A stretch of DNA of 64,000 nt from an uncultured Flavobacteriales bacterium (lineage in GTDB: Bacteria; Bacteroidota; Bacteroidia; Flavobacteriales_F; PHOS-HE28): the NCBI GenBank assembly GCA_937872175.1, contig CALMPI010000002.1, forward strand, positions 62,001 to 126,000, in the 5' to 3' direction. The notes beneath the pieces were generated by a model. That model was not told the DNA's origin. It saw nothing but the letters and a program-made list of their open reading frames with translations, and searched no databases. A program made the position numbers and the translations under genes. Every line of letters begins with the position of its first letter. Position 1 is the first letter of the stretch. This document shows positions 1-64,000 of the stretch, one piece after another.

Positions 1-8
1 CGATCGCT

Positions 9-737
9 GTGCAACATGCGTTTCCTGTGACCTGCTCCCTTGAGGGACGCGGGTGGACGAAGCGTGCCACGCTCCTTGTCTGGGCTGTCGTTCCGCTGCT
101 GCTGGGCGCCCAGGTCATCCCCTCGGGCGCCATGCGCGACGTGATCCACAATGGCCAGGGGGCGGGTGTCATTTCCATGGACAGCCTCACCGGCCCGGGG
201 CTCTATGGTGTCGGGCCACTGGAGCACCTGCGCGGAGAGATCACGGTGGTCGACGGGGTCTGCCATGTGGCCCGGGTGGTGAACCACAGTGTGAGGGTGT
301 CCGTGAACAGGGATGTGCGCGCACCGTTCTTCGTCCATACCCGTGTGGATCGCTGGGAGCCTGTGGCCCTGCCGGACAGCGTGCTTGATCTGGCCGCTTT
401 GGACGCCTTCCTCACGGCACGGGCCGGTATGGACCCCGGACCGTTCGCGTTCCGCCTGGTCGGTGAGGCGGACAGTGCTTCGGCGCACGTCCTCGCCGTG
501 CCGCAGAACATGGAGGTCCGTTCCAGGGAGGAGGCCCACGCCTTCGATGTGAACCTGAGCTTCGCCGGGGAACCCGTGGAGCTGATCGGGTTCTTCTCCA
601 CGGCGCATCGCACGGTGTTCACCCATCACGACAGCAACATCCACATGCACGTGATCTCGCCCGATCGGAAGCGGATGGGCCATGCTGATATGGCGACGTG
701 GCGTCCCGGTGGGATGCGCCTGCTTGTGGGACGCTAG
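9..737 (+). CDS. Secreted acetolactate decarboxylase-like protein
   Basis: Resembles the alpha-acetolactate decarboxylase family (BudA/AlsD), which converts acetolactate to acetoin at a mononuclear zinc site. The motif LRGEITVVDG (around residue 77) matches the conserved early glutamate region. HMH (His212, His214) followed by GH (His225) matches the three zinc-binding histidines, and Arg149 in AFRLVGE matches the active-site arginine. A hydrophobic stretch at about residues 21-35 ending in GAQ looks like a signal peptide, so the protein is probably periplasmic or secreted, as in the Bacillus enzyme. The start is uncertain: the frame is open to the window edge, and GTG at 9 or GTG at 27 are both possible. 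It converges on the rhodanese lipoprotein gene with stop codons overlapping. Family call is confident; substrate is inferred. Confidence 0.8.
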   Translation: MQHAFPVTCSLEGRGWTKRATLLVWAVVPLLLGAQVIPSGAMRDVIHNGQGAGVISMDSLTGPGLYGVGPLEHLRGEITVVDGVCHVARVVNHSVRVSVNRDVRAPFFVHTRVDRWEPVALPDSVLDLAALDAFLTARAGMDPGPFAFRLVGEADSASAHVLAVPQNMEVRSREEAHAFDVNLSFAGEPVELIGFFSTAHRTVFTHHDSNIHMHVISPDRKRMGHADMATWRPGGMRLLVGR

Positions 738-1138
738 CGACCGACGACCGGAAGCCCGGACGCCTGCCAGGCCCGGATACCGCCCCCCAGGTCGGACACG
801 GTGCGGAATCCCGACTCCCGCAGCGCGTTCGCCGCGGCGGCGCTGCGACGACCCGAGGCGCAGTAGACCAGGACGGGCGCCTCCTTGTCCAGCTCCGACA
901 TGCGTTGTTCGAGCACACCGCCCGTCCAATCCAGGTTGATCGCACCGTCCAGATGACCGGATGCGAACTCCGCCGGGGTGCGCACATCGATCACCTGCGC
1001 TCCGGGTGTACGCATCGCCTGCTGGAAGGACGCGGGTGCAAGCGCCAATCCCGGGCCGCTTGCGCCGCAGGCCGCGGCCATGCTCAAGAGGAGCAGGAGC
1101 GCTCCTGCGCGGAACGGCATCAGTGTTCTGTGGATCAT
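734..1138 (-). CDS. Rhodanese-domain lipoprotein
   Basis: A single rhodanese (sulfurtransferase) domain at about residues 34-132 with the active-site loop CASGRRS (Cys93), the residue that would carry a persulfide. The N-terminus is a lipoprotein-like signal ([11 protein letters not shown], Cys24), so the domain should be anchored on the periplasmic side of a membrane. The start overlaps the stop of the thioredoxin gene by 4 nt (ATGA), implying translational coupling. It is the last gene of an operon of rhodanese, small membrane protein, thioredoxin and this protein, suggesting handling of sulfane sulfur or thiol reduction in the envelope. The lipobox is slightly weak (Ala at -3). Confidence 0.85.
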
Positions 1139-1452
1139 GGTCGGTCGAGGTGAGGGGAGATGACGTTCATCAGCTGAGCGGCGCTCATCACGCCCGAGGC
1201 ACGCCAGACCATGTGGCCCTGCTTGAAGAGCGCCAGTGTGGGCACTCCCTGGATGCGATAGGCCTGAGCGGCCGCCGGATTCCGGTCCACATCCACCTTC
1301 ACCACCAGCACCCGGTCACCCACCTGGTGTTTGAGGTCCTCCAGGATGGGCGCCATCGCCTTGCACGGGCCGCACCACTCGGCGAAGAAATCCACCAGCA
1401 CCGGCGTTTCGCCGGCGATCAGCTCTTGGAAGGTGCGGGCACGGGTGTTCAT
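1135..1452 (-). CDS. Thioredoxin
   Basis: A 105-residue classical thioredoxin. It has the redox motif WCGPC (Cys27, Cys30), preceded by VLVDFFAE and followed by the cis-proline region GVPTLALFK. It is cytoplasmic (no signal peptide) and would reduce disulfides or persulfides, for example on the neighbouring rhodaneses. The ATG at 1452 is chosen because it overlaps the upstream gene's stop by 4 nt (ATGA) and gives the normal thioredoxin length. A longer in-frame extension to 1785 would run through the upstream genes and has no homology. The downstream rhodanese lipoprotein gene again overlaps by 4 nt. Confidence 0.93.
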
Positions 1453-1685
1453 GGGGTCTGCGCAATGGGGGGCGTTCCCAGCTCCTGGGACGGGGGTTGG
1501 ATGGACCGGTCGGGCGTGGCACAGCCTTCGCTCGTGCAGCAGCCCACCTTGAAGAGGGCCCTCAGACCAAAGAAGGCCGCCAGTGCGTAGGCGAACCCGT
1601 CGTTGCTGAGCATGGCCTGGACCAGGAAGGCCATGGCCACTGCGCCGTTCAACCAGCGCATGAGGGGCGTTGCGATCGGTCTCAT
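1449..1685 (-). CDS. Small membrane protein, YgaP/DUF2892-like
   Basis: A 78-residue protein with two adjacent hydrophobic segments (about residues 10-25 and 31-46), then a cysteine-rich turn (Cys49, Cys50, Cys55) and a polar proline-rich tail. The layout resembles the two-helix membrane part of YgaP-type proteins, in which a rhodanese domain is fused to such a module. Here the rhodanese is encoded separately, immediately upstream. The start at 1685 overlaps the stop of that rhodanese by 4 nt (ATGA). The family call is by architecture only. A role in passing sulfane sulfur at the inner membrane is inference. Confidence 0.6.
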
Positions 1686-2002
1686 CCGGCCTTGAGCGCA
1701 CGCACGCTCGTCCACGGGCCGCCGTTGTAGGCATCGAATCCCTGACGACGCAGCAGGTCGGCCGCCGCACGGCTACGCATGCCACTGCGACAGCAGGTGA
1801 TGATGGGCTTGGAGCGGTCGAGCTTCGCCAAGTGCGATCCCAGCCGGTCCAACGGAATGTGCTTCGCCCCCTTCACATGACCGGCCGTGAACTCCTCCTT
1901 GCTGCGGACGTCCAGCACCACCGCGCCGGACCGCAGCAGTCCGCCCAGGTCGACCCTCGGTCCACCACCCATGGCGCGCTTGATCATTTGCAGGATCCCC
2001 AT
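1682..2002 (-). CDS. Single-domain rhodanese
   Basis: A 106-residue cytoplasmic rhodanese domain. [23 protein letters not shown] is the usual first half, split here only by numbering (residues 28-50), and the catalytic loop is CRSGMRS (Cys71, with an extra Cys70 beside it). It is the first gene of a four-gene operon with 4-nt overlaps at each junction. Upstream lies a CRP/FNR-type palindrome and a GAACTTTG -7-like box with the same spacing as at two other promoters of this sulfur island. It probably accepts or donates persulfide sulfur. The physiological acceptor is unknown. Confidence 0.9.
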
Positions 2003-2019
2003 CTCGTTCAGTTGTGCCG

Positions 2020-2027
2020 CAAAGTTC
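2020..2027 (-). promoter_or_regulatory. -7 promoter element of the rhodanese operon
   Basis: GAACTTTG on the minus strand resembles the Bacteroidota -7 consensus TAnnTTTG. It ends 17 nt before the ATG at 2002. Its last G is 37.5 nt from the centre of the CRP/FNR-like palindrome, the same distance as in the dsrE and arsR promoters. It departs from the consensus at the first base, as expected for an activator-dependent promoter. Confidence 0.5.
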
Positions 2028-2048
2028 CGCGCTCACAGGCCGCCTCCC

Positions 2049-2066
2049 CGGTGACCGCTGTCACCG
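2049..2066. promoter_or_regulatory. CRP/FNR-type operator (site 1)
   Basis: Perfect inverted repeat CGGTGAC-CGCT-GTCACCG, with core GTGAC-N4-GTCAC, in the gap upstream of the rhodanese operon. It is centred at 2057.5. The predicted transcription start near 2016 would place it at about -41.5, the class II activator position. Matching sites occur at 3952-3969 and 12930-12949. Confidence 0.65.
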
Positions 2067-2073
2067 ATGCCGG

Positions 2074-3501
2074 TCAGAAGACGTAGTTGATGATGAGGTC
2101 CGCGTGCAGCATGTCGACCTTGTTGATCGCTTGTGCCTCGGACAACTCTGTGCCCGCCGGCAGCTTGACCAGGGCGAGCAGTTGCAGGGCAAGGCCCTTC
2201 CACCCGCCCTTGAACCGGTACTGCATGTTCACATCGAACTGCATGTACGATGGCATGGCGTACTTGTTCAGCCGTGCATCGCTCAAGGCGGGCATGGCGT
2301 ACCACCCCCCGTCCATCTGGATGCGCCATCCACTGGGCGTCCTCCAGATGAGGTTCAGGGTGGCGGCGTGCACATCACCTGCACCCTCGTTCCGCTCGCG
2401 CGGCAGGAAGGTGAAGAAGGGGTCGCGCCCCCATTCGCGCGGCATCAGGTAGCGGCCGTGGGCCGTGATGCGCGTGTAGTTGAGCTGCCAGCGGAACCGG
2501 CCGAGCACGTTGCGCAGCCGACCGCTGAAGGCCCATGAGCTCTCGCTGGGTGGCATGTAGAGCACCGTGTCGTTCATCGTTCCTCGGTGGTGTGCGGCAT
2601 CCTGCCGGATGGCCATGCCTGAAGCGCTCCACCGGTCCTCTGCGCCCCCAAGGTCCACCTGGGCGAGGGCGCTGTTGAACACGTTCTCCGTGTACAGGTC
2701 CCACACGGTGAGCCGCCACCTGCGCCCCAGGTCCTGCCTGGCGCTGGCCGCGAAGATGCCGGCGCTGTTCAGGTGGTCGCCGTGGCCTGCACCTTCACCG
2801 TGGATGTTCCGACCCACCGGGAACACGGCCATGCTCTCCTCCACGCGGTACCACTCGCTGGCACCGCGCGGTGCCACCCGATACAGCCATCCACCCTGGA
2901 ACCGGGATCCGCGCTGCGTGTGATGGTGGGCCCAGATGCCCTCGAACAGGCTGGGATGCATGCGCCCGTCCTGCGGGTTCAGGAAGGGGGTGTTGAGCTC
3001 CTGCTTGCCGACCACGACCTGCGTCCGTTCATTACGCGCCAGCCAGTCGAGCTGGAATTCGTGCAGGTAGGCAAGATCGTTCGTGTGGCGGGGGTCGTTC
3101 ACGTCGTACAGGCCGATCTCGTAGCGGTTCACGGCTCCGGTCACCGGGTCCGGTTCCGTGAGGTCGCTCGTGGCCAGGTCGAAGGTGTATCCACCGCTCA
3201 GCCTGAACCGCAGCCCGTGCCAGCGCTGGGAGGTGAAGCCGAGGGTCCCGCCGAAGGCCACGGCGTGGTAGTCGGCCGGGGCTCCGTCGTTCACTGTGAG
3301 CATCCCGTACAGCCGGAACCGCCCATCCAGCCGGCCCTGCCTCATGATGTCGTACAGGTGGCTTGTGCCGCGGAGGCTGTCGGCGCTGGGCACGTCCTGT
3401 TCGCCATGCTGCGCGACCAGCGCACCGGAGATGCCGAGCAGGGAGGCCATCAAAAGCGCGGGCCGGCCGCACTGCGACCGATCCGGTCGGAACGGGAACA
3501 T
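2074..3501 (-). CDS. OprD-like outer-membrane porin
   Basis: A 475-residue secreted beta-barrel protein. The signal peptide ends near LVAQ (about residue 31). The body is rich in alternating aromatic and polar strands, and the chain ends in YVF, a C-terminal Phe typical of outer-membrane barrels. Segments such as the LVVGKQELNTPF-like stretch (around residues 160-175) and LYMPPSESSWAF resemble Bacteroidota OprD-family porins. The gene lies 3 nt after the dsrE stop and is surely cotranscribed with it. Within a sulfur-oxidation island, a role in admitting thiosulfate or another small anion is plausible but inferred. The start could also be Met18 (3450). Confidence 0.7.
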   Translation of the reverse strand: MFPFRPDRSQCGRPALLMASLLGISGALVAQHGEQDVPSADSLRGTSHLYDIMRQGRLDGRFRLYGMLTVNDGAPADYHAVAFGGTLGFTSQRWHGLRFRLSGGYTFDLATSDLTEPDPVTGAVNRYEIGLYDVNDPRHTNDLAYLHEFQLDWLARNERTQVVVGKQELNTPFLNPQDGRMHPSLFEGIWAHHHTQRGSRFQGGWLYRVAPRGASEWYRVEESMAVFPVGRNIHGEGAGHGDHLNSAGIFAASARQDLGRRWRLTVWDLYTENVFNSALAQVDLGGAEDRWSASGMAIRQDAAHHRGTMNDTVLYMPPSESSWAFSGRLRNVLGRFRWQLNYTRITAHGRYLMPREWGRDPFFTFLPRERNEGAGDVHAATLNLIWRTPSGWRIQMDGGWYAMPALSDARLNKYAMPSYMQFDVNMQYRFKGGWKGLALQLLALVKLPAGTELSEAQAINKVDMLHADLIINYVF

Positions 3502-3504
3502 GCC

Positions 3505-3918
3505 CTAGAAGCCCGCTTTGATATAGCTCCAGCCGTCCTCCTGCCGCTCCACGATGTGGATGATGCCGGCCTTCACATGGCCTGCTTCGGGGAGCACCTT
3601 GGCGGGGTCGAGCTGCCGCTCGCGGATGGTGTTGTCGCAGGCCATGAAGGCGACGCCTTTGCTGGCGAATTCCTTCACCCTGCCTTCCACCACGCTGCGG
3701 TCGCTCATCAGCATGTCCATGCCGGGCCCGTGGCACACCACCTCGATCTTCGCCGTGGGTGAGGCCTCCAGCATGTTCCTGAACTGTTTCATCAGGTTCT
3801 TGTGGACCAGGGTATCACCGCTGGTGAGCTGTATGACGATGCGGTGCTGGCGGGTGCCGTCCTGGGCCTGAAGTGTCATGCCGACGCACAGCGCCAGCCC
3901 AAGTAGGAGCGTTCTCAT
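3505..3918 (-). CDS. DsrE-family periplasmic sulfur-relay protein
   Basis: A 137-residue protein with a short signal peptide (MRTLLLGLALCVGMTLQAQ) followed by a DsrE/DsrF-like fold. Strand IVIQLTSGD, the segment IEVVCHGPGMDML, and CDNTIRERQL (a conserved cysteine in the position seen in DsrE-like proteins) are visible. Such proteins bind or transfer sulfane sulfur; this one would act outside the cytoplasm. A CRP/FNR-type palindrome and a GACCTTTG box precede it, the box ending only 4 nt before the ATG, so the mRNA is likely leaderless. The porin gene follows after 3 nt. Confidence 0.8.
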   Translation of the reverse strand: MRTLLLGLALCVGMTLQAQDGTRQHRIVIQLTSGDTLVHKNLMKQFRNMLEASPTAKIEVVCHGPGMDMLMSDRSVVEGRVKEFASKGVAFMACDNTIRERQLDPAKVLPEAGHVKAGIIHIVERQEDGWSYIKAGF

Positions 3919-3922
3919 GTCG

Positions 3923-3930
3923 CAAAGGTC
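3923..3930 (-). promoter_or_regulatory. -7 promoter element of dsrE-porin
   Basis: GACCTTTG on the minus strand, one base off TAnnTTTG, ends 4 nt before the start codon. The predicted transcription start is therefore at or next to the ATG. Its last G is 37.5 nt from the centre of operator site 2. Confidence 0.55.
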
Positions 3931-3951
3931 CCGTCTGGCCGGGCCGGTGCG

Positions 3952-3969
3952 CGGTGATCGATGTCACCG
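3952..3969. promoter_or_regulatory. CRP/FNR-type operator (site 2)
   Basis: CGGTGAT-CGAT-GTCACCG, an inverted repeat with one mismatch, centred at 3960.5 between dsrE and the divergent sulP gene. Its spacing to the dsrE -7 box equals that at sites 1 and 3. It is about 84 nt upstream of the sulP -7 box, too far to act on sulP in the same way. Confidence 0.6.
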
Positions 3970-4044
3970 ACCATATGCGACCGCCAACCGGACCCGGTTC
4001 GCAACGGAGCGGGATGGTGCCCGCGGATCCGCATCCTGCTCCTG

Positions 4045-4052
4045 TACCTTGG
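4045..4052 (+). promoter_or_regulatory. -7 promoter element of sulP
   Basis: TACCTTGG lies 5 nt before the GTG start. The close spacing predicts a leaderless or nearly leaderless transcript and supports the GTG start at 4058 over longer upstream forms. Confidence 0.5.
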
Positions 4053-4057
4053 CCGCC

Positions 4058-5713
4058 GTGAGGTTCGACCGGGACCTGTCGGAGTTCGTGCCCAAGTCCT
4101 TCACGGTGCTGGGCGGCGGCTACACGATGCCGCAATTCCGGCGTGATGTGCTGGCCGGCGTCATCGTGGGCATCGTGGCCCTGCCGCTCTCCATCGCGTT
4201 CGCGATCGCCTCGGGCGTGGCCCCCGAGAAGGGCTTGGTCACGGCGATCGTCGCGGGCTTTTTCATCAGCGCCTTCGGCGGCAGCCGCGTACAGATCGGC
4301 GGACCCACCGGTGCGTTCATCGTCATCATCTACGGCATCGTTCAGGAGCACGGCGTGGAAGGGCTCACCATCGCCACTCTCCTGGCCGGGATGCTGCTGG
4401 TGCTGCTCGGCCTGATGCGCGCAGGGGCCTTGCTGCGCTATTTCCCGCACACGCTCATCGTGGGCTTCACCACCGGGATCGCGGTGATCATCTTCTCCAC
4501 GCAGATCAACGACCTGCTGGGGCTGCGCATCGCCCAGGTACCTGCGGACCTCCTCGACAAGTGGGGCAGCTATCTGCACCATGCGGGCGCTTTCGACCCG
4601 GTCTCCTTCGTGGTGGGGGTGGGCACCATCGCCATCACGGTGCTCACTCCGCGCATCCTTCCTTCCGTTCCTGGTCCGTTGGTGGCCATCGTGCTGGCCA
4701 CGGTCGTGGTCACGGTGTTCCAGCTGCCGGTGGACACCATCGGTTCGCGCTACGGGGGCATCCCCACCAGCCTGCCGGCACCGCATTTCGCCTGGGTCGA
4801 CCTGACCACGTTCAAGGAGCTGCTCCGGCCCGCTTTGGCCATTGCGCTGCTGGGGGGCATCGAGTCGCTGCTGAGCGCCGTGGTGGCCGATGGCAGCATC
4901 GGTGGCCGGCATCGCAGCAACATGGAGCTGGTGGCGCAGGGAGGGGCGAACGTGGTGTCCGCGCTCTTCGGCGGCATCCCGGCCACCGGCGCCATCGCCC
5001 GCACCGCCACCAACATCAAGAACGGTGGACGGACCCCCGTGGCCGGCATGGTGCATGCCGTGGTCCTTCTGCTGATCCTCCTGGTGGCCGGGCAATGGGC
5101 CGCCTTGATCCCGATGGCCTGCCTGGCGGGGATCCTCGTGGTGGTGGCCTGGAACATGGCGGAGGTCCACAGCTTCATCGCCGTGTTCAGGACCAGCCGC
5201 TACGACATGGCCGTGCTGCTCGTCACCTTTCTGCTCACCGCGTTCGTGGACCTGGTGGTGGCCATCGAGATCGGCCTGGTGCTGGCGGCCTTCCTGTTCA
5301 TGAAGCGCATGAGCGACAGCACGCGGCTCAGCGAACTGGGGGCCGCGGAAGGCACCGCGGAGAAGCTGTTCGAATCCGAGTTGGGCACGGTGCCCTCGCA
5401 TGTGGTGATCTTCGAGATCAACGGACCGCTCTTCTTCGGTGCGGCGCAGACCTTCGCCGAGACCATCCGCAAGGTGGGCGACCACCATCGCGTGCTGATC
5501 CTGCGCATGCGCCATGTGCCCTTCATCGACGCCACGGGGCTGCACCGGTTGCACGACATCATCCGGACGATGGAGCGGCGCCGTGTGCGCGTCCTGCTCA
5601 CCGATGTGCGGCCGGAGGTGCAGGGCTCCATCCAGGACGCCGGACTACCGACGGAAGGGCGACTGTGCCCGGACATCCGTTCGGCGATCGCACTGGCCGG
5701 CGGAACGAAGTGA
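4058..5713 (+). CDS. SulP-family anion transporter with STAS domain
   Basis: A 551-residue SulP permease. Ten or more hydrophobic segments follow the family opening (FRRDVLAGVIVGIVALPLSI), including GGSRVQIGGPTGAF and the GIPATGAIARTATNIKNGGRTP block. A C-terminal STAS domain (about residues 445-550) carries FEINGPLFFGAA and IDATGLHRL. SulP proteins move sulfate, bicarbonate or other anions, usually with Na+ or H+. Lying inside a sulfur-oxidation island, sulfate or sulfite is the likely substrate, but bicarbonate cannot be excluded. GTG at 4058 is chosen because it begins just after a promoter box; the frame is open further upstream but without homology. It converges on dps. Confidence 0.9.
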   Translation: MRFDRDLSEFVPKSFTVLGGGYTMPQFRRDVLAGVIVGIVALPLSIAFAIASGVAPEKGLVTAIVAGFFISAFGGSRVQIGGPTGAFIVIIYGIVQEHGVEGLTIATLLAGMLLVLLGLMRAGALLRYFPHTLIVGFTTGIAVIIFSTQINDLLGLRIAQVPADLLDKWGSYLHHAGAFDPVSFVVGVGTIAITVLTPRILPSVPGPLVAIVLATVVVTVFQLPVDTIGSRYGGIPTSLPAPHFAWVDLTTFKELLRPALAIALLGGIESLLSAVVADGSIGGRHRSNMELVAQGGANVVSALFGGIPATGAIARTATNIKNGGRTPVAGMVHAVVLLLILLVAGQWAALIPMACLAGILVVVAWNMAEVHSFIAVFRTSRYDMAVLLVTFLLTAFVDLVVAIEIGLVLAAFLFMKRMSDSTRLSELGAAEGTAEKLFESELGTVPSHVVIFEINGPLFFGAAQTFAETIRKVGDHHRVLILRMRHVPFIDATGLHRLHDIIRTMERRRVRVLLTDVRPEVQGSIQDAGLPTEGRLCPDIRSAIALAGGTK

Positions 5714-5727
5714 GCGGCGCGGCCCGG

Positions 5728-6201
5728 TCACCTGCCCAGATAGGCCGAATACATCCACACGAGTTTCTCCTGGGCGCGGATGTAGTCGCTCATCAGCGCG
5801 TTGGTCCCTTCGTCGTTCGCATCGGCGCTCAGTTCCAACAGCTCGCGCTGGAGGGTGATCACGGTGGTGAACGCGGTCAGGATGTCCTTCACGGCCGCAT
5901 TACCGTCGCTCACCTGGCGACTTTCCCTGATGGTGGCCTCCTTGCGGTGGTCGCTGTAGTTGTGCGCCGGTGTCGCGCCAAGGGTGAGGATCCGCTCCGC
6001 CACCTCGTCGATCTTCAGCAGCAGGTCGTTGTACAGCTCCTCGAACTTCAGATGCAGTTCGAAGAACTTCTCGCCCTTGATGTTCCAGTGGTAACCCCGT
6101 GTGTTCTGGTAGAAGATCGAGTAGTTCGCCAGCAGGACGTTGAGCTTCTCGGCCAGCTTGGCGGCCTTCTTCCGGTCGAGTCCGATCGCATTGGTCTTCA
6201 T
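5728..6201 (-). CDS. dps: Dps ferritin-like DNA-protection protein
   Basis: A 157-residue Dps. The inter-subunit ferroxidase ligands are all present with the spacing of E. coli Dps: His38, His50, Glu54 (Asp in E. coli), Asp65 and Glu69, within YHWNIKG and IDEVAERI. The 12-mer would oxidise Fe(II) with peroxide, store iron and protect DNA. The gene starts 17 nt after the SoxB-like gene on the same strand and has no visible promoter of its own. It is therefore probably the last gene of the sulfur operon, perhaps limiting Fenton damage when sulfur oxidation yields peroxide or disturbs iron. Confidence 0.95.
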   Translation of the reverse strand: MKTNAIGLDRKKAAKLAEKLNVLLANYSIFYQNTRGYHWNIKGEKFFELHLKFEELYNDLLLKIDEVAERILTLGATPAHNYSDHRKEATIRESRQVSDGNAAVKDILTAFTTVITLQRELLELSADANDEGTNALMSDYIRAQEKLVWMYSAYLGR

Positions 6202-6218
6202 GGCAGCTCGTGTTGGGT

Positions 6219-8006
6219 TCAGCGGAACTCGTAGTCGTACCCCTCCAGCTGGCTCAGCAGGTCCTGCGGTGCATCGGTCGCGGTGATGCGTCCTTCGACC
6301 TTCGGGGCCACGGGCGAGAACCTGCCGAAGTACTCGCGCAGGATGGCGTGCATGGTGATGTCGGCCCGGCGCGGATTCTTCACCTTCTCCAAGCGGCAGA
6401 GCGTGTCGTCCGGATCGCCTTCGCGTTCGCAGGCGGCGATGAGGTAGGTGCGCGCGCGGTCGATCGGCTTGCCGCCCACCTTGATCCAGTTCACGCGCTT
6501 CCCCATGTCGTTGTGCATGGTGAAGTCGGCCGTCATGCCCTTGAACCGCACCACCCAGCCGCCGAAGCGCTTCGCAGGGTCCTTCGCGAACACGTTGTGC
6601 AGTTCCTTCTCCAGCCAGTCCCACACCTGCTGACCGGTCGCCTCACCGTACTTGGCGTCGCTGTCCACCGGGATCATGCTCCAGAGGTGGTCGTTGGTGA
6701 TGGGCGTCGGGGTCTTGCCATCCGTCACGATCGGCGGGCAGAAGCGGAAGCCGTTGCTGATCGCGATGTCCGGCTTCAGCCTCCACATCAATGCGTCCGT
6801 GATCAGGTTGTCCATCGGGTTCTCGATCACGTAGTAGCGCACCAAGGTGTTCTTTGTGCTGCCCACGACCCGGGACAATTCCTCCTTGTACGGCGCGCTC
6901 ACCTCGTCCACGAGCTGCAGCATGCCCTGGTCCGCAGGATACTTCTCCGGATCAACATCGAGCAGCTCGTAATGGCTGTCCTTCACCTGGCCGTCCTCCA
7001 CCACAACATCCAGGCGCGCCAGGAACGAACCGAACGATCCCGGCTCGACCACCTTGCTGTACTTCGCCGCGATGGGCTTGCGCACACGCTCGTGCGTGTC
7101 GGCGCCGAGGATGAGGTCCGCGCCTTCCACCTCCGGTTTGTTCGCCAGGTCCACTTGCTGCGCGAGGCCCATGTGCGTGACCAGGAAGACCATGGCGCAC
7201 TGCTCGTAGTCGCGGAGGATCCGGATGTACTTCGCCACGTTCACTTCCGGCTTCGTGAACTTGATGCCGCAGCTGTACGCCGGTGACTGCCGCTTGGGCG
7301 TGAGCGGATCGTTGTAGCCGATGAAGCCGATCTTGACCCCGGCAAGCATGCGCGTCCAGTAGGGTTGGAAGATCATCTCACCCGCGAGGTCGGCGTTGGG
7401 GTCCTGCATGTCCCCGCAGTAGTCCGCCGGTTCCTCGTGCCACATGTTCGCGCAGATCTTCGCCGCGCGGTAGCCGCCGAGGTCCTTCAGCATGTTCTCC
7501 TTGCCGTAGACCACTTCCCAATTGCCGGGCAGGATCAGGTCGTAGCCGATGCGGTTCATCAGGGGCACGATGGCCCGCCCTTCGCTCATGGCCGCCACAC
7601 CTCCTCCCTGGAAGCAATCACCACCGTCGATCACCAGTGTGTTCGCGGGATCCTCCGCACGCAGCGTATCGATCATCGTCTTCAGCACCCCGTAACCGCC
7701 ACGCTTCCGGTACACGGGTCTCCCGTTCTCCAGGAAGAACTCATCGTGCGTATGCAACTGCGCATGGATGTCGCTGGTGAAGAGCAGCGAGAACTTCTGC
7801 GCCTTGCCCTGGGCCACGGCCGCCGAACCGGTCAGCTCGTTGCGCCGCACGGGATCGCTCAAAGCGCCCATCGCCAGGGTGGGGCCCAGCGTGAGGCCCG
7901 CACCCAACGCGCCGAGAGAACGGAGCATGCGTCGGCGTCCTTCATCGAGCGGTGTATCGTTATGCGCACCGCAGGTGCATCCGGGCGGGTGTTGGATCTC
8001 GCTCAT
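6219..8006 (-). CDS. SoxB-like Tat-exported metallophosphatase-fold protein
   Basis: A 595-residue protein of the SoxB/5'-nucleotidase superfamily. A twin-arginine signal (RRR at 24-26 before LGALGAGLTLGPTLAMGA) sends the folded protein to the periplasm. Metal-site motifs include SDIHAQLH (Asp79, His81), IDGGDCFQG (Asp130), GNWEVVYG (Asn162, Trp163), VTHMG (His278) and ADTHERV (His305). Nucleotidases have GNHE at the fourth motif. The Trp-Glu, the ISNGFRF segment and overall length point to SoxB, the thiosulfohydrolase that releases sulfate from SoxY-bound substrates. No SoxYZ is encoded here, so its substrate is uncertain. The start overlaps the cytochrome gene's stop by 4 nt. An N-terminal CTCGAH precedes the Tat motif. 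Confidence 0.8.
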   Translation of the reverse strand: MSEIQHPPGCTCGAHNDTPLDEGRRRMLRSLGALGAGLTLGPTLAMGALSDPVRRNELTGSAAVAQGKAQKFSLLFTSDIHAQLHTHDEFFLENGRPVYRKRGGYGVLKTMIDTLRAEDPANTLVIDGGDCFQGGGVAAMSEGRAIVPLMNRIGYDLILPGNWEVVYGKENMLKDLGGYRAAKICANMWHEEPADYCGDMQDPNADLAGEMIFQPYWTRMLAGVKIGFIGYNDPLTPKRQSPAYSCGIKFTKPEVNVAKYIRILRDYEQCAMVFLVTHMGLAQQVDLANKPEVEGADLILGADTHERVRKPIAAKYSKVVEPGSFGSFLARLDVVVEDGQVKDSHYELLDVDPEKYPADQGMLQLVDEVSAPYKEELSRVVGSTKNTLVRYYVIENPMDNLITDALMWRLKPDIAISNGFRFCPPIVTDGKTPTPITNDHLWSMIPVDSDAKYGEATGQQVWDWLEKELHNVFAKDPAKRFGGWVVRFKGMTADFTMHNDMGKRVNWIKVGGKPIDRARTYLIAACEREGDPDDTLCRLEKVKNPRRADITMHAILREYFGRFSPVAPKVEGRITATDAPQDLLSQLEGYDYEFR

Positions 8007-9121
8007 GGTTTCTTGTGGTAGGCGGCGATCGGGCCGAAGGGACCGAACTTGTGCTGTATCTCGGTGAAGGTATCCGTGTATGGACCAAAGGGATGGTCGA
8101 TCGGTTTCTTGCCGATGTCCGGCCAGTCCCCGCTCAGGTCCTTGGAGGGTCGCGGTCGTGCGTTCACGTACGCGGCCACGTCCCAGGCCTCTTCATCGGT
8201 GAGCTGCGGGCGCTCCCGGCTCGCCCCTTGCGGCATGTTCGCCTTCACATAGCCCGCGAAGCGGCTGAGCCGGAACAGCCCCGCGCCCTGGTTGTAGCTG
8301 TGTTCGCCCCACAACGGCGGATACTGGTACGTGATGCCATCGGCCTTCAGGATGCCCTGGCCATCGTTGCCGTGGCAGCTTGCGCACTTCGTCGTAAAGA
8401 CCACTTCACCCTTGGTCGGATCCGCCGCCCGGTCCATGTAAGGCAGCTCGACGATGCCCGAACCCTTCGGCTTCTGCTCCTTGCGGATGCCGGTGCCCAG
8501 CCACTGCATGTAGGCCACGATGGCGCGCATCTCGCGGCTGGTGCTATCCAGGGCGGTGCCGTTCAAGCTGCGTTCCATGCAGTCGTTCACGCGCTTCTCC
8601 ACGCTCTCCTGCCCACCGCTGCGGGCGCGGAACTTGGGATAGGTGCTCCACACGGCCCCGTAGTTGTTGCCCCAGGGCTTGGTCCCGGCGTCCAGATGAC
8701 AGTTCTGGCAGTTCATGCCGTTGGTGAGCGCGGCCACGCTGCCTTTCGGACCGAGATAGGCGGCCGTGTTGGCGATCAGCTCGCGTCCATAGCGGATCAG
8801 CGCGCCCTGTTCTTCATCGAGGAAGGTCAGGCGTGCGGTGTCCGCGCCGGTCCACAGGCTGTCGGCGGTGTAGGTGGCCTGTTGTGGCAGGGAGGGGTCC
8901 GTCCGCCGCAACAGGTCCAGCGTTCGGTGGGGCAGCATGATGATCAGCACGACCCCGGCCATCACGGCAAGGACCAGGGCGCGCATGGTCCGCGCGCGTC
9001 GCTCCTGGAACGGTATCCCCGCCCGCTCGCTCAGCACACGGGTGGCCTCTTCCACCACGACCAGGTAGAGCCACACCACGAGGGCGGCGAACAGGATCGT
9101 GAGGGGTGCGATGAGGGGCAT
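8003..9121 (-). CDS. TsdA-like membrane-anchored dihaem cytochrome c
   Basis: A 372-residue protein with two N-terminal membrane segments (about residues 5-23 and 47-64) and two c-type haem sites: CQNCH (Cys138-His142) and CASCH (Cys246-His250). The first domain carries the block NCHLDAGT, then YPKFRARSG and NDCMERSLNG. Cys181 sits where thiosulfate dehydrogenase TsdA has its haem-ligating cysteine. Met296 in NMPQG is a likely ligand of the second haem. TsdA joins two thiosulfates into tetrathionate. Here the product could instead feed the SoxB-like protein encoded next. It differs from soluble TsdA in its double membrane anchor. It overlaps the SoxB-like gene by 4 nt and follows yeeE by 3 nt. 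Confidence 0.82.
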   Translation of the reverse strand: MPLIAPLTILFAALVVWLYLVVVEEATRVLSERAGIPFQERRARTMRALVLAVMAGVVLIIMLPHRTLDLLRRTDPSLPQQATYTADSLWTGADTARLTFLDEEQGALIRYGRELIANTAAYLGPKGSVAALTNGMNCQNCHLDAGTKPWGNNYGAVWSTYPKFRARSGGQESVEKRVNDCMERSLNGTALDSTSREMRAIVAYMQWLGTGIRKEQKPKGSGIVELPYMDRAADPTKGEVVFTTKCASCHGNDGQGILKADGITYQYPPLWGEHSYNQGAGLFRLSRFAGYVKANMPQGASRERPQLTDEEAWDVAAYVNARPRPSKDLSGDWPDIGKKPIDHPFGPYTDTFTEIQHKFGPFGPIAAYHKKP

Positions 9122-9124
9122 GGG

Positions 9125-9637
9125 TCAATGCGGGAGCCGGTCGCGCAGCATTCCGTACACATAGGTCCCAGCCACCGCACTGAGGAAGGTGACGATCACC
9201 ACGCTGAAACCCGCGCCGATCTGGGCGAACAGCGGACCCGGGCAAGCGCCGGTGATGGCCCAGCCCAGCCCGAACATCAGTCCGCCGTAGATCTGTCCCT
9301 TGTTGAACTCCTTGTTCGGGATGTGGATCTCCTCGCCGTAGATGGTGCGGGCCTTGGTGCGTTTGATGATGAGCACGCTGGTCAGGCCCACCATCACGGC
9401 CGTGCCGATCACACCGTACATGTGGAAGCTCTCGAAGCGGAACATCTCCTGGATGCGGAACCAGCTGATGATCTCCGCCTTCACGAACACGATGCCGAAC
9501 AGGATGCCCCAGGCGCTGTACTTCAGGTTGTACCACCACGGGTGTTTCAGTGCGCTCTCGTTCACGCAGATCGCATCGAGCTCTCGCGTTCGAAGGTCCT
9601 TCAGGTCGGAGGGTGCGGGTTGTGAGGGCTGTGCCAT
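9125..9637 (-). CDS. YeeE/YedE-family half-transporter (1)
   Basis: A 170-residue integral membrane protein with four or five hydrophobic segments. The signature is GLGWAITGACPGP (Cys132). This is one half of the YeeE/YedE (TsuA) fold, whose full-length members take up thiosulfate through conserved cysteines. The partner half is encoded 4 nt upstream, and together they equal a full-length transporter. Position between the persulfide dioxygenase and the thiosulfate dehydrogenase-like genes supports a sulfur-compound substrate. Thiosulfate itself is inference. Confidence 0.85.
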   Translation of the reverse strand: MAQPSQPAPSDLKDLRTRELDAICVNESALKHPWWYNLKYSAWGILFGIVFVKAEIISWFRIQEMFRFESFHMYGVIGTAVMVGLTSVLIIKRTKARTIYGEEIHIPNKEFNKGQIYGGLMFGLGWAITGACPGPLFAQIGAGFSVVIVTFLSAVAGTYVYGMLRDRLPH

Positions 9638-9641
9638 GGGA

Positions 9642-10205
9642 TCAGAGCGTGAGCAGGTGGGGGAGGATGAGCCAGGTCATGATGATGCCGCCGACCATGA
9701 ACATGATGGTGGCCACGAGGCTGGGCCATTGCAGGCTGCTGAGGCCCATGATCGCGTGCCCGCTGGTGCAGCCGCCGGCGTAGCGCGTTCCGAAGCCCAC
9801 CATGAAGCCGCCGATCACGAAGAAGATCAGGCCGCGCAGGGTGAACAGGTTCGACCAGGAGAAGATCTCCGGGGGCATCAAGGCCGTGGTGTCCGTGATG
9901 CCTTTCTCCGCGAGGTAGGCGGCCGTGGGTTCCGCGACCTGCACCGGACCGGGGTTGGCCAGCAGCGTGGCCCCGATGAACGCACCCAGTGCGATGCCGC
10001 CGACGAAGAAGAGGTTCCACGCCTCCTTCTTCCAATCGTACTTGAAGAAGGTGATGTTGGTCGGCAGGCAGGCCGCGCACAGGTGCCGCAGCGAACTGCT
10101 GATGCCGAAGGTCTTGTTGCCCACGAGCAGCAGGTAGGGTACCGTGAGGCCGATGAGGGCGCCGGCCACGTACCAGGGCCAGGGTTGTTTGATGAGATCG
10201 AGCAT
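9642..10205 (-). CDS. YeeE/YedE-family half-transporter (2)
   Basis: A 187-residue membrane protein, partner of the gene that follows after 4 nt. It contains the family motif RYAGGCTSGHAIMGLS (Cys146) and an extra cysteine pair, Cys43 and Cys46, in LRHLCAACL near the first helices. A hydrophilic loop of about 35 residues (about 85-120) interrupts the membrane segments. The two halves probably form a heterodimeric importer or exporter for thiosulfate or sulfane sulfur. The start follows a 98-nt gap containing an inverted repeat, so its expression may be adjusted separately from the upstream genes. Confidence 0.85.
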   Translation of the reverse strand: MLDLIKQPWPWYVAGALIGLTVPYLLLVGNKTFGISSSLRHLCAACLPTNITFFKYDWKKEAWNLFFVGGIALGAFIGATLLANPGPVQVAEPTAAYLAEKGITDTTALMPPEIFSWSNLFTLRGLIFFVIGGFMVGFGTRYAGGCTSGHAIMGLSSLQWPSLVATIMFMVGGIIMTWLILPHLLTL

Positions 10206-10220
10206 GGGGTTGAGGGTCTT

Positions 10221-10291
10221 GGTGAATGGTCAGTGGCGAACAGTGAATGGGATCGCCAGTGAGGCGGCCCGTTCACCATTGACCATTCACC
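10221..10291. repeat. 21-bp imperfect inverted repeat inside the sulfur operon
   Basis: Arms at 10221-10241 and 10271-10291 match at 19 of 21 positions when one is reversed, separated by 29 nt. Short TGAATGG / CCATTCA words repeat within and between the arms. It occupies the only sizeable gap (98 nt) within the operon, between the persulfide dioxygenase and yeeE genes. It may form an mRNA hairpin or be a dispersed intergenic repeat. Confidence 0.75.
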
Positions 10292-10303
10292 ATTCGCTTG
10301 CGT

Positions 10304-11716
10304 TCATTTCTTCAGTGTGCTCGGGCACACGTAGTCCGTCACCTTCACATCGGTGCCCTTGATCGCGTTGAAACCGCCGCGGACCTCCACCAGGTTGTGG
10401 TAGCCGCGTGACTTCAGCAGGCTGGCGGCGATCATGCTGCGGTAGCCGCCGGCGCAGTGCACGTAGTTGGTCTCCTCCTTGCTGAAGGCGGCCAGGTTCT
10501 GGTTGATGAACTGCAGGGAGGCATGCCACGCACCGTCCACGTGCTCGGCGGCATACTCACCGTCCTTGCGCACGTCCACCACGCGCAGCTTGGCGGCGTG
10601 GAAGCGCTTGGCGAACTCCGCTGCATCGATGCGCTCGATGGTGTCCACTTCCTTGCCCTCGGCCTTCCACGCGGCGATACCGCCCTTCAGGAAGCCCATC
10701 ACGTTGTCGTAGCCCACGCGGGCGAGACGGGTCACCACTTCATCCTCCATGCCCGCATCCGCCACGATCAGCAGCGGGTGCTTCACGTCGGGGATCATGC
10801 TGCCCACCCAGGGAGCGAAGTCGCCCTTGATGCCGATGTTGATGCTGCGCGGCACGAAGCCGTCCTTGAAGTCCTCGGCGTTCCGCGTGTCCAGCACCAA
10901 GGCGCCTTCGGTCTCGGCCACCAGCTCGAACTGGTCGGGGGTCAGTGCGCGCAGGCCTTTCTCCTTCACGGTGTCCACGCTCGGGATCACGCCCTTGTTC
11001 ATGGCCACGTTCTGCGGGAAGTAGGCCGGGGGCGGCAGCAGTCCGTCCGTCACCTCCTTGATGAATTGCTCCTTGGTGGCGGCCTTCAACGCGTAGTTCG
11101 TGCGCTTCTGGTTGCCGAGCGTGTCGAAGGTCTCCTTGCTCATGTTCTTGCCGCAGGCACTGCCGGCCCCGTGCGCGGGGTACACGATCACGTCATCGGG
11201 CAGCGTCATGATCTTGTTGTGCAGGCTGTCGTACAGGAAGCCCGCCAGGTCCTCCTGGGTGAGCGTGCCGGCCTTTTGCGCCAGATCCGGACGGCCCACA
11301 TCGCCGATGAACAGCGTATCGCCCGTGTAGAGGCTGTGCGGCTTGCCGTTCTCGTCGATCAGCAGGTAGCAGGTGCTCTCCATCGTGTGGCCCGGGGTGT
11401 GGAGCACCTTGATGGTCACCTTGCCGAGCTTCAGCTCTTCGCCGTCCGTGGCGATGTGCGCCTCGAAGGCGGGCTTGGCGTTCGGTCCGTACACGATGGG
11501 TGCGCCGGTCTTCCGGGACAGGTCCAGGTGGCCGCTCACGAAGTCCGCGTGGAAGTGGGTCTCCAGCACGTACTTGATCTTCGCACTGCGCGCAGCCGCC
11601 CGCTCGATGTAGGGGCTCGTTTCGCGCAGCGGATCGATGATGGCCGCTTCGCCATCGCTCTCGATGTAGTACGCGCCCTGCGCCAGGCAGCCGGTGTAGA
11701 TCTGTTCGATGTTCAT
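10304..11716 (-). CDS. Persulfide dioxygenase-rhodanese fusion (CstB-like)
   Basis: A 470-residue three-domain enzyme. Residues 1-230 are an ETHE1-type metallo-beta-lactamase dioxygenase with THFHADFVSGH (His54, His56, Asp58), HTPGH (His106, His110), TGDT (Asp133) and PAHGAG (His182). Residues about 262-355 form a rhodanese-like domain whose active-site loop lacks cysteine. Residues about 365-460 form an intact rhodanese with CAGGYRS (Cys421). This order is that of staphylococcal CstB, which oxidises low-molecular-weight persulfides and passes sulfur on to give thiosulfate. It would thus supply thiosulfate to the downstream TsdA- and SoxB-like proteins. It is cytoplasmic, with no signal peptide. 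Confidence 0.93.
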   Translation of the reverse strand: MNIEQIYTGCLAQGAYYIESDGEAAIIDPLRETSPYIERAAARSAKIKYVLETHFHADFVSGHLDLSRKTGAPIVYGPNAKPAFEAHIATDGEELKLGKVTIKVLHTPGHTMESTCYLLIDENGKPHSLYTGDTLFIGDVGRPDLAQKAGTLTQEDLAGFLYDSLHNKIMTLPDDVIVYPAHGAGSACGKNMSKETFDTLGNQKRTNYALKAATKEQFIKEVTDGLLPPPAYFPQNVAMNKGVIPSVDTVKEKGLRALTPDQFELVAETEGALVLDTRNAEDFKDGFVPRSINIGIKGDFAPWVGSMIPDVKHPLLIVADAGMEDEVVTRLARVGYDNVMGFLKGGIAAWKAEGKEVDTIERIDAAEFAKRFHAAKLRVVDVRKDGEYAAEHVDGAWHASLQFINQNLAAFSKEETNYVHCAGGYRSMIAASLLKSRGYHNLVEVRGGFNAIKGTDVKVTDYVCPSTLKK

Positions 11717-11736
11717 GGTCTGTGGAGTTTGCGTTG

Positions 11737-11756
11737 GGGCGCGTCATGACGCGCCC
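11737..11756. repeat. Perfect 20-nt palindrome between tauE and cstB-like genes
   Basis: GGGCGCGTCATGACGCGCCC reads the same on both strands and fills half of the 46-nt gap. It could form a strong hairpin in mRNA, act as a protein site, or be a dispersed palindromic unit. It ends 6 nt from the tauE stop codon. Confidence 0.8.
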
Positions 11757-11762
11757 GTGCGG

Positions 11763-12563
11763 TCAGAGGTTGGAGAGTTCCCTTCCGATGATGTAGATGC
11801 CCATCACGAGCACGAACCATCCGAAGGCGGGTTTGAGTTTCTCGTTCGGGATGCGCTTGCTGAGGATGCTGCCGGCGATGATGCCGCCGATGGCGATCGC
11901 GGAGAACACGAGCAGGAAGTTCCAATCGATCACCTCTGCGCCCTTCAGGTCGCCGGTGAAGCCGATGAGCGATTTGGCCGCGATGATGATGAGCGAGGTG
12001 CCCACCGCCTGCTTCATCGGCAGCTTCGCGAACAGCACCAGCGCCGGGATGATGAGGAAGCCACCACCCGCGCCCACGATGCCGGTGACCGTTCCGACCA
12101 CGATGCCTTCGATCAGGATCAGCGGGTAGTTGAACGCTACCTCCTGCTTCACTTCCGCCGTGGTCGCCTTCGGCCTGCGGATCATGCTGTAGGCCGCCGC
12201 CACCATGATCAGGGCGAAGAGGATGAGGATGCCGATGGGCTTGTGCAGGACGAAGTCGCCCACGTGCAGGACCGGGTCCGGGATGGCCGGCACCAGCCAG
12301 GCCCGTGTGGCGTAGACGGCCAGGATGCTGGGGATGCCGAAGACGAGGGCCGTGCGCCAGTGGATGTTGCCCATGCGCATGTGGCTGAAGCTGCCCACGA
12401 GGCTCGTCAGGCCCACGATGAACAGGGAGTAGGCGGTGGCCAGGACCGCGTCCACGCTGAAGAGATACACCAGGATGGGGACCGTGAGGATGCTTCCCCC
12501 CCCTCCGATCAAGCCCAGGGACAGCCCCATGAGCACCGCACCGATGTACCCGATGATCTCCAT
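11763..12563 (-). CDS. TauE/SafE (TSUP) sulfite/organosulfonate exporter
   Basis: A 266-residue TSUP-family permease with about eight hydrophobic segments arranged as two repeats. Each repeat starts with a glycine-rich signature: SLGLIGGGGSILTVPIL near the N-terminus and TGIVGAGGGFLIIPALVL at about residues 155-172. Relatives export sulfite or sulfonates. It sits 3 nt after arsR and upstream of the persulfide dioxygenase, a common pairing in sulfide-detoxification operons, where it would remove the sulfite made from persulfide. Substrate is inferred from context. Confidence 0.9.
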   Translation of the reverse strand: MEIIGYIGAVLMGLSLGLIGGGGSILTVPILVYLFSVDAVLATAYSLFIVGLTSLVGSFSHMRMGNIHWRTALVFGIPSILAVYATRAWLVPAIPDPVLHVGDFVLHKPIGILILFALIMVAAAYSMIRRPKATTAEVKQEVAFNYPLILIEGIVVGTVTGIVGAGGGFLIIPALVLFAKLPMKQAVGTSLIIIAAKSLIGFTGDLKGAEVIDWNFLLVFSAIAIGGIIAGSILSKRIPNEKLKPAFGWFVLVMGIYIIGRELSNL

Positions 12564-12566
12564 GGC

Positions 12567-12881
12567 TCAGAGCTTGTCGCAGCAGGTCTCGATGTCGCGG
12601 ATGATCTTCATGAACTCCGGCCGGGCCAGGAAGTAGAAGCTGAAGCGGCCCTCCTTCTCGAAGTCCACCAGCCCCTTGTCCCGCATGAGGGTGAGGTGCT
12701 GGCTCAGGATGGCCTGCTCGATGCCCAACCGCTCGCGCAGCTCAAGCACGCACAATCGCTTTGCCCGTCCAAGCTGGTCCAGGATCGCCAGGCGTTGCGG
12801 ATGCGCCGCCATGCGCAACAACTCGCTCGCGCGCACCAGCTTTTCAGTGCCCACACGTTCCTCCAGGGTCAGGGTCGCCAT
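12567..12881 (-). CDS. ArsR-family regulator, candidate persulfide sensor
   Basis: A 104-residue winged-helix repressor with helix-turn-helix around QAILSQHLTLMRDKGLV. Cysteines are at 44 (KRLCVLE, just before the recognition region) and at 100-101 near the C-terminus. This resembles BigR/SqrR, where one cysteine in each of these regions forms a polysulfide bridge when persulfides are present, releasing DNA. It does not carry the CVCD metal-binding motif of arsenic sensors. It is the first gene of the operon encoding TauE, the CstB-like enzyme, YeeE halves, TsdA-like and SoxB-like proteins, and probably represses it. Ligand is inferred. Confidence 0.85.
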   Translation of the reverse strand: MATLTLEERVGTEKLVRASELLRMAAHPQRLAILDQLGRAKRLCVLELRERLGIEQAILSQHLTLMRDKGLVDFEKEGRFSFYFLARPEFMKIIRDIETCCDKL

Positions 12882-12901
12882 CGTCCTCGGTGTTCCGGGG
12901 A

Positions 12902-12909
12902 CAAAAGTA
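12902..12909 (-). promoter_or_regulatory. -7 promoter element of the arsR-sulfur operon
   Basis: TACTTTTG on the minus strand is a full match to TAnnTTTG. It lies 20 nt before the arsR ATG. It is next to an ATAG-N8-CTAT inverted repeat (12909-12924), a possible ArsR operator overlapping the promoter, and its last G is 37.5 nt from the centre of operator site 3. Confidence 0.7.
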
Positions 12910-12924
12910 TAGCGAGATAACTAT
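12909..12924. promoter_or_regulatory. Candidate ArsR operator
   Basis: ATAG-CGAGATAA-CTAT is an AT-rich inverted repeat in a GC-rich background, immediately upstream of and touching the arsR -7 element. A repressor bound here would block the promoter. Assignment to the adjacent ArsR protein is inference from position. Confidence 0.4.
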
Positions 12925-12929
12925 GTTAC

Positions 12930-12949
12930 GATGTGACCAACGTCACATC
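12930..12949. promoter_or_regulatory. CRP/FNR-type operator (site 3)
   Basis: GATGTGAC-CAAC-GTCACATC is a perfect 8-bp inverted repeat and contains TGTGA-N6-TCACA, the classical CRP consensus. It is centred at 12939.5, about 41.5 nt from the predicted arsR transcription start. Sites 1 and 2 share the GTGA[C/T]-N4-GTCAC core and the same spacing. Confidence 0.7.
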
Positions 12950-12950
12950 C

Positions 12951-14081
12951 CTACACGGCGGCGAGCAGGTCAGCACCGAAGAGCTCCACCTGATAGCGCC
13001 GGATGCCGGGCAGTGCGGACAGGGCCTGTAGGTCGCCTGGACGTGAGCGTGCGACCTCTTGAAGCAACTGGTTGCTGGCCACGATGCCCATGCGCAGGTC
13101 GTGCTCGGCGGTGAGGCGGTCGCGCACGGCCTTGAGCCGCTTCAGGCGTTCGTCATGCTCCGGGTCGCGGTCCCATCGTTTGGGGCGTTCCAGGCGCGGC
13201 CATTGATCCCTGGGCAGGAGGGCGCCGCGACGAACGGCTTCGAGGATCGCACGGCCGTGGCGGTCCATCACCTTTTCGCTCATGCCTTTGCGCGAGGCGA
13301 GCGCGTGCGCATCGGCCGGTGGCTCCTTGGCGAGGTCCAGCAGCACCTCGTTGCCGATCACCATGAACGGGGCGCGGTCCATGCGTTCGGCCACACCCTC
13401 GCGCCATGCATGCACCTCGCGCAGGACCGCCAGCTGGTGGGGCTTCAGGAGCTTGGCGCCCTTCAGGCGCAGATAACCCGGTTCCAGGTTGTCCTGCAGG
13501 TTGAAGGGGGCGTCCGTGAGCAGGGCGAACTCCTCCCGGGCCCAGCTCCATCGGCCTTTCTCCTTCAGCCGGGCCTCGAGGATGTCGCGCAGGGCGATGA
13601 GGTGCGCCGTATCCCCGGCGGCATAGTCCAGCATGGCTTCCGGCAGCGGGCGTTTGCTCCAATCCGCCTTCTGGAACTTCTTGTCCACCTGAATGCCCAT
13701 GTACTTCTGCAGGAGGGAGGCCAGGCCGATCTCGGGCTCGTTCAGCAGCTCCGCCGCCACCAGCGTGTCGAACACGTTCTCCACCCGTATCCCCTGTTCC
13801 CGCGCCAGCATCCGCAGATCGTAATCGGCATCATGGATCACCACCTCCATGTCCGTACGGGCCAGCAGGGTCCCCAGTGGCGCCAGGTCGCCGGCGGCGA
13901 AGGGATCCACCAGCCACGTGCGGTCGCGGTCGCTCACCTGCACAAGGCATACCCGCACCTTGTAGCGGTGAAAGCTGCTCGCTTCGGTGTCCAGCGCGAT
14001 CACCGACGAGGCGCTCAGCGCCGCGGTCATGCGCGCCAGGTCGCCCTGGTCGTTCACGGTGCTGTAGGCAACGGGTCTCAT
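12951..14081 (-). CDS. rnd: Ribonuclease D
   Basis: A 376-residue 3'-5' exoribonuclease of the DEDDy class, involved in tRNA and stable-RNA 3' maturation. The exonuclease motifs are visible: ALDTEAS (Exo I), HDADYD (Exo II) and DYAAGDTAHL (Exo III, with the Tyr of DEDDy). One HRDC domain follows at about residues 210-290 (LKPHQLAVLREVHAWRE). Length is normal. A TACCTTCG promoter element precedes it. It is transcribed separately from the sulfur operon, which starts beyond its stop codon. Confidence 0.95.
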   Translation of the reverse strand: MRPVAYSTVNDQGDLARMTAALSASSVIALDTEASSFHRYKVRVCLVQVSDRDRTWLVDPFAAGDLAPLGTLLARTDMEVVIHDADYDLRMLAREQGIRVENVFDTLVAAELLNEPEIGLASLLQKYMGIQVDKKFQKADWSKRPLPEAMLDYAAGDTAHLIALRDILEARLKEKGRWSWAREEFALLTDAPFNLQDNLEPGYLRLKGAKLLKPHQLAVLREVHAWREGVAERMDRAPFMVIGNEVLLDLAKEPPADAHALASRKGMSEKVMDRHGRAILEAVRRGALLPRDQWPRLERPKRWDRDPEHDERLKRLKAVRDRLTAEHDLRMGIVASNQLLQEVARSRPGDLQALSALPGIRRYQVELFGADLLAAV

Positions 14082-14095
14082 GTCGCTGGAGCGCG

Positions 14096-14103
14096 CGAAG
14101 GTA
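14096..14103 (-). promoter_or_regulatory. -7 promoter element of rnd
   Basis: TACCTTCG on the minus strand, 14 nt before the ATG, predicts a 5' leader of about 10 nt. Confidence 0.45.
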
Positions 14104-14114
14104 GCCGCAGGACC

Positions 14115-15002
14115 TCAGCTCCGGGCGAGCATGAAGCTCCGCATGCTGATGCTGCCCATCTCCAAACCGGAATGGATCCGATCCAGGACATCACCATCGC
14201 CGGCGGTCCCCACCGTGTAGAGCAGTGGCAGGTAGTGGTCGTTCGTGGGGTGGGCCAGATCGGCCACCGCTCCCAGCGAGCGGTAGGCGATCAAGGCTTG
14301 ATGATCCCCCGCCTCCAGGCGGTCCGCCACGAAGGCATCGAATTCCTGCGCCCAATCGTAAGCGGGTGCGTCGGGGGCGGTCCAGTTCAAGCGGCCCAGG
14401 TTGTGCACCACGTTCCCGCTGCCGAGAACGAGGATGCCATCGTTGCGCAAGGCCTTCAATTCCCCGGCAAGGGCATGGTGCCCGGCGGTCGACAGGCCCC
14501 AGTTCAGGCTCATTTGGAAGACCGGCACGTCGGCGGCCGGCCAGATGTGCTTCAGCACCGACCAGGCACCGTGGTCCAGCCCCATCTCATGGCCCTCGTG
14601 CACCTGAAGGCCGGTGATCATTCCTGCGGCCCTGCGCGCGGCCTCCGGTGCACCCGGGGCAGGGTAGCGCACCTGGTACAGCTCCCTGGGGAATCCACCG
14701 AAGTCGTGGATGGTCTCCGGCCGTGGGTGCACCGCCACCAAGGTCCGGCCAGGGGTCAGCCAGTGTGCGCTCACCACCAGCACCGCCTTCGGCCTGTCCA
14801 GCCGTTCGCCAAGGCGGGCCAGCGAACGCGTGAAGGCATTGTCCTGGATGGCGTTCATCGGGCTTCCATGACCGATGAAGATGGAGGGCATCACCGGGCC
14901 TTTGCCGTGGTGCTCTGCCAACTGGCGGAATTCCGTCAAGCGCATCGCGAAAGCACCGCCGGACGCGAGAGCGGCCACCCCGAGGAACCGCCTCCGGTGC
15001 AT
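14115..15002 (-). CDS. ygiD: YgiD-type extradiol dioxygenase (LigB superfamily)
   Basis: A 295-residue protein of the class III extradiol dioxygenase family. It resembles E. coli YgiD, a zinc enzyme reported to open the ring of DOPA. Conserved histidine segments include IFIGHGSPMNAI, SAHWLTPG, GLDHGAWSVL, SGNVVHNLG and TNDHYLPLLY. Unlike YgiD it has an N-terminal RRRFLGVAALASGGAFA stretch that looks like a twin-arginine signal, suggesting export. The start at 15002 is supported by a TATCTTCG box 5 nt upstream, so the transcript is probably leaderless. Physiological substrate unknown. Confidence 0.85.
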   Translation of the reverse strand: MHRRRFLGVAALASGGAFAMRLTEFRQLAEHHGKGPVMPSIFIGHGSPMNAIQDNAFTRSLARLGERLDRPKAVLVVSAHWLTPGRTLVAVHPRPETIHDFGGFPRELYQVRYPAPGAPEAARRAAGMITGLQVHEGHEMGLDHGAWSVLKHIWPAADVPVFQMSLNWGLSTAGHHALAGELKALRNDGILVLGSGNVVHNLGRLNWTAPDAPAYDWAQEFDAFVADRLEAGDHQALIAYRSLGAVADLAHPTNDHYLPLLYTVGTAGDGDVLDRIHSGLEMGSISMRSFMLARS

Positions 15003-15007
15003 GGGGG

Positions 15008-15015
15008 CGAAGATA
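15008..15015 (-). promoter_or_regulatory. -7 promoter element of ygiD
   Basis: TATCTTCG on the minus strand, only 5 nt before the ATG, implies transcription starting at or beside the start codon. Confidence 0.55.
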
Positions 15016-15076
15016 GTTTACATGGAGAACGATCGCCGGGGGCGGCCGCCGGGTCCATGTGCCCACTGAACGGACG

Positions 15077-16168
15077 TCAGACGTACTTCGCGCCCCACTC
15101 GGCCGTGGCGTCGTTCACGAACTGCTTGATCTTCTGTTCGTCATGCTTGCGCACCACCAGGAGCGCATCGTTCGTGCTCACCACGATGTGGTCCTCAAGC
15201 CCCTGCAGCACCACTAACCGGTCGTCCTGCACATGCACCACGTTGCGGGCGCAGTCATAGAGCCTCACCTGTTGACCGACGACGGCGTTGCCGGTGCCAT
15301 CGTGTGGCAGGTGGGTGTACAGGCTGCCCCAGGTGCCCAGGTCGCTCCACCCGAAATCGCTGGTGACCACGAAGACGTTGTCGGCCTTCTCCATCACCCC
15401 GTAGTCGATGCTGATGTTGGCGCAGTCCGCGTAGATGCCGGCGATGAAGGCGTGTTCGGCCGGTGTCCCGAACGCATCGCGGCCGGCTTCGAAGGCACGC
15501 TCCATGTCGGGCAGGTGCTGCTGGAACGCCTTGCGGATGCTCCGCACCGTCCAGATGAAGATGCCGCTGTTCCACAGGAAGTCGCCGCTCTCGATGAAGC
15601 GCTGGGCCGTGCCGTGGTCCGGTTTCTCGGTGAAGGTGCGCACGCGTTTCACGCGCGGATGGGCCGTACCCTGCTCCTCGGTGAACTGGATGTACCCGTA
15701 CCCCGTGTCCGGTCGGTTGGGCATGATCCCAAGGGTGACCAGGCAGTCGTGGTCGGTGGCCTGCCGGAGGGCGAGGCGGACGGTCTCGTGGAACTCGGAC
15801 TCCTTCATCACCAGGTGATCACTGGGGGCCACGATGATGCGCGCATCCGGGTCGCGCTTGGCGATCACGTGGTTCGCGTAGGCGATGCAGGGGGCGGTGT
15901 TGCGACGGCCCGGCTCCAGCAGGATCTGCTCGTCCCTCATGGCGGGGAGCTGCTGCTTCACGATGGGCGCGTACTGGGCGTTGGTCACCACCAGGATGTT
16001 CTCCGGCGGGCAGAGCGCCAGGAAGCGGTCGTAGGTCTGCTGGATCAAGGTGCGTCCAAGGCCCAGGAAGTCCAGGAACTGCTTCGGATAGGCGGTCCGG
16101 CTCATGGGCCAGAACCGGCTTCCGATACCGCCGGCCATGATCACACAATAGGTACGAGGGTCGGTCAT
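15077..16168 (-). CDS. manC: Mannose-1-phosphate guanylyltransferase
   Basis: A 363-residue nucleotidyltransferase making GDP-mannose from mannose-1-phosphate and GTP, for glycans and lipopolysaccharide. The pyrophosphorylase signature AGGIGSRFWPMSR...PKQF is at residues 11-30, with VAPSDHLV, FTEKP and the GVMEKADNVFVV segment further on. It lacks the C-terminal isomerase (cupin) domain of type II enzymes. The start at 16168 (MTDPRTYCVIMAGG) follows the SprT gene by 13 nt. An in-frame ATG at 16192, overlapping that gene, would add eight residues. Confidence 0.93.
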   Translation of the reverse strand: MTDPRTYCVIMAGGIGSRFWPMSRTAYPKQFLDFLGLGRTLIQQTYDRFLALCPPENILVVTNAQYAPIVKQQLPAMRDEQILLEPGRRNTAPCIAYANHVIAKRDPDARIIVAPSDHLVMKESEFHETVRLALRQATDHDCLVTLGIMPNRPDTGYGYIQFTEEQGTAHPRVKRVRTFTEKPDHGTAQRFIESGDFLWNSGIFIWTVRSIRKAFQQHLPDMERAFEAGRDAFGTPAEHAFIAGIYADCANISIDYGVMEKADNVFVVTSDFGWSDLGTWGSLYTHLPHDGTGNAVVGQQVRLYDCARNVVHVQDDRLVVLQGLEDHIVVSTNDALLVVRKHDEQKIKQFVNDATAEWGAKYV

Positions 16169-16181
16169 CGTGTCTTTTCGT

Positions 16182-16817
16182 TCATGGTTCATGGAGGGCG
16201 ATCGGCACTGGTGGACCCACCTCCACGCCGGCGAGCCGGTCGATGGTGTAGGTGCGCCGGTCGTTGAGGCAGCGGCAGGCCACACGGGAGCGCCGCAGGA
16301 TGCCTTTCACGAACAGCTTCTCGTTGAAGCGGAAGATGGTGCGCTCCGGGAGCTCCTCTAGCAGCGGGAGGACGCGCTCATCATATCGCCGCAGCACACG
16401 GACCAGTGCCGGGTCGGAGCAGCTGCTGGCCGTGGCATCGTTCAGGTGGTCGATCAGGATCGTGCGCACATCCTCGGGCAGGACGGCCGGTGCGAGGTAC
16501 GGGCGCATCAGTTCGGCATAGGTGCGCTTCCACTCGATGCCGTGCGGGCGCACCCGGGGACCGGAGCGCTCGAAGGTGGCGTGATGGGCGAACTCATGCA
16601 CAAGGGTCACCAGAAAGGCGTAGGGATTGAGGTCCCGGTTCACCGAGATGCGTGCCGGCCGGCCGGCCACCGGGGCGCGGTAGTCGCCCAGTTTCGTGGC
16701 CCGGCGCGCCGTGATCCGCACGTGCACCCTGTGCCGCTGCAGCCAGTCCAGCACCACCGGCACCGCCCCCGCAGGCAGTCGTTCGCGCAGTGCTTCCGGT
16801 CCGCCCGTGGAGCTCAT
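16182..16817 (-). CDS. SprT-like zinc metalloprotease
   Basis: A 211-residue SprT-domain protein. The catalytic motif HEFAHH (His74, Glu75, His78) is followed by PHGIEWK with His92 as the likely third zinc ligand. The N-terminal fold (residues 20-70) has the SprT strand-rich lead-in. The C-terminal tail contains SRVACRCLN, a reduced version of the usual zinc-ribbon region. SprT relatives include SPRTN, which cleaves DNA-protein crosslinks; the bacterial role is not established. The start at 16817 overlaps the stop of the small lipoprotein gene by 4 nt, which decides it over longer in-frame forms. Confidence 0.85.
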   Translation of the reverse strand: MSSTGGPEALRERLPAGAVPVVLDWLQRHRVHVRITARRATKLGDYRAPVAGRPARISVNRDLNPYAFLVTLVHEFAHHATFERSGPRVRPHGIEWKRTYAELMRPYLAPAVLPEDVRTILIDHLNDATASSCSDPALVRVLRRYDERVLPLLEELPERTIFRFNEKLFVKGILRRSRVACRCLNDRRTYTIDRLAGVEVGPPVPIALHEP

Positions 16818-17038
16818 GCCAGGTGCCGAGGCCCGGGGCAGGGGGTCCATGCGTGGTGACGCCAATCCCGCGGGCCTGCGGGCGGGCGATGGTCCCATTT
16901 GGGGCAGTCGCACTTGCGACCGCGCTTGTGCCTGGTGACGTGGGGGGGGCGTGATGCGCAGGCCCCCAGCAGCGGTGCCACCAGCAGGAACACCGCCAAC
17001 AGGGCCGGGAACGATCGGGGTGACCGGGCACACCACAT
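16814..17038 (-). CDS. Small CDCPxW lipoprotein
   Basis: A 74-residue protein with a clear lipoprotein signal (ALLAVFLLVAPLLGAC, Cys27) followed by a basic segment and the motif GRKCDCPKWDHR. Small lipoproteins with such a CDCPxW motif recur in Bacteroidota; no function is known to me. The ATG at 17038 is supported by a TACCTTTG box 6 nt upstream. The stop overlaps the SprT-like start by 4 nt, so the two are translationally coupled. The cysteine pair could bind metal or form a disulfide. A longer frame exists upstream of 17038 but antisense to mlaE and without homology. Confidence 0.75.
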   Translation of the reverse strand: MWCARSPRSFPALLAVFLLVAPLLGACASRPPHVTRHKRGRKCDCPKWDHRPPAGPRDWRHHAWTPCPGPRHLA

Positions 17039-17044
17039 GGCCGG

Positions 17045-17052
17045 CAAAGGTA
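17045..17052 (-). promoter_or_regulatory. -7 promoter element of the small lipoprotein gene
   Basis: TACCTTTG on the minus strand is a full TAnnTTTG match 6 nt before the ATG, implying a leaderless transcript. It faces away from the mlaE promoter 52 nt to the right. Confidence 0.65.
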
Positions 17053-17104
17053 GGGGAACACCTCTTCGGGGCCCGGAGGCCAAGGGAGCTCGGATCAGGG
17101 GACC

Positions 17105-17112
17105 TATTTTCG
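17105..17112 (+). promoter_or_regulatory. -7 promoter element of mlaE
   Basis: TATTTTCG lies 10 nt before the ATG of the permease gene, predicting a leader of only about 5 nt. Confidence 0.5.
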
Positions 17113-17122
17113 CCCCGGGCGC

Positions 17123-17863
17123 ATGAACATCCTCTTCCATATCGGGCGGTATCTGGAGTTCCTGGGCCATGTGTTCGGACGACCGGAACGGATGAGCCTC
17201 TATGGCCGCAGGGTCTCCGAGGAGGTCGATCAGCTCGGTGTCAAGAGCCTCGGGATCGTCGCGCTCCTTTCGGTGTTCATGGGTGCGGTGATCACCATCC
17301 AGACCGCCAGCAACATCGATGCGGCCTGGATCCCGGACTATGTCGTGGGCTTCACCGCGCGGCAGAGCGTGATCCTGGAGTTCAGCCCCACCATCATCTC
17401 GCTGATCCTTGCCGGCAAGGTGGGCAGCAACATCGCCGCCGAGGTGGGCACCATGCGGGTGAAGGAGCAGATCGATGCGCTCGACATCATGGGGGTGAAC
17501 AGCGCCAGTTACCTCATCCTCCCCAAGATCGTGGCGGCCATGCTGATCAACCCCTTCCTCATCGTCATCAGCATGTTCCTGGGCATTTTCGGCGGTTGGG
17601 CCGTGAGCGCCCTCACCGGTGTGGTGGCCCCCAACGACTACATCCAGGGCCTTCAGTGGGATTTCGATCCCTTCACCGTCACCTATGCCCTGATCAAGAC
17701 CGTCGTGTTCGCCTTCATCATCACCAGTGTGGCCGCCTACCACGGGTACCACACCCACGGAGGGGCGCTTGAAGTGGGCCGGAGCAGCACCACCGCCGTG
17801 GTGTTCAGCAGCGTGGTGATCCTCATCGCCAACTACATGCTCACGCAGCTGCTGCTCATATGA
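17123..17863 (+). CDS. mlaE: MlaE-type lipid ABC transporter permease
   Basis: A 246-residue MlaE/YrbE permease of the phospholipid (Mla) transport family. The family core FMGAVITIQTASNI, the GKVGSNIAAEVGTMRVKEQIDAL coupling segment (residues 96-118, written here as one block of family signature), and LVLPRI-like LILPKIVAAML are present, with five or six membrane segments. With the following ATPase it would move lipids between inner and outer membrane. The substrate-binding MlaD partner is not in this window. It overlaps the mlaF start by 4 nt (ATGA). Confidence 0.92.
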   Translation: MNILFHIGRYLEFLGHVFGRPERMSLYGRRVSEEVDQLGVKSLGIVALLSVFMGAVITIQTASNIDAAWIPDYVVGFTARQSVILEFSPTIISLILAGKVGSNIAAEVGTMRVKEQIDALDIMGVNSASYLILPKIVAAMLINPFLIVISMFLGIFGGWAVSALTGVVAPNDYIQGLQWDFDPFTVTYALIKTVVFAFIITSVAAYHGYHTHGGALEVGRSSTTAVVFSSVVILIANYMLTQLLLI

Positions 17864-18624
17864 TCGAGGTCATCGGGCTCAGCAAGCGCTTCGGCGACAC
17901 ACGTGTGCTCACGGACATCACGGCCACCTTCGCCAAGGGTGTGGTGAACCAGGTGATCGGCAAGAGCGGCAGTGGTAAAAGCGTGCTGGCCAAGTGCATC
18001 GTGGGCCTTCACCGTCCCGATCAGGGCCGCGTCCTCTACGATGGACGTCCGTTCCATGAGCTCGACATGGCCGACAAACGGACCATCCGCCAGGAGATCG
18101 GGATGCTCTTCCAGAGCGCGGCCCTGTTCGATTCGATGACCGTGCTGGACAACGTGATGTTCCCGCTGCGCATGTTCGCCAGCATGACCGTGGCCGAGAT
18201 GGAGAAGCGTGCGCGCTTCTGCCTCGAACGGGTGAACATCGTGGACAAGGACGCCCTGTTCCCTGCCGAGCTCAGCGGCGGCATGCAGAAGCGGGTCGGC
18301 ATCGCCAGGGCCATCGCCATGAACCCCAAGTACCTGTTCTGCGATGAGCCCAACAGTGGGCTCGATCCCCAGACCTCCATCCTCATCGACGAGCTCATCA
18401 AGGAGATCACCGAGGAATACGGGACCACCACCATCGTGATCACCCATGACATGAACTCGGTGATCGAGACCGGGCAGAACATCCTCTTTCTGCATACCGG
18501 CCGATGCTGGTGGACCGGGGACCGCAACGCGCTGCTGGCCTCGGACAATGAGGAACTGAAGGCCTTCGTGTTCGCCAGCGAACTGATGCGGCAGGCGCGG
18601 AAAGGTCTCCTCGGTCAGGCCTGA
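17860..18624 (+). CDS. mlaF: MlaF-type ABC transporter ATPase
   Basis: A 254-residue ABC ATPase partner of the preceding permease. Walker A GKSGSGKSV, Q-loop LFQSAALFDSMTV, signature LSGGMQKRVGIARA, Walker B YLFCDEPNSGLD and H-loop VITHD are all intact. GALFDS-like Q-loop and SGGM signature are typical of the Mla subfamily. A GC-rich hairpin follows the stop codon. Confidence 0.94.
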   Translation: MIEVIGLSKRFGDTRVLTDITATFAKGVVNQVIGKSGSGKSVLAKCIVGLHRPDQGRVLYDGRPFHELDMADKRTIRQEIGMLFQSAALFDSMTVLDNVMFPLRMFASMTVAEMEKRARFCLERVNIVDKDALFPAELSGGMQKRVGIARAIAMNPKYLFCDEPNSGLDPQTSILIDELIKEITEEYGTTTIVITHDMNSVIETGQNILFLHTGRCWWTGDRNALLASDNEELKAFVFASELMRQARKGLLGQA

Positions 18625-18630
18625 ACGCAC

Positions 18631-18656
18631 GAAGACCCCGCCGGGGCGGGGCCTTC
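18631..18656. terminator. Hairpin between convergent mlaF and T9SS cargo gene
   Basis: GAAG-A-CCCCGCC-GG-GGCGGGG-C-CTTC, a strong stem with one mismatch. It lies 6 nt after the mlaF stop and 18 nt from the stop of the opposing gene. No long U-tract follows on either strand, so it may terminate both transcripts weakly or act as a 3' stabiliser. Confidence 0.6.
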
Positions 18657-18674
18657 GCAGCGGTCGGTGAGGGA

Positions 18675-20507
18675 TCAGCGCTGCACGGCCAGGCGGCCGT
18701 TGAACCGGCGCCCCTCCAGGTCCAGCGTCCAGGTGTAGAGGCCCTGGGACAGGTCGCCCACGTTGATCAAGTGCTGTTGCTCGCCGGCGCCCAGGCGACC
18801 GAGGTCGGCGGCCTGGACGAGCTCACCGGTGACCGCGTACAGCTCGTAACGCACCGTCACCGCCTCGAGCAGTTCGAAGCTCAGTCGGGTCTGCTCGTTG
18901 GCGGGGTTCGGCCAGACCAGCGGGGCACGGGCCAGAAGGCCGTTCGCCTCATCGATGCCGATCGGACCGGCGAGGATCGCACGCACCATCGGGGTGCGTG
19001 TCACGTAGTAGAAGAAGTTGCCCTGCGGGTCGTCCGGGTAGTGCACGATGCTCACCTGCGCCGCGCTGGTCCCGCTGGTGGCGAAGCCCACGACCTCGGG
19101 GCCGCCGAAGTAATGCGCCATCACCAGATAAGCGTTGCCGGCGAACAGGTCCACCGGTGCATCGAAGTTCAAGGTGATGAAGGTGCTTCCGCCCACGCTG
19201 TTCAGTTCAGAGGACAGGATCTCGTGGTCGGTCGTCTGGTCAAGGAGGATATCGTCCGCATCGTAGATCTCCCCGGCGATGAGGGTGCCGGCCTCCGTGG
19301 TGTCGTGGATCGCGACCTGCACCCCCACCAGCTGCGCGTCGGCCACCAGATCGAACCGGTTGCCCACGCCGAACTGATCTCCAGCGAAGTCCGGACCCTG
19401 AAGAATGAAGGATTGCACCGCCCCGTCGTCATGGGCCCAGGTGGTCGTGCTCACCTCGAACTGGTCCGTGCTCGTGTTGTTGGAAGGCACCTCGTCCGTT
19501 TCGTTCTGGGTCACCACATTATCCAGTGAATAGCTGCCCACGGTGCTCGGCGGCGTGTAGCCCGTCACCGGTACGGAGACGGTCTCGCCGGGCGCGAAGG
19601 TCAATCCACCGCCGTTCAGCACCTCGTTCGCTCCGCCAGGTTCACTGACCGTGGTGGTGATCGATACCCCGGTCTGCGCCAGATAGCCTTTGTTCTTCAG
19701 CAGGCCTGACATCTGCATGGGGCGGATCTGCGACAGCGGATAGATGCTGTAGTCCATGTTCGCCACGCCCGTGAGGTCGAAGTCGAAATCGGTCTTGGCG
19801 AATGAGACCAGAGCCATGTCGTTGTTCGGCAGCTCGCGGATGGCGATGTTGTCCAGCTGCCAGCCATAGTCCCAGGTGGCCAGGTAGCGGAAGCGGAGCT
19901 GCACGTTGGAGGGGTTGGCGGCCACCCAGGCACTGATGTCCACGTCCATCTGCTCGGGGTTCGGTCGCCCGTCACGGCCCACGCCTTCGTTGATGAGGAC
20001 CTCATCCCAATTGGTGCCCCCGTCAGTGCTCACCCCGACCCACGTTTCCACGTCCGGGTCGGAGAATTCCTGGAAGTATTGGTCGAACTCCACCTTCAGG
20101 TTCGCCGGGGCTGAGCTGAGGTCGATGACCGGGCTCACGAGGCTGCTCTCGGCCTGTTGGCCCGGTGTTCCGAGGTAGTCGTCATCGATGATCGCCCAAC
20201 CGCTCGGTGTGCTGGTGTTCAACGCCGGTACGGGGTAGGTGCTGGTCGTGGGGCCCGGGCCACTGTTGGTCCATGCCCAATCCAACGTTCCGATGCCGCT
20301 CACCACGGTCCATCCGTTCAGGTCGTTGTCGAACGGTTCGTTGAAGAACGCGGTGCCCTTGGCGTTGACGGTCGGTCGGACGGCCGGGGCGATCGACGGA
20401 CCGTCGTGCTTCTGTTCCGGCAGTGCGGGCACCCTGCGCAGGTGTTGTGCGTTCAGGAAGCCATGGGCGGCCGCCATGGCGATCAGCGCGAGTAGGGTTC
20501 TGTTCAT
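18675..20507 (-). CDS. T9SS cargo protein 1 of a four-gene paralog array
   Basis: A 610-residue secreted protein. It has a signal peptide (MNRTLLALIAMAAAHGFLNAQ), then a jelly-roll/MAM-like carbohydrate- or ligand-binding type domain (about residues 55-215, FNEPFDNDLNGWTV to WQLDNIAIRE), a CARDB-like adhesion domain (about 220-335) and a third beta domain. It ends in a T9SS type A sorting domain (WPNPANEQTRLSF ... LSQGLYTWTLDLEG). It is exported to the cell surface or medium. The same architecture is found in the next three genes upstream. Start at 20507 chosen for the signal peptide. Ligand unknown. Confidence 0.85.
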   Translation of the reverse strand: MNRTLLALIAMAAAHGFLNAQHLRRVPALPEQKHDGPSIAPAVRPTVNAKGTAFFNEPFDNDLNGWTVVSGIGTLDWAWTNSGPGPTTSTYPVPALNTSTPSGWAIIDDDYLGTPGQQAESSLVSPVIDLSSAPANLKVEFDQYFQEFSDPDVETWVGVSTDGGTNWDEVLINEGVGRDGRPNPEQMDVDISAWVAANPSNVQLRFRYLATWDYGWQLDNIAIRELPNNDMALVSFAKTDFDFDLTGVANMDYSIYPLSQIRPMQMSGLLKNKGYLAQTGVSITTTVSEPGGANEVLNGGGLTFAPGETVSVPVTGYTPPSTVGSYSLDNVVTQNETDEVPSNNTSTDQFEVSTTTWAHDDGAVQSFILQGPDFAGDQFGVGNRFDLVADAQLVGVQVAIHDTTEAGTLIAGEIYDADDILLDQTTDHEILSSELNSVGGSTFITLNFDAPVDLFAGNAYLVMAHYFGGPEVVGFATSGTSAAQVSIVHYPDDPQGNFFYYVTRTPMVRAILAGPIGIDEANGLLARAPLVWPNPANEQTRLSFELLEAVTVRYELYAVTGELVQAADLGRLGAGEQQHLINVGDLSQGLYTWTLDLEGRRFNGRLAVQR

Positions 20508-20531
20508 GGTCGGGGTAGGTTCGTTGTTCAG

Positions 20532-20539
20532 CCAAGGTA
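20532..20539 (-). promoter_or_regulatory. -7 promoter element of T9SS cargo gene 1
   Basis: TACCTTGG on the minus strand, 24 nt before the ATG. Confidence 0.4.
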
Positions 20540-20590
20540 CTTGCTCGTTCCGCGCCTGGCGCTTCGATCGTTGTCGAACGTTCCGTCCAC

Positions 20591-20627
20591 AAAAAGCGGA
20601 AGCCCGACCACAGGGCCGGGCTTCCGC
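20591..20627 (-). terminator. Rho-independent terminator of T9SS cargo gene 2
   Basis: An 11-bp perfect stem (20596-20606 with 20617-20627, GCGGAAGCCCG / CGGGCTTCCGC) with a 10-nt loop. On the minus strand it is followed directly by TTTTT (20591-20595). It lies 17 nt after the stop of the gene at 20645-22552 and is the clearest intrinsic terminator in the window. Confidence 0.9.
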
Positions 20628-20644
20628 AGGGATGGTCTTCGATA

Positions 20645-22552
20645 TCAATGCACCACCACCATCCGCTTGCTCAGGCGCTGCCCGGCGGCGGTGAGGGTGT
20701 AGAAGTACACGCCGTCCGTGAGGTCGGCGGTGTTGATGGTCACCCGGTGGGTGCCGGCACCGCGGTTGCCCAGGTCGTTCAGGCGGACCAGCTTGCCGCT
20801 GAGGTCGCGCACCTCGAGGGTGGTGGCGCTGGACTCCTTCAGCTCGAAGGTCACCACCGTGCTCTCATCGGCCGGGTTCGGCAGGTTCTGACCCAGGCCC
20901 ACACCACCCGTGCGATCGGCCTCGGTGATGGAGACGCTCGGGTCGAAGCTCATGCGGACCATCGGCGTCGTGGTGGTGAAGTACCAATCCAGGCCGTTCG
21001 GCCCATCGAAGTAGATGAAGGAGGACTGCTCCTCGCTGACGCCGTTCTGGCCCATGCGCAGCTGGCCACCACCGAAGTGCTCGATGCAGACGATGTAGTC
21101 GCTGCCGGCATCGAGGGGCTGCGGCGTATCGAACACCAGCGGGATGAATTTGTTGCCGTTGGCGCCGTTCAGGTCGCTGGACACGATCTCGTGCTCCGCG
21201 GTCTGGGCAATGATGGTCGTGAGGTCACCGGCACGCAGGGTACCGCGGATCAACAGGCCCACGGTGCCCGTACCTCCGTTCCGCAGGGCCACTTTGATGC
21301 CGTACAGGTCCGTGGCGCTGGAGATGTGGAATCCGTTGCACAGCTCGTACGGGTCGTTGTTGCCGTTGCCGTCCTCGAAGGAGGCCACCGTTCCAAGGTC
21401 GCGTGCGTAGTCGAACTCCGCCACGCCGAAGGAAAGCGCAGCGTCATTATCGTTCGGGGTGTTGTCCACCTGGCCGCTGCTGATGCTGTAGGTCACATCG
21501 TAGGTACCGGCCGTCGCAGGGGGAACGAAGTCGGGGTTGACGAAGACCGTCTGGATATCGCCTGCTGGGAAGCTGGCGATCGTCTGGTCCTGATCGATCA
21601 CTGTCGTACCGGAACGCTCCACCAGGAAATTGGCCGTCACGCTCGACTGGTCCAATGATCCGTTGTTCAGCACGGTCATGTTGAGGGCCACTGGGCGAAG
21701 CTGTCCATAGGGATAGATGGAGTAGCGCAGCGAGTCGTAGGTCAGCGAGAGCGCCGGGTCCCACCACGTTTGAGCAGCACCCGTCATGGACAGGTCGTAT
21801 TCGTACAGCTCGATGATGCGCACGTCGTCCACCTGCCAGTGGTAGTGGGAGGTGCCGGCCGTGGCGCCATCGAAGAAGAAGCGGATCTGCACGTTGGCCG
21901 GGTTGCCGGCGATCGCCTGGGACAGGTTCACGGAACGCACGTCGATGTCCACACCGGTGTTGGCGGAAGTGCCGTTGTTCACGTCGAAGCGGAAGGGCCA
22001 GCTGGCACCACCATCGGTGCTCACCTCCACGAAGAAGGGAGCATCACCGCAGCAGTAACGACGGGCCTGTTGGAACTCGAGCTGCACAAAGGGTGTGGCG
22101 CTGAGGTCCATGGTCGGGCTCACCAGTGAGCCTTCCCAGTTCACGAAGGTGGCGTTCGCCGTGGGGGTCTGGCCGGCCCAGGTGCAGTTGGCCGAGTCGG
22201 CCGCGTACAGCATGAAGCCATTGGCCACGCTTTCGGACTGGATGATCTCGCCTGCGGGATCGCTGTAGGCGCCGTTCGGTCCGGTGAACTGATGCACCCA
22301 GAGGTTTCCGTCCGGACCGGCCACCGTCCATGCGCCGACTCCGTTGTTGCCGGCGAGGCCATTGGCGAAGTCCTCATAGAACACCACGTCGCCGCCGGCC
22401 TTGGCCTGGCCTTGGCTCAGGGGCTTGGCACGCAGGGGCGTGGCTTCATCGGGACCGAACGTGGAACGGGCCGGCGTGTTGCGGACCCATTGGGCGCCCG
22501 CCAGCATGGCAAGGCCCATGAACGAAAGGGCTGTCGTGTATCGAGTGACCAT
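20645..22552 (-). CDS. T9SS cargo protein 2 of a four-gene paralog array
   Basis: A 635-residue secreted protein with a signal peptide (MVTRYTTALSFMGLAMLAGAQ). The order matches its neighbours: jelly-roll-like domain (DVVFYEDFANGLAGNNGVGAW ... YHWQVDDVRIIELYEYDL; residues about 54-250), CARDB-like domain (about 270-375), a beta domain (EFDYARDLGTVASFEDGN ... TTPMVRMSFDPSV) and a T9SS type A sorting domain (LPNPADESTVVTFEL ... LTDGVYFYTLTAAGQRLSKRM). Probably a surface or secreted adhesin-like protein. It has its own promoter box and terminator, so it is monocistronic. Confidence 0.85.
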   Translation of the reverse strand: MVTRYTTALSFMGLAMLAGAQWVRNTPARSTFGPDEATPLRAKPLSQGQAKAGGDVVFYEDFANGLAGNNGVGAWTVAGPDGNLWVHQFTGPNGAYSDPAGEIIQSESVANGFMLYAADSANCTWAGQTPTANATFVNWEGSLVSPTMDLSATPFVQLEFQQARRYCCGDAPFFVEVSTDGGASWPFRFDVNNGTSANTGVDIDVRSVNLSQAIAGNPANVQIRFFFDGATAGTSHYHWQVDDVRIIELYEYDLSMTGAAQTWWDPALSLTYDSLRYSIYPYGQLRPVALNMTVLNNGSLDQSSVTANFLVERSGTTVIDQDQTIASFPAGDIQTVFVNPDFVPPATAGTYDVTYSISSGQVDNTPNDNDAALSFGVAEFDYARDLGTVASFEDGNGNNDPYELCNGFHISSATDLYGIKVALRNGGTGTVGLLIRGTLRAGDLTTIIAQTAEHEIVSSDLNGANGNKFIPLVFDTPQPLDAGSDYIVCIEHFGGGQLRMGQNGVSEEQSSFIYFDGPNGLDWYFTTTTPMVRMSFDPSVSITEADRTGGVGLGQNLPNPADESTVVTFELKESSATTLEVRDLSGKLVRLNDLGNRGAGTHRVTINTADLTDGVYFYTLTAAGQRLSKRMVVVH

Positions 22553-22583
22553 CGGTTGAAGGGTTGTTCCGGATTAAGGACGC

Positions 22584-22591
22584 CCAAGGTA
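22584..22591 (-). promoter_or_regulatory. -7 promoter element of T9SS cargo gene 2
   Basis: TACCTTGG on the minus strand, 31 nt before the ATG; same sequence as the box of cargo gene 1. Confidence 0.4.
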
Positions 22592-22666
22592 GCCATCCCG
22601 CTGCTTCCGCAAGCAACCCGTTCCTCAGATCGACGGAACCGTTCGGCCCTGCGCCCGGGCGTGGGC

Positions 22667-24427
22667 TCACCGCGTCCACACGAACCGCGCCGCGGCCTGC
22701 GCGTCCTGCCCCTCCGCGATCAGCAGGTAGGCTCCTTCGGCCAGGCCGCCCAAGGGCACAGCGGCCATCGCCCCATCGGGGCCCTGCACGCGTACGGTCC
22801 GTCCCGCGGCGTCGAACACCCGTATCGCCCGGATGGGCCAGGGGGCCTGGATGGTCAGCTGCGCATCGTCCTGCCGAATGACCAGTTCAGCGCCTTGGGT
22901 GGGCTCGGGCACCGAAGCTGCGACAGGGGTAAGGTGAAGGCGCACCAAGGGAGCGCGCAGCGGATAGCTCCACGCGAGGGCGCTCAGCTCACGTACCAAG
23001 GCGGTTCCAGGCCGGACCTCCCCGCCGAGGGCAAGGCGGACCAGCCCGCTGTCCGGCACCTGTTCCACCATCGCCAGCACATCGGTGCCGCCGATCACCG
23101 CCACCGGTGCCTCGAACGGCAGAAAGGCCCAGCCCCAGGCCAGGCCCACCTGCACGTCAGCGTCGGTGATGCGGATGGTGTCCGTGCTCGCGATGGGCTG
23201 AAGGTCCGTGTTCAACAGGTGCCCGATCACCCATGCGCCCACTTCGGTCCCTGCATCCAGGCGTACCCCAAGGCCATGCACCTGATCGTCCGCCTGGATC
23301 TCGTACCGGCATCCGGCCATGTAGCCCGCGCCACCGGCATCGAGCCCCGCCAGAGTGGACCCTGTGCGCTGGGCGTAGGCGCCGTCACCATCCGCCCATC
23401 CGGCCGCCGTTAGGGTGCGTTGCACGGATCCGGTCTCGTCGCCCGGTACGTCCTCCGACCCCCCCGTGGCGACCGTGGCCGTGGCCATGAGCACACCTGG
23501 ACCTGTCGGCGTCCAGTCCGTTCGCACCACCACCGTGTCCACGTCGTTCGCCGCCAGCAGCACAAGGGTGTCGCTCCACCACTGTCCCTGCGGGGCTCCG
23601 TTGAGCGCGAGGGACACGCTGGCATGGGCTCCGAAGAGGGGTAGGTGGCCCTTGTTGCGCAGTACCACCGAGAGGGCAGGGGACGCCGCCTGGCTCACCG
23701 GAACCTCCGCCGGGTCCAGTCCGGCCACGGTGCTGCTGAAGGGGGAGGTACGCAGGTCGCCGAATGAGAGGAGCTCCAGCGCCAGGTCATGTGCGGCACG
23801 GCCCCGGACGCAGACGTCGTCCAAGGCCAGGCCTGTCGCCCAGCCGCCGCGGTCCGTCCAGTGGAATCGCAACCGTGCCGCCGGAGCTCCGTCCGCGGCC
23901 GAAAGGTCCACGGTGCGGAACTGCCATGTGTTACCGGCCGCGAGGTCGGCCACACGGGTCCAGGAGCTGCCATCGAGGGTGAGTTCCACCCATGCGCTGT
24001 CCCCGCCGAACGCACCCTCCAGAAAGAACCGGAAAGTGAGCACCGTATGATCCGCGGTGCTCAGGTCGATGGACGGTGTGGTCAGTTGAGCGCTGTCCAG
24101 GTCGCAATCGCAGGGTGCTGCATCGTCATTGGCCATGATGAACCGGTTGTCCACCGGTCCATCGGGCACGGGGAAGTAGCCCGATGCGTTGGCCTCGGTG
24201 GCGGTGCCTACGCGCCAGGCCGGGACGAACTCCCCGGTGCCCGCACCGTTCGCGTCGATGCGCTCCACATCCGGTCCGATGTCCCATCCTGCCGGCAGCG
24301 TCGGAGCGCTGAAGTCCTCGCTGAGCACGCATACCTGCCCCCGAACACCTGTGTAGGTCAGGGTGAGCAGGAGGAGGCCGAAGAGGGCCCGGAAGGGCGG
24401 AGTACCGGGCAGGAGGCGGCGCGTCAT
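22667..24427 (-). CDS. T9SS cargo protein 3 of a four-gene paralog array
   Basis: A 586-residue secreted protein and the most diverged of the four. A signal peptide (ALFGLLLLTLTYTGVRGQ) is followed by a jelly-roll-like domain (VLSEDFSAPTLPAGWDI ... GLALDDVCVRGRAAHDLALELL), a CARDB-like domain, a third beta domain and a short C-terminal sorting-type domain (IRVFDAAGRTVRVQG ... LAEGAYLLIAEGQ). ATG at 24427 is chosen because a perfect TATCTTTG box ends 6 nt before it, implying a leaderless transcript. An upstream in-frame start at 24457 would lie upstream of that promoter box and is rejected. Confidence 0.83.
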   Translation of the reverse strand: MTRRLLPGTPPFRALFGLLLLTLTYTGVRGQVCVLSEDFSAPTLPAGWDIGPDVERIDANGAGTGEFVPAWRVGTATEANASGYFPVPDGPVDNRFIMANDDAAPCDCDLDSAQLTTPSIDLSTADHTVLTFRFFLEGAFGGDSAWVELTLDGSSWTRVADLAAGNTWQFRTVDLSAADGAPAARLRFHWTDRGGWATGLALDDVCVRGRAAHDLALELLSFGDLRTSPFSSTVAGLDPAEVPVSQAASPALSVVLRNKGHLPLFGAHASVSLALNGAPQGQWWSDTLVLLAANDVDTVVVRTDWTPTGPGVLMATATVATGGSEDVPGDETGSVQRTLTAAGWADGDGAYAQRTGSTLAGLDAGGAGYMAGCRYEIQADDQVHGLGVRLDAGTEVGAWVIGHLLNTDLQPIASTDTIRITDADVQVGLAWGWAFLPFEAPVAVIGGTDVLAMVEQVPDSGLVRLALGGEVRPGTALVRELSALAWSYPLRAPLVRLHLTPVAASVPEPTQGAELVIRQDDAQLTIQAPWPIRAIRVFDAAGRTVRVQGPDGAMAAVPLGGLAEGAYLLIAEGQDAQAAARFVWTR

Positions 24428-24433
24428 GGCCGC

Positions 24434-24441
24434 CAAAGATA
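24434..24441 (-). promoter_or_regulatory. -7 promoter element of T9SS cargo gene 3
   Basis: TATCTTTG on the minus strand, a full consensus match 6 nt before the ATG at 24427. Confidence 0.65.
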
Positions 24442-24456
24442 GCCCGGTGCAACGCA

Positions 24457-24483
24457 CGAAGCCCCCGTCATCCGGGGGCTTCG
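24457..24483 (-). terminator. Hairpin after T9SS cargo gene 4
   Basis: Perfect 11-bp stem CGAAGCCCCCG / CGGGGGCTTCG with a 5-nt loop (TCATC), 19 nt after the stop of the gene at 24503-26344. No U-tract follows. It separates this gene from the promoter of cargo gene 3. Confidence 0.75.
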
Positions 24484-24502
24484 CCGCTCACGACCGGTCC
24501 GG

Positions 24503-26344
24503 TCACCGCGCCCCGTTGCGCACGATGCGGATCGTGGACCGTCGCTCGCCATCGATGAGGGTGAACGCATGCACCCCCGGTGCCAGGTCCCCCGCGGGCA
24601 GTTCGATCGCGTGCGCACCCGGGGCCATTCGGCCCGCATCGCCCGATCGCACCAGGCGGCCGACCGCATCGTGCAGCTCCCAGCGTACCGGCGATGCCGC
24701 GGGCAGTTCGAACCTCATCGTCGTGTGATCGTCGAACAGGGTGGGTGTGGCCATGAGGCCGAGCGGCGCTGCCGATCCATCCATCACGCTCGCCGCGGGA
24801 TCGAAGTTCATCCGCACCATCGGGGTCACCGTCACATAGAACCACTGGCCGCTGCCACCGTCGAAGATCAACGAGCTCTGTGGCGCGCTCGTGCCGCTGG
24901 TGGCCGTCCATACCTCTTCGGTGCCCCCATAGTGCGTCACCGCCACGAAGTAGTCGTTATCCGCGTCCAACGGCATGGGTGCGACCAAGGGCAGGGTGAT
25001 GAACTCATGCTGGCCCTGGAGGTTCAGCTCACCGGCGAGCACCTCGTGCTCATCGGTGCTCATGAGCAGTTCCAACTCCTCGTCATAGAGCGATGCGGAG
25101 ATGAGCGTACCCGGGTCGGTACGCGCGCTCAGGGCCACCTCGATCGCGTACAGCGTGTGGTCCGACGACCGGATGTGATACCAGTTCCCAAGTTCGTAGG
25201 GGTCGGTACCGTTGTCGCGGTCGCCCTGCATGGCGTTCTCGTCCCGCGCGAAGCGGTCCACCTGCACCTCGAAGCGCATCACCGTCCCGTTGTCGTCCGG
25301 CAGGGCTTCGGGCTCATCCTGGACCACGGACAGCTGGAGCAGGTAGGTGCCCAACGCGGCCACCGGGGTGTAGCCCGTGATGTACAGGCTGTCCACCGCA
25401 CCCGGTGATAGCATGATCGGCGCGCTGTAGAGGATCACGTCGTTGGTGCCGGGGCCGTCGATGTCGGCTTTCAGCCGAACGTTGGTCTGTGGTTGTGATC
25501 CGTTGTTGACTACAACGGCCTTGAACTTCAGCTCCCGAAGTTCATCGATCGGGTAGATGGTGTAGGCCAGGCCGTTGAAGTCGGGCTCATCGGGGCTCCA
25601 GTCGGCATAGGTGGCCGAGATCAGCCGGAGGTCGTTCGCCTCCACCGTCAGCAAGGCGATGTCATCCACCTGCCAGCTATAGGTGAAGCCCTCGAAGCTC
25701 AGCCAGTGGAAGCGGATCCGGATGTCGCCCGAGCCGCCATTGAGCGCGCTGCTGATGTTCAACAGCACCGTCTCGCTCACGGGTGCGCCGGGCGTGCTCT
25801 GGTTGCCCGGCACATCGCCGTTCACCGGGAATACGGTCCAGTCGTTTCCGCCATCACTGCTCACCTCCACCTGGGTGATGTCGTTGTTCAGCTGGCGGAA
25901 GCTCTGCTCGAAGCGCAGGAGCATGAAGGGGACCGTGTCCAGCCCGGTGATCGGGGGTGAGGTGATCGTCGTGTTCTCGGCCACACCCGCCGTGCCCTGT
26001 TCATCCGAATCCGCCACGATCCAGGACCCGCCCGGATAGCCGGTGGTGCTCTGCAGCGGACCGGGCGTGAACCCGCCCGTGTTCCCGGTGCTGGTCAATT
26101 GCCACGACACCGCCCCGGTCTGGGTGTTCACCGTCCAGCCGCCCAGGCCGTTCTCGAAGTCCTCCGACCACAGCACGGCAGCGGCCGACCGTGCGTCCGA
26201 CAGCGCGTCCGGTGGTTCATGTGCATGGGCCGGGGCCATCGGTGCCCGCGTGTTCCAGCACGACGGCATCTGCTGTACGGGTTCCTGGGCAAGCACCATC
26301 GTGCTGGCCAGGGAAAGAAGTATGGTGTTCACAGGGTTCCGCAT
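24503..26344 (-). CDS. T9SS cargo protein 4 of a four-gene paralog array
   Basis: A 613-residue secreted protein with signal peptide (MRNPVNTILLSLASTMVLAQ). It has a jelly-roll/MAM-like domain (LWSEDFENGLGGWTV ... YSWQVDDIALLTVEANDL), a CARDB-like domain (about 240-340), a beta domain sharing near-identical stretches with cargo 1 and 2 (TDEHEVLAGELN, TSGTSAPQSSLIFDG, FYVTVTPMVRMNFDP) and a C-terminal sorting domain (ELHDAVGRLVRSGD ... LAPGVHAFTLIDGERR). Start at 26344 gives the signal peptide. The frame continues open further upstream, through the gcvP region, without homology. Confidence 0.84.
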   Translation of the reverse strand: MRNPVNTILLSLASTMVLAQEPVQQMPSCWNTRAPMAPAHAHEPPDALSDARSAAAVLWSEDFENGLGGWTVNTQTGAVSWQLTSTGNTGGFTPGPLQSTTGYPGGSWIVADSDEQGTAGVAENTTITSPPITGLDTVPFMLLRFEQSFRQLNNDITQVEVSSDGGNDWTVFPVNGDVPGNQSTPGAPVSETVLLNISSALNGGSGDIRIRFHWLSFEGFTYSWQVDDIALLTVEANDLRLISATYADWSPDEPDFNGLAYTIYPIDELRELKFKAVVVNNGSQPQTNVRLKADIDGPGTNDVILYSAPIMLSPGAVDSLYITGYTPVAALGTYLLQLSVVQDEPEALPDDNGTVMRFEVQVDRFARDENAMQGDRDNGTDPYELGNWYHIRSSDHTLYAIEVALSARTDPGTLISASLYDEELELLMSTDEHEVLAGELNLQGQHEFITLPLVAPMPLDADNDYFVAVTHYGGTEEVWTATSGTSAPQSSLIFDGGSGQWFYVTVTPMVRMNFDPAASVMDGSAAPLGLMATPTLFDDHTTMRFELPAASPVRWELHDAVGRLVRSGDAGRMAPGAHAIELPAGDLAPGVHAFTLIDGERRSTIRIVRNGAR

Positions 26345-26406
26345 CGGCGTTGGGGCCGGCGATCGGACGCTGACCCGGGCCGAAGCTGCATCCACGGAGA
26401 GGGGTA

Positions 26407-26443
26407 ACGGAAGGCCTTTGTGACGGACCCGGAGGCCTTCCGT
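26407..26443. repeat. Perfect 11-bp hairpin downstream of gcvP (distal)
   Basis: ACGGAAGGCCT and AGGCCTTCCGT separated by 15 nt. It lies in the 203-nt gap between gcvP and cargo gene 4. The right arm is followed by GAACGGTTGGCCCG, which recurs near the next hairpin. Could be a terminator for gcvP or a palindromic repeat. Confidence 0.7.
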
Positions 26444-26493
26444 GAACGGTTGGCCCGGGCACAGACCATCGAAGATCGCTGGCCCAGGAACGC

Positions 26494-26525
26494 GAACGCA
26501 CCACCGGTGGAGCAGTGGTGCGTTC
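26494..26525 (-). terminator. Perfect 11-bp hairpin downstream of gcvP (proximal)
   Basis: GAACGCACCAC and GTGGTGCGTTC with a 10-nt loop, 22 nt after the gcvP stop. No U-tract follows, so the terminator call rests on position and stem strength. Confidence 0.6.
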
Positions 26526-26547
26526 CAGGGTGAACGGTTGCCCGCGT

Positions 26548-29409
<2,862 letters not shown>

Positions 29410-29429
29410 GGGGTGGCCTGAAGGCGCGG

Positions 29430-29437
29430 CGAATATA
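29430..29437 (-). promoter_or_regulatory. -7 promoter element of gcvP
   Basis: TATATTCG on the minus strand, 20 nt before the ATG, in an AT-richer patch. No glycine riboswitch could be recognised in the short leader. Confidence 0.4.
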
Positions 29438-29509
29438 CGGACCGGCTGAAGGCCGATCGGGGCGCTCATTCCCAGCAACAACGCGGCCGGCGCGATGTTC
29501 GGCACGGCC

Positions 29510-29517
29510 TATCTTTG
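29510..29517 (+). promoter_or_regulatory. -7 promoter element of the gene at 29528
   Basis: TATCTTTG, a full consensus match 10 nt before the ATG. Confidence 0.65.
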
Positions 29518-29527
29518 GCCGCTTCCG

Positions 29528-30145
29528 ATGCGATCCACCTGGCTCCTTCCATTGCTCCTTTGTGCGGGGACCCAGGCTCAGGACCGTATCCTCCTCATGA
29601 ACGGCCAGACGATCGAAGGCCGGGTGCTCGGACAGAGCACGTTGGAGATCCGGTATCAGGTGCCCAAGGGGGCCCGGCTCCTCGAGCGCAGCGAGCCCAC
29701 CGAGAGCGTGTTCAGCGTCACCGACAGCCTGGGACGTGAACGCGTATGGTACTTCATGGACACGGTGTTCGGCAACGACTACAGCGTGGACCAGATGCGC
29801 TGGATCATCAAGGGTGAACAGGATGCACGCGACGGCTACCGCCCGCTGTGGCCCATGATCGGCGGGTTCGTATTCGGTGCGGGCACCGTGATCGCGCTCG
29901 ATCTGGAGGTCATGTCCCTGCTGCTGCCCCCGATCTACGCCGGTGCGATGGCGCTGCCCCGGGTCCATGTCACCCGCGGGTCCATCCGCGACCCATTGAT
30001 GGAGGGCGATCCCTATTACGCCACCGGCTATGCCAGCACAGGACGCACCAAGCGGGTGCTGCGCACGCTGTACACGACACTGGGAGGCGTGGCCGTCGGT
30101 CTGGCCGTGCGCCAACTGGTGATCAACCCCAACATGGACCGCTGA
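29528..30145 (+). CDS. Unrecognised envelope protein with two membrane segments
   Basis: A 205-residue protein with a signal peptide (MRSTWLLPLLLCAGTQAQ), a small beta-rich part opening with RILLMNGQTIEGRVLG (reminiscent of SH3-like modules), and two hydrophobic stretches at about residues 105-140 and 180-197. I cannot assign a family. The start is supported by the TATCTTTG box 10 nt upstream; a longer start at 29495 would lie before that promoter. The UbiA-like gene begins 5 nt after its stop, so the two are probably cotranscribed. Confidence 0.7.
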   Translation: MRSTWLLPLLLCAGTQAQDRILLMNGQTIEGRVLGQSTLEIRYQVPKGARLLERSEPTESVFSVTDSLGRERVWYFMDTVFGNDYSVDQMRWIIKGEQDARDGYRPLWPMIGGFVFGAGTVIALDLEVMSLLLPPIYAGAMALPRVHVTRGSIRDPLMEGDPYYATGYASTGRTKRVLRTLYTTLGGVAVGLAVRQLVINPNMDR

Positions 30146-30150
30146 GGCCG

Positions 30151-31065
30151 ATGGACGCGGGCCTGCGCGACCCCCTGCTCCGCGTGTTGATCCATGGCCA
30201 TGTGTGGCTCGCGTGCGGGGCCGCGGCACAGACCTGGTCCATGCAGCACCTGATGGGCTTGTCCGGATGGCGGGCCCCGGCGGTGGCCGGGCTGGCCGCC
30301 TTCGCCGGATATGCGTTCATGCGTTCGGCACGGGCCGGTCATCCCACCCTGGGGCTGTCGCCGCAACTGCAATGGACCGCCACGCATCGCCCGGCCCTGC
30401 TCGGTGCGGCGATGTTGGCCGCCCTCGTCGCCCTGGCCGTGGCCGCGCATCACGTGCCGGACCTGGTCCTGCGCAGTGCGCCTGTCGCACTGGCCGTGCT
30501 CCTCTACGTGGTGCCCGCCCCCTGGGTGCGGGGGCGCACGGTGGGCCTGCGACGGGTGCCGCTGCTCAAGGCCTTCCTGATCGCGGCATGCTGGGCACGG
30601 ACCACCGTTCACCTGCCCCAGCTCTTCGCGCCAGCGGACCGCCTCCCACAGGGTATCGGCTGGTTGTTCGCCATGCAGATGTGCTTCTTTCTGTCCCTCG
30701 CCCTGGTGTTCGACCTCCGCGACCGCGTGATCGATCGGGATGTCGTGCTCACGGTTCCGCAGCTCGTGGGGTCTGTCGGAACACGCGTACTCGCCGTGCT
30801 CCTGATGCTCTATCCGGCCGCCGTGTTCGCCTCGCTGGCGTTCGTGGGGCATGCGCTGAGCCCGGTGGGCTCGTCCTTCAGCTGGCCTGCGGACATGGTG
30901 CTGACGGCCCTCGCCTACCTTGCCGTGGCTGTGCTTGTGGCGCGAAGCACGGCGGAGCGGGGCCCGCTCCACTTCGGCCTGGTCCTGGACGGGGCGCTCC
31001 TTCTGCCGCCACTCGCACAGGCCCTGGCCTCGATGCCCTGGGCGACGATCGTCAGCCCGGGGTGA
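30151..31065 (+). CDS. UbiA-like integral membrane protein
   Basis: A 304-residue polytopic membrane protein with about eight hydrophobic segments. The segment FDLRDRVIDRDVVLTVPQLVG resembles the second aspartate-rich motif and following helix of UbiA prenyltransferases. The first motif, NDxxDxxxD, is absent: the equivalent region reads YAFMRSARAGHP. It may therefore be a non-enzymatic or altered member. Placement 5 nt after the preceding envelope protein gene suggests an operon; kynU downstream has its own promoter. Function unknown. Confidence 0.6.
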   Translation: MDAGLRDPLLRVLIHGHVWLACGAAAQTWSMQHLMGLSGWRAPAVAGLAAFAGYAFMRSARAGHPTLGLSPQLQWTATHRPALLGAAMLAALVALAVAAHHVPDLVLRSAPVALAVLLYVVPAPWVRGRTVGLRRVPLLKAFLIAACWARTTVHLPQLFAPADRLPQGIGWLFAMQMCFFLSLALVFDLRDRVIDRDVVLTVPQLVGSVGTRVLAVLLMLYPAAVFASLAFVGHALSPVGSSFSWPADMVLTALAYLAVAVLVARSTAERGPLHFGLVLDGALLLPPLAQALASMPWATIVSPG

Positions 31066-31076
31066 CCGTGCAGGCC

Positions 31077-31084
31077 TACTTTTG
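31077..31084 (+). promoter_or_regulatory. -7 promoter element of kynU
   Basis: TACTTTTG, a full TAnnTTTG match 9 nt before the ATG at 31094; it starts 12 nt after the stop of the UbiA-like gene. Confidence 0.65.
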
Positions 31085-31093
31085 GCGGCATCC

Positions 31094-32371
31094 ATGCCGT
31101 TCGAGGACAGCCTTTCCTTCGCTCAAGCGCGCGATGCCACCGATCCACTTCGTGCCTTCCGGTCCGAGTTCCATTTCCCGCAGCACGACGGCCGGGATGT
31201 GCTGTACTTCACCGGCAATTCCCTTGGTCTGCAACCCAAGGCCGCTGCCGATGCCTTGAAGCAGGAGCTGGACGATTGGGCCCGCTTCGGGGTGGAGGGG
31301 CATTTCCAGGCGAAGCATCCCTGGTACAGCTACCACGAGGAGCTCACGTCTTCGCTGGCCCGGCTGGTGGGTGCCCTGCCGGAAGAGGTGGTGGCCATGA
31401 ACCAGCTCACCAGCAACCTTCATTTCCTGATGGTGAGCTTCTACCGACCCAGCGGGAAGCGGAGGAAGATCCTCACCGAGACGCGGCCCTTCCCCAGCGA
31501 TACGTACGCCTTCGCCTCGCAGATCGCCTTCCACGGTGGTGACCCGGAGACCGACCTGATCGAGGTGCAATCCCGCGCCGGTGAGCACACCCTGCGCACG
31601 GAGGACATCATCGCCCAGATCAACGAGCTGGGGGAGCAGCTCGCGCTCGTCTGCTTCGGCGGCGTGAACTTCTACACCGGACAGGCCTTCGACATGGCCG
31701 CCATCACCGCCGCCGCGCACGCCGTGGGGGCCATCGCCGGCTTCGACCTCGCGCACGCCGCCGGCAACCTGCACCTCAAGCTGCACGACTGGAACCTGGA
31801 CTTCGCCTGCTGGTGCAGCTACAAGTACCTCAACAGCGGTCCAGGCAGTGTGGCGGGCGCCTTCGTACACCAACGCCACCTGGGGGAACGCCTGCCGCTC
31901 TTCGCCGGTTGGTGGGGCCACGACAAGGCCGAGCGCTTCAGGATGGAGCGCACCTTCAAGCCCATGCCCACCGCCGAGGCCTGGCAGGTGAGCAACGCAC
32001 CCGTGCTGAGCATGGCCGTGCACCGCGTGGCGCTGGAGCAGTTCGACCGGGCGGGCATCGCCGACCTGCGCGCGAAGAGCGAACAATTGACGGCCTACCT
32101 CGCGTTCATCATCGCCGGGGTGGAGCGCGCCACCGGCACCCGGCTGGAAGTGATCACCCCGAGCGACCCCACCCAACGCGGCTGCCAGCTGAGCATCCTG
32201 GCCCACGGCCATGGCAAGGCGCTGTTCAACCGCATCACCGAGCGCGGCGTGATCGCCGACTGGCGAGAACCCAACGTGATCCGCGTGGCGCCGGTGCCCT
32301 TGTACAATTCGTTCGAGGACGTATGGCGCTTCGGACAGATACTGACCGAATGCCTTGCCGCCAAGCACTGA
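31094..32371 (+). CDS. kynU: Kynureninase
   Basis: A 425-residue PLP enzyme that splits kynurenine or 3-hydroxykynurenine into (hydroxy)anthranilate and alanine. Visible are YFTGNSLGLQP (residues 38-49), FPSDTYAF, FDLAHAAGN (Asp218, His221), and CSYKYLNSGPG with the PLP lysine Lys244. Length is normal. Followed by kmo, it forms part of aerobic tryptophan degradation or of eukaryote-like NAD synthesis, which occurs in some Flavobacteriia. The leaderless-type promoter 9 nt upstream fixes the start. Confidence 0.96.
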   Translation: MPFEDSLSFAQARDATDPLRAFRSEFHFPQHDGRDVLYFTGNSLGLQPKAAADALKQELDDWARFGVEGHFQAKHPWYSYHEELTSSLARLVGALPEEVVAMNQLTSNLHFLMVSFYRPSGKRRKILTETRPFPSDTYAFASQIAFHGGDPETDLIEVQSRAGEHTLRTEDIIAQINELGEQLALVCFGGVNFYTGQAFDMAAITAAAHAVGAIAGFDLAHAAGNLHLKLHDWNLDFACWCSYKYLNSGPGSVAGAFVHQRHLGERLPLFAGWWGHDKAERFRMERTFKPMPTAEAWQVSNAPVLSMAVHRVALEQFDRAGIADLRAKSEQLTAYLAFIIAGVERATGTRLEVITPSDPTQRGCQLSILAHGHGKALFNRITERGVIADWREPNVIRVAPVPLYNSFEDVWRFGQILTECLAAKH

Positions 32372-32394
32372 TACCGCTACAGGGAACCTGTGGC

Positions 32395-32413
32395 GTCGAC
32401 CCATCGGGTCGAC
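32395..32413 (+). repeat. REP-like palindrome, copy a (kynU-kmo gap)
   Basis: GTCGACCC-ATC-GGGTCGAC, a perfect 8-bp inverted repeat, preceded one base earlier by GTGG (32390-32393). It fills most of the 57-nt gap between kynU and kmo. Two more copies with GTAG heads occur at 54570-54588 and 54925-54943. Confidence 0.75.
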
Positions 32414-32428
32414 TTATTGCATGTTGAC

Positions 32429-33781
32429 ATGAAGAACATCACCATCGTCGGCGGCGGTCTGGTCGGCAGCCTGCTGGCCGTGTTCCTCGCGAAGCGCGGT
32501 CACCGCATCAACGTCTTCGAGCGTCGCGGCGATCCGCGCAGGGCCAATGTGTATGCCGGGCGCAGCATCAACCTGGTGGTGAGCCACCGCGGGTGGACGG
32601 CCCTTCGTGCGGCGGGTGTGCACGAGGCCGTGGAGCGCATCGTGGTGCCGGTGCATGCGCGCATGACGCACGACCGCGACGGCAAGCTCACGCGGCTGCC
32701 GTACAGCATTGACGAGCGGGCCATCCACAGCGTGAGCCGGGCCGAGCTCAACAAGGTGCTGCTTTCCGAAGCGGAAGCCCTTCCCAACGTCCATCTGCAT
32801 TTCAACCACCAGTGCGTGGAGGTCGACCTGGACCTGGCGCGCTGCAGCTTCCGCAACGACATCACCGGTTCGGTGGCCAGCATCAAGGCCGATGTGGTCT
32901 TCGGAGCCGACGGGGCCCCGAGCGCGGTGCGCCAGGCCATGATGAAGGGACGGTTCACGTTCAGCCAGACCTACATCGAGCACGACTACAAGGAGATCGC
33001 CTTCCCACCCAACGCCGATGGCACGCCACGGATGGACCCCAACTGCCTGCACATCTGGCCGCGCCGCCTCTTCATGATGATGGGCCTTGCGAACCAGGAT
33101 GGCGGCTTCACCGGCACGCTCTTCATGCCGCACGAGGGCGAGCACTCCTTCGACACCATCAAGGACGAACAGGACCTGATGCGCTTCTTCGAGGCCCACT
33201 TCCAGGACGCCATCCCCATGCTGCCCGACCTGGCCGAGCAGTACTTCCGCAACCCCCAGAGCAGCCTGGCCATCATCCGCTGTTCGCCATGGACGCACAC
33301 CGACAAGGTGGCGCTCATCGGTGACGCGGCCCACGCCATCGTGCCCTTCTATGGCGAGGGCATGAACGCCGGCTACGAGGATTGCAAGGTGCTGAACGAC
33401 CTGCTGAACGAGCACGGCGACGACAACTGGGCCACCGTGCTCGATGCCTATCACCGGGCCCGCAAGCCGAACGGCGATGCCATCGCCGACCTCAGCCTGC
33501 GCAACTTCGTGGAGATGCGCGACCTGGTGGCCGATCCGCGGTTCATCCTGCGCAAGAAGATCGAAGGCCGCCTGCAGGCCCGCCATCCGGACAAGTGGCT
33601 GCCGCTCTACAGCCAGGTGAAGTTCAGCGACATCGCCTATGCGGACGCGTGGAACGAGGGCCTTCGCCACGACCGCATCATGGAGCAGGTGCTGGCCATG
33701 CCCGCTATTGAGGAGCGTTGGGACAGCCCGGAGGTGGAGAAGAGGGCGCTGGAACTGCTGGACGGGGGATCGCGCCTTTAG
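32429..33781 (+). CDS. kmo: Kynurenine 3-monooxygenase
   Basis: A 450-residue FAD-dependent aromatic hydroxylase converting kynurenine to 3-hydroxykynurenine with NADPH and O2. The N-terminal Rossmann motif GGGLVGS, the DG-type motif VVFGADGAPSAVR, and the second FAD motif GDAAHAIVPFYGEGMNAGYEDC are present. The C-terminal segment (about residues 380-440) matches the family tail. ATG at 32429 puts the Rossmann strand at the N-terminus. Its stop overlaps the stop of the convergent VCBS gene by 4 nt. Likely cotranscribed with kynU across the REP-like palindrome. Confidence 0.95.
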   Translation: MKNITIVGGGLVGSLLAVFLAKRGHRINVFERRGDPRRANVYAGRSINLVVSHRGWTALRAAGVHEAVERIVVPVHARMTHDRDGKLTRLPYSIDERAIHSVSRAELNKVLLSEAEALPNVHLHFNHQCVEVDLDLARCSFRNDITGSVASIKADVVFGADGAPSAVRQAMMKGRFTFSQTYIEHDYKEIAFPPNADGTPRMDPNCLHIWPRRLFMMMGLANQDGGFTGTLFMPHEGEHSFDTIKDEQDLMRFFEAHFQDAIPMLPDLAEQYFRNPQSSLAIIRCSPWTHTDKVALIGDAAHAIVPFYGEGMNAGYEDCKVLNDLLNEHGDDNWATVLDAYHRARKPNGDAIADLSLRNFVEMRDLVADPRFILRKKIEGRLQARHPDKWLPLYSQVKFSDIAYADAWNEGLRHDRIMEQVLAMPAIEERWDSPEVEKRALELLDGGSRL

Positions 33782-36700
33782 CGCTGCGCAACGGCACCGG
33801 CCGGGACGGGCGGGGTGTGCACGAAGACCTGCAGCGGACCATCGCCGTTGGCCACCACCACGGCCGGGCGTCCGTTCACCTGCAACGGTGCCACCGCGCA
33901 AGCATGCCCTTCGGCGCGCAGTCCGCTTCTCCGGTGGGGCACAGGCGTGAACCCCATGCGTCCGTCGCCGAGCAACACCCAGCCATTGCCAGCGTCGTAG
34001 CGGCTTGTCTCCACCTCGGCGCCCCAGCGGTTGCCCGCCCCGACCAGATCGGCGTGGCCGTCACCGTTCACGTCCATCACCACCGTGCCCCGCCACGGCG
34101 CCGTCTGCGCCTCGTTCGGAAGGGGCACCGCCTGGAAGCGCCCTCCCTCGTTGCGGAGCAACAGGGTGGCGAACTCCGTCGCGCTGTAATGCAGCGCCCT
34201 GGCGAGCTTCTCCCGGCCGTAAAGCACATCGAGGTCCGCCTCTGAGAAGGCCTTGTAGGTGCCGAAGCGTTCCTTGAGGAAGGGCATCTGCTCGCTGCTG
34301 CATTCGCGACCCCGCACCGGGAAACATGCGCCCCCGGCACCATGCTTGGCCAGCACGATGTCCGTCGTGCCCGTGCCATCCAGGTCGTCCATGTAGATCT
34401 CCAGGGGTTTCTCCTTGCTGGGGTGGAACTTGTTGTTGAGCCCGATGTTGCCGGCCAGCAGGTCCATGTCCCCGTCACCGTCCAGGTCCGCGAGCTCCAG
34501 ATCGTTCCACCAGCCCACCCGGGTGCTGTCCAGCCATGTGCCTGTGCCGTCGGTGAACCGGCCGCCGTCGTTCAGAAAGAGCCGTACCGCCATCCACTCG
34601 CCGCAGAGCAGCAGGTCGGGATCTCCGTTGCCGTCGAGGTCGTGGAAGAGCGCATCGGTCACCATGCCCACACGGTCGAGCAGCGGGGCGCGGTCGGCGG
34701 TGGCGTCGGTGAACCGGCCGCTGCCGTCGTTCATCAGCAGAAAGCTGCGTGGTGCGGCGGGGTAGGCGCCCGGTTCGTTGCGGCCGCCCACGAAAAGGTC
34801 CAGGTCCGTGTCGCCGTCCACGTCCGCCGCCGCCACCCGCTGGGTGGAACCGGGCATCACCGGAAGCGCATCCTTCGCTTCGGAGAAGGTGCCGCCACCT
34901 TCGTTGCGGTACAGGTGGTCCTGATAGGCCGCGCCTGCGGGCCCGGATTCCGTGCTTCCCGCCGCGGTGTACAGGTCCGGGTCACCATCGCCGTCCGCAT
35001 CGAAGAACAGTGCGCCGATGAGCTCCTGGTCGTTGTGTGCCGCCCACGGTTGTGGGCCCGCCTTGCGGAACCGACCATCGCGGCCCTGCAGGTAGAGGCA
35101 TCCCGCGTTCCCCTTCGATGCGCCCACGAAGACATCTTCGGCGCCGTCACCGTTCACATCGCCGATCGCCAGCGCGGGCCCATGATCGCTCTGCCGGTGC
35201 GGCAGCAGGATCTCCGAGGCGAAATCGTCGAAACTGCTCTCCACATGCTCGTGGTCGAGCCCAAGGGTGCCGGCCTGCTCGCTGAACCAGGTGTGTTCGC
35301 CTGGCGGCACCCGGCGGGGACCCCGCGGCACCGTCGCCATGTCCACCGTCGTACGGGCGTTCACGGCCACCTCGCGAAGCACACTGCGGGTGCCGTCGGG
35401 CCAGTCGATCAGCACGCTGTCCACCTGGGCCGTTCCCAGACCGAAGTGCACCAGGGGCTCCACGCTGCCCTGGAACCCGCGTTCAAGTCGCTGCTCCACC
35501 ACCTGCCGCATCGATCCGGCATGCAGGGTGACGCGCGCGCCGATGGCCCGTGTGTTGGGCGCGATGCCCTCGAGGACCAGTTGCAGCCATCCACCACCGT
35601 TCAGTTCGCGTGTGAGGTTGCGGACCACCTTCGGCGCTTCGCCCACATCGCACACCACGAGATCGAGGTCGCCGTCGGCATCCAGATCGCCATAGGCCGC
35701 GCCTGTGCTCACGCTCTTGTGGTGGTAGCCCCATGGGGCCATCGCCTTCTCGAACGTCAGGTCGCCGCGGTTGCGGAACATGTAGTTCTCCGGCCGGTCG
35801 GTGGGGATCAGCGCCATCACCTCGTTGAAGGGCAGTTGGGCACCGCGCGAGGCGGTGAGCTGCTCGAGCGTGTTCTTGAAGTCGTTGTTGGTGATGTCGC
35901 GCCAGACCCCGTTGGAAACGAAGAGGTCCTTCCATCCATCATTGTCCAGGTCCGCGATCAGCGGAGCCCAGCTCCAATCCGTGCGGTCCACACCGGCCAG
36001 GTGCGCGATGTCGCTGAAGCTGCCGCCGCCGTTGTTGAGCTGAAGGACGTTCGCCATGTACTGGTGGTTCCAGCCCAGGGCCACCATGCCGAAGAACTGC
36101 CTGGGGCGCATGCTCGCCATGTTCTGCTTGCTCCGTTGGTGCTCCGGCGGGGTCATGTCCAGCACGTACAGGTCGTCGAGCCCATCGTTGTCGATGTCGG
36201 CCATGTCGGCCCCCATGCTGTACATCGAGGTGTGACGAAGGGTGCGGGTGCCGGCCTCCGCGAACGGTCCGGCCCCGGTGTTCAGCTTCACCGCGTCGGG
36301 TTCCAGGAAGTCGTGCGCCACATAGATGTCCCGGCGCTCATCGCCATCGAGGTCGGCGAGCACCGCGCTCAGGCCCCACGCGTGGCTCAGCAGCCCGGCC
36401 TTCTCGGTATGGTCCGTGAAGTGCCCGGTGCCATCGTTCACCATCAGGCGATGCGAGGTGTTCGATCGCGGGCCGACGGTGTAGCGCGCCACCTTCGTGT
36501 TGTTCTCGAAATCGGTGCGTGTGGCCACGATGAAGGCGTCCAGGTCCAGGTCGCCGTCCACGTCCGCATGGTAGGCCTGAAGGGCGTGCATCGGCAGTGC
36601 CAGGCCCAGCTCGGCCCCTCGCTCCGTGAAGGTCCCGTCGCCGTTGTTCACGAACACCAGGCCCCGCAACCGCTCGGGATCGGCGGGTGGCCCTCCCACG

Positions 36701-37146
36701 CACACGTGGATGTCCAGATGCCCATCCGCGTTGAGGTCCACCATCGACGGACCGGTGCACCAGCGATCGCCCGTGCCCACACCCGCCTGATCGGTGATGT
36801 CCGTGAAGCGCAGGCCCCCGAGGTTCCGGTAGAGACGGCTTCCGTTTCGGTTCGTGGTGAGGTACACGTCCGGCAGCCCATCGCCATCCACATCGCCGAT
36901 GGCCACCCCGCCGCTATGGTACAGGTAGGGGTAAGCGAAGTAGTTCATCTCGGGCGACTCGCGCAGGTCGTTGCGCAGCGTAAGCCCTGTGCTGTCACCT
37001 GGCAGCACCAGAAATCGGGGCACCGCCGCGCCGTCACCCGGGACCTGCCGGGACGGTTCGGACGCCGGCCCGCCGCAGCCGGTGATCATGGGCATCGCCA
37101 GCAGAAAGGCGGTGAAAAGCGGAACGGTGAGCGGGCGCAAGGCCAT
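33778..37146 (-). CDS. VCBS/FG-GAP repeat ASPIC-UnbV lipoprotein (paralog 1)
   Basis: A 1122-residue surface-type lipoprotein of the CRTAC1/ASPIC-UnbV class. The lipobox is MITGC (Cys24). The body is two beta-propeller-like blocks of FG-GAP repeats; I count 14 calcium-loop motifs of the DxDGDGxxD type (for example DVDGDGLPDVYL, DLNADGHLDIHV, DVNGDGAEDVFV). An ASPIC/UnbV domain lies between them at about residues 510-610 (GARVTLHAG ... VHFGLGTAQVDSVLIDWPDG). Probably outer-membrane anchored, calcium-binding and involved in binding or displaying a ligand; the function is not known. A near-equal paralog lies at 38122-41487. Confidence 0.88.
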   Translation of the reverse strand: MALRPLTVPLFTAFLLAMPMITGCGGPASEPSRQVPGDGAAVPRFLVLPGDSTGLTLRNDLRESPEMNYFAYPYLYHSGGVAIGDVDGDGLPDVYLTTNRNGSRLYRNLGGLRFTDITDQAGVGTGDRWCTGPSMVDLNADGHLDIHVCVGGPPADPERLRGLVFVNNGDGTFTERGAELGLALPMHALQAYHADVDGDLDLDAFIVATRTDFENNTKVARYTVGPRSNTSHRLMVNDGTGHFTDHTEKAGLLSHAWGLSAVLADLDGDERRDIYVAHDFLEPDAVKLNTGAGPFAEAGTRTLRHTSMYSMGADMADIDNDGLDDLYVLDMTPPEHQRSKQNMASMRPRQFFGMVALGWNHQYMANVLQLNNGGGSFSDIAHLAGVDRTDWSWAPLIADLDNDGWKDLFVSNGVWRDITNNDFKNTLEQLTASRGAQLPFNEVMALIPTDRPENYMFRNRGDLTFEKAMAPWGYHHKSVSTGAAYGDLDADGDLDLVVCDVGEAPKVVRNLTRELNGGGWLQLVLEGIAPNTRAIGARVTLHAGSMRQVVEQRLERGFQGSVEPLVHFGLGTAQVDSVLIDWPDGTRSVLREVAVNARTTVDMATVPRGPRRVPPGEHTWFSEQAGTLGLDHEHVESSFDDFASEILLPHRQSDHGPALAIGDVNGDGAEDVFVGASKGNAGCLYLQGRDGRFRKAGPQPWAAHNDQELIGALFFDADGDGDPDLYTAAGSTESGPAGAAYQDHLYRNEGGGTFSEAKDALPVMPGSTQRVAAADVDGDTDLDLFVGGRNEPGAYPAAPRSFLLMNDGSGRFTDATADRAPLLDRVGMVTDALFHDLDGNGDPDLLLCGEWMAVRLFLNDGGRFTDGTGTWLDSTRVGWWNDLELADLDGDGDMDLLAGNIGLNNKFHPSKEKPLEIYMDDLDGTGTTDIVLAKHGAGGACFPVRGRECSSEQMPFLKERFGTYKAFSEADLDVLYGREKLARALHYSATEFATLLLRNEGGRFQAVPLPNEAQTAPWRGTVVMDVNGDGHADLVGAGNRWGAEVETSRYDAGNGWVLLGDGRMGFTPVPHRRSGLRAEGHACAVAPLQVNGRPAVVVANGDGPLQVFVHTPPVPAGAVAQR

Positions 37147-37164
37147 GGGACGGGGTTCGTTGGC

Positions 37165-37172
37165 CCAAGATA
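37165..37172 (-). promoter_or_regulatory. -7 promoter element of VCBS paralog 1
   Basis: TATCTTGG on the minus strand, 18 nt before the ATG. Confidence 0.45.
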
Positions 37173-37254
37173 GTTGGCGGCACCCACCGGCGATCGTTCA
37201 TACGTTGCCCTCCGGTCCACACGTTGGTGGTCCATGGGCACCGACCTTCGTTCC

Positions 37255-38121
37255 ATGCGCCACCCGTTCACCGGTCTGCTGCTCCTGCTGCTTCTGCCTA
37301 CGCAGCTGAACGCCCAGCGGCTGTTCGAGCGCAAGCGTCCGGAGATCATCCCCACGGATGGCAAGATGCGGCGTGGGGGCCTGTACTTCGGCCTTGGGGC
37401 CACCTACACCCTGGCCCGGTTCGGCGATGAGGAGCGTGAGCTGTTCCGCAACGCCGACACCACCTACTCGGCCACCTTCGACCCCAACGGCCGGTTCGGA
37501 CCGTACCTGGAAGTGGGCTGGTTCCATGCCACCCGCGACCCCGTGATCCTGGACTACTGGGACTTCGGCCTGGCCTACAAGGGCCTGAACGGTCGCCAGG
37601 ACCATATCGGCGTGCTCCGCTATGGGCCGAACGAAACGGACTCCACGGTGGTCCTGCCCGGATCGGGGGTTTTCCGCGACCACTACGCCAGTGTGCATGT
37701 GAACGCCAACAAGTTCTTCCAGACGGCCGACCGCCAGTTCGTGCAACTGAGCCTGGGTGTGAACGCGGACCTCGACGTGGGCAGCGCGCGTGAATACACC
37801 GGCGACCCGTTCGTGCTGGCCGACCAGGAGCTGCCGCCGTCCTTCATCGGCCAGGCCCATGTGAAGGTGGGCTACGGATTCCGCACACGCGGCCGTCTGC
37901 TGATCATTCCCACGCTGGAGACGCCCGTGGTGAGCGTGGTCCCCGGGGACAAGGGTTTCGGCCAGCTTCAATGGTTCAACAGCCGCTACCGCCCGATCAT
38001 CCTCAGCATCCGCTTCCTGTTCCTGCGCTATCCCAAGGGTTTCGCCTGCCCGCCGGCGATCAAGCCCAATGCGTTGGAAGGCAAGAAGAAGGTGTACAAG
38101 CCGGACAGCTACCACCCTTGA
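37255..38121 (+). CDS. Outer-membrane beta-barrel-like protein, unrecognised family
   Basis: A 288-residue secreted protein with signal peptide (MRHPFTGLLLLLLLPTQLNAQ). It has alternating strands such as GGLYFGLGATYTLARF and FGPYLEVGWFHATRD, and a C-terminal cysteine/lysine-rich tail (YPKGFACPPAIKPNALEGKKKVYK), so it looks like a small outer-membrane barrel. It is the only plus-strand gene between the two VCBS paralogs and abuts the second (stop at 38121, opposing stop at 38122). No function can be given. Start at 37255 chosen for the signal peptide. Confidence 0.7.
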   Translation: MRHPFTGLLLLLLLPTQLNAQRLFERKRPEIIPTDGKMRRGGLYFGLGATYTLARFGDEERELFRNADTTYSATFDPNGRFGPYLEVGWFHATRDPVILDYWDFGLAYKGLNGRQDHIGVLRYGPNETDSTVVLPGSGVFRDHYASVHVNANKFFQTADRQFVQLSLGVNADLDVGSAREYTGDPFVLADQELPPSFIGQAHVKVGYGFRTRGRLLIIPTLETPVVSVVPGDKGFGQLQWFNSRYRPIILSIRFLFLRYPKGFACPPAIKPNALEGKKKVYKPDSYHP

Positions 38122-41100
38122 TCAGCGGAGCGCCAGGCCTCCCTTGGCCGGTACCCGCTCGGGAACGAAGACCCGCAACGGCCCATTGTTGACGGCCACC
38201 ACGAAGGCCTGACCACCGCCGCCGGTGCGCACGCGGACCACCTGGCGCACATCGCCCCGTGCCGTGAACCCGCTGCCGGCGACCGGAACAGGGTCGAAGC
38301 CGCGGTGTCCGTTCCCCAGGAGCACCACGCCTGTACTGCCGTCATAGCGGGATGTTTCCACCTCGGTGCCGTACAGGTTGCCACCGCCCACCATGTCCAG
38401 GTGCCCGTCGCCGTTGAGGTCCACCACAACCACGGAACGCAGGGGGCCGGCCTGGGCCGCGTTCGGGAGGGGCTCCGGGGAGAAGCGACCGCCCTCGTTC
38501 CACCACACCAGGCTGCGGAACTCCGTGGCACTTACGTGCAACGCCTCATCCAGCTTCGGTCCATAGAGCTTGTGCACATCCGCCTCCGCGAACGACTTGA
38601 ACGTGGGGAACTTCTGCTTCAGGAAGGGCATCTGTTCGGAGGAGCACTCGCGGCCACGCACCGGGAAACACGTGCCGTCCGCCCCGTGCTTGGCCAGCAC
38701 GATGTCGTTGGTGCCGGTGCCGTCCAGGTCGGCCATGTACAGTTCCAGTGGCTTCTCCTTGCTCGGATGGAACTTGTTGTTGAGCCCGATGTTCCCCGTC
38801 ACCAGGTCCTGATCGCCATCCCCGTCCAGGTCGGCCACCGTGATGCCCTGCCACCAGCCCGTCAAGGTGCTGTCGGTCCATGCTGCGCGCGCAAAGCCGG
38901 TTCCCGTGTTCCGGTAGGCCAGCACGGGCATCCACTCACCCGTGACGACCAGGTCCTTCCGCCCATCCGCGTCCAGGTCGGCCAACGCTGCGCCGGTGAC
39001 CATGCCCACGCTCGTCAGCGGAGCGCACCAGCCGGCGGTGACGTCACTGAACCGGCCGCCGTCGTTGCGCAGCAGCACACTTCGGGGAGCGGAAGGGTAG
39101 GCGCCCGGTACGTTGCGGCCGCCCACGAAGAGGTCCATATCGCCATCGCCGTCCACGTCATCCGCCACCACCACCTGGGTGGGCCAGGGCATTGGAGGCA
39201 TCGCATCGACGGCCTCCGTGAAGCGGCCACGACCGTCGTTCACGTAGAGCCTGTCCTGGTAGCGCGCGCTGGGTGCGGACCATTCGGTGCTGCCGGCGGC
39301 CGTGTACAGATCAAGGTCGCCATCCCCGTCAGCGTCGAACAGGCAGGCCCCGATGATCTCCTGATCACTGTGCGCGGACCACGGCTGGGTGGTCGCCGGG
39401 GCGAAGCGGGTACCGCTCCCCTGCAGAAGGAGCTGCCCGGGGTTTCCTGTGGCGGCCCCGAGGAACAGGTCGTCCAGACCGTCCCCGTTCACATCGCCGG
39501 CCACCAGGGCAGGGCCATGGGTCGATTGGCGGTGGGGCAGCAGGCTCTCGGCCCGGAAGTCGTCGAAGCTGTTCTCGGTGTGACCGATCCCGGGCACGGT
39601 GCGTGAGCTCACGTCCGTGAACCAGGTGGTCGGGCGCGAGCGTGCGCGCCGTTCGTGAGGTAGCGCCTCGTAGGCCACCGCGATCCGCTGATCGGCCTTC
39701 GGACCATCGATGCGCGACCATGTCCCATCGGGCCAGTGCAGCACCACCGAATCAACGCCACCGTCGCCAAGACCGAAGTGGATCAAGGGCTCCACGCTGC
39801 TCTGGAAACCACGGGCATGGACCAGTTCGGCATGCTGCATGGTGCCCCCGGCGTACAGCAGGGCCCTGGTGCCCACCGCGAAGGGGTTTCCCTTCGGCCC
39901 GCGCAACGCCAGTTGCAGATAGTGCGAGCCATCCCGTTGCCGGCTCCGGTTCTCCACCACCTTCATCGGACCGTTCACATCCACCACCACCAGGTCCATG
40001 TCGCCGTCGGCATCCAGGTCGGCCACGCTGGCAGCGGTGCTGACGCCGGCATGCTGGTAGCCCCACTCGGCCATGGCCTTGGAGAAGGTGAGGTCCCCTT
40101 GGTTGCGGAACACATGGTTCTGCATCGGCGAGAAGGGAAGGAGCGGGGCGATGTCCTCGTAGCGGATCGGCCGGTCCTTGCGCTCCTCCTTGATACGCGC
40201 CACGCTGCGCTTCAGGTCGTTGTTCGTGATGTCGCGCCAGACACCGTTCGATACGAACAGGTCCTTCCATCCGTCGTTGTCCAGGTCCACGAACAGGGGG
40301 GCCCAGCTCCAGTCCGTGCGGTCCACCCCGGCCAGGTGGCCGATCTCGCTGAAGCTCCCGTCACCGTTGTTCAGGTGCAGCTGGTTCGCCATGTACTGGG
40401 CGTGCCATCCGATGCTGGTCATCCTGTCGAAGTCCTCCGGGCGCATGCTCGCCATGTTCTGCTTGCTTCGCCCGTGGTCCGGCGGGGTCATGTCCAGCAC
40501 GCAGAGGTCCGGATGCCCGTCGTTGTTCATGTCGGCCCGGTCCACGCCCATGCTGTAGTAGCTCACATGGCCCAGCCGGGAGCGCACCTCGTCGATGAAG
40601 CGCCCATCAGGCTGCTGGATGTACAGCATGTCCGGCTGCACGAAGTCGTTCGCCACGTGGATGTCCGGCCGGTCATCGCCGTTCACGTCGCCGATCGCCG
40701 CCCCCAGGCTCCACGTGTGACTGAGCAGCCCGGCCGCGACCGTGTTGTCCGTGAAGCGCCCGTTGCCGTCGTTGATGAAGAGCCGGTTGCTGAAGAGGGA
40801 GCTGCCCGCAGGCACGATCACCTCCACATTGGCCGATGCCTCGAAGTCCATGCGGTGCCCGAGCAGGAACAGATCGAGGTCACCGTCCACGTCAATGTCG
40901 TGGAAGTAGGCCATGATGCCGTGGCCGTCCGGGTTCAAACCCAGTTCCCGGCCGCGTTCCTCGAAGGTGCCGTCGCCCCTGTTGAGGTAGACCCGGTCCC
41001 TCAGCCGTTCGGGATCGTTCGTCGGGCCGCCGCAGACCACGTAGAGGTCGAGGTGCCCATTGCCGTCGATGTCCGCCATCGAGGTGCCCATCGGCCAGAT

Positions 41101-41487
41101 GTCCTCCTGTGCGATGCCGGCCTTGGTGGTGACGTCCTCGAAGTGCAGTCCGCCCCTGTTCCGGTACAGCCTCACACCGTCGCGCGAGGAGACGACGAAC
41201 ACCTCGGGCAACCCATCTCCGTCCACGTCGCCGGTGGCCACCCCTCCGGTCAGATACAGATAGCGGAACCGATAGTAGTTGATCTCGTCGGTCTCCACGA
41301 ATGCATTGCGGAAGGGCATCCCGATGGCCTCGCCGCTATGCTGCACGAGCAGGGGAGAGCGCACCGCCGAGGTGTCACCGGTGGTGGTCGGGGACGGTCC
41401 AAGGCCCGGCCCTGTGCACCCGGAGAGCGCGAGCAGCACCGCCACGACCGGTACCGAGGGCCCCATGATGTACGGGTTCCGGAGCAT
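38122..41487 (-). CDS. VCBS/FG-GAP repeat ASPIC-UnbV lipoprotein (paralog 2)
   Basis: A 1121-residue paralog of the protein at 33778-37146, with the same order: lipoprotein signal (LLALSGC), FG-GAP block, ASPIC/UnbV domain (VGTRALLYAGGTMQHAELVHARGFQ ... FGLGDGGVDSVVLHWPDG, around residues 520-620), second FG-GAP block. Fourteen calcium-loop motifs are again visible (for example DIDGNGHLDLYV, DVNGDGLDDLFL, DADGDGDLDLYT). Long stretches are near-identical to paralog 1, such as LNNKFHPSKEKPLE and CFPVRGRECSSEQMPFLK, so they arose by duplication. ATG at 41487 is preferred; an in-frame ATG at 41526 would add 13 residues. Confidence 0.88.
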   Translation of the reverse strand: MLRNPYIMGPSVPVVAVLLALSGCTGPGLGPSPTTTGDTSAVRSPLLVQHSGEAIGMPFRNAFVETDEINYYRFRYLYLTGGVATGDVDGDGLPEVFVVSSRDGVRLYRNRGGLHFEDVTTKAGIAQEDIWPMGTSMADIDGNGHLDLYVVCGGPTNDPERLRDRVYLNRGDGTFEERGRELGLNPDGHGIMAYFHDIDVDGDLDLFLLGHRMDFEASANVEVIVPAGSSLFSNRLFINDGNGRFTDNTVAAGLLSHTWSLGAAIGDVNGDDRPDIHVANDFVQPDMLYIQQPDGRFIDEVRSRLGHVSYYSMGVDRADMNNDGHPDLCVLDMTPPDHGRSKQNMASMRPEDFDRMTSIGWHAQYMANQLHLNNGDGSFSEIGHLAGVDRTDWSWAPLFVDLDNDGWKDLFVSNGVWRDITNNDLKRSVARIKEERKDRPIRYEDIAPLLPFSPMQNHVFRNQGDLTFSKAMAEWGYQHAGVSTAASVADLDADGDMDLVVVDVNGPMKVVENRSRQRDGSHYLQLALRGPKGNPFAVGTRALLYAGGTMQHAELVHARGFQSSVEPLIHFGLGDGGVDSVVLHWPDGTWSRIDGPKADQRIAVAYEALPHERRARSRPTTWFTDVSSRTVPGIGHTENSFDDFRAESLLPHRQSTHGPALVAGDVNGDGLDDLFLGAATGNPGQLLLQGSGTRFAPATTQPWSAHSDQEIIGACLFDADGDGDLDLYTAAGSTEWSAPSARYQDRLYVNDGRGRFTEAVDAMPPMPWPTQVVVADDVDGDGDMDLFVGGRNVPGAYPSAPRSVLLRNDGGRFSDVTAGWCAPLTSVGMVTGAALADLDADGRKDLVVTGEWMPVLAYRNTGTGFARAAWTDSTLTGWWQGITVADLDGDGDQDLVTGNIGLNNKFHPSKEKPLELYMADLDGTGTNDIVLAKHGADGTCFPVRGRECSSEQMPFLKQKFPTFKSFAEADVHKLYGPKLDEALHVSATEFRSLVWWNEGGRFSPEPLPNAAQAGPLRSVVVVDLNGDGHLDMVGGGNLYGTEVETSRYDGSTGVVLLGNGHRGFDPVPVAGSGFTARGDVRQVVRVRTGGGGQAFVVAVNNGPLRVFVPERVPAKGGLALR

Positions 41488-41538
41488 GCTCTTCCGTGCG
41501 GACCGCAGTGGACGGTGTGCGGACAACGGCGGTCGCGT

Positions 41539-42189
41539 TCACCGGAACGACGAAGGTCGGAGGAAGGGGTTGCCGCGACGCTCGGCCCCGATGGTGGTAT
41601 CCGGCCCATGGCCGCTATGGACCACCACCGTGTCATCCAGAACCAGCAGGCGGGTACGGATGCTGTGCAGGAGCTGCTCCAGGTCGCCGCCCGGCAGGTC
41701 CGTGCGTCCGATGCTTCCCTGGAACAGCACATCGCCGCCCACAAGGTGGCCCGCTTCGCGGCAATAGAGCGCCACGTGTCCGGGGCTGTGGCCCGGCACA
41801 TGCATCACCTCGAACCGCAGATCGCCCAGCCGCACCTCGTCCCCATCGGCCAGGTGGGCCGCCGGTTCGGGGGAGGGCTCGCATGGCACCCCGTACAGCT
41901 GCCCGATCGCCGGGGCGCGCCGCAGCAGCTCCAGGTCGTCCGTATGGATCTCCGGCAACAGCCCGAACCGGCGATGGGCCCAGGCGTTGCCCAGCACATG
42001 GTCGATGTGGCCGTGGGTGTTCAGGCAGCGCACCACACGCAGGCCTTGCTGCGTTAGATAGGCCTCCAACCGATGCTCCTCCACCGTGTTCCAGCAACCC
42101 GGGTCCACCAGCAGGGCCTCCCGGCCGTCGTGGAGCAGCCAGGTGTTCTCCTGAAAGGGGTTGCAGACGAACGGTACGCAGTGCAGCAT
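41539..42189 (-). CDS. Glyoxalase II-like metallo-beta-lactamase-fold hydrolase
   Basis: A 216-residue MBL-fold protein. Binuclear metal motif NTHGHIDHVLG (THxHxDH, about residues 58-68), then VPGHSPGHVAL with the fourth histidine, GGDVLF with the bridging aspartate and HSGHGPDTTIG near the end. Relatives are hydroxyacylglutathione hydrolase-like thioesterases or general MBL hydrolases. It lacks the C-terminal helical substrate domain of true GloB. Its start lies 71 nt from the divergent large outer-membrane protein gene. Confidence 0.85.
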   Translation of the reverse strand: MLHCVPFVCNPFQENTWLLHDGREALLVDPGCWNTVEEHRLEAYLTQQGLRVVRCLNTHGHIDHVLGNAWAHRRFGLLPEIHTDDLELLRRAPAIGQLYGVPCEPSPEPAAHLADGDEVRLGDLRFEVMHVPGHSPGHVALYCREAGHLVGGDVLFQGSIGRTDLPGGDLEQLLHSIRTRLLVLDDTVVVHSGHGPDTTIGAERRGNPFLRPSSFR

Positions 42190-42247
42190 GCCCGGAAAAG
42201 CCTGAACTTCGCGCAGGGCGCGCCGAACAAGGGCGGTCGAATGTAGT

Positions 42248-42255
42248 TATCTTCA
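42248..42255 (+). promoter_or_regulatory. -7 promoter element of the propeller-barrel gene
   Basis: TATCTTCA, 5 nt before the GTG at 42261. It supports GTG as the start and predicts a leaderless transcript. Confidence 0.5.
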
Positions 42256-42260
42256 ACGCT

Positions 42261-45200
42261 GTGCTCAGGAACATCCGTGCGACACTCCTTGCCCTGCTCG
42301 CCCTTTCGGCGACCCCTGTCGCGTACGGCCAGTTCTACAACGGGGCCCAGCAGGAGTTCGGGAAGAACCGCATCCAGCACGAGGAGTTCCTGTGGCAGTA
42401 CTACCGCTTCGACCGGTTGGAGACCTACTTCTACAAGGGAGGCCGTGATCTGGCGCGGTACGTGGCCCTCAGTGGCCACAAGCACCTGAAGGACCTCGAG
42501 AAGCAGCTCGACATCGCCCTCGACGAACGCGTGCAGTTCGTGGTGTACAACTCGCTGTCCGACTTCCGCCAGAGCAACATCGGGATCACCGGCGATGAGC
42601 AGTACAACATCGGCGGGGTCACCCGCATCGTGGGCACCAAGGTCTTCGTGTACTTCGAGGGCGACCACGCGCGGCTCGATCAGCAGGTGCGAAGCGGGGT
42701 GGCCCAGGTGATGCTGGACCAGATGATGTTCGGGGGGAACTGGCGCGAGGTGCTGAAGAACAGCACGCTGATGAACCTGCCCGAGTGGTACACCAAGGGG
42801 CTGGTGGCCCATGTGGCCGGGCCCATGGACGCGATGCAGGCCAGCCGCCTGCGCGATGGCATCCTCGCGGGCCGCTTCGACCGCTTCAACCGGCTGGAAG
42901 GGGAGGACGCGGTGCTCATGGGCCAGGCGATCTGGTCCTATGTGGCCGATGTGTACGGTCAGAGCGTCATCCCCAACATCCTGTACATGACCCGGGTGAG
43001 CCGCAACGTGGAGAGCGGGTTCATGTACGTGCTCGGCGTGCCCTTGAAGAACCTCGCCACGGATTGCCTGGGCCATTACAAGGAGCGCTTCGCCAAAGAG
43101 GAGCAGCTGCGTGAGGCGGTCACCCTGGACGAGCTGCCCATCCGCCATCGCAAACGCAGCACCTGGTCACAGTTCAAGCTGAGCCCCAACGGCCGCTACG
43201 CCGCCTGGGTCACCAATGAACTGGGCCAGTACAAGGTCTTCATCCGGGACCTTTCCGAGCAGCGCACCTGGCGGATCGCCAAGGGTGAGAAGAAGCTGAA
43301 CCGCATCGTGGACCGCAGCTATCCGGTGCTGGCCTGGCACCCCGGAAGCCGGGCCCTCAGCTACGCCGTGGAACGCAAGGGTGAGCTCTACCTGAAGACC
43401 TACACCCTGGACGATCGCAAGACCAGCGTTCGGCCGGTGTTCATGTTGGAGAAGCTGCTCTCCATGGCCTACTCGCCCGATGGCCAGAACATGGTGTTCA
43501 GCGCCGTTCGGGAAGGCCGCACCGACCTCTACCTGTATTACCTCATCGGCAACCGGCAGGAGCAGCTCACCAGCGATCAGTTCGACGACCTGGAGCCGTC
43601 GTTCACGCTGGACGGCGAGGGCATCCTGTTCGCCAGCGACCGCACGGACGACACCCTGCGTAGCCAGCCGGCCAACGCCGAGGTGGCCCTGGTGAACGGG
43701 CACAAGGACATCTTCCTGTACGACCTGGCCGGCCGCTCCGCTCTCCTGCGCCGCCTCACCAGCACCTCGTATGCCGACGAATCGGCCCCGATGCCGCTGG
43801 ACAGCGTGGCGTTCACCTACCTGGGTGATGCGTCAGGCCTGCGGGACCGGTACAGGGTGCGCTATGACAGTGTGGTGAGCCATGTGGACACCACCATCCA
43901 CTACCGCTATTTCGCCGTGAACGAGCGGATCACCAGGGGGCGTCGCTCGGTGCTGGAGCACGATGTGCACGCCCGGAACGGGCGCCTCGCGGAACTGGTG
44001 TTCGAGAACGGTCGCTATCATCTGCGCATGGGCCGCACCGCTCCTGCCGGCGCAGGTGTCGGCGACGCTTCGCCCAGCGGCCCAGGCCCCGACCGCCGCG
44101 AACCACTCGGTGAGCAGAACGACCCCCTCGACCAGGTGGTGAAGGTGGCTCCCCGTGTGCCCCGGCCCGCAGGCGAAGTGGTGAACGTGGACAATTATCA
44201 GTTCAGCGACGAGAACGCACCACCGCCTGACCGGCCCATGGAGGCACCACCTCCCACCTTGGCGACCGTCCCGTCCGCCGCTGCGCCCGGCGACACCCTC
44301 GCCGACCGTCCCCTGGTCTTCCCCGAGCAGCGCAACTACCATGTGAACTTCGCCACCGACGCGGTGCTCACCCAGGTGGATAACAGCTACAACGCCGCCT
44401 TCTATCAGCCCTTCACCGGCGCCCAGAACCTGAACCCCGGTCTCAGCGGCATGATCCAGATGGGCATCAGCGACCTGTTCGAGGACCACAAGATCATCGG
44501 CGGCTTCCGCCTTGCGCTGGACCTCAACAACAACGACTACTTCCTCACCTACATCAACCTGAAACGACGGCTGGACAAGCGGTTCACCGTGCAGCGCCAG
44601 ACCCTGCAGGGCGTATCCCGCTTCGGTGTGGTGAAGGTGCAGACCCACCTGGCCAACTATCAGGTGAGCTGGCCCTTCAGTGAGCTGGCGAGCGTGCGCG
44701 CCTCCCTTCTGTACCGGCACGACCGATACGTGCTGCAGAGCACCGACCTGCTCAGCCTGCAGGAGCCCAACTTCTACGACCAGATGGCCGGCGGCAAACT
44801 GGAATACGTCTATGACAGTTCGGTGCCGCGCGGGCTCAACCTCTACACCGGCTGGAAGTTCAAGGTCTTTGGCGAGTACTACATCCAGCCGGACGAGGGC
44901 AACAGCGACATGCAGGTGCTCGGCCTGGACGCCCGCCATTCCCTGCGGATCCACCGTGATCTGGTGCTGGTGAACCGCCTTGCGGGCGCCACCAGCCTGG
45001 GCAGCCGCCGCATCATCCATTTCCTGGGCGGGGTGGACAACTGGCTCTTCCCCCGGGTGGACAACAGCATCCCCATCGACTTCGACCAGAACTACTTCTA
45101 CCAGAGCAACGCCACACCGATGCGGGGCTTCTACTTCAATGCGCGCAACGGCACCTCCTTCGGTGTGCTGAACACCGAGCTGCGCTGGCCGATCTTCCGC

Positions 45201-45512
45201 TACCTCGTCAACCGGCCCATGCGGTCCGACTTCCTGCAGAACTTCCAGATCGTGGCGTTCGGTGATGTGGGTGTCGCCTGGACCGGGCCCGATCCCTACA
45301 GTGAGGAGAACACCTTCAACCAGCAGGTCATCAACAGCAATCCGCTGCTCATCACCATCAAGAACCAGCGTGAGCCCATCGTGGGCAGCTACGGGGCCGG
45401 CCTCCGCGCGCGCCTCCTCGGCTACTTCGTGCGCGCCGACTGGGCCTGGGGGGTGGACGATGGCCGCGTGCTCGACCCCGTGTTCCACCTCTCCCTCAGC
45501 CTCGACATCTGA
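42261..45512 (+). CDS. TolB-like propeller protein with Omp85-like C-terminal barrel
   Basis: A 1083-residue outer-membrane protein starting at GTG. A signal peptide (LALLALSATPVAYGQ) is followed by a peptidase-MA-like domain (about residues 25-280) containing NLPEWYTKGLVAHVAG, but without a visible HExxH, so it is probably inactive. A WD40/TolB-like propeller follows (about 290-560; ISPNGRYAAW-type repeats such as SPNGRYAAWVTN and SPDGQNMVFSA). A proline-rich linker leads to a C-terminal barrel (about 690-1083) with PMRGFYFNARNGT, matching the (V/I/M)RGF/Y loop-6 motif of Omp85 proteins. It might fold or secrete surface proteins; role inferred. The TSUP gene starts 3 nt later. Confidence 0.8.
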   Translation: MLRNIRATLLALLALSATPVAYGQFYNGAQQEFGKNRIQHEEFLWQYYRFDRLETYFYKGGRDLARYVALSGHKHLKDLEKQLDIALDERVQFVVYNSLSDFRQSNIGITGDEQYNIGGVTRIVGTKVFVYFEGDHARLDQQVRSGVAQVMLDQMMFGGNWREVLKNSTLMNLPEWYTKGLVAHVAGPMDAMQASRLRDGILAGRFDRFNRLEGEDAVLMGQAIWSYVADVYGQSVIPNILYMTRVSRNVESGFMYVLGVPLKNLATDCLGHYKERFAKEEQLREAVTLDELPIRHRKRSTWSQFKLSPNGRYAAWVTNELGQYKVFIRDLSEQRTWRIAKGEKKLNRIVDRSYPVLAWHPGSRALSYAVERKGELYLKTYTLDDRKTSVRPVFMLEKLLSMAYSPDGQNMVFSAVREGRTDLYLYYLIGNRQEQLTSDQFDDLEPSFTLDGEGILFASDRTDDTLRSQPANAEVALVNGHKDIFLYDLAGRSALLRRLTSTSYADESAPMPLDSVAFTYLGDASGLRDRYRVRYDSVVSHVDTTIHYRYFAVNERITRGRRSVLEHDVHARNGRLAELVFENGRYHLRMGRTAPAGAGVGDASPSGPGPDRREPLGEQNDPLDQVVKVAPRVPRPAGEVVNVDNYQFSDENAPPPDRPMEAPPPTLATVPSAAAPGDTLADRPLVFPEQRNYHVNFATDAVLTQVDNSYNAAFYQPFTGAQNLNPGLSGMIQMGISDLFEDHKIIGGFRLALDLNNNDYFLTYINLKRRLDKRFTVQRQTLQGVSRFGVVKVQTHLANYQVSWPFSELASVRASLLYRHDRYVLQSTDLLSLQEPNFYDQMAGGKLEYVYDSSVPRGLNLYTGWKFKVFGEYYIQPDEGNSDMQVLGLDARHSLRIHRDLVLVNRLAGATSLGSRRIIHFLGGVDNWLFPRVDNSIPIDFDQNYFYQSNATPMRGFYFNARNGTSFGVLNTELRWPIFRYLVNRPMRSDFLQNFQIVAFGDVGVAWTGPDPYSEENTFNQQVINSNPLLITIKNQREPIVGSYGAGLRARLLGYFVRADWAWGVDDGRVLDPVFHLSLSLDI

Positions 45513-45515
45513 GCC

Positions 45516-45884
45516 ATGTCCGCCACCGCTGTTGCGTTGCTCCTGCTCATCGGCCTGCTGGCCGGACTGCTGAGCGGCTTCGTCGGCGTGGGCGGCGGCA
45601 TCATCATGGTGCCAGCCCTCGTATGGCTCATGGGCTATGGCCAGCATCAGGCCCAGGGCACCAGCCTGGCGGTACTGGTATTGCCTGTGGTGGCCGTCGC
45701 CGCCTGGAATTACCACCGCGAGCACCCGCTCGACCTGCGGGCCGTGGCCATCATCGCCGGTGCCTTCGTGCTGGGCGGATACGTGGGCAGCCGCATGGCC
45801 CTCAGCATCCCAGCCGATGCGGTCAAGCGTGTGTTCGGCCTTGTGATGCTCGTGGTCGCCATCAAGCTGATCTTCGGCAAGTGA
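45516..45884 (+). CDS. Half-size TSUP (TauE/SafE) permease
   Basis: A 122-residue membrane protein equal to one half of a TauE/SafE permease: signature GLLSGFVGVGGGIIMVPALVWLMGY at residues 16-40 (quoted in part: GFVGVGGGIIMVPALV), then three further hydrophobic segments. Full members are about 250 residues with two such repeats, so this one would need to dimerise. It begins 3 nt after the large barrel gene and its TGA overlaps the GTG of the amidohydrolase by 4 nt. Substrate unknown. Confidence 0.85.
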   Translation: MSATAVALLLLIGLLAGLLSGFVGVGGGIIMVPALVWLMGYGQHQAQGTSLAVLVLPVVAVAAWNYHREHPLDLRAVAIIAGAFVLGGYVGSRMALSIPADAVKRVFGLVMLVVAIKLIFGK

Positions 45885-47089
45885 TCGCGCGCATCCGGAA
45901 GGAACTGGAGGCCCTGGGGGACCGGCCCGTGCAGTGGCGCCGCTGGATGCATCAGCACCCCGAGCTGTCCTTCCACGAGGAGGGCACTGCTGCTCACGTG
46001 GCCTCCGTGCTCCGCGAGGAGGGCATCCCTGTGCGCGAGGGGCTCGCCCGGCATCCGGACCGGTCCGGCGGCACGGGCCTCATCGCGCTCGTCACCGGGT
46101 CCCGCTCCCCGTCCGACCGCTGTTTCGCCCTGCGCGCCGACATGGATGCACTGCCGATCCAGGAGGTGGGCAAAGCCGGCTATTGTTCGCTCAACCCGGG
46201 CGTGATGCATGCCTGCGGCCATGACGCGCACACCGCCATGGTGCTTGCAGCCGGCATCGCCCTGCACCGCATGCGCGAGGCTTGGAGCGGCACGGTGATG
46301 CTGGTGTTCCAGCCCGGCGAGGAGAAGGAACCCGGCGGGGCGAGCCTCTTCGTGAAGGAGGGTGCGCTGACCGATCCCCCCCCATCGGGCATCCTGGGCC
46401 AGCATGTCACCCCGGAACTGGCCTCGGGCAAGCTCGGTTTCCGCAGCGGTCCCTTCATGGCCGCCGCCGACGAGCTCTACCTCATCGTGCGCGGGCGTGG
46501 GGGCCATGCCTCCAAGCGCGCCGAGCTCGTGGACCCGATCCTCATCGCCTCGCGGATGCTGCCCGTGCTGTACGAGGCCGCCGAACGCGCGAAGCCTTCG
46601 GGCGAGCCCATGGTGATGAGCTTCGGTCGATTCATCGCCCACGGCGCCACCAACATCGTTCCGGATGAGGCGCGCCTCGATGGCACCCTTCGCACCTTCA
46701 ACGAGGACCTGCGCGCCCTGCTCCATGACCTGCTGCCGCGCGTGTGCGCGGGCGTGGCACAGGACATGGGCGGTGAGGCGGAGCTGCGGATCGTGAAGGG
46801 TTCGCCGGTGGTGAAGAACGACCCCGCGCTCACCGCCCGCATGCGCCGCGTGGCCGAGGACCTGGTGGGTGCGGAGAACGTGGTGGACATGGACATCCGC
46901 ATGGGCGCCGAGGACTTCGCCTACTACACGCACGTGATGCCGGGCTGCTTCTTCCGCCTGGGTACCGGCAACCCCGCGAAGCCCGGCACGCAGAGCGGCC
47001 TGCACACCGCCGCCTTCGACATCGATGAGGATGCGCTGCCGATCGGTGCGGCGATGATGATGGCGGGGGCGCTGAACGAGCTGCAATGA
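45881..47089 (+). CDS. M20-family amidohydrolase (aminoacylase-like)
   Basis: A 402-residue metallopeptidase-family hydrolase starting at GTG, overlapping the TSUP stop (GTGA). Metal and catalytic motifs: RWMHQHPELSFHE, RADMDALPI, HACGHDAH (Cys112, His114), FQPGEEKEPGG (Glu147, Glu148) and MGAEDFAYY. GRGGHASKR is the dimerisation-domain signature. It belongs to the IAA-amino-acid hydrolase / N-acyl-amino-acid aminohydrolase branch, which removes acyl groups from amino acids. The actual substrate cannot be told. The following lipoprotein gene overlaps by 4 nt. Confidence 0.93.
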   Translation: MIARIRKELEALGDRPVQWRRWMHQHPELSFHEEGTAAHVASVLREEGIPVREGLARHPDRSGGTGLIALVTGSRSPSDRCFALRADMDALPIQEVGKAGYCSLNPGVMHACGHDAHTAMVLAAGIALHRMREAWSGTVMLVFQPGEEKEPGGASLFVKEGALTDPPPSGILGQHVTPELASGKLGFRSGPFMAAADELYLIVRGRGGHASKRAELVDPILIASRMLPVLYEAAERAKPSGEPMVMSFGRFIAHGATNIVPDEARLDGTLRTFNEDLRALLHDLLPRVCAGVAQDMGGEAELRIVKGSPVVKNDPALTARMRRVAEDLVGAENVVDMDIRMGAEDFAYYTHVMPGCFFRLGTGNPAKPGTQSGLHTAAFDIDEDALPIGAAMMMAGALNELQ

Positions 47090-47657
47090 CCCGTTTGTTC
47101 ATGCAGATCGTGAACGCTGCTCGTGCCCTGCCGGCCATGGTGCTCCTGTTCGGTGCGGTCATCCTGGCCGGATGTGGGAACCAGAACGTTCCTGATGGAC
47201 CGCCACCCATGGCCGTCGACACCACCGGATCATGGCCCACTCCCGAGATCGAGGAGGAAGCTGCGGCGCGAGAGGCTGACACGGTCCGCACCGATACGGT
47301 ACTGAGCTTGTTCAACGAGCGTCATGTGCTGACCATTACGGGGGGGGCCTCGGTGGGTCGAACTTCGACCGCGTGTTCCGTATCCAGCTCACCAGTACGC
47401 GTGGTCTGGTGATCGATACGCTGCTGACGAAGAACTCCTTCGCGGACAGCCTGGACGCGGACTTCCTCGAGCGTGCCGGACTCTATGCGCTGGACTTTGA
47501 CTTCGTACGCTCCCGAAGCCTCTACTTCAACGCGTTCACTGGAGTGGATGAGACGGATCACGTACAGCTGATCGACCTCTTCCTCACCTATGCGGGCCCG
47601 GAGAAGGGACGCTTGATCTATTGGACCAGACCAGAGGAGACCGACGAGACCGAGTGA
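47086..47657 (+). pseudogene. Lipoprotein gene broken by a frameshift at a G8 tract
   Basis: Reading from 47086 gives a lipoprotein signal (VLLFGAVILAGC) and an acidic segment up to VLTITGG. The frame then enters an 8-G run (47340-47347) and continues as unlikely sequence to a stop at 47410-47412. In another frame, sequence starting just after the G run (GGSNFDRVFRIQLTSTRG...) continues to 47657 and looks like a normal protein end. Adding one G to the run would join the two into a protein of about 190 residues. It could be a sequencing deletion, a real pseudogene, or a phase-variable gene. No family recognised. It is translationally coupled to the M20 gene by a 4-nt overlap. Confidence 0.7.
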
Positions 47658-47679
47658 GCGGCACGAGGGCTCGCGGTCA

Positions 47680-48015
47680 TCAGCGTTGCACGATATCGTC
47701 CAGCTCGATCACCGGCCTTCCGTTCTTCTCGTGCACGGTCATCTCCACCTGGTGCGTGGAGCGTCCGCCGGCGGTGTAGAGGTCCACATGTACCGAGAAC
47801 GCACCGGGCCAGTTGCGGACGGCGACCGCTTTCAGGTTGTTCCACACGGTCGGGGGCGGCATCACCAACGGTGCGCCGATCTCCTCCACCGCGTCCGCCA
47901 TCGCATCGGCTGAGAGCCGCACGCCATCGGTCGCCTCCTCGAGGTCCACGAAGCGCCGCTCCACCAGCAGCTTCATCACGTGCTTCGCGACGAGGGTGAG
48001 GTCGTTGGGATCCAT
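47680..48015 (-). CDS. Small unrecognised cytoplasmic protein
   Basis: A 111-residue protein without signal peptide or membrane segments. The N-terminal half is helical and acidic (ERRFVDLEEATDGVRLSADAMADAVEE), the C-terminal half strand-like (FSVHVDLYTAGGRSTHQVEMTVHEKNGRPVIELDDI). The layout resembles small alpha+beta domains seen in immunity or stress proteins, but I do not recognise the family. It is separated from recQ by a palindrome and probably shares its direction of transcription. Confidence 0.65.
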   Translation of the reverse strand: MDPNDLTLVAKHVMKLLVERRFVDLEEATDGVRLSADAMADAVEEIGAPLVMPPPTVWNNLKAVAVRNWPGAFSVHVDLYTAGGRSTHQVEMTVHEKNGRPVIELDDIVQR

Positions 48016-48040
48016 GGCTGAGCGTGGTGATCTGCGCTGG

Positions 48041-48061
48041 GAACAGGCTGGAAGCCTGTTC
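48041..48061. repeat. Perfect 9-bp palindrome after recQ
   Basis: GAACAGGCT-GGA-AGCCTGTTC, beginning 4 nt beyond the recQ stop codon on the minus strand. There is no U-tract, so it looks more like a dispersed palindromic unit or 3'-end stabiliser than an intrinsic terminator. Confidence 0.7.
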
Positions 48062-48065
48062 GACC

Positions 48066-50246
<2,181 letters not shown>

Positions 50247-50424
50247 CACGGTATGCGTACGCTTCTATGGCCGGGTTCCGGCGCTCTCTAAGGTATGGCA
50301 ACTTTCCGGATCCCGCGCTGCAGGTCCGCGGCGTGCCGCTTCAACGCGGGACCGGGGTCCCCTGTTGCCCGTCCGGCTGTTGAAGGATCGCCGCGCCTCC
50401 GCGAAGTCCCCTCACCCCCCCGGC

Positions 50425-50432
50425 TATCTTTG
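50425..50432 (+). promoter_or_regulatory. -7 promoter element of tatC
   Basis: TATCTTTG, a full consensus match 29 nt before the GTG start. It lies in the 215-nt divergent gap between recQ and tatC, in which I see no other feature. Confidence 0.6.
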
Positions 50433-50461
50433 GCCCTTCGTCGAAAAGGCGTCGAAGGACC

Positions 50462-51295
50462 GTGGCCGACAAGGAAATGACCTTCCTGGAGCACCTGGAG
50501 GAGCTCCGGTGGACGCTGATGCGCAGCGCCGCGGTGATCCTCGCGGCCATGCTCGTGGCCTTCTTCTGGAAGGAACTGGTGTTCGACACGATCATCCTGG
50601 CCCCGCGCGACCCCGGGTTCATCACCTACCGCGCCCTCTGCGCGCTCAGTCAACGGCTCGGGCTCGGTGAGTCCCTCTGCATCCGCGACCTGGGCTTCGA
50701 GCTGCAGAACATCAGCATGAGCGGCCAGTTCCTCACCCACCTGAAGGTGAGCTTCGTGGCCGGTCTGGTGGCCGCTTCGCCCTACGTGCTCTGGGAGGTG
50801 TGGCGGTTCATCGCTCCGGGCCTCAACGACCGTGAGCGCCGCGCGGCCCGCACCGCCATGGTCTTCGCCGGACTGCTCTTTCTGCTCGGGGTGGTCTTCG
50901 GGTACTACGTCATCGCCCCCATGAGCATCCAGTTCCTCGGGAGCTACAAGGTGAGCGAGGCCGTGCGCAACACCATCGCGCTGGACAGCTTCATCGGCAC
51001 CATGACCTCCGTACCGCTGTGGACCGGGGTCATGTTCCAGCTGCCCCTGGCCGTTCTGGTGCTGGCCCGCCTGGGACTCATGAGCGCCAGCATCATGCGC
51101 ACATACCGCCGGCACGCCTTTGTGGGCATCCTGGTCGTGGCCGCGGTGATCACTCCGCCGGACGTCACGAGCCAGGCGCTCGTGAGCCTGCCGCTGTTGC
51201 TGCTCTACGAGGTGAGCATCCTGCTCGCCGCCCGGGTCGAACGCCAGGCGCTGGCCGCCGAAAAGGCCCGAACCCCCATCGCCCAAGCGCGTTGA
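50462..51295 (+). CDS. tatC: Twin-arginine translocase subunit TatC
   Basis: A 277-residue six-helix TatC that recognises twin-arginine signals. It opens with the family motif MTFLEHLEELRWTLMRSA and contains FVAGLVAASPYVLWEVWRFIAPGL (residues 98-121; core PYVLWEVWRFIAPGL) and GVVFGYYVIAP. It would export the SoxB-like and possibly YgiD-like Tat substrates of this window. GTG start at 50462 gives MADKEMTFLEHL. The DUF5686 gene starts 1 nt after its stop, so tatC, DUF5686 and lptB form an envelope-biogenesis operon. Confidence 0.96.
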   Translation: MADKEMTFLEHLEELRWTLMRSAAVILAAMLVAFFWKELVFDTIILAPRDPGFITYRALCALSQRLGLGESLCIRDLGFELQNISMSGQFLTHLKVSFVAGLVAASPYVLWEVWRFIAPGLNDRERRAARTAMVFAGLLFLLGVVFGYYVIAPMSIQFLGSYKVSEAVRNTIALDSFIGTMTSVPLWTGVMFQLPLAVLVLARLGLMSASIMRTYRRHAFVGILVVAAVITPPDVTSQALVSLPLLLLYEVSILLAARVERQALAAEKARTPIAQAR

Positions 51296-51296
51296 G

Positions 51297-53795
51297 ATGC
51301 CCGTGAAGGCGCTCCATCACGCCCTGCGCCGGCTCCTCCGGACCGTTCCGCTCCTCCTCCTCCTCCTCGGCGCTGTGGAAGCGGACGCCCAGACCACCCG
51401 TGTCTCCGGCACCGTCACCGATGCACGATCGGGCGAGCCGCTGCCCTTCGTCAACGTGGGCTTCGTCAACAGCCGCGTGGCCACCACCACTGACATGGAC
51501 GGGCGGTATGCCCTGGACACCTATTACGCCACCGACTCGCTGCGGGCCAGCATGCTGGGCTACGCGGCACAGACCCGTGCGGTGCGCCGCGACAAGGACC
51601 AGCGCGTCGACTTCGCCCTGGCCGCCGGGACGGCCGAGCTCCAGGAGGTGACCATCCGACCCCAGCAGCGCAACCCCGCCTTCGAGATCCTGGACCGCGT
51701 GGTGGCGAACAAGCCCGCCAACAACCGCGAGAAGCTGGCCTACTACAGCCATGAGACCTACAACAAGGTGGAGTTCGACGTCAACAACCTCACCCGGCGC
51801 TTCGTGGAGAACAAACTGTGGAAGCCCTTCCGCTTCGTGTTCGACAACATGGACAGCACGGCCGCCAAGCCCTACCTGCCCATCTTCATCAGCGAGTCCC
51901 TCAGCGAGGTGCACTACCGCCAGCAGCCCCGTGCCAAGCGCGAGGTGATCCGCGCCACCAAGCAGAGCGGCATCCAGAACCAGAGCATCTCTCAGTTGAT
52001 GGGCGACATGTACCAGAACGTCAACATCTACGAGAACTTCCTGGTGCTCTTCGGCAAGAACTTCATCAGCCCCATCGCCGACGGGGGACGGCTCTTCTAC
52101 GACTACTACCTCACCGACAGCGCCTGGGTGGGCACCAACTGGTGCTACCGGCTCGAGTTCCATCCCAAGCGCAAGAACGAGCTCGCCTTTGATGGGGAGA
52201 TGTGGATCGCGGACACGGCCTACGCGGTGAAGCGCATCCAAGCGGGCTTCCCGGAGGCCATCAACCTCAACTTCGTCCAAGGCTTCTGGGTGGAGCAGCA
52301 GTACGAGCCCGTGAAGAACGAGGTGTGGATGCTCACCCGCGACGCGCTCGTGGTGGACCTGAGCATCTTCCGCCGCCGCACCAAGGGCTTCTATGGACGG
52401 CGCACAGCCACCTATCGCGATTTCACGATCAACGAGCCGGGCGACCCATCCTTCTACGAGGGGGCCGAACTGGTGCGGGTGAAGGAGGACAGCGCCACCC
52501 GCGAGCCCGACTTCTGGGAGGAACGCCGCCATGAGCCGCTGAACGACCGGGAAAGCACGATCTACGAGATGGTGGACACGATCCAGACCATCCCGCGGTT
52601 CCGCACGTTCGTGGACCTGGTGAACATGCTGGTCACCGGCTACTACCCGGTGGGCCCCTTGGAGTACGGCCCCTACTATACCTTCTACAGCTTCAACGAG
52701 GTGGAGGGCACCCGCCTGCGCGCCGGCCTGCGCACCAGCAACGACTGGAGCAGACGGACGGAGCTTGAGGGCTATGCCGCCTACGGGCTGCTGGACCGCT
52801 CCTTCAAGGGCATGGTGGGCGGCCAGACCTTCATCACCAAGCAGCCGCGCCAGCTCACCGGCCTCTACCTGCGCCACGACATCGAGCAGCTGGGCCAGAG
52901 CCAGAGCGCCTTCCGGTCGGACAATGTGCTCAGCAGCACGTTCCGCCGCAACCCCGCCAACAAGCTGACCCTGGTGGACGAGCTCCGCTTCTTTTATGAA
53001 CTGGAGCCCTTCACCGGCCTCAACCACCAGCTCACCATCCGCCACCGCAACCTCTTCCCCCGGGGCGACCTCCGCTACCTGCGGCCTTCCTTCGACGATG
53101 GCCTCACCTTCACCGAGGTCCCGAGCATCACCAGCCTCGAGGTGGCCCTCAACACGCGCTTCGCCTGGGGCGAGAAGTACGTGAGCGGCGAGTTCCGCCG
53201 GGTGAGCCTCGGCACCTTCAAACCGGTGCTGGAGTTCTACGGCGCCGTGGGTATCCCGGGGGTCTTTGGGAGCGAGTACGAGTACTACAAGACCATTGCA
53301 CGGATCGATCAGCGCGTGCAGCTCGGCGCCATCGGCTGGTCGCGCTACCGCCTGGAGGGTGGCCGCATCTGGGGTACGCTGCCCTATCCGCTGCTCATCC
53401 TGCACACCGGCAACGAGACCTTCTACTACTACGATGACGCCTTCAACACGATGAACTTCTTCGAGTTCATCAGCGACCGCTATGTGAGCCTGAAGCTCGA
53501 GCACCACTTCGAAGGCTTTTTCCTGAACAAGGTGCCCCTGTTGCGCAAGTTGAAACTGCGCGAGGTGGTGACCGGCAAGGCGGTGATCGGCGATCTGGAC
53601 GCCAAGCACAGCCAGGAGCTGCGGCTGCTGCCCGGCATGTACAGCCTGTACGACGGACCTTTCGTGGAGGCCAGCGCCGGGATCGAGAACATCCTGAACG
53701 TGCTCCGCATCGACGGCGTGTGGCGCCTCACCTATCAGGACCACCCCAACATCGGGCTCTTCGCCATACGTTTGAAGTTCCGCTTCGACTTCTGA
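51297..53795 (+). CDS. DUF5686 outer-membrane protein with carboxypeptidase-regulatory-like domain
   Basis: An 832-residue outer-membrane protein. A signal peptide ([14 protein letters not shown]) is followed by a CarboxypepD_reg-like domain at about residues 32-115 ([19 protein letters not shown]), as in TonB-dependent receptors. The long DUF5686 region then ends in a barrel whose last residues are LKFRFDF, a C-terminal Phe. No plug domain is visible, so it is not a typical TonB receptor. Function is unknown. Coupling to tatC upstream and lptB downstream (1-nt overlap, TGATG) suggests an envelope-assembly role. Confidence 0.88.
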
Positions 53796-54523
53796 TGCTG
53801 CGCGCCGACGACCTTGTGAAACGCTACAAGCGGCGCACCGTGGTGGGCGGCGTCAGTGTGCAGGTGGCCCAGGGCGAGATCGTGGGCCTGTTGGGGCCCA
53901 ACGGTGCGGGCAAGACCACCACGTTCTACATGATCACGGGCCTCATCAAGCCCAACAGCGGCCGCATCCGGCTGGAGGACCACGACATCACCGATCTGCC
54001 GATGTACAAGCGTGCGCAGCTCGGCATCGGCTACCTGCCGCAGGAGGCCAGCGTGTTCCGCAAGCTCAGCGTGGAGGACAACATCCTGGCCATCCTGGAG
54101 ATGACCGGAAAGCCGCGTCCCGAGCAGGAGCGGCGCCTCGAGGAGCTGCTCGATGAGTTCAGCCTGAAGCATGTGCGCAGCAACCGGGGCGACGTACTGA
54201 GCGGGGGGGAGCGCCGCCGCACCGAGATCGCCCGCGCCCTGGCCACCGAGCCCAAATTCATCCTGTTGGACGAGCCCTTCGCCGGCGTGGACCCCATCGC
54301 CGTGGAGGACATCCAGGGCATCGTGAGCAAGCTCAAGCGCAAGAACATCGGCGTGCTCATCACCGACCACAATGTGCAGGAGACCCTCAGCATCACCGAC
54401 CGGGCCTATTTGCTCTTCGAAGGGAAGATCCTGAAGCAAGGCACCGCCGAGGAGCTGGCGGCCGATGAGACCGTGCGCAAGGTGTACCTGGGGAAGAACT
54501 TCGAACTGCGCCGGAAGGTGTAA
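53795..54523 (+). CDS. lptB: LPS export ABC transporter ATPase LptB
   Basis: A 242-residue ABC ATPase that powers lipopolysaccharide extraction with LptFG. Walker [16 protein letters not shown]-loop [14 protein letters not shown], signature [16 protein letters not shown], Walker [17 protein letters not shown] and H-loop [10 protein letters not shown] match LptB closely, including length (about 240). ATG at 53795 shares its A with the preceding TGA. A GTG or ATG further upstream in frame would overlap DUF5686 and has no homology. Confidence 0.97.
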
Positions 54524-54569
54524 CGCGTTCAGCCGCAGGTTCCTGGAACGTCTTCGCCGGATCCGATCG

Positions 54570-54588
54570 GTCGACCCCATGGGTCGAC
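54570..54588 (-). repeat. REP-like palindrome, copy b (after lptB)
   Basis: GTCGACCC-CAT-GGGTCGAC, a perfect inverted repeat. On the minus strand it is preceded by GTAG plus one base (54589-54593), the arrangement typical of REP units. It lies in the 100-nt gap between lptB and purS, next to a second hairpin. Confidence 0.8.
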
Positions 54589-54593
54589 GCTAC

Positions 54594-54610
54594 GGGTGCC
54601 ATGGGCACCC
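54594..54610. repeat. Second hairpin beside REP-like copy b
   Basis: GGGTGCC-ATG-GGCACCC, a 7-bp inverted repeat 5 nt from copy b. It lies between the convergent genes lptB and purS and could serve as a bidirectional terminator together with copy b. Confidence 0.65.
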
Positions 54611-54623
54611 TGCGTTGAACCTG

Positions 54624-54881
54624 TTATGCCAGTTCTTCGATCGCGAAGCTGTACTTCTCCATGATCTGGTTGGCCAGCAGCTTCTTGCATGCTTCGTCCA
54701 CCTTGGCCTCGGCGGCCTTCTTGTCCTTGGCCTCCACGTGAAGCGTGATGTGCTTGCCGATGCGCACACCGGTGATCTCCGGCAGGCCCAGGTTGGGCAT
54801 CGCCCCGCTCACGGCCTTGCCCTGGGGGTCCAGCAGGTTGTCATGGGGCATCACGTCGATCGCGGCGCGGAAGGTCTTCAT
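54624..54881 (-). CDS. purS: Phosphoribosylformylglycinamidine synthase subunit PurS
   Basis: An 85-residue PurS, the small subunit of the three-part FGAM synthase (PurSQL) of purine synthesis. Visible are VMPHDNLLDPQGKAV near the N-terminus, the GVRIGKHITLHVEAKD core and CKKLLANQIMEKYSF at the end, with the family's usual length. Neither purQ nor purL is nearby. Start at 54881 is supported by a CATCTTTG box 4 nt upstream, implying a leaderless mRNA. Confidence 0.93.
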   Translation of the reverse strand: MKTFRAAIDVMPHDNLLDPQGKAVSGAMPNLGLPEITGVRIGKHITLHVEAKDKKAAEAKVDEACKKLLANQIMEKYSFAIEELA

Positions 54882-54885
54882 GGGG

Positions 54886-54893
54886 CAAAGATG
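54886..54893 (-). promoter_or_regulatory. -7 promoter element of purS
   Basis: CATCTTTG on the minus strand, one base off consensus, 4 nt before the ATG. Confidence 0.5.
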
Positions 54894-54924
54894 GGAACGA
54901 CGGCGTTTCCCGTGCACCGGTAGT

Positions 54925-54943
54925 GTCGACCCACCGGGTCGAC
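54925..54943 (+). repeat. REP-like palindrome, copy c (purS-pssA gap)
   Basis: GTCGACCC-ACC-GGGTCGAC, preceded by GTAG plus one base (54920-54924). It occupies the gap between purS and pssA, upstream of purS. ACCC-ATC-GGGT follows directly (54942-54952), a shorter second hairpin. Confidence 0.8.
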
Positions 54944-54969
54944 CCATCGGGTGCGGTCGCGCCTTTGCA

Positions 54970-55773
54970 CTACCTGAACAGCTTCCCCCACAGCGGCGAA
55001 AGCAGGTACAAAAGTAGGATCAGCGGAACGGCCAGGATGCCATAGAGCACCACCAGCACCGCGCCGATGCCGCCCAGCAGGTAGATGACCTGATTGCCGG
55101 GCCAGCGAAAGTGCTTGAACTTGAGGGAGGGGAGGGGGAGTTCGGAGAGCATGAGGATGCCGAGCACCAATGCGATGAGCATCTTGGCGATGGGTGAATG
55201 CGCAAACTCAAGGATGATCGCGTGCAACGTTTCCGCGAACGGTCCCGGGTGAATTTGTGCGCCTGCTCCTGTCAGAGCGATCGATATCCAGAACAGAGCA
55301 TTCGCCGGGGTCGCCAGACCCATGAAGCCGGAGGTCTGTCGTGTATCAATGTTGAACCTGGCCAGGCGCCAGCAAGAGGCAATGCAAAGGATACCAGTGG
55401 TAAGGCCGGACATCCAGAATGGATCACCGAAGAGGCTTTCGCTCCCGCCCCCTCCCGACCCGGAAACAGGCAGAAAGTCCCTGTGAGCTGAAATGATTCG
55501 GTGAAGCGCTTTGGCAGGGTCGATCGCTGCGATGAACGCCGGCGCCACCCCGAAGCTCACCATGTCCGCCAGGCTGTCCAGCTGGGCGCCCAGCGGGGTG
55601 CCCCCACCCAGGGCCCGGGCCGCCAGCCCATCGAACACGTCGAACAGGGCCGCGGCGAACACCAGCCAACACGCCGCTGTTAGCTGTCCTTGGGAGGCCA
55701 GCAGGATGGACAGCACGCCACAGGCTAGGTTCGCGGTCGTGAGCAGGTCGGGAAGCCGCGGAAGCCGTGCCAT
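54970..55773 (-). CDS. pssA: CDP-diacylglycerol-serine O-phosphatidyltransferase
   Basis: A 267-residue CDP-alcohol phosphatidyltransferase making phosphatidylserine, precursor of phosphatidylethanolamine. The CDP-OH motif DG(x)2AR(x)8G(x)3D(x)3D is seen in DVFDGLAARALGG...GAQLDSLADMVSFG. About seven hydrophobic segments follow. ATG at 55773 (MARLPRLPDLLTTANLACG) fits the family start (NxxTxxNxxxG); longer forms are not supported. The inserted loop with SGSGGGGSES (about residues 104-113) is unusual and AT-richer than its surroundings. Confidence 0.93.
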   Translation of the reverse strand: MARLPRLPDLLTTANLACGVLSILLASQGQLTAACWLVFAAALFDVFDGLAARALGGGTPLGAQLDSLADMVSFGVAPAFIAAIDPAKALHRIISAHRDFLPVSGSGGGGSESLFGDPFWMSGLTTGILCIASCWRLARFNIDTRQTSGFMGLATPANALFWISIALTGAGAQIHPGPFAETLHAIILEFAHSPIAKMLIALVLGILMLSELPLPSLKFKHFRWPGNQVIYLLGGIGAVLVVLYGILAVPLILLLYLLSPLWGKLFR

Positions 55774-55813
55774 GGTGGTCGTGGGGATCGCGGCCTGGGG
55801 CCGACGTCCCGGG

Positions 55814-55834
55814 CCGAAATTGGGATAATTTCGG
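55814..55834. promoter_or_regulatory. Palindrome in the pssA-porV divergent region
   Basis: CCGAAATT-GGGAT-AATTTCGG, a perfect 8-bp inverted repeat in an AT-rich patch of the 112-nt divergent intergenic region. It may be a regulator binding site controlling one or both genes. No clear TAnnTTTG element was found for either. Confidence 0.5.
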
Positions 55835-55885
55835 GGCAATAAAGCAGGCCACCTTCTGTTAGAAGCTGCGTCAACCACCCAACGG

Positions 55886-56989
55886 ATGAGGACCTTGAGC
55901 AGCAACGGCTTGCGCGGCATCGCGGCGGCCCTGATCACCTGTGCCACCGCCCCGGGCCTGCTGGCCCAGGACGCCCCCAAGTACAGCAACGAGTTCCTGG
56001 CCATCGGGGTCGGCGCCCGCGCCCTCGGCATGGGCTACAGCTTCGTGGCCTCCGCCAACGACGTCACCGCCGGCTACTGGAACCCCGCCGGCCTCACGCG
56101 GGTGCGTGGCGACCTGCAGATCGGGGCCATGCACAGCGAGTACTTCGCCGGCATCGCCAAGTACGACTTCGTGGGGGTGGCCAAGCCGCTGGACACCGCC
56201 AGCACCCTGGGGGTCACCTTCGTGCGCTTCGGGGTGGACGACATCCCCAACACCACCGCCCTCATCGACAACGATGGCAATGTGGACTACGACCGCATCA
56301 GCACCTTCACCGCTGCGGACCACGCCCTGCTGATCAGCTACGCCCGGCGCATGCGCATCCCCGGCCTGGTGGTGGGGGGCAACGTGAAGGTGATCTACCG
56401 CCGGGTGGGCGAGTTCGCCAACGCGTGGGGCTTCGGCCTCGACCTGGCCGCGCAGTATGAGAAGGACAAGTGGCGATTCGCCGCCGTGGCCCGCGACATC
56501 ACCGGCACCTACAACGCCTGGAGCTATTCGCTGGACCCGCAGACCATCGAGACCTTCCAGCTCACCGGCAACGACCTACCACAGAACAGCACCGAGGTCA
56601 CCCTGCCCCGGCTGACCCTGGGCGCCGCGCGTGAGTTCCGCTTCGGCAACAAGGTCGGCCTCATCACCGAGCTCAACCTGGAGAACACCTTCGACGGCCA
56701 GCGCAACACGCTGATCAGCACGGGCACCTGGAGCGCCGACCCGCGCTTCGGCCTGGAGGTGGGCTACGCCGGGGTGGTCTTCGTACGCGCCGGGGTCAAC
56801 AACTTCCAGTACGTCACCGACATCACGGATACGCGCCGATTGAACTTCCAGCCCAACATCGGGGCCGGCCTCAAGATCCGCGGCATCGCGGTGGACTACG
56901 CCCTCACGGACATCGGCGACAACTCCATCGCGCTGTACAGCAACGTCTTCAGCCTGCGGTTCGACATCTTCAAGCGAGGCGGCTCATGA
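55886..56989 (+). CDS. PorV/PorQ-family T9SS outer-membrane protein
   Basis: A 367-residue barrel protein of the PorV/PorQ family. A signal peptide ends at LLAQ (about residue 28). The family opening (FLAIGVGARALGMGYSFVASANDVTAGYWNPAGL, residues 37-70; core GVGARALGMG and YWNPAGL) is clear. PorV carries T9SS cargo to the PorU sortase at the cell surface. Here the next gene, overlapping by 4 nt (ATGA), encodes a PorU2-like peptidase, so the pair probably forms a shuttle-sortase module separate from the main PorU-PorV. Confidence 0.9.
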   Translation: MRTLSSNGLRGIAAALITCATAPGLLAQDAPKYSNEFLAIGVGARALGMGYSFVASANDVTAGYWNPAGLTRVRGDLQIGAMHSEYFAGIAKYDFVGVAKPLDTASTLGVTFVRFGVDDIPNTTALIDNDGNVDYDRISTFTAADHALLISYARRMRIPGLVVGGNVKVIYRRVGEFANAWGFGLDLAAQYEKDKWRFAAVARDITGTYNAWSYSLDPQTIETFQLTGNDLPQNSTEVTLPRLTLGAAREFRFGNKVGLITELNLENTFDGQRNTLISTGTWSADPRFGLEVGYAGVVFVRAGVNNFQYVTDITDTRRLNFQPNIGAGLKIRGIAVDYALTDIGDNSIALYSNVFSLRFDIFKRGGS

Positions 56990-59900
56990 GGCGATCGGGT
57001 ACGCTCCTTCTCGCGGTGCTGGCCGCTTCGGCGAGCCTGGCCCAGCCCTACGGCAACGAGTGGATCGACCCGTCCCGGCCCTACTGGCGCTTCACCGTCG
57101 CCGCCGACGGCATCTACCGCGTCGACAGCGCTGCACTGGCGGATGCCGGCTTCCCAATAGGTACGGTGGACCCGCGCACCATCCAGGTCTTCGGGCGCGA
57201 GCAGGAGGTGCCCATCTTCATCGAGGGGGAGGACGATGGTGTGCTGAACGGCGCGGACTTCATCGAGCTGCACGCGATGCGGAACGATGGCTGGATGGAC
57301 GGAGCCCTGTACGAGCTTCCGGGCATCCAGAGCAACCCCTTCCACAGCCTCTACAACGACAGCATCCGCTACTACATCACCTGGTCGGCGGGCACCACGG
57401 CCCCGCTGCGCGTGAAGCCCTACACCAACACCGACCACACCCCGCATACGCCGCGGCCATGGGTGTGGCGGGAGACCCTGTCGCAGTTCGGGCTCGCCTA
57501 TTACCTGGGTGATCGGGGCCTGTTCGGGGCCTCGTCGTCCTTCATGGTGGAAGGGGAGGGCTACTTCCGCAGCTGGCCGCTTGAGACCTATGGCGCCGAC
57601 GGCACGCTGCTCTTCCAGGTGCCTTCGCAGAACCCATATCAGCAGCCCGACGCACCGCCTTCGCGCATCGACATGGCCGTGGCCGGCGCGAACAGCCCCA
57701 GCAACGGGGCCTGCGACGACCATCACCTGCAGGTGTTCTACGGCGCCAACCTGGTGCAGGCCCTGGACACCACCTACCGTGCCTACCAGTATCATCGCCT
57801 GGGCTTCGATCTCCCCACCGGCGCTCTGGACACCTGGGCCACCAACATCCAGACGCGGGCGGTGTACGACCTGCAGGCCTGCGCCGGGGCCAACTACCAG
57901 GACCGCCAGAACATCGCGTACATCAAACTCCGGTACCCCCGCGCGATGAACTTCGGCGGCGAGCCCATCGCGGATGTGCGCGTGCCGCACAACGGGACCA
58001 CGGATACGCTGGCCTACCTGCGCTTCATCGGCTTCTGGGGAACACCCGTGGTGTACGCCTACGGCGATACGCTCCGCCGTGTGCAGGTGGTGCAGGATGG
58101 CTTCGGTTTCTGGCAGGCCCTGATCCCACTGGCACCCAACGCGACCGAGACGCGGGTCTTCATGTACCGCCAGGAGCAGATCGCCGCCCCTGCGGGCCTG
58201 CGCCCTGTATCGGCCAGCGGTCAGTTCACGGACCTGGTACAGGCCCAGCAGGATTCGGCCATGCTGATCGTCACCCACGCGTCGCTGCGCACCGCCGCGG
58301 AGCAGTACGCGATGACCCGGGCCACCAGTCCCACCAACCCCATGAACGCCGTGGTGGTGGACGTGGACGAGCTGTATGACCAGTTCGGTGGCGGTGTGCC
58401 GAAACATCCTCTGGCCATCCGCCGCTTCGCCAAGTTCGCGCTCGATCAGTGGGACACCGATCCGCGGGCGCTCTTCCTGGTGGGCAAGTCGGTGCTGGCC
58501 CCCTCCATCAACGGCCTCAACGGGCACCGCGACGACCCTTCCGTCTACCCCAAGTGCCTGGTGCCCACCCTGGGTTTCCCGCCCAGCGACATGTGCTTCA
58601 CCCTGGGTCTGAACGGCGATCCGACGGACATGGTGATCCCGGTCGGACGCCTGGCTGCTCGCACACCGGACGAAGTGGACCTGTACCGGTCCAAGGTGGA
58701 GCAGTTCGAGGGCTGGGATGAGCCCGAGCCCTGGATGAAGAACATCCTGCACTTCCGGGGAGGCTTCGTGGAGTCGGAGTTCCAGCAGTTCGACAACTAC
58801 CTCCGGCAGTATGAACTGCTTGCCGAGGACACGAACTTCATCGGGAAGGTCACGCAGTTCAACAAGAACACCCCAGGTGTCTACGGACAGGCCTCCGCGG
58901 ACAGTGTGAAGCATCTGATCGAGGATGAGGGGGTGACCCTGATGACCTTTTTCGCCCATGCCTCGGGTGGCGGGTTCGACATCACCATCGACAATCCGGT
59001 CAACTACAACTGGGGCGGCAGGTACCCGGCCATCATCGGCAACTCGTGCTATGCGGGCAATGTGCACCTGGCCCCGTCCGAAAGCGCGAGCGAGAAGAAC
59101 GTCCTGGTGCCCAACGCAGGGGCCATCGCCTTCATGGCCTCGGTGGACATCGGCCTGAGCAACATGCTCTACCTCTACACGCTGGAATGGTATCGCAGTT
59201 TCAGCCAGGTGAACCATGGCGGCGGCATCGGGGAGCACATGCGCTATGCCGCGAAACAGCAGCTCCAGGGGAGCGGTTACCTGAACGTCAACAACGCCCA
59301 CACCTTCACCCTACACGGAGACCCCACCCTGGTGCTGCATACGTTCGATCGGCCCGACCTCGCTGTGAGCGAGCCCGATGTCCTGATCGCTCCCGACCCG
59401 GTGACCGCCGACCTGGACACCTTCACCGTGGATGTGATCGTGACCAACTTGGGCAAGGGCACCGGAGGCACGACCAACGTGGTGCTTGAACGGAGGCTGG
59501 TGGAGGAGAACCAAGTGATGCAGCCGATGTACGTCCCGGTGTCAGCCTCCACCTTCCGCGACACGGTGCGCTTCCGGCTGCCGGTGCTCGCCAACGAGGG
59601 GGGGCAGGGCCTCAACATCCTCAACATCCGGGTCGACCTCGACCCGGACGCCATCGCGGAGGTGGACGATCTGGGCAACAACGCCGTGCAGGCCTCCCTG
59701 TTGATCACCAGTGGCGAGATCTTCCCCGTGGAGCCCTTCAAGTTCGCCATCATCCCCGACGCGGCCCCCGTGCTGAAGGCCAGCACCGGTGACCCCTTCG
59801 CGCCGATGCGTGCGTACCGGTTCCAGATCGACACGGTGGATACATACGACAGCCCGGTCTTCGAGGAGGTCGTGATCAACGCGCCCGGTGGGGTCGTCAG

Positions 59901-62106
59901 TTGGTCGCCCCAACAGATCTTCGGGCTCAACGCCCAGCAGGACAGCCTGGTGTACTTCTGGCGCTGCACCCCGGACAGCACCGGTGACGGCACCTATGAC
60001 TGGCGCGAGTCCTCGTTCCAACACATCACCGACCGGCGCGGCTGGGGCCAGGCCCAGTTCTTCCAGTTCAAGGAGGACGGCTTCCCGCAGGTGATCTACG
60101 ACCGTCCGCAGCGTCTGTTCCGGTTCAACGACGCTCCGCGTGGCATCCGCTGCGAAGTGACAGGCGGCAGCGGTCTGATCTGCAGCTACTACATCGACCT
60201 CCAGTGGGTGGACGGCCAGGGCTGCGGCGGTGAGCGGGCGCTGCATGTGGCCGTGATCGACCCGGCCACCTTCGAACCCTGGAAGACCTGCTGGAACGGC
60301 CAGGACCTCGACCATCAGTTCGGGAACATCAACAGCTGCGACAGCCTGTGCGAACGCAGCAGCCGGGCGCAGAAGTACTTCTCCTACTGGCCTTCGCGAC
60401 CCTCGCACATGGCCGGTCTCACCGACCTGTTGGAGAACCAGGTGCCGCCGGGCTATCATATCCTGATGTGGACCTACGTGGGCACCAACAAACCGGGCAT
60501 GGACGCCAATGGCGGGCAGGCCCTGTACGACGCGTTCAACAGCATCGGGGCCACCGATCTGCAGAACGCACCCGATACGGTACCGTACATCTTCTTCGGG
60601 ACCAAGGGCGACCCCGGATCGGTCATCCAAGTGACGGGGGCCACGAGCAACGCGGCCATCAACCTGTCCACCTTCGTCAGCACCCAGGGCGTGGCCGGCG
60701 ATATCGTGGCACCCTGGGCGGGACCGGCCTCCGAATGGAAGGGCCTGTATTGGGATGAATTCCCCAATGACATGCGCGACAGCGTCAACGTTCAGGTCTA
60801 TGGGGTCACCCCGTTCGGCGCAGAGCAACTGGTGTTCGAGCGTGGCGGGCCATTGGACTCCATCCCGCAGACGGTCTTCCAAAGCGGCATCAATGCGGCG
60901 CAGTTCCCCTTTGTGCGGCTGCGTGCCAAGCTCCTCAACGATTCGGTGGCCGAACCGCTGCCCTCACAGCTCGATCGCTGGCAGTTGCTGATGACCCCTG
61001 AGCCGGAGTGCGCCATCGATCCGCCATTGGGCTTCGTGAGCAATCTCGAAGGCATCGCCGAGCCACAGCAGGCCGAGCTGGCCGTGGCCGTGCACAACAT
61101 CAGTCCTTTTGATATGGACAGCCTGCTGATGCACGCCTGGGTGGTCAGCGCGGACGGTCAGCGGCGCCCCGTGCATGACAAGCGCAATGCGCCCCTTCCC
61201 GCCGGTGCCGTGCTGATGGACACCATCCGCTTCAGCACCGACGGGCTCGGTGGCCTGAACACCATCATCATCGAGGCCAACCCGGTGGACAGTGCGACGG
61301 GTGGATACGACCAGTACGAGCAGTACCACTTCAACAACATCGCGCAGCTCCGCTTCACCGTGAACGAGGACAACGAGAACCCGTTGCTCGACGTGACATT
61401 CGACGGGGTGCACATCCTGGACGGCGACATCGTGAGCGCGCGCCCCGAGATCCTGGTGACACTGGACGATGAGAACCCGGTGCTCTTGATGGACCAGCCC
61501 TCCGACACGATCAACTTCAAGGTCTTCCTCACCGAGCCGTCCGGCACAGTGCGGCGCATCCACTTCCACGATGGTGCGGGCATCGAGGTGATGCGCTTCA
61601 TCCCGGCCACGGGCGCCGACAACATCGCCCGCATCGACTACCGGCCCACCTTCACGCTGGACGGGGTGTACAAGCTCACCGTGCAGGCCAACGATGCCAG
61701 CGGCAACATCTCGGGCGACCGCAACTACGACATCCGCTTCGAGGTGATCACACGGCCCACCATCACCGATGTCCTGAACTACCCGAACCCCTTCACCACC
61801 AGCACGCGCTTCGTGTTCACGGTCACGGGCACCGAGCCACCGACCTACCTCAAGGTGCAGATCCTCACGATCACCGGACGTGTCGTACGGGAGATCGGTC
61901 CGGCCGAACTGGGGCCGGTCCGCGTGGGGCGCAACATCACCGAGTTCGCATGGGACGGCACGGATCAGTTCGGCGACCGCCTTGGACGCGGGGTCTACCT
62001 CTATCGCGTGATCGCCCAGCTCCATGGGGAGGAGATGGAACGGCGGGAGTCCGGTGCCTCGCCGCATATTGAGAAGGGCTTCGGCAAGATGTATCTGCTC
62101 TACTGA
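56986..62106 (+). CDS. porU2: PorU2-like T9SS C25-family peptidase/sortase
   Basis: A 1706-residue secreted protein. After the signal peptide (LLLAVLAASASLAQ) comes a gingipain-type N-terminal region, then a C25 peptidase domain (about residues 410-770). Its catalytic pair is His658 in FFAHASGGGF and Cys688 in GNSCYAGN. A CARDB-like Ig domain follows (about 795-910), several beta domains, and a C-terminal FlgD-like module (DVLNYPNPFTTSTRF ... DRLGRGVYLYRVIAQ). PorU removes the sorting domain from T9SS cargo and links it to lipopolysaccharide; PorU2-type paralogs are less understood. The four tandem cargo proteins here are candidate clients. Confidence 0.88.
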   Translation: MRRSGTLLLAVLAASASLAQPYGNEWIDPSRPYWRFTVAADGIYRVDSAALADAGFPIGTVDPRTIQVFGREQEVPIFIEGEDDGVLNGADFIELHAMRNDGWMDGALYELPGIQSNPFHSLYNDSIRYYITWSAGTTAPLRVKPYTNTDHTPHTPRPWVWRETLSQFGLAYYLGDRGLFGASSSFMVEGEGYFRSWPLETYGADGTLLFQVPSQNPYQQPDAPPSRIDMAVAGANSPSNGACDDHHLQVFYGANLVQALDTTYRAYQYHRLGFDLPTGALDTWATNIQTRAVYDLQACAGANYQDRQNIAYIKLRYPRAMNFGGEPIADVRVPHNGTTDTLAYLRFIGFWGTPVVYAYGDTLRRVQVVQDGFGFWQALIPLAPNATETRVFMYRQEQIAAPAGLRPVSASGQFTDLVQAQQDSAMLIVTHASLRTAAEQYAMTRATSPTNPMNAVVVDVDELYDQFGGGVPKHPLAIRRFAKFALDQWDTDPRALFLVGKSVLAPSINGLNGHRDDPSVYPKCLVPTLGFPPSDMCFTLGLNGDPTDMVIPVGRLAARTPDEVDLYRSKVEQFEGWDEPEPWMKNILHFRGGFVESEFQQFDNYLRQYELLAEDTNFIGKVTQFNKNTPGVYGQASADSVKHLIEDEGVTLMTFFAHASGGGFDITIDNPVNYNWGGRYPAIIGNSCYAGNVHLAPSESASEKNVLVPNAGAIAFMASVDIGLSNMLYLYTLEWYRSFSQVNHGGGIGEHMRYAAKQQLQGSGYLNVNNAHTFTLHGDPTLVLHTFDRPDLAVSEPDVLIAPDPVTADLDTFTVDVIVTNLGKGTGGTTNVVLERRLVEENQVMQPMYVPVSASTFRDTVRFRLPVLANEGGQGLNILNIRVDLDPDAIAEVDDLGNNAVQASLLITSGEIFPVEPFKFAIIPDAAPVLKASTGDPFAPMRAYRFQIDTVDTYDSPVFEEVVINAPGGVVSWSPQQIFGLNAQQDSLVYFWRCTPDSTGDGTYDWRESSFQHITDRRGWGQAQFFQFKEDGFPQVIYDRPQRLFRFNDAPRGIRCEVTGGSGLICSYYIDLQWVDGQGCGGERALHVAVIDPATFEPWKTCWNGQDLDHQFGNINSCDSLCERSSRAQKYFSYWPSRPSHMAGLTDLLENQVPPGYHILMWTYVGTNKPGMDANGGQALYDAFNSIGATDLQNAPDTVPYIFFGTKGDPGSVIQVTGATSNAAINLSTFVSTQGVAGDIVAPWAGPASEWKGLYWDEFPNDMRDSVNVQVYGVTPFGAEQLVFERGGPLDSIPQTVFQSGINAAQFPFVRLRAKLLNDSVAEPLPSQLDRWQLLMTPEPECAIDPPLGFVSNLEGIAEPQQAELAVAVHNISPFDMDSLLMHAWVVSADGQRRPVHDKRNAPLPAGAVLMDTIRFSTDGLGGLNTIIIEANPVDSATGGYDQYEQYHFNNIAQLRFTVNEDNENPLLDVTFDGVHILDGDIVSARPEILVTLDDENPVLLMDQPSDTINFKVFLTEPSGTVRRIHFHDGAGIEVMRFIPATGADNIARIDYRPTFTLDGVYKLTVQANDASGNISGDRNYDIRFEVITRPTITDVLNYPNPFTTSTRFVFTVTGTEPPTYLKVQILTITGRVVREIGPAELGPVRVGRNITEFAWDGTDQFGDRLGRGVYLYRVIAQLHGEEMERRESGASPHIEKGFGKMYLLY

Positions 62107-62113
62107 GCCCTCC

Positions 62114-62121
62114 TACCTTCG
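62114..62121 (+). promoter_or_regulatory. -7 promoter element of lnt
   Basis: TACCTTCG, 8 nt before the GTG start and 8 nt after the porU2 stop, predicting a nearly leaderless mRNA. Confidence 0.5.
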
Positions 62122-62129
62122 GCGCCACC

Positions 62130-63788
62130 GTGCGCGACCTCATCCATCTGAGCCTGTCCCTGCTGGGCGGTGTGCTGCTTACCCTCGCGTGGCCCGCATC
62201 CGGTGGAGTCTCTCCGCTGCTGTTCGTGGGCCTGGTGCCCTTCATGCTCGTGGTGGAGCTGCGCTGCCCTCCTGACGAGCGCTGCGCCCAGCGCGGCACC
62301 GGGTGGATCCTCTTTGCAGGGCTTGCGCTCTGGAATCTGGTGACCACCTCGTGGCTGGGCCAGGTGCAGGAGAGCTGGGACACCCGGATCCTGCTTGGTG
62401 TGGGCGTGATGCTGGCGAACGCCGGCCTGCAGCTCATCGCCTTCGCGATCGGTCGACGGGTGCGTCGCCGGTACGGCCGCTGGGCGGGATGGGCCGCCTT
62501 CGCCGCATGGTGGATGGCCTGGGAGGTGATGCACATGCGGTGGGACCTCCAGTGGCCGTGGCTCACCTTGGGCAACGGCTTCGCCGTACGTCCGCAGTGG
62601 GTGCAGTGGTACGAGCTCACCGGCCACCTCGGCGGCTCGCTATGGGTGCTCGTCTCCAACCTCCTCGTGCTGCATTGGTTCCTCATGGGGGGCATCCGGA
62701 AGGCGGCCTGGCCCCCTCTGCTGCTGATGACCCTACCGGTACTGGTCTCCTGGGTGCGTTTCGTCACCTACGACGAACGCGGTGGCGCTGTGGAGGTCGT
62801 GGTGGTGCAACCGAACATCGACCCCTACTCGGAGAAGTTCGGCGGCATCGATCCGTTGACGCAGCTGGAGGGCATGCTTGCGCTCGCCGAACCGCGGATG
62901 ACCGACAGCACCCGGTTGCTGCTGCTGCCGGAGACCGCTCTGCAGGAGCCTTCGCGTGTGTTCATCACTGAGACCGGTGGGTTGGAGTTGCAAGGCCTCT
63001 GGGAGAACGATCTCGAGGCCTCTGGAAGCGTGCAGCGCATCCGCGCCTGGCAGAAGAGCCATTCGCGCTGCGCCGTGCTGGCCGGCATGTCCAGCTCCCG
63101 GTTGCTTGGCAAGGACGAGCGCACAGTGACGGCACGCCCCATCGGCGGTACCGATCGGCAGTACGACGCGGCCAATGCAGCCCTCTTCGTCGCACCGGAT
63201 GCGCCCGCCGCCGCCTATCGCAAGAGCAAGCTCGTCGCCGGGGTGGAGCTTCTTCCGTTCGAGGCCCTTCTCGGCGGCCTGGAGGCGCTGTCGATCGACA
63301 TGGGCGGCACCACCGGCAGCCTGGCCCAACAGGAGGAACGCACGGTGTTCCGGCCGGCTGATGGCCGCTACGGAGCGGCTCCGGTGATCTGTTACGAATC
63401 CGTCTTCGGTGACTACGTGGCCGATTACGTGCGCAACGGGGCCGACCTTATCGCCATCATCACGAACGATGGATGGTGGGGCGACAGTTACGGTCACCGG
63501 CAGCACCTGGCCTATGCGAGCCTTCGGGCGATCGAATGTCGAAGGGCCATCGCCCGGTCCGCGAACACGGGTATCAGTTGTTTCGTCGATCAACGCGGGG
63601 TCATCCATCAACCCACCGCTTGGTGGCAAGAGGCCGTGATCCGGGAGACCGTCCTGCTGAACAAGGATCGGACCCCGTTCGTGGTGCTCGGTGAGGTGTT
63701 GAGCTGGGCGGCCCTGTTCGCCGGTGCGGCCGCGTTATCGGCCGCCTTCCTGCCAGGGGGCCTCGCGCGGCGGCGGGCGCGGGAATGA
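62130..63788 (+). CDS. lnt: Apolipoprotein N-acyltransferase
   Basis: A 552-residue Lnt, which adds the third acyl chain to lipoproteins in the inner membrane. About six N-terminal membrane segments precede a nitrilase-fold domain. The catalytic triad can be read as Glu268 (LLLLPETAL), Lys365 (YRKSKLV) and Cys421 (APVICYESVFG). A final hydrophobic segment lies near residues 520-545. GTG start at 62130 is supported by the promoter box just upstream. It would process the many lipoproteins in this window. Confidence 0.94.
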   Translation: MRDLIHLSLSLLGGVLLTLAWPASGGVSPLLFVGLVPFMLVVELRCPPDERCAQRGTGWILFAGLALWNLVTTSWLGQVQESWDTRILLGVGVMLANAGLQLIAFAIGRRVRRRYGRWAGWAAFAAWWMAWEVMHMRWDLQWPWLTLGNGFAVRPQWVQWYELTGHLGGSLWVLVSNLLVLHWFLMGGIRKAAWPPLLLMTLPVLVSWVRFVTYDERGGAVEVVVVQPNIDPYSEKFGGIDPLTQLEGMLALAEPRMTDSTRLLLLPETALQEPSRVFITETGGLELQGLWENDLEASGSVQRIRAWQKSHSRCAVLAGMSSSRLLGKDERTVTARPIGGTDRQYDAANAALFVAPDAPAAAYRKSKLVAGVELLPFEALLGGLEALSIDMGGTTGSLAQQEERTVFRPADGRYGAAPVICYESVFGDYVADYVRNGADLIAIITNDGWWGDSYGHRQHLAYASLRAIECRRAIARSANTGISCFVDQRGVIHQPTAWWQEAVIRETVLLNKDRTPFVVLGEVLSWAALFAGAAALSAAFLPGGLARRRARE

Positions 63789-63814
63789 GAAGGGGCGCCT
63801 CCAAGCGCCCCTTC
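63789..63814. terminator. Bidirectional hairpin terminator after lnt
   Basis: GAAGGGGCGC and GCGCCCCTTC, a perfect 10-bp stem with loop CTCCAA, directly after the lnt stop and 19 nt from the stop of the convergent gene. No long U-tract. Confidence 0.75.
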
Positions 63815-63833
63815 GTGATCGTTCCGTTCGCGC

Positions 63834-64000
63834 TTATTGCAAGTGCACCCGCCGGCTCATCAGGTTGCCGCTGTTCTCCAGCCGCACCACATAGATGCCC
63901 GTGGCGATGGACTCCGTGGGTACCACCAATTGCGTGATCCCGTTCGCGATCGCGGTGCGGGGCCGCGTGGTCATCACCTTACCCTGCGCATCGAGGAGGG
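63834..64000 (-). CDS. 3' end of a T9SS cargo protein (truncated by window edge)
   Basis: The last 55 codons of a gene that continues beyond the window, ending at the TAA at 63834-63836. The reading is LLDAQGKVMTTR ... GITQLVVPTESIATGIYVVRLENSGNLMSRRVHLQ (given in part), a typical T9SS type A sorting domain with the GIYVVRL strand and a basic C-terminus. The protein is exported and presumably cleaved by a PorU-type sortase. Nothing can be said of its main body. Confidence 0.85.
   Translation of the reverse strand, partial: LLDAQGKVMTTRPRTAIANGITQLVVPTESIATGIYVVRLENSGNLMSRRVHLQ

Follow-up and report, generated by a model that had tools for sequence, protein, structure and literature searches.

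A degenerate gluzincin-like domain, a TolB-like propeller and an Omp85-type barrel predicted in one polypeptide of an uncultured Flavobacteriales bacterium

We identified, in a 64,000-nucleotide stretch of DNA from an uncultured Flavobacteriales bacterium (hereafter, the window), a gene whose product is predicted to combine in one chain a gluzincin (peptidase-MA) head, a TolB-like beta-propeller and an Omp85 barrel. Judging from the aligned sequences, the zinc site of the head is lost in the class to which the host belongs and is active-looking in relatives from other classes of the same phylum. We tentatively propose that the protein is an outer-membrane-tethered periplasmic factor that would bind clients in envelope protein assembly or quality control.

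Domain architecture of the protein

The open reading frame at 42261-45512 (+) is real; it encodes 1083 aa, with a GTG start at 42261 and a stop at 45512 (Table 1). On the evidence of the sequence, this GTG is a good start, and it is followed by the signal-like MLRNIRATLLALLALSATPVAYGQ; an alternative ATG at 42241 runs directly into a stop. The full-length AlphaFold2 model, built on 61 aligned sequences, has a mean pLDDT of 79.9 and a pTM of 0.77, with ordered parts at about residues 46-282, 301-592 and 697-1083 and with pLDDT below 50 at 597-639 and 646-683. The alignment comprises this protein and 60 loci hand-picked for spread from 74, five loci without a 900-aa frame and the fragment L061 having been dropped from the 80 named; a first alignment set left out L046 (split frame) and L054 (short).

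Table 1. Features of the gene, its product and the adjoining genes (positions in the window)
Feature	Positions	Strand	Evidence
Gluzincin-like / TolB-propeller / Omp85-barrel protein, 1083 aa, GTG start	42261..45512	+	Sequence, homologues, AlphaFold2
Signal-peptide-like N-terminus, residues 1-23, without lipobox Cys	42261..42329	+	By eye
Peptidase-MA (gluzincin) domain, residues 24-285, catalytically degenerate	42330..43115	+	Model, structure matches, HExxH relatives
Place of lost HExxH: S145-G146-V-A-Q149 (HELVH in relatives)	42693..42707	+	Alignment
Place of lost third zinc ligand: K179 (relatives: Glu of E-G pair)	42795..42797	+	Alignment
Six-bladed TolB-like beta-propeller, residues 286-592	43116..44036	+	Profiles, model; blades counted by eye from strand list
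Disordered linker, residues 593-689, mostly pLDDT <50	44037..44327	+	AlphaFold2
Conserved linker segment VNVDNYQF, residues 641-648	44181..44204	+	Family pattern [IV]D[IL]xNYxF
Omp85-type barrel, residues 690-1083; 16 strands from 729 and preceding strand 697-707	44328..45509	+	AlphaFold2, structure matches
Loop-6 motif MRGF, residues 954-957	45120..45131	+	Alignment, model
Half-size TSUP/TauE permease, 122 aa	45516..45884	+	PF01925 4e-24
M20 amidohydrolase/peptidase, 402 aa, GTG start	45881..47089	+	PF01546 3e-38
Divergent metallo-beta-lactamase-fold (MBL) hydrolase, GloB-like, 216 aa	41539..42189	-	Profile searches

The sequence evidence for the barrel is weak, and structure prediction was therefore needed. 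Pfam Omp85 (PF01103) does not match the protein at E 1, NCBIfam Omp85 matches weakly over residues 954-1066 (E 1.7e-4), NF047779 reaches 21.2 of 200 bits, and hhalign gives weak values for the barrel against a BamA alignment (E 0.056) and a TamL-like alignment (E 0.0032). Among 20 family members, one is matched by the Omp85 profile at E 0.1; an orthologue from the same genus, L155, scores 42.2 bits with Pfam Omp85, for which the cut-off is 24. In the AlphaFold2 model, 16 barrel strands can be counted from residue 729, and the long loop that carries MRGF lies between strands 11 and 12, so that the predicted topology is that of Omp85, as the first-pass annotation had supposed from the loop-6 motif; the outcome named there as a refutation, a barrel of another topology, did not arise. 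The barrel aligns (VIA-align) with the BamA proteins of D. radiodurans (Z 24.3, 318 aa, 4.2 A) and F. johnsoniae (Z 23.2, 299 aa, 4.0 A). Residues R955, G956 and F957 of the motif, together with E973, R975, D1002, G1004 and W1007, are invariant in all 61 aligned rows, and we take them to correspond to the loop-6 arginine of BamA and its acidic partners. A similar E-x-R and D/E-x-G-x-x-W pattern occurs in Omp85 proteins from this genome and from related ones; the separate Omp85 proteins of this genome carry E-x-R and D-x-G-x-x-W. No POTRA domain was found among the structure matches listed, and the ordered parts of residues 46-592 are predicted to adopt the gluzincin and propeller folds.

For the middle of the protein, which had been read as a propeller from its repeats, profiles and model agree with that reading. 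PD40 propeller repeats (E 1.6e-9) are the only Pfam match in the whole protein, NCBIfam TolB (TIGR02800) matches residues 357-462 with 58.2 bits, against a curated cut-off of 343.15, and sequence searches of the PDB returned essentially TolB and otherwise unrelated weak matches. Residues 286-573 of the model align with TolB at Z 23.9 (238 aa, 2.5 A). A true TolB above the curated cut-off is present in the five f38 genomes searched (G076, G088, G106, G117 and G227) but not in any of 24 further genomes searched in the phylum, five f27 genomes included. Since these five f27 genomes are without TolB as well, a simple replacement of TolB by the family is rejected for these 29 genomes.

Loss of the zinc site in the host class

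Modelled alone, the head has a pLDDT of 82.6, and its best Foldseek matches are collagenase peptidase domains (E 2.1e-4). VIA-align places it closest to collagenase peptidase units (Z 15.9, 231 aa, 3.6 A), followed by M1 aminopeptidases (Z 13-14), and the Peptidase_MA_2 profile matches 5 of 20 family members at E 0.1. Thus, the peptidase-MA-like N-terminus without HExxH that was noticed at first pass is upheld: the aligned zinc and catalytic positions are occupied by S145, G146, Q149 and K179. With neither HExxH nor the third-ligand glutamate apparent in its sequence, the protein is not classed as a peptidase.

Homologues from other classes of the phylum present a different picture at this site, with HExxH in 20/20 (20 loci, 14 families), as HELVH or near variants (HELEH, HELIH, HELLH) followed by P-x-W-x-x-E-G. 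All eight of those scanned pass the Peptidase_MA_2 cut-off and one passes that of Omp85. These relatives mark the head as an enzyme by descent. The H-E-H set is found at the aligned site in none of the 128 class-level rows (61 from the fold alignment, 47 more from the first set and 20 more from the last; a genome may be represented twice, under different names). Single zinc ligands survive sporadically in class rows, for example E179 in 4/61, and P174, W176 and G180 are invariant in all 61 class sequences. The sole HE..H string among the 61, in L082, lies at its residue 137, outside the catalytic site, and was discarded.

In a tree of 64 rows, built on 1138 columns with the catalytic columns included, the HExxH label switches twice, once at L187 and once on the branch that leads to 32 class rows (SH-aLRT 100), so that 32 of the 33 rows lacking the motif lie on one side of that branch. 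Because HExxH occurs in the two other parts of the tree, loss is simpler than gain, with the root placed as we infer it. L187 (genome G329), which lies outside the class, would represent a second, independent loss of HExxH, in which the Glu of P-x-W-x-x-E-G has been retained. The motifs GHELVHxFQ and RHExVHVFT are found in more distant paralogues, class family f25 being among their sources. Those with GHE[LM]VH[AS]FQ in the head (L189, L190, L193 and L194 of f25; L188; L202-L204) have a different C-terminus, several of their frames ending in PGW, and form a second active-looking branch.

A conserved linker segment and the spread of the family

Within the disordered linker, residues 641-648 follow the family pattern [IV]D[IL]xNYxF. 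In relaxed form the pattern is present in 48/61 linkers of the class and in 13 of 20 linkers of the HExxH relatives (seven lack it), and in shuffled linkers of each set it occurs 0.14 times on average and at most twice; as the sequences counted are those that the pattern was derived from, the count expresses conservation and is not an independent test. The beta-signal consensus of outer-membrane proteins ends in hydrophobic-x-F. The linker segment ends likewise and resembles the lid of PlpD, which is itself similar to a beta-signal and pairs with the first barrel strand, according to the part of the PlpD paper that describes it (PMC11116518). A BamP loop at the BamA seam is described for F. 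johnsoniae in part of the BAM literature. By analogy, our segment probably docks at the barrel seam; it is modelled at low confidence, so that docking is not visible in the model.

Homologues, mostly full length and mostly in one copy, are present in 54 of 58 related genomes, this one included, and in 21 of 24 genera. When genomes were sampled evenly across the phylum, 220/296 were matched, or about 193/296 as a corrected estimate, some of whose loci were read, after removal of 25 f38 matches (E between 1e-8 and 1e-12) and of G142 and G292, whose matches are weak; two f38 loci were read, and their frames of 441-455 aa match the propeller only. The family thus looks like an old, widespread envelope factor, and one that is not indispensable in the phylum, since most genomes of class family f27 lack the gene. 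Genome G031 has near-equal partial copies at C82:1625-4162 and C86:1291-3828, either a duplicate or an assembly artefact.

Proposed role

Omp85 proteins build outer membranes. From the head's fold and the Omp85 barrel joined to it, we infer that the protein handles envelope proteins at the outer membrane, and since both ends of such a barrel are periplasmic, the extra domains should be periplasmic too, as is reported for PlpD (PMC11116518). We envisage an apparently POTRA-less protein of the WD40-Omp85 type: the signal peptide would export it, the 16-strand barrel would set it in the outer membrane, and the gluzincin domain and the TolB-like propeller would form its periplasmic head. Descended from a zinc metallopeptidase, the head may have been kept as a binding module after its zinc site was lost in the host class. 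It would most likely grip unfolded or mis-sorted envelope proteins and could present them to its own barrel or to the BAM machinery, and the [IV]D[IL]xNYxF segment probably pairs with the barrel seam as a built-in beta-signal that would gate or stabilise the barrel.

It is possible, if somewhat doubtful, that the barrel serves as an anchor only, holding a periplasmic (pseudo)peptidase/propeller scaffold at the membrane as PlpD tethers its lipase, and inserts nothing. The enzymatic descent of the head and the lack of POTRA domains among the structure matches would both fit, and the authors of the PlpD study, in the part that treats its structure, place the enzyme domain in the periplasm and report that a lateral gate is not apparent (PMC11116518). 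Against such an anchor could be set the invariance of loop 6, E973 and D1002. However, a barrel descended from Omp85 could retain these residues even as a mere anchor, as might be the case by analogy with PlpD, so that the invariance does not discriminate.

A broader reading seems to us unlikely. Here, POTRA-less outer-membrane machines across the phylum would use a metallopeptidase-propeller head in place of POTRA and the linker as a beta-signal-like plug of the seam, acting as a protease-coupled assembly or quality-control insertase in most classes and converted once, in the host class, to a pseudo-protease chaperone-insertase.

Gene neighbours and other possible roles

The TSUP gene starts 3 bp downstream of the barrel gene and is overlapped by the M20 gene by 4 bp, an arrangement that suggests one transcript for the three. 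At 93 loci, neighbours were identified by tblastn and counted where the flank sufficed, a crude clustering of open reading frames having missed overlapping genes: MBL adjoins the family at 53/83 loci, TSUP at 54/91 and M20 at 49/79, all three are found at 28/72 and at least one of them at 64/72. In a further 20 class loci, the counts are 16/20 for MBL and 1/20 each for TSUP and M20, and none of the three lies beside the HExxH relatives at 20 loci. The MBL pairing is therefore deep in the class and the TSUP-M20 operon shallower, confined to part of it, and none of these neighbours accompanies the active-looking form with HExxH. The coupling to a TSUP permease and an amidohydrolase claimed at first pass is conserved only to that extent. 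No known BAM or Lol component was seen among the neighbours. Further away in the window lie a large FG-GAP/UnbV-ASPIC repeat protein with 11 FG-GAP_3 stretches (38122-41526, -) and a small DUF7668 protein (47680-48015, -) adjoining a RecQ helicase (48066-50249).

The adjoining genes could point to a lipid or small-molecule envelope function exerted with TSUP, M20 and MBL, for example in the turnover of N-acyl amino-acid lipids. The frequency of at least one neighbour, and of MBL in the further class loci, would suit this role, but we consider it improbable, given the rarity of TSUP and M20 in those further loci and the absence of all three beside the HExxH relatives; moreover, the neighbours may merely share a promoter region.

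There is likewise little probability that the protein is a surface assembly or export machine, perhaps allied with the type IX secretion system (T9SS), whose barrel would carry the head, or clients other than it, to the cell surface: some Omp85/TpsB barrels do translocate proteins, FhaC being an example given in the corresponding part of PMC4104836, and SprA is encoded in this genome and in 40/44 genomes examined, but SprA is also present in 17/17 genomes without the family, the neighbours examined include no recognised T9SS gene, and PlpD, formerly thought to secrete its domain, does not, according to the part of PMC11116518 concerned. Being near-universal among the 44 genomes, SprA cannot discriminate, and the co-occurrence with T9SS suggested as a check was set aside as uninformative; no T9SS link can be claimed.

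Relation to known systems

The fusion is not new in kind. In the section that they devote to it, Heinz and Lithgow (2014; PMC4104836) named a WD40-Omp85 subfamily, with a TolB-like propeller and an Omp85 barrel, and called it reminiscent of a BamA-BamB fusion; the introductory part of the 2024 PlpD paper lists a WD40-like subfamily among those that are not well characterised (PMC11116518). The latter paper, where it defines Omp85/TpsB proteins, includes at least one POTRA domain, which the definition in the former does not require (PMC11116518; PMC4104836). In the literature searched, mostly other than subscription papers, the term WD40-Omp85 was found only in PMC4104836, and nothing was found there that describes the peptidase head, the loss of its zinc site or the linker segment. 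Thus, the contrast between kept and lost zinc sites, the spread over about 193/296 genomes and the conserved linker segment were not found in print.

A metallopeptidase head that looks dead in one class but active across most of the phylum provides a testable question for the WD40 subfamily, namely whether an outer-membrane barrel can be equipped with a protease, or a pseudo-protease, of its own to handle clients. Furthermore, seam docking of the linker segment would extend the idea of a beta-signal-like lid from PlpD to a second Omp85 subfamily.

Among known systems, the described WD40-Omp85 architecture matches our protein in its N-terminal propeller most like TolB, its Omp85 barrel and, as far as the structure matches show, the non-POTRA arrangement, whereas section 10 of PMC4104836 is without a peptidase-MA head, the fate of a zinc site or a linker motif. 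That paper, in the part on inheritance, limits vertical inheritance to BamA, TamA and the lipoprotein type, whereas this family occurs in most genomes of the class, mostly in one copy. PlpD, a patatin-type Omp85 protein, likewise has an enzyme-fold domain before the barrel and a beta-signal-like segment near it; unlike in our protein, as far as the structural part of the PlpD paper goes, that domain is a patatin and active rather than a dead gluzincin, a POTRA domain is present and there is no propeller (PMC11116518). BamA together with BamB offers a 16-strand barrel with the loop-6 motif and a propeller near the barrel; however, E. coli BamA is described, in the part of PMC13067283 consulted, with POTRA domains and a separate BamB, whereas here one chain, in which no POTRA was seen, carries a TolB-like propeller. 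The subunits named in two papers on BAM of Bacteroidota are different ones; a propeller does occur in BamI of Bacteroides and Porphyromonas, but that protein is described there as a separate extracellular subunit. TolB shares the propeller fold (Z 23.9) and differs in sequence (58.2 bits against a cut-off of 343) and in that our propeller is fused to other domains. Finally, the gluzincins (collagenases and M1 aminopeptidases) share the fold of the head (Z 13-16), whereas in our protein their zinc ligands and catalytic Glu are replaced.
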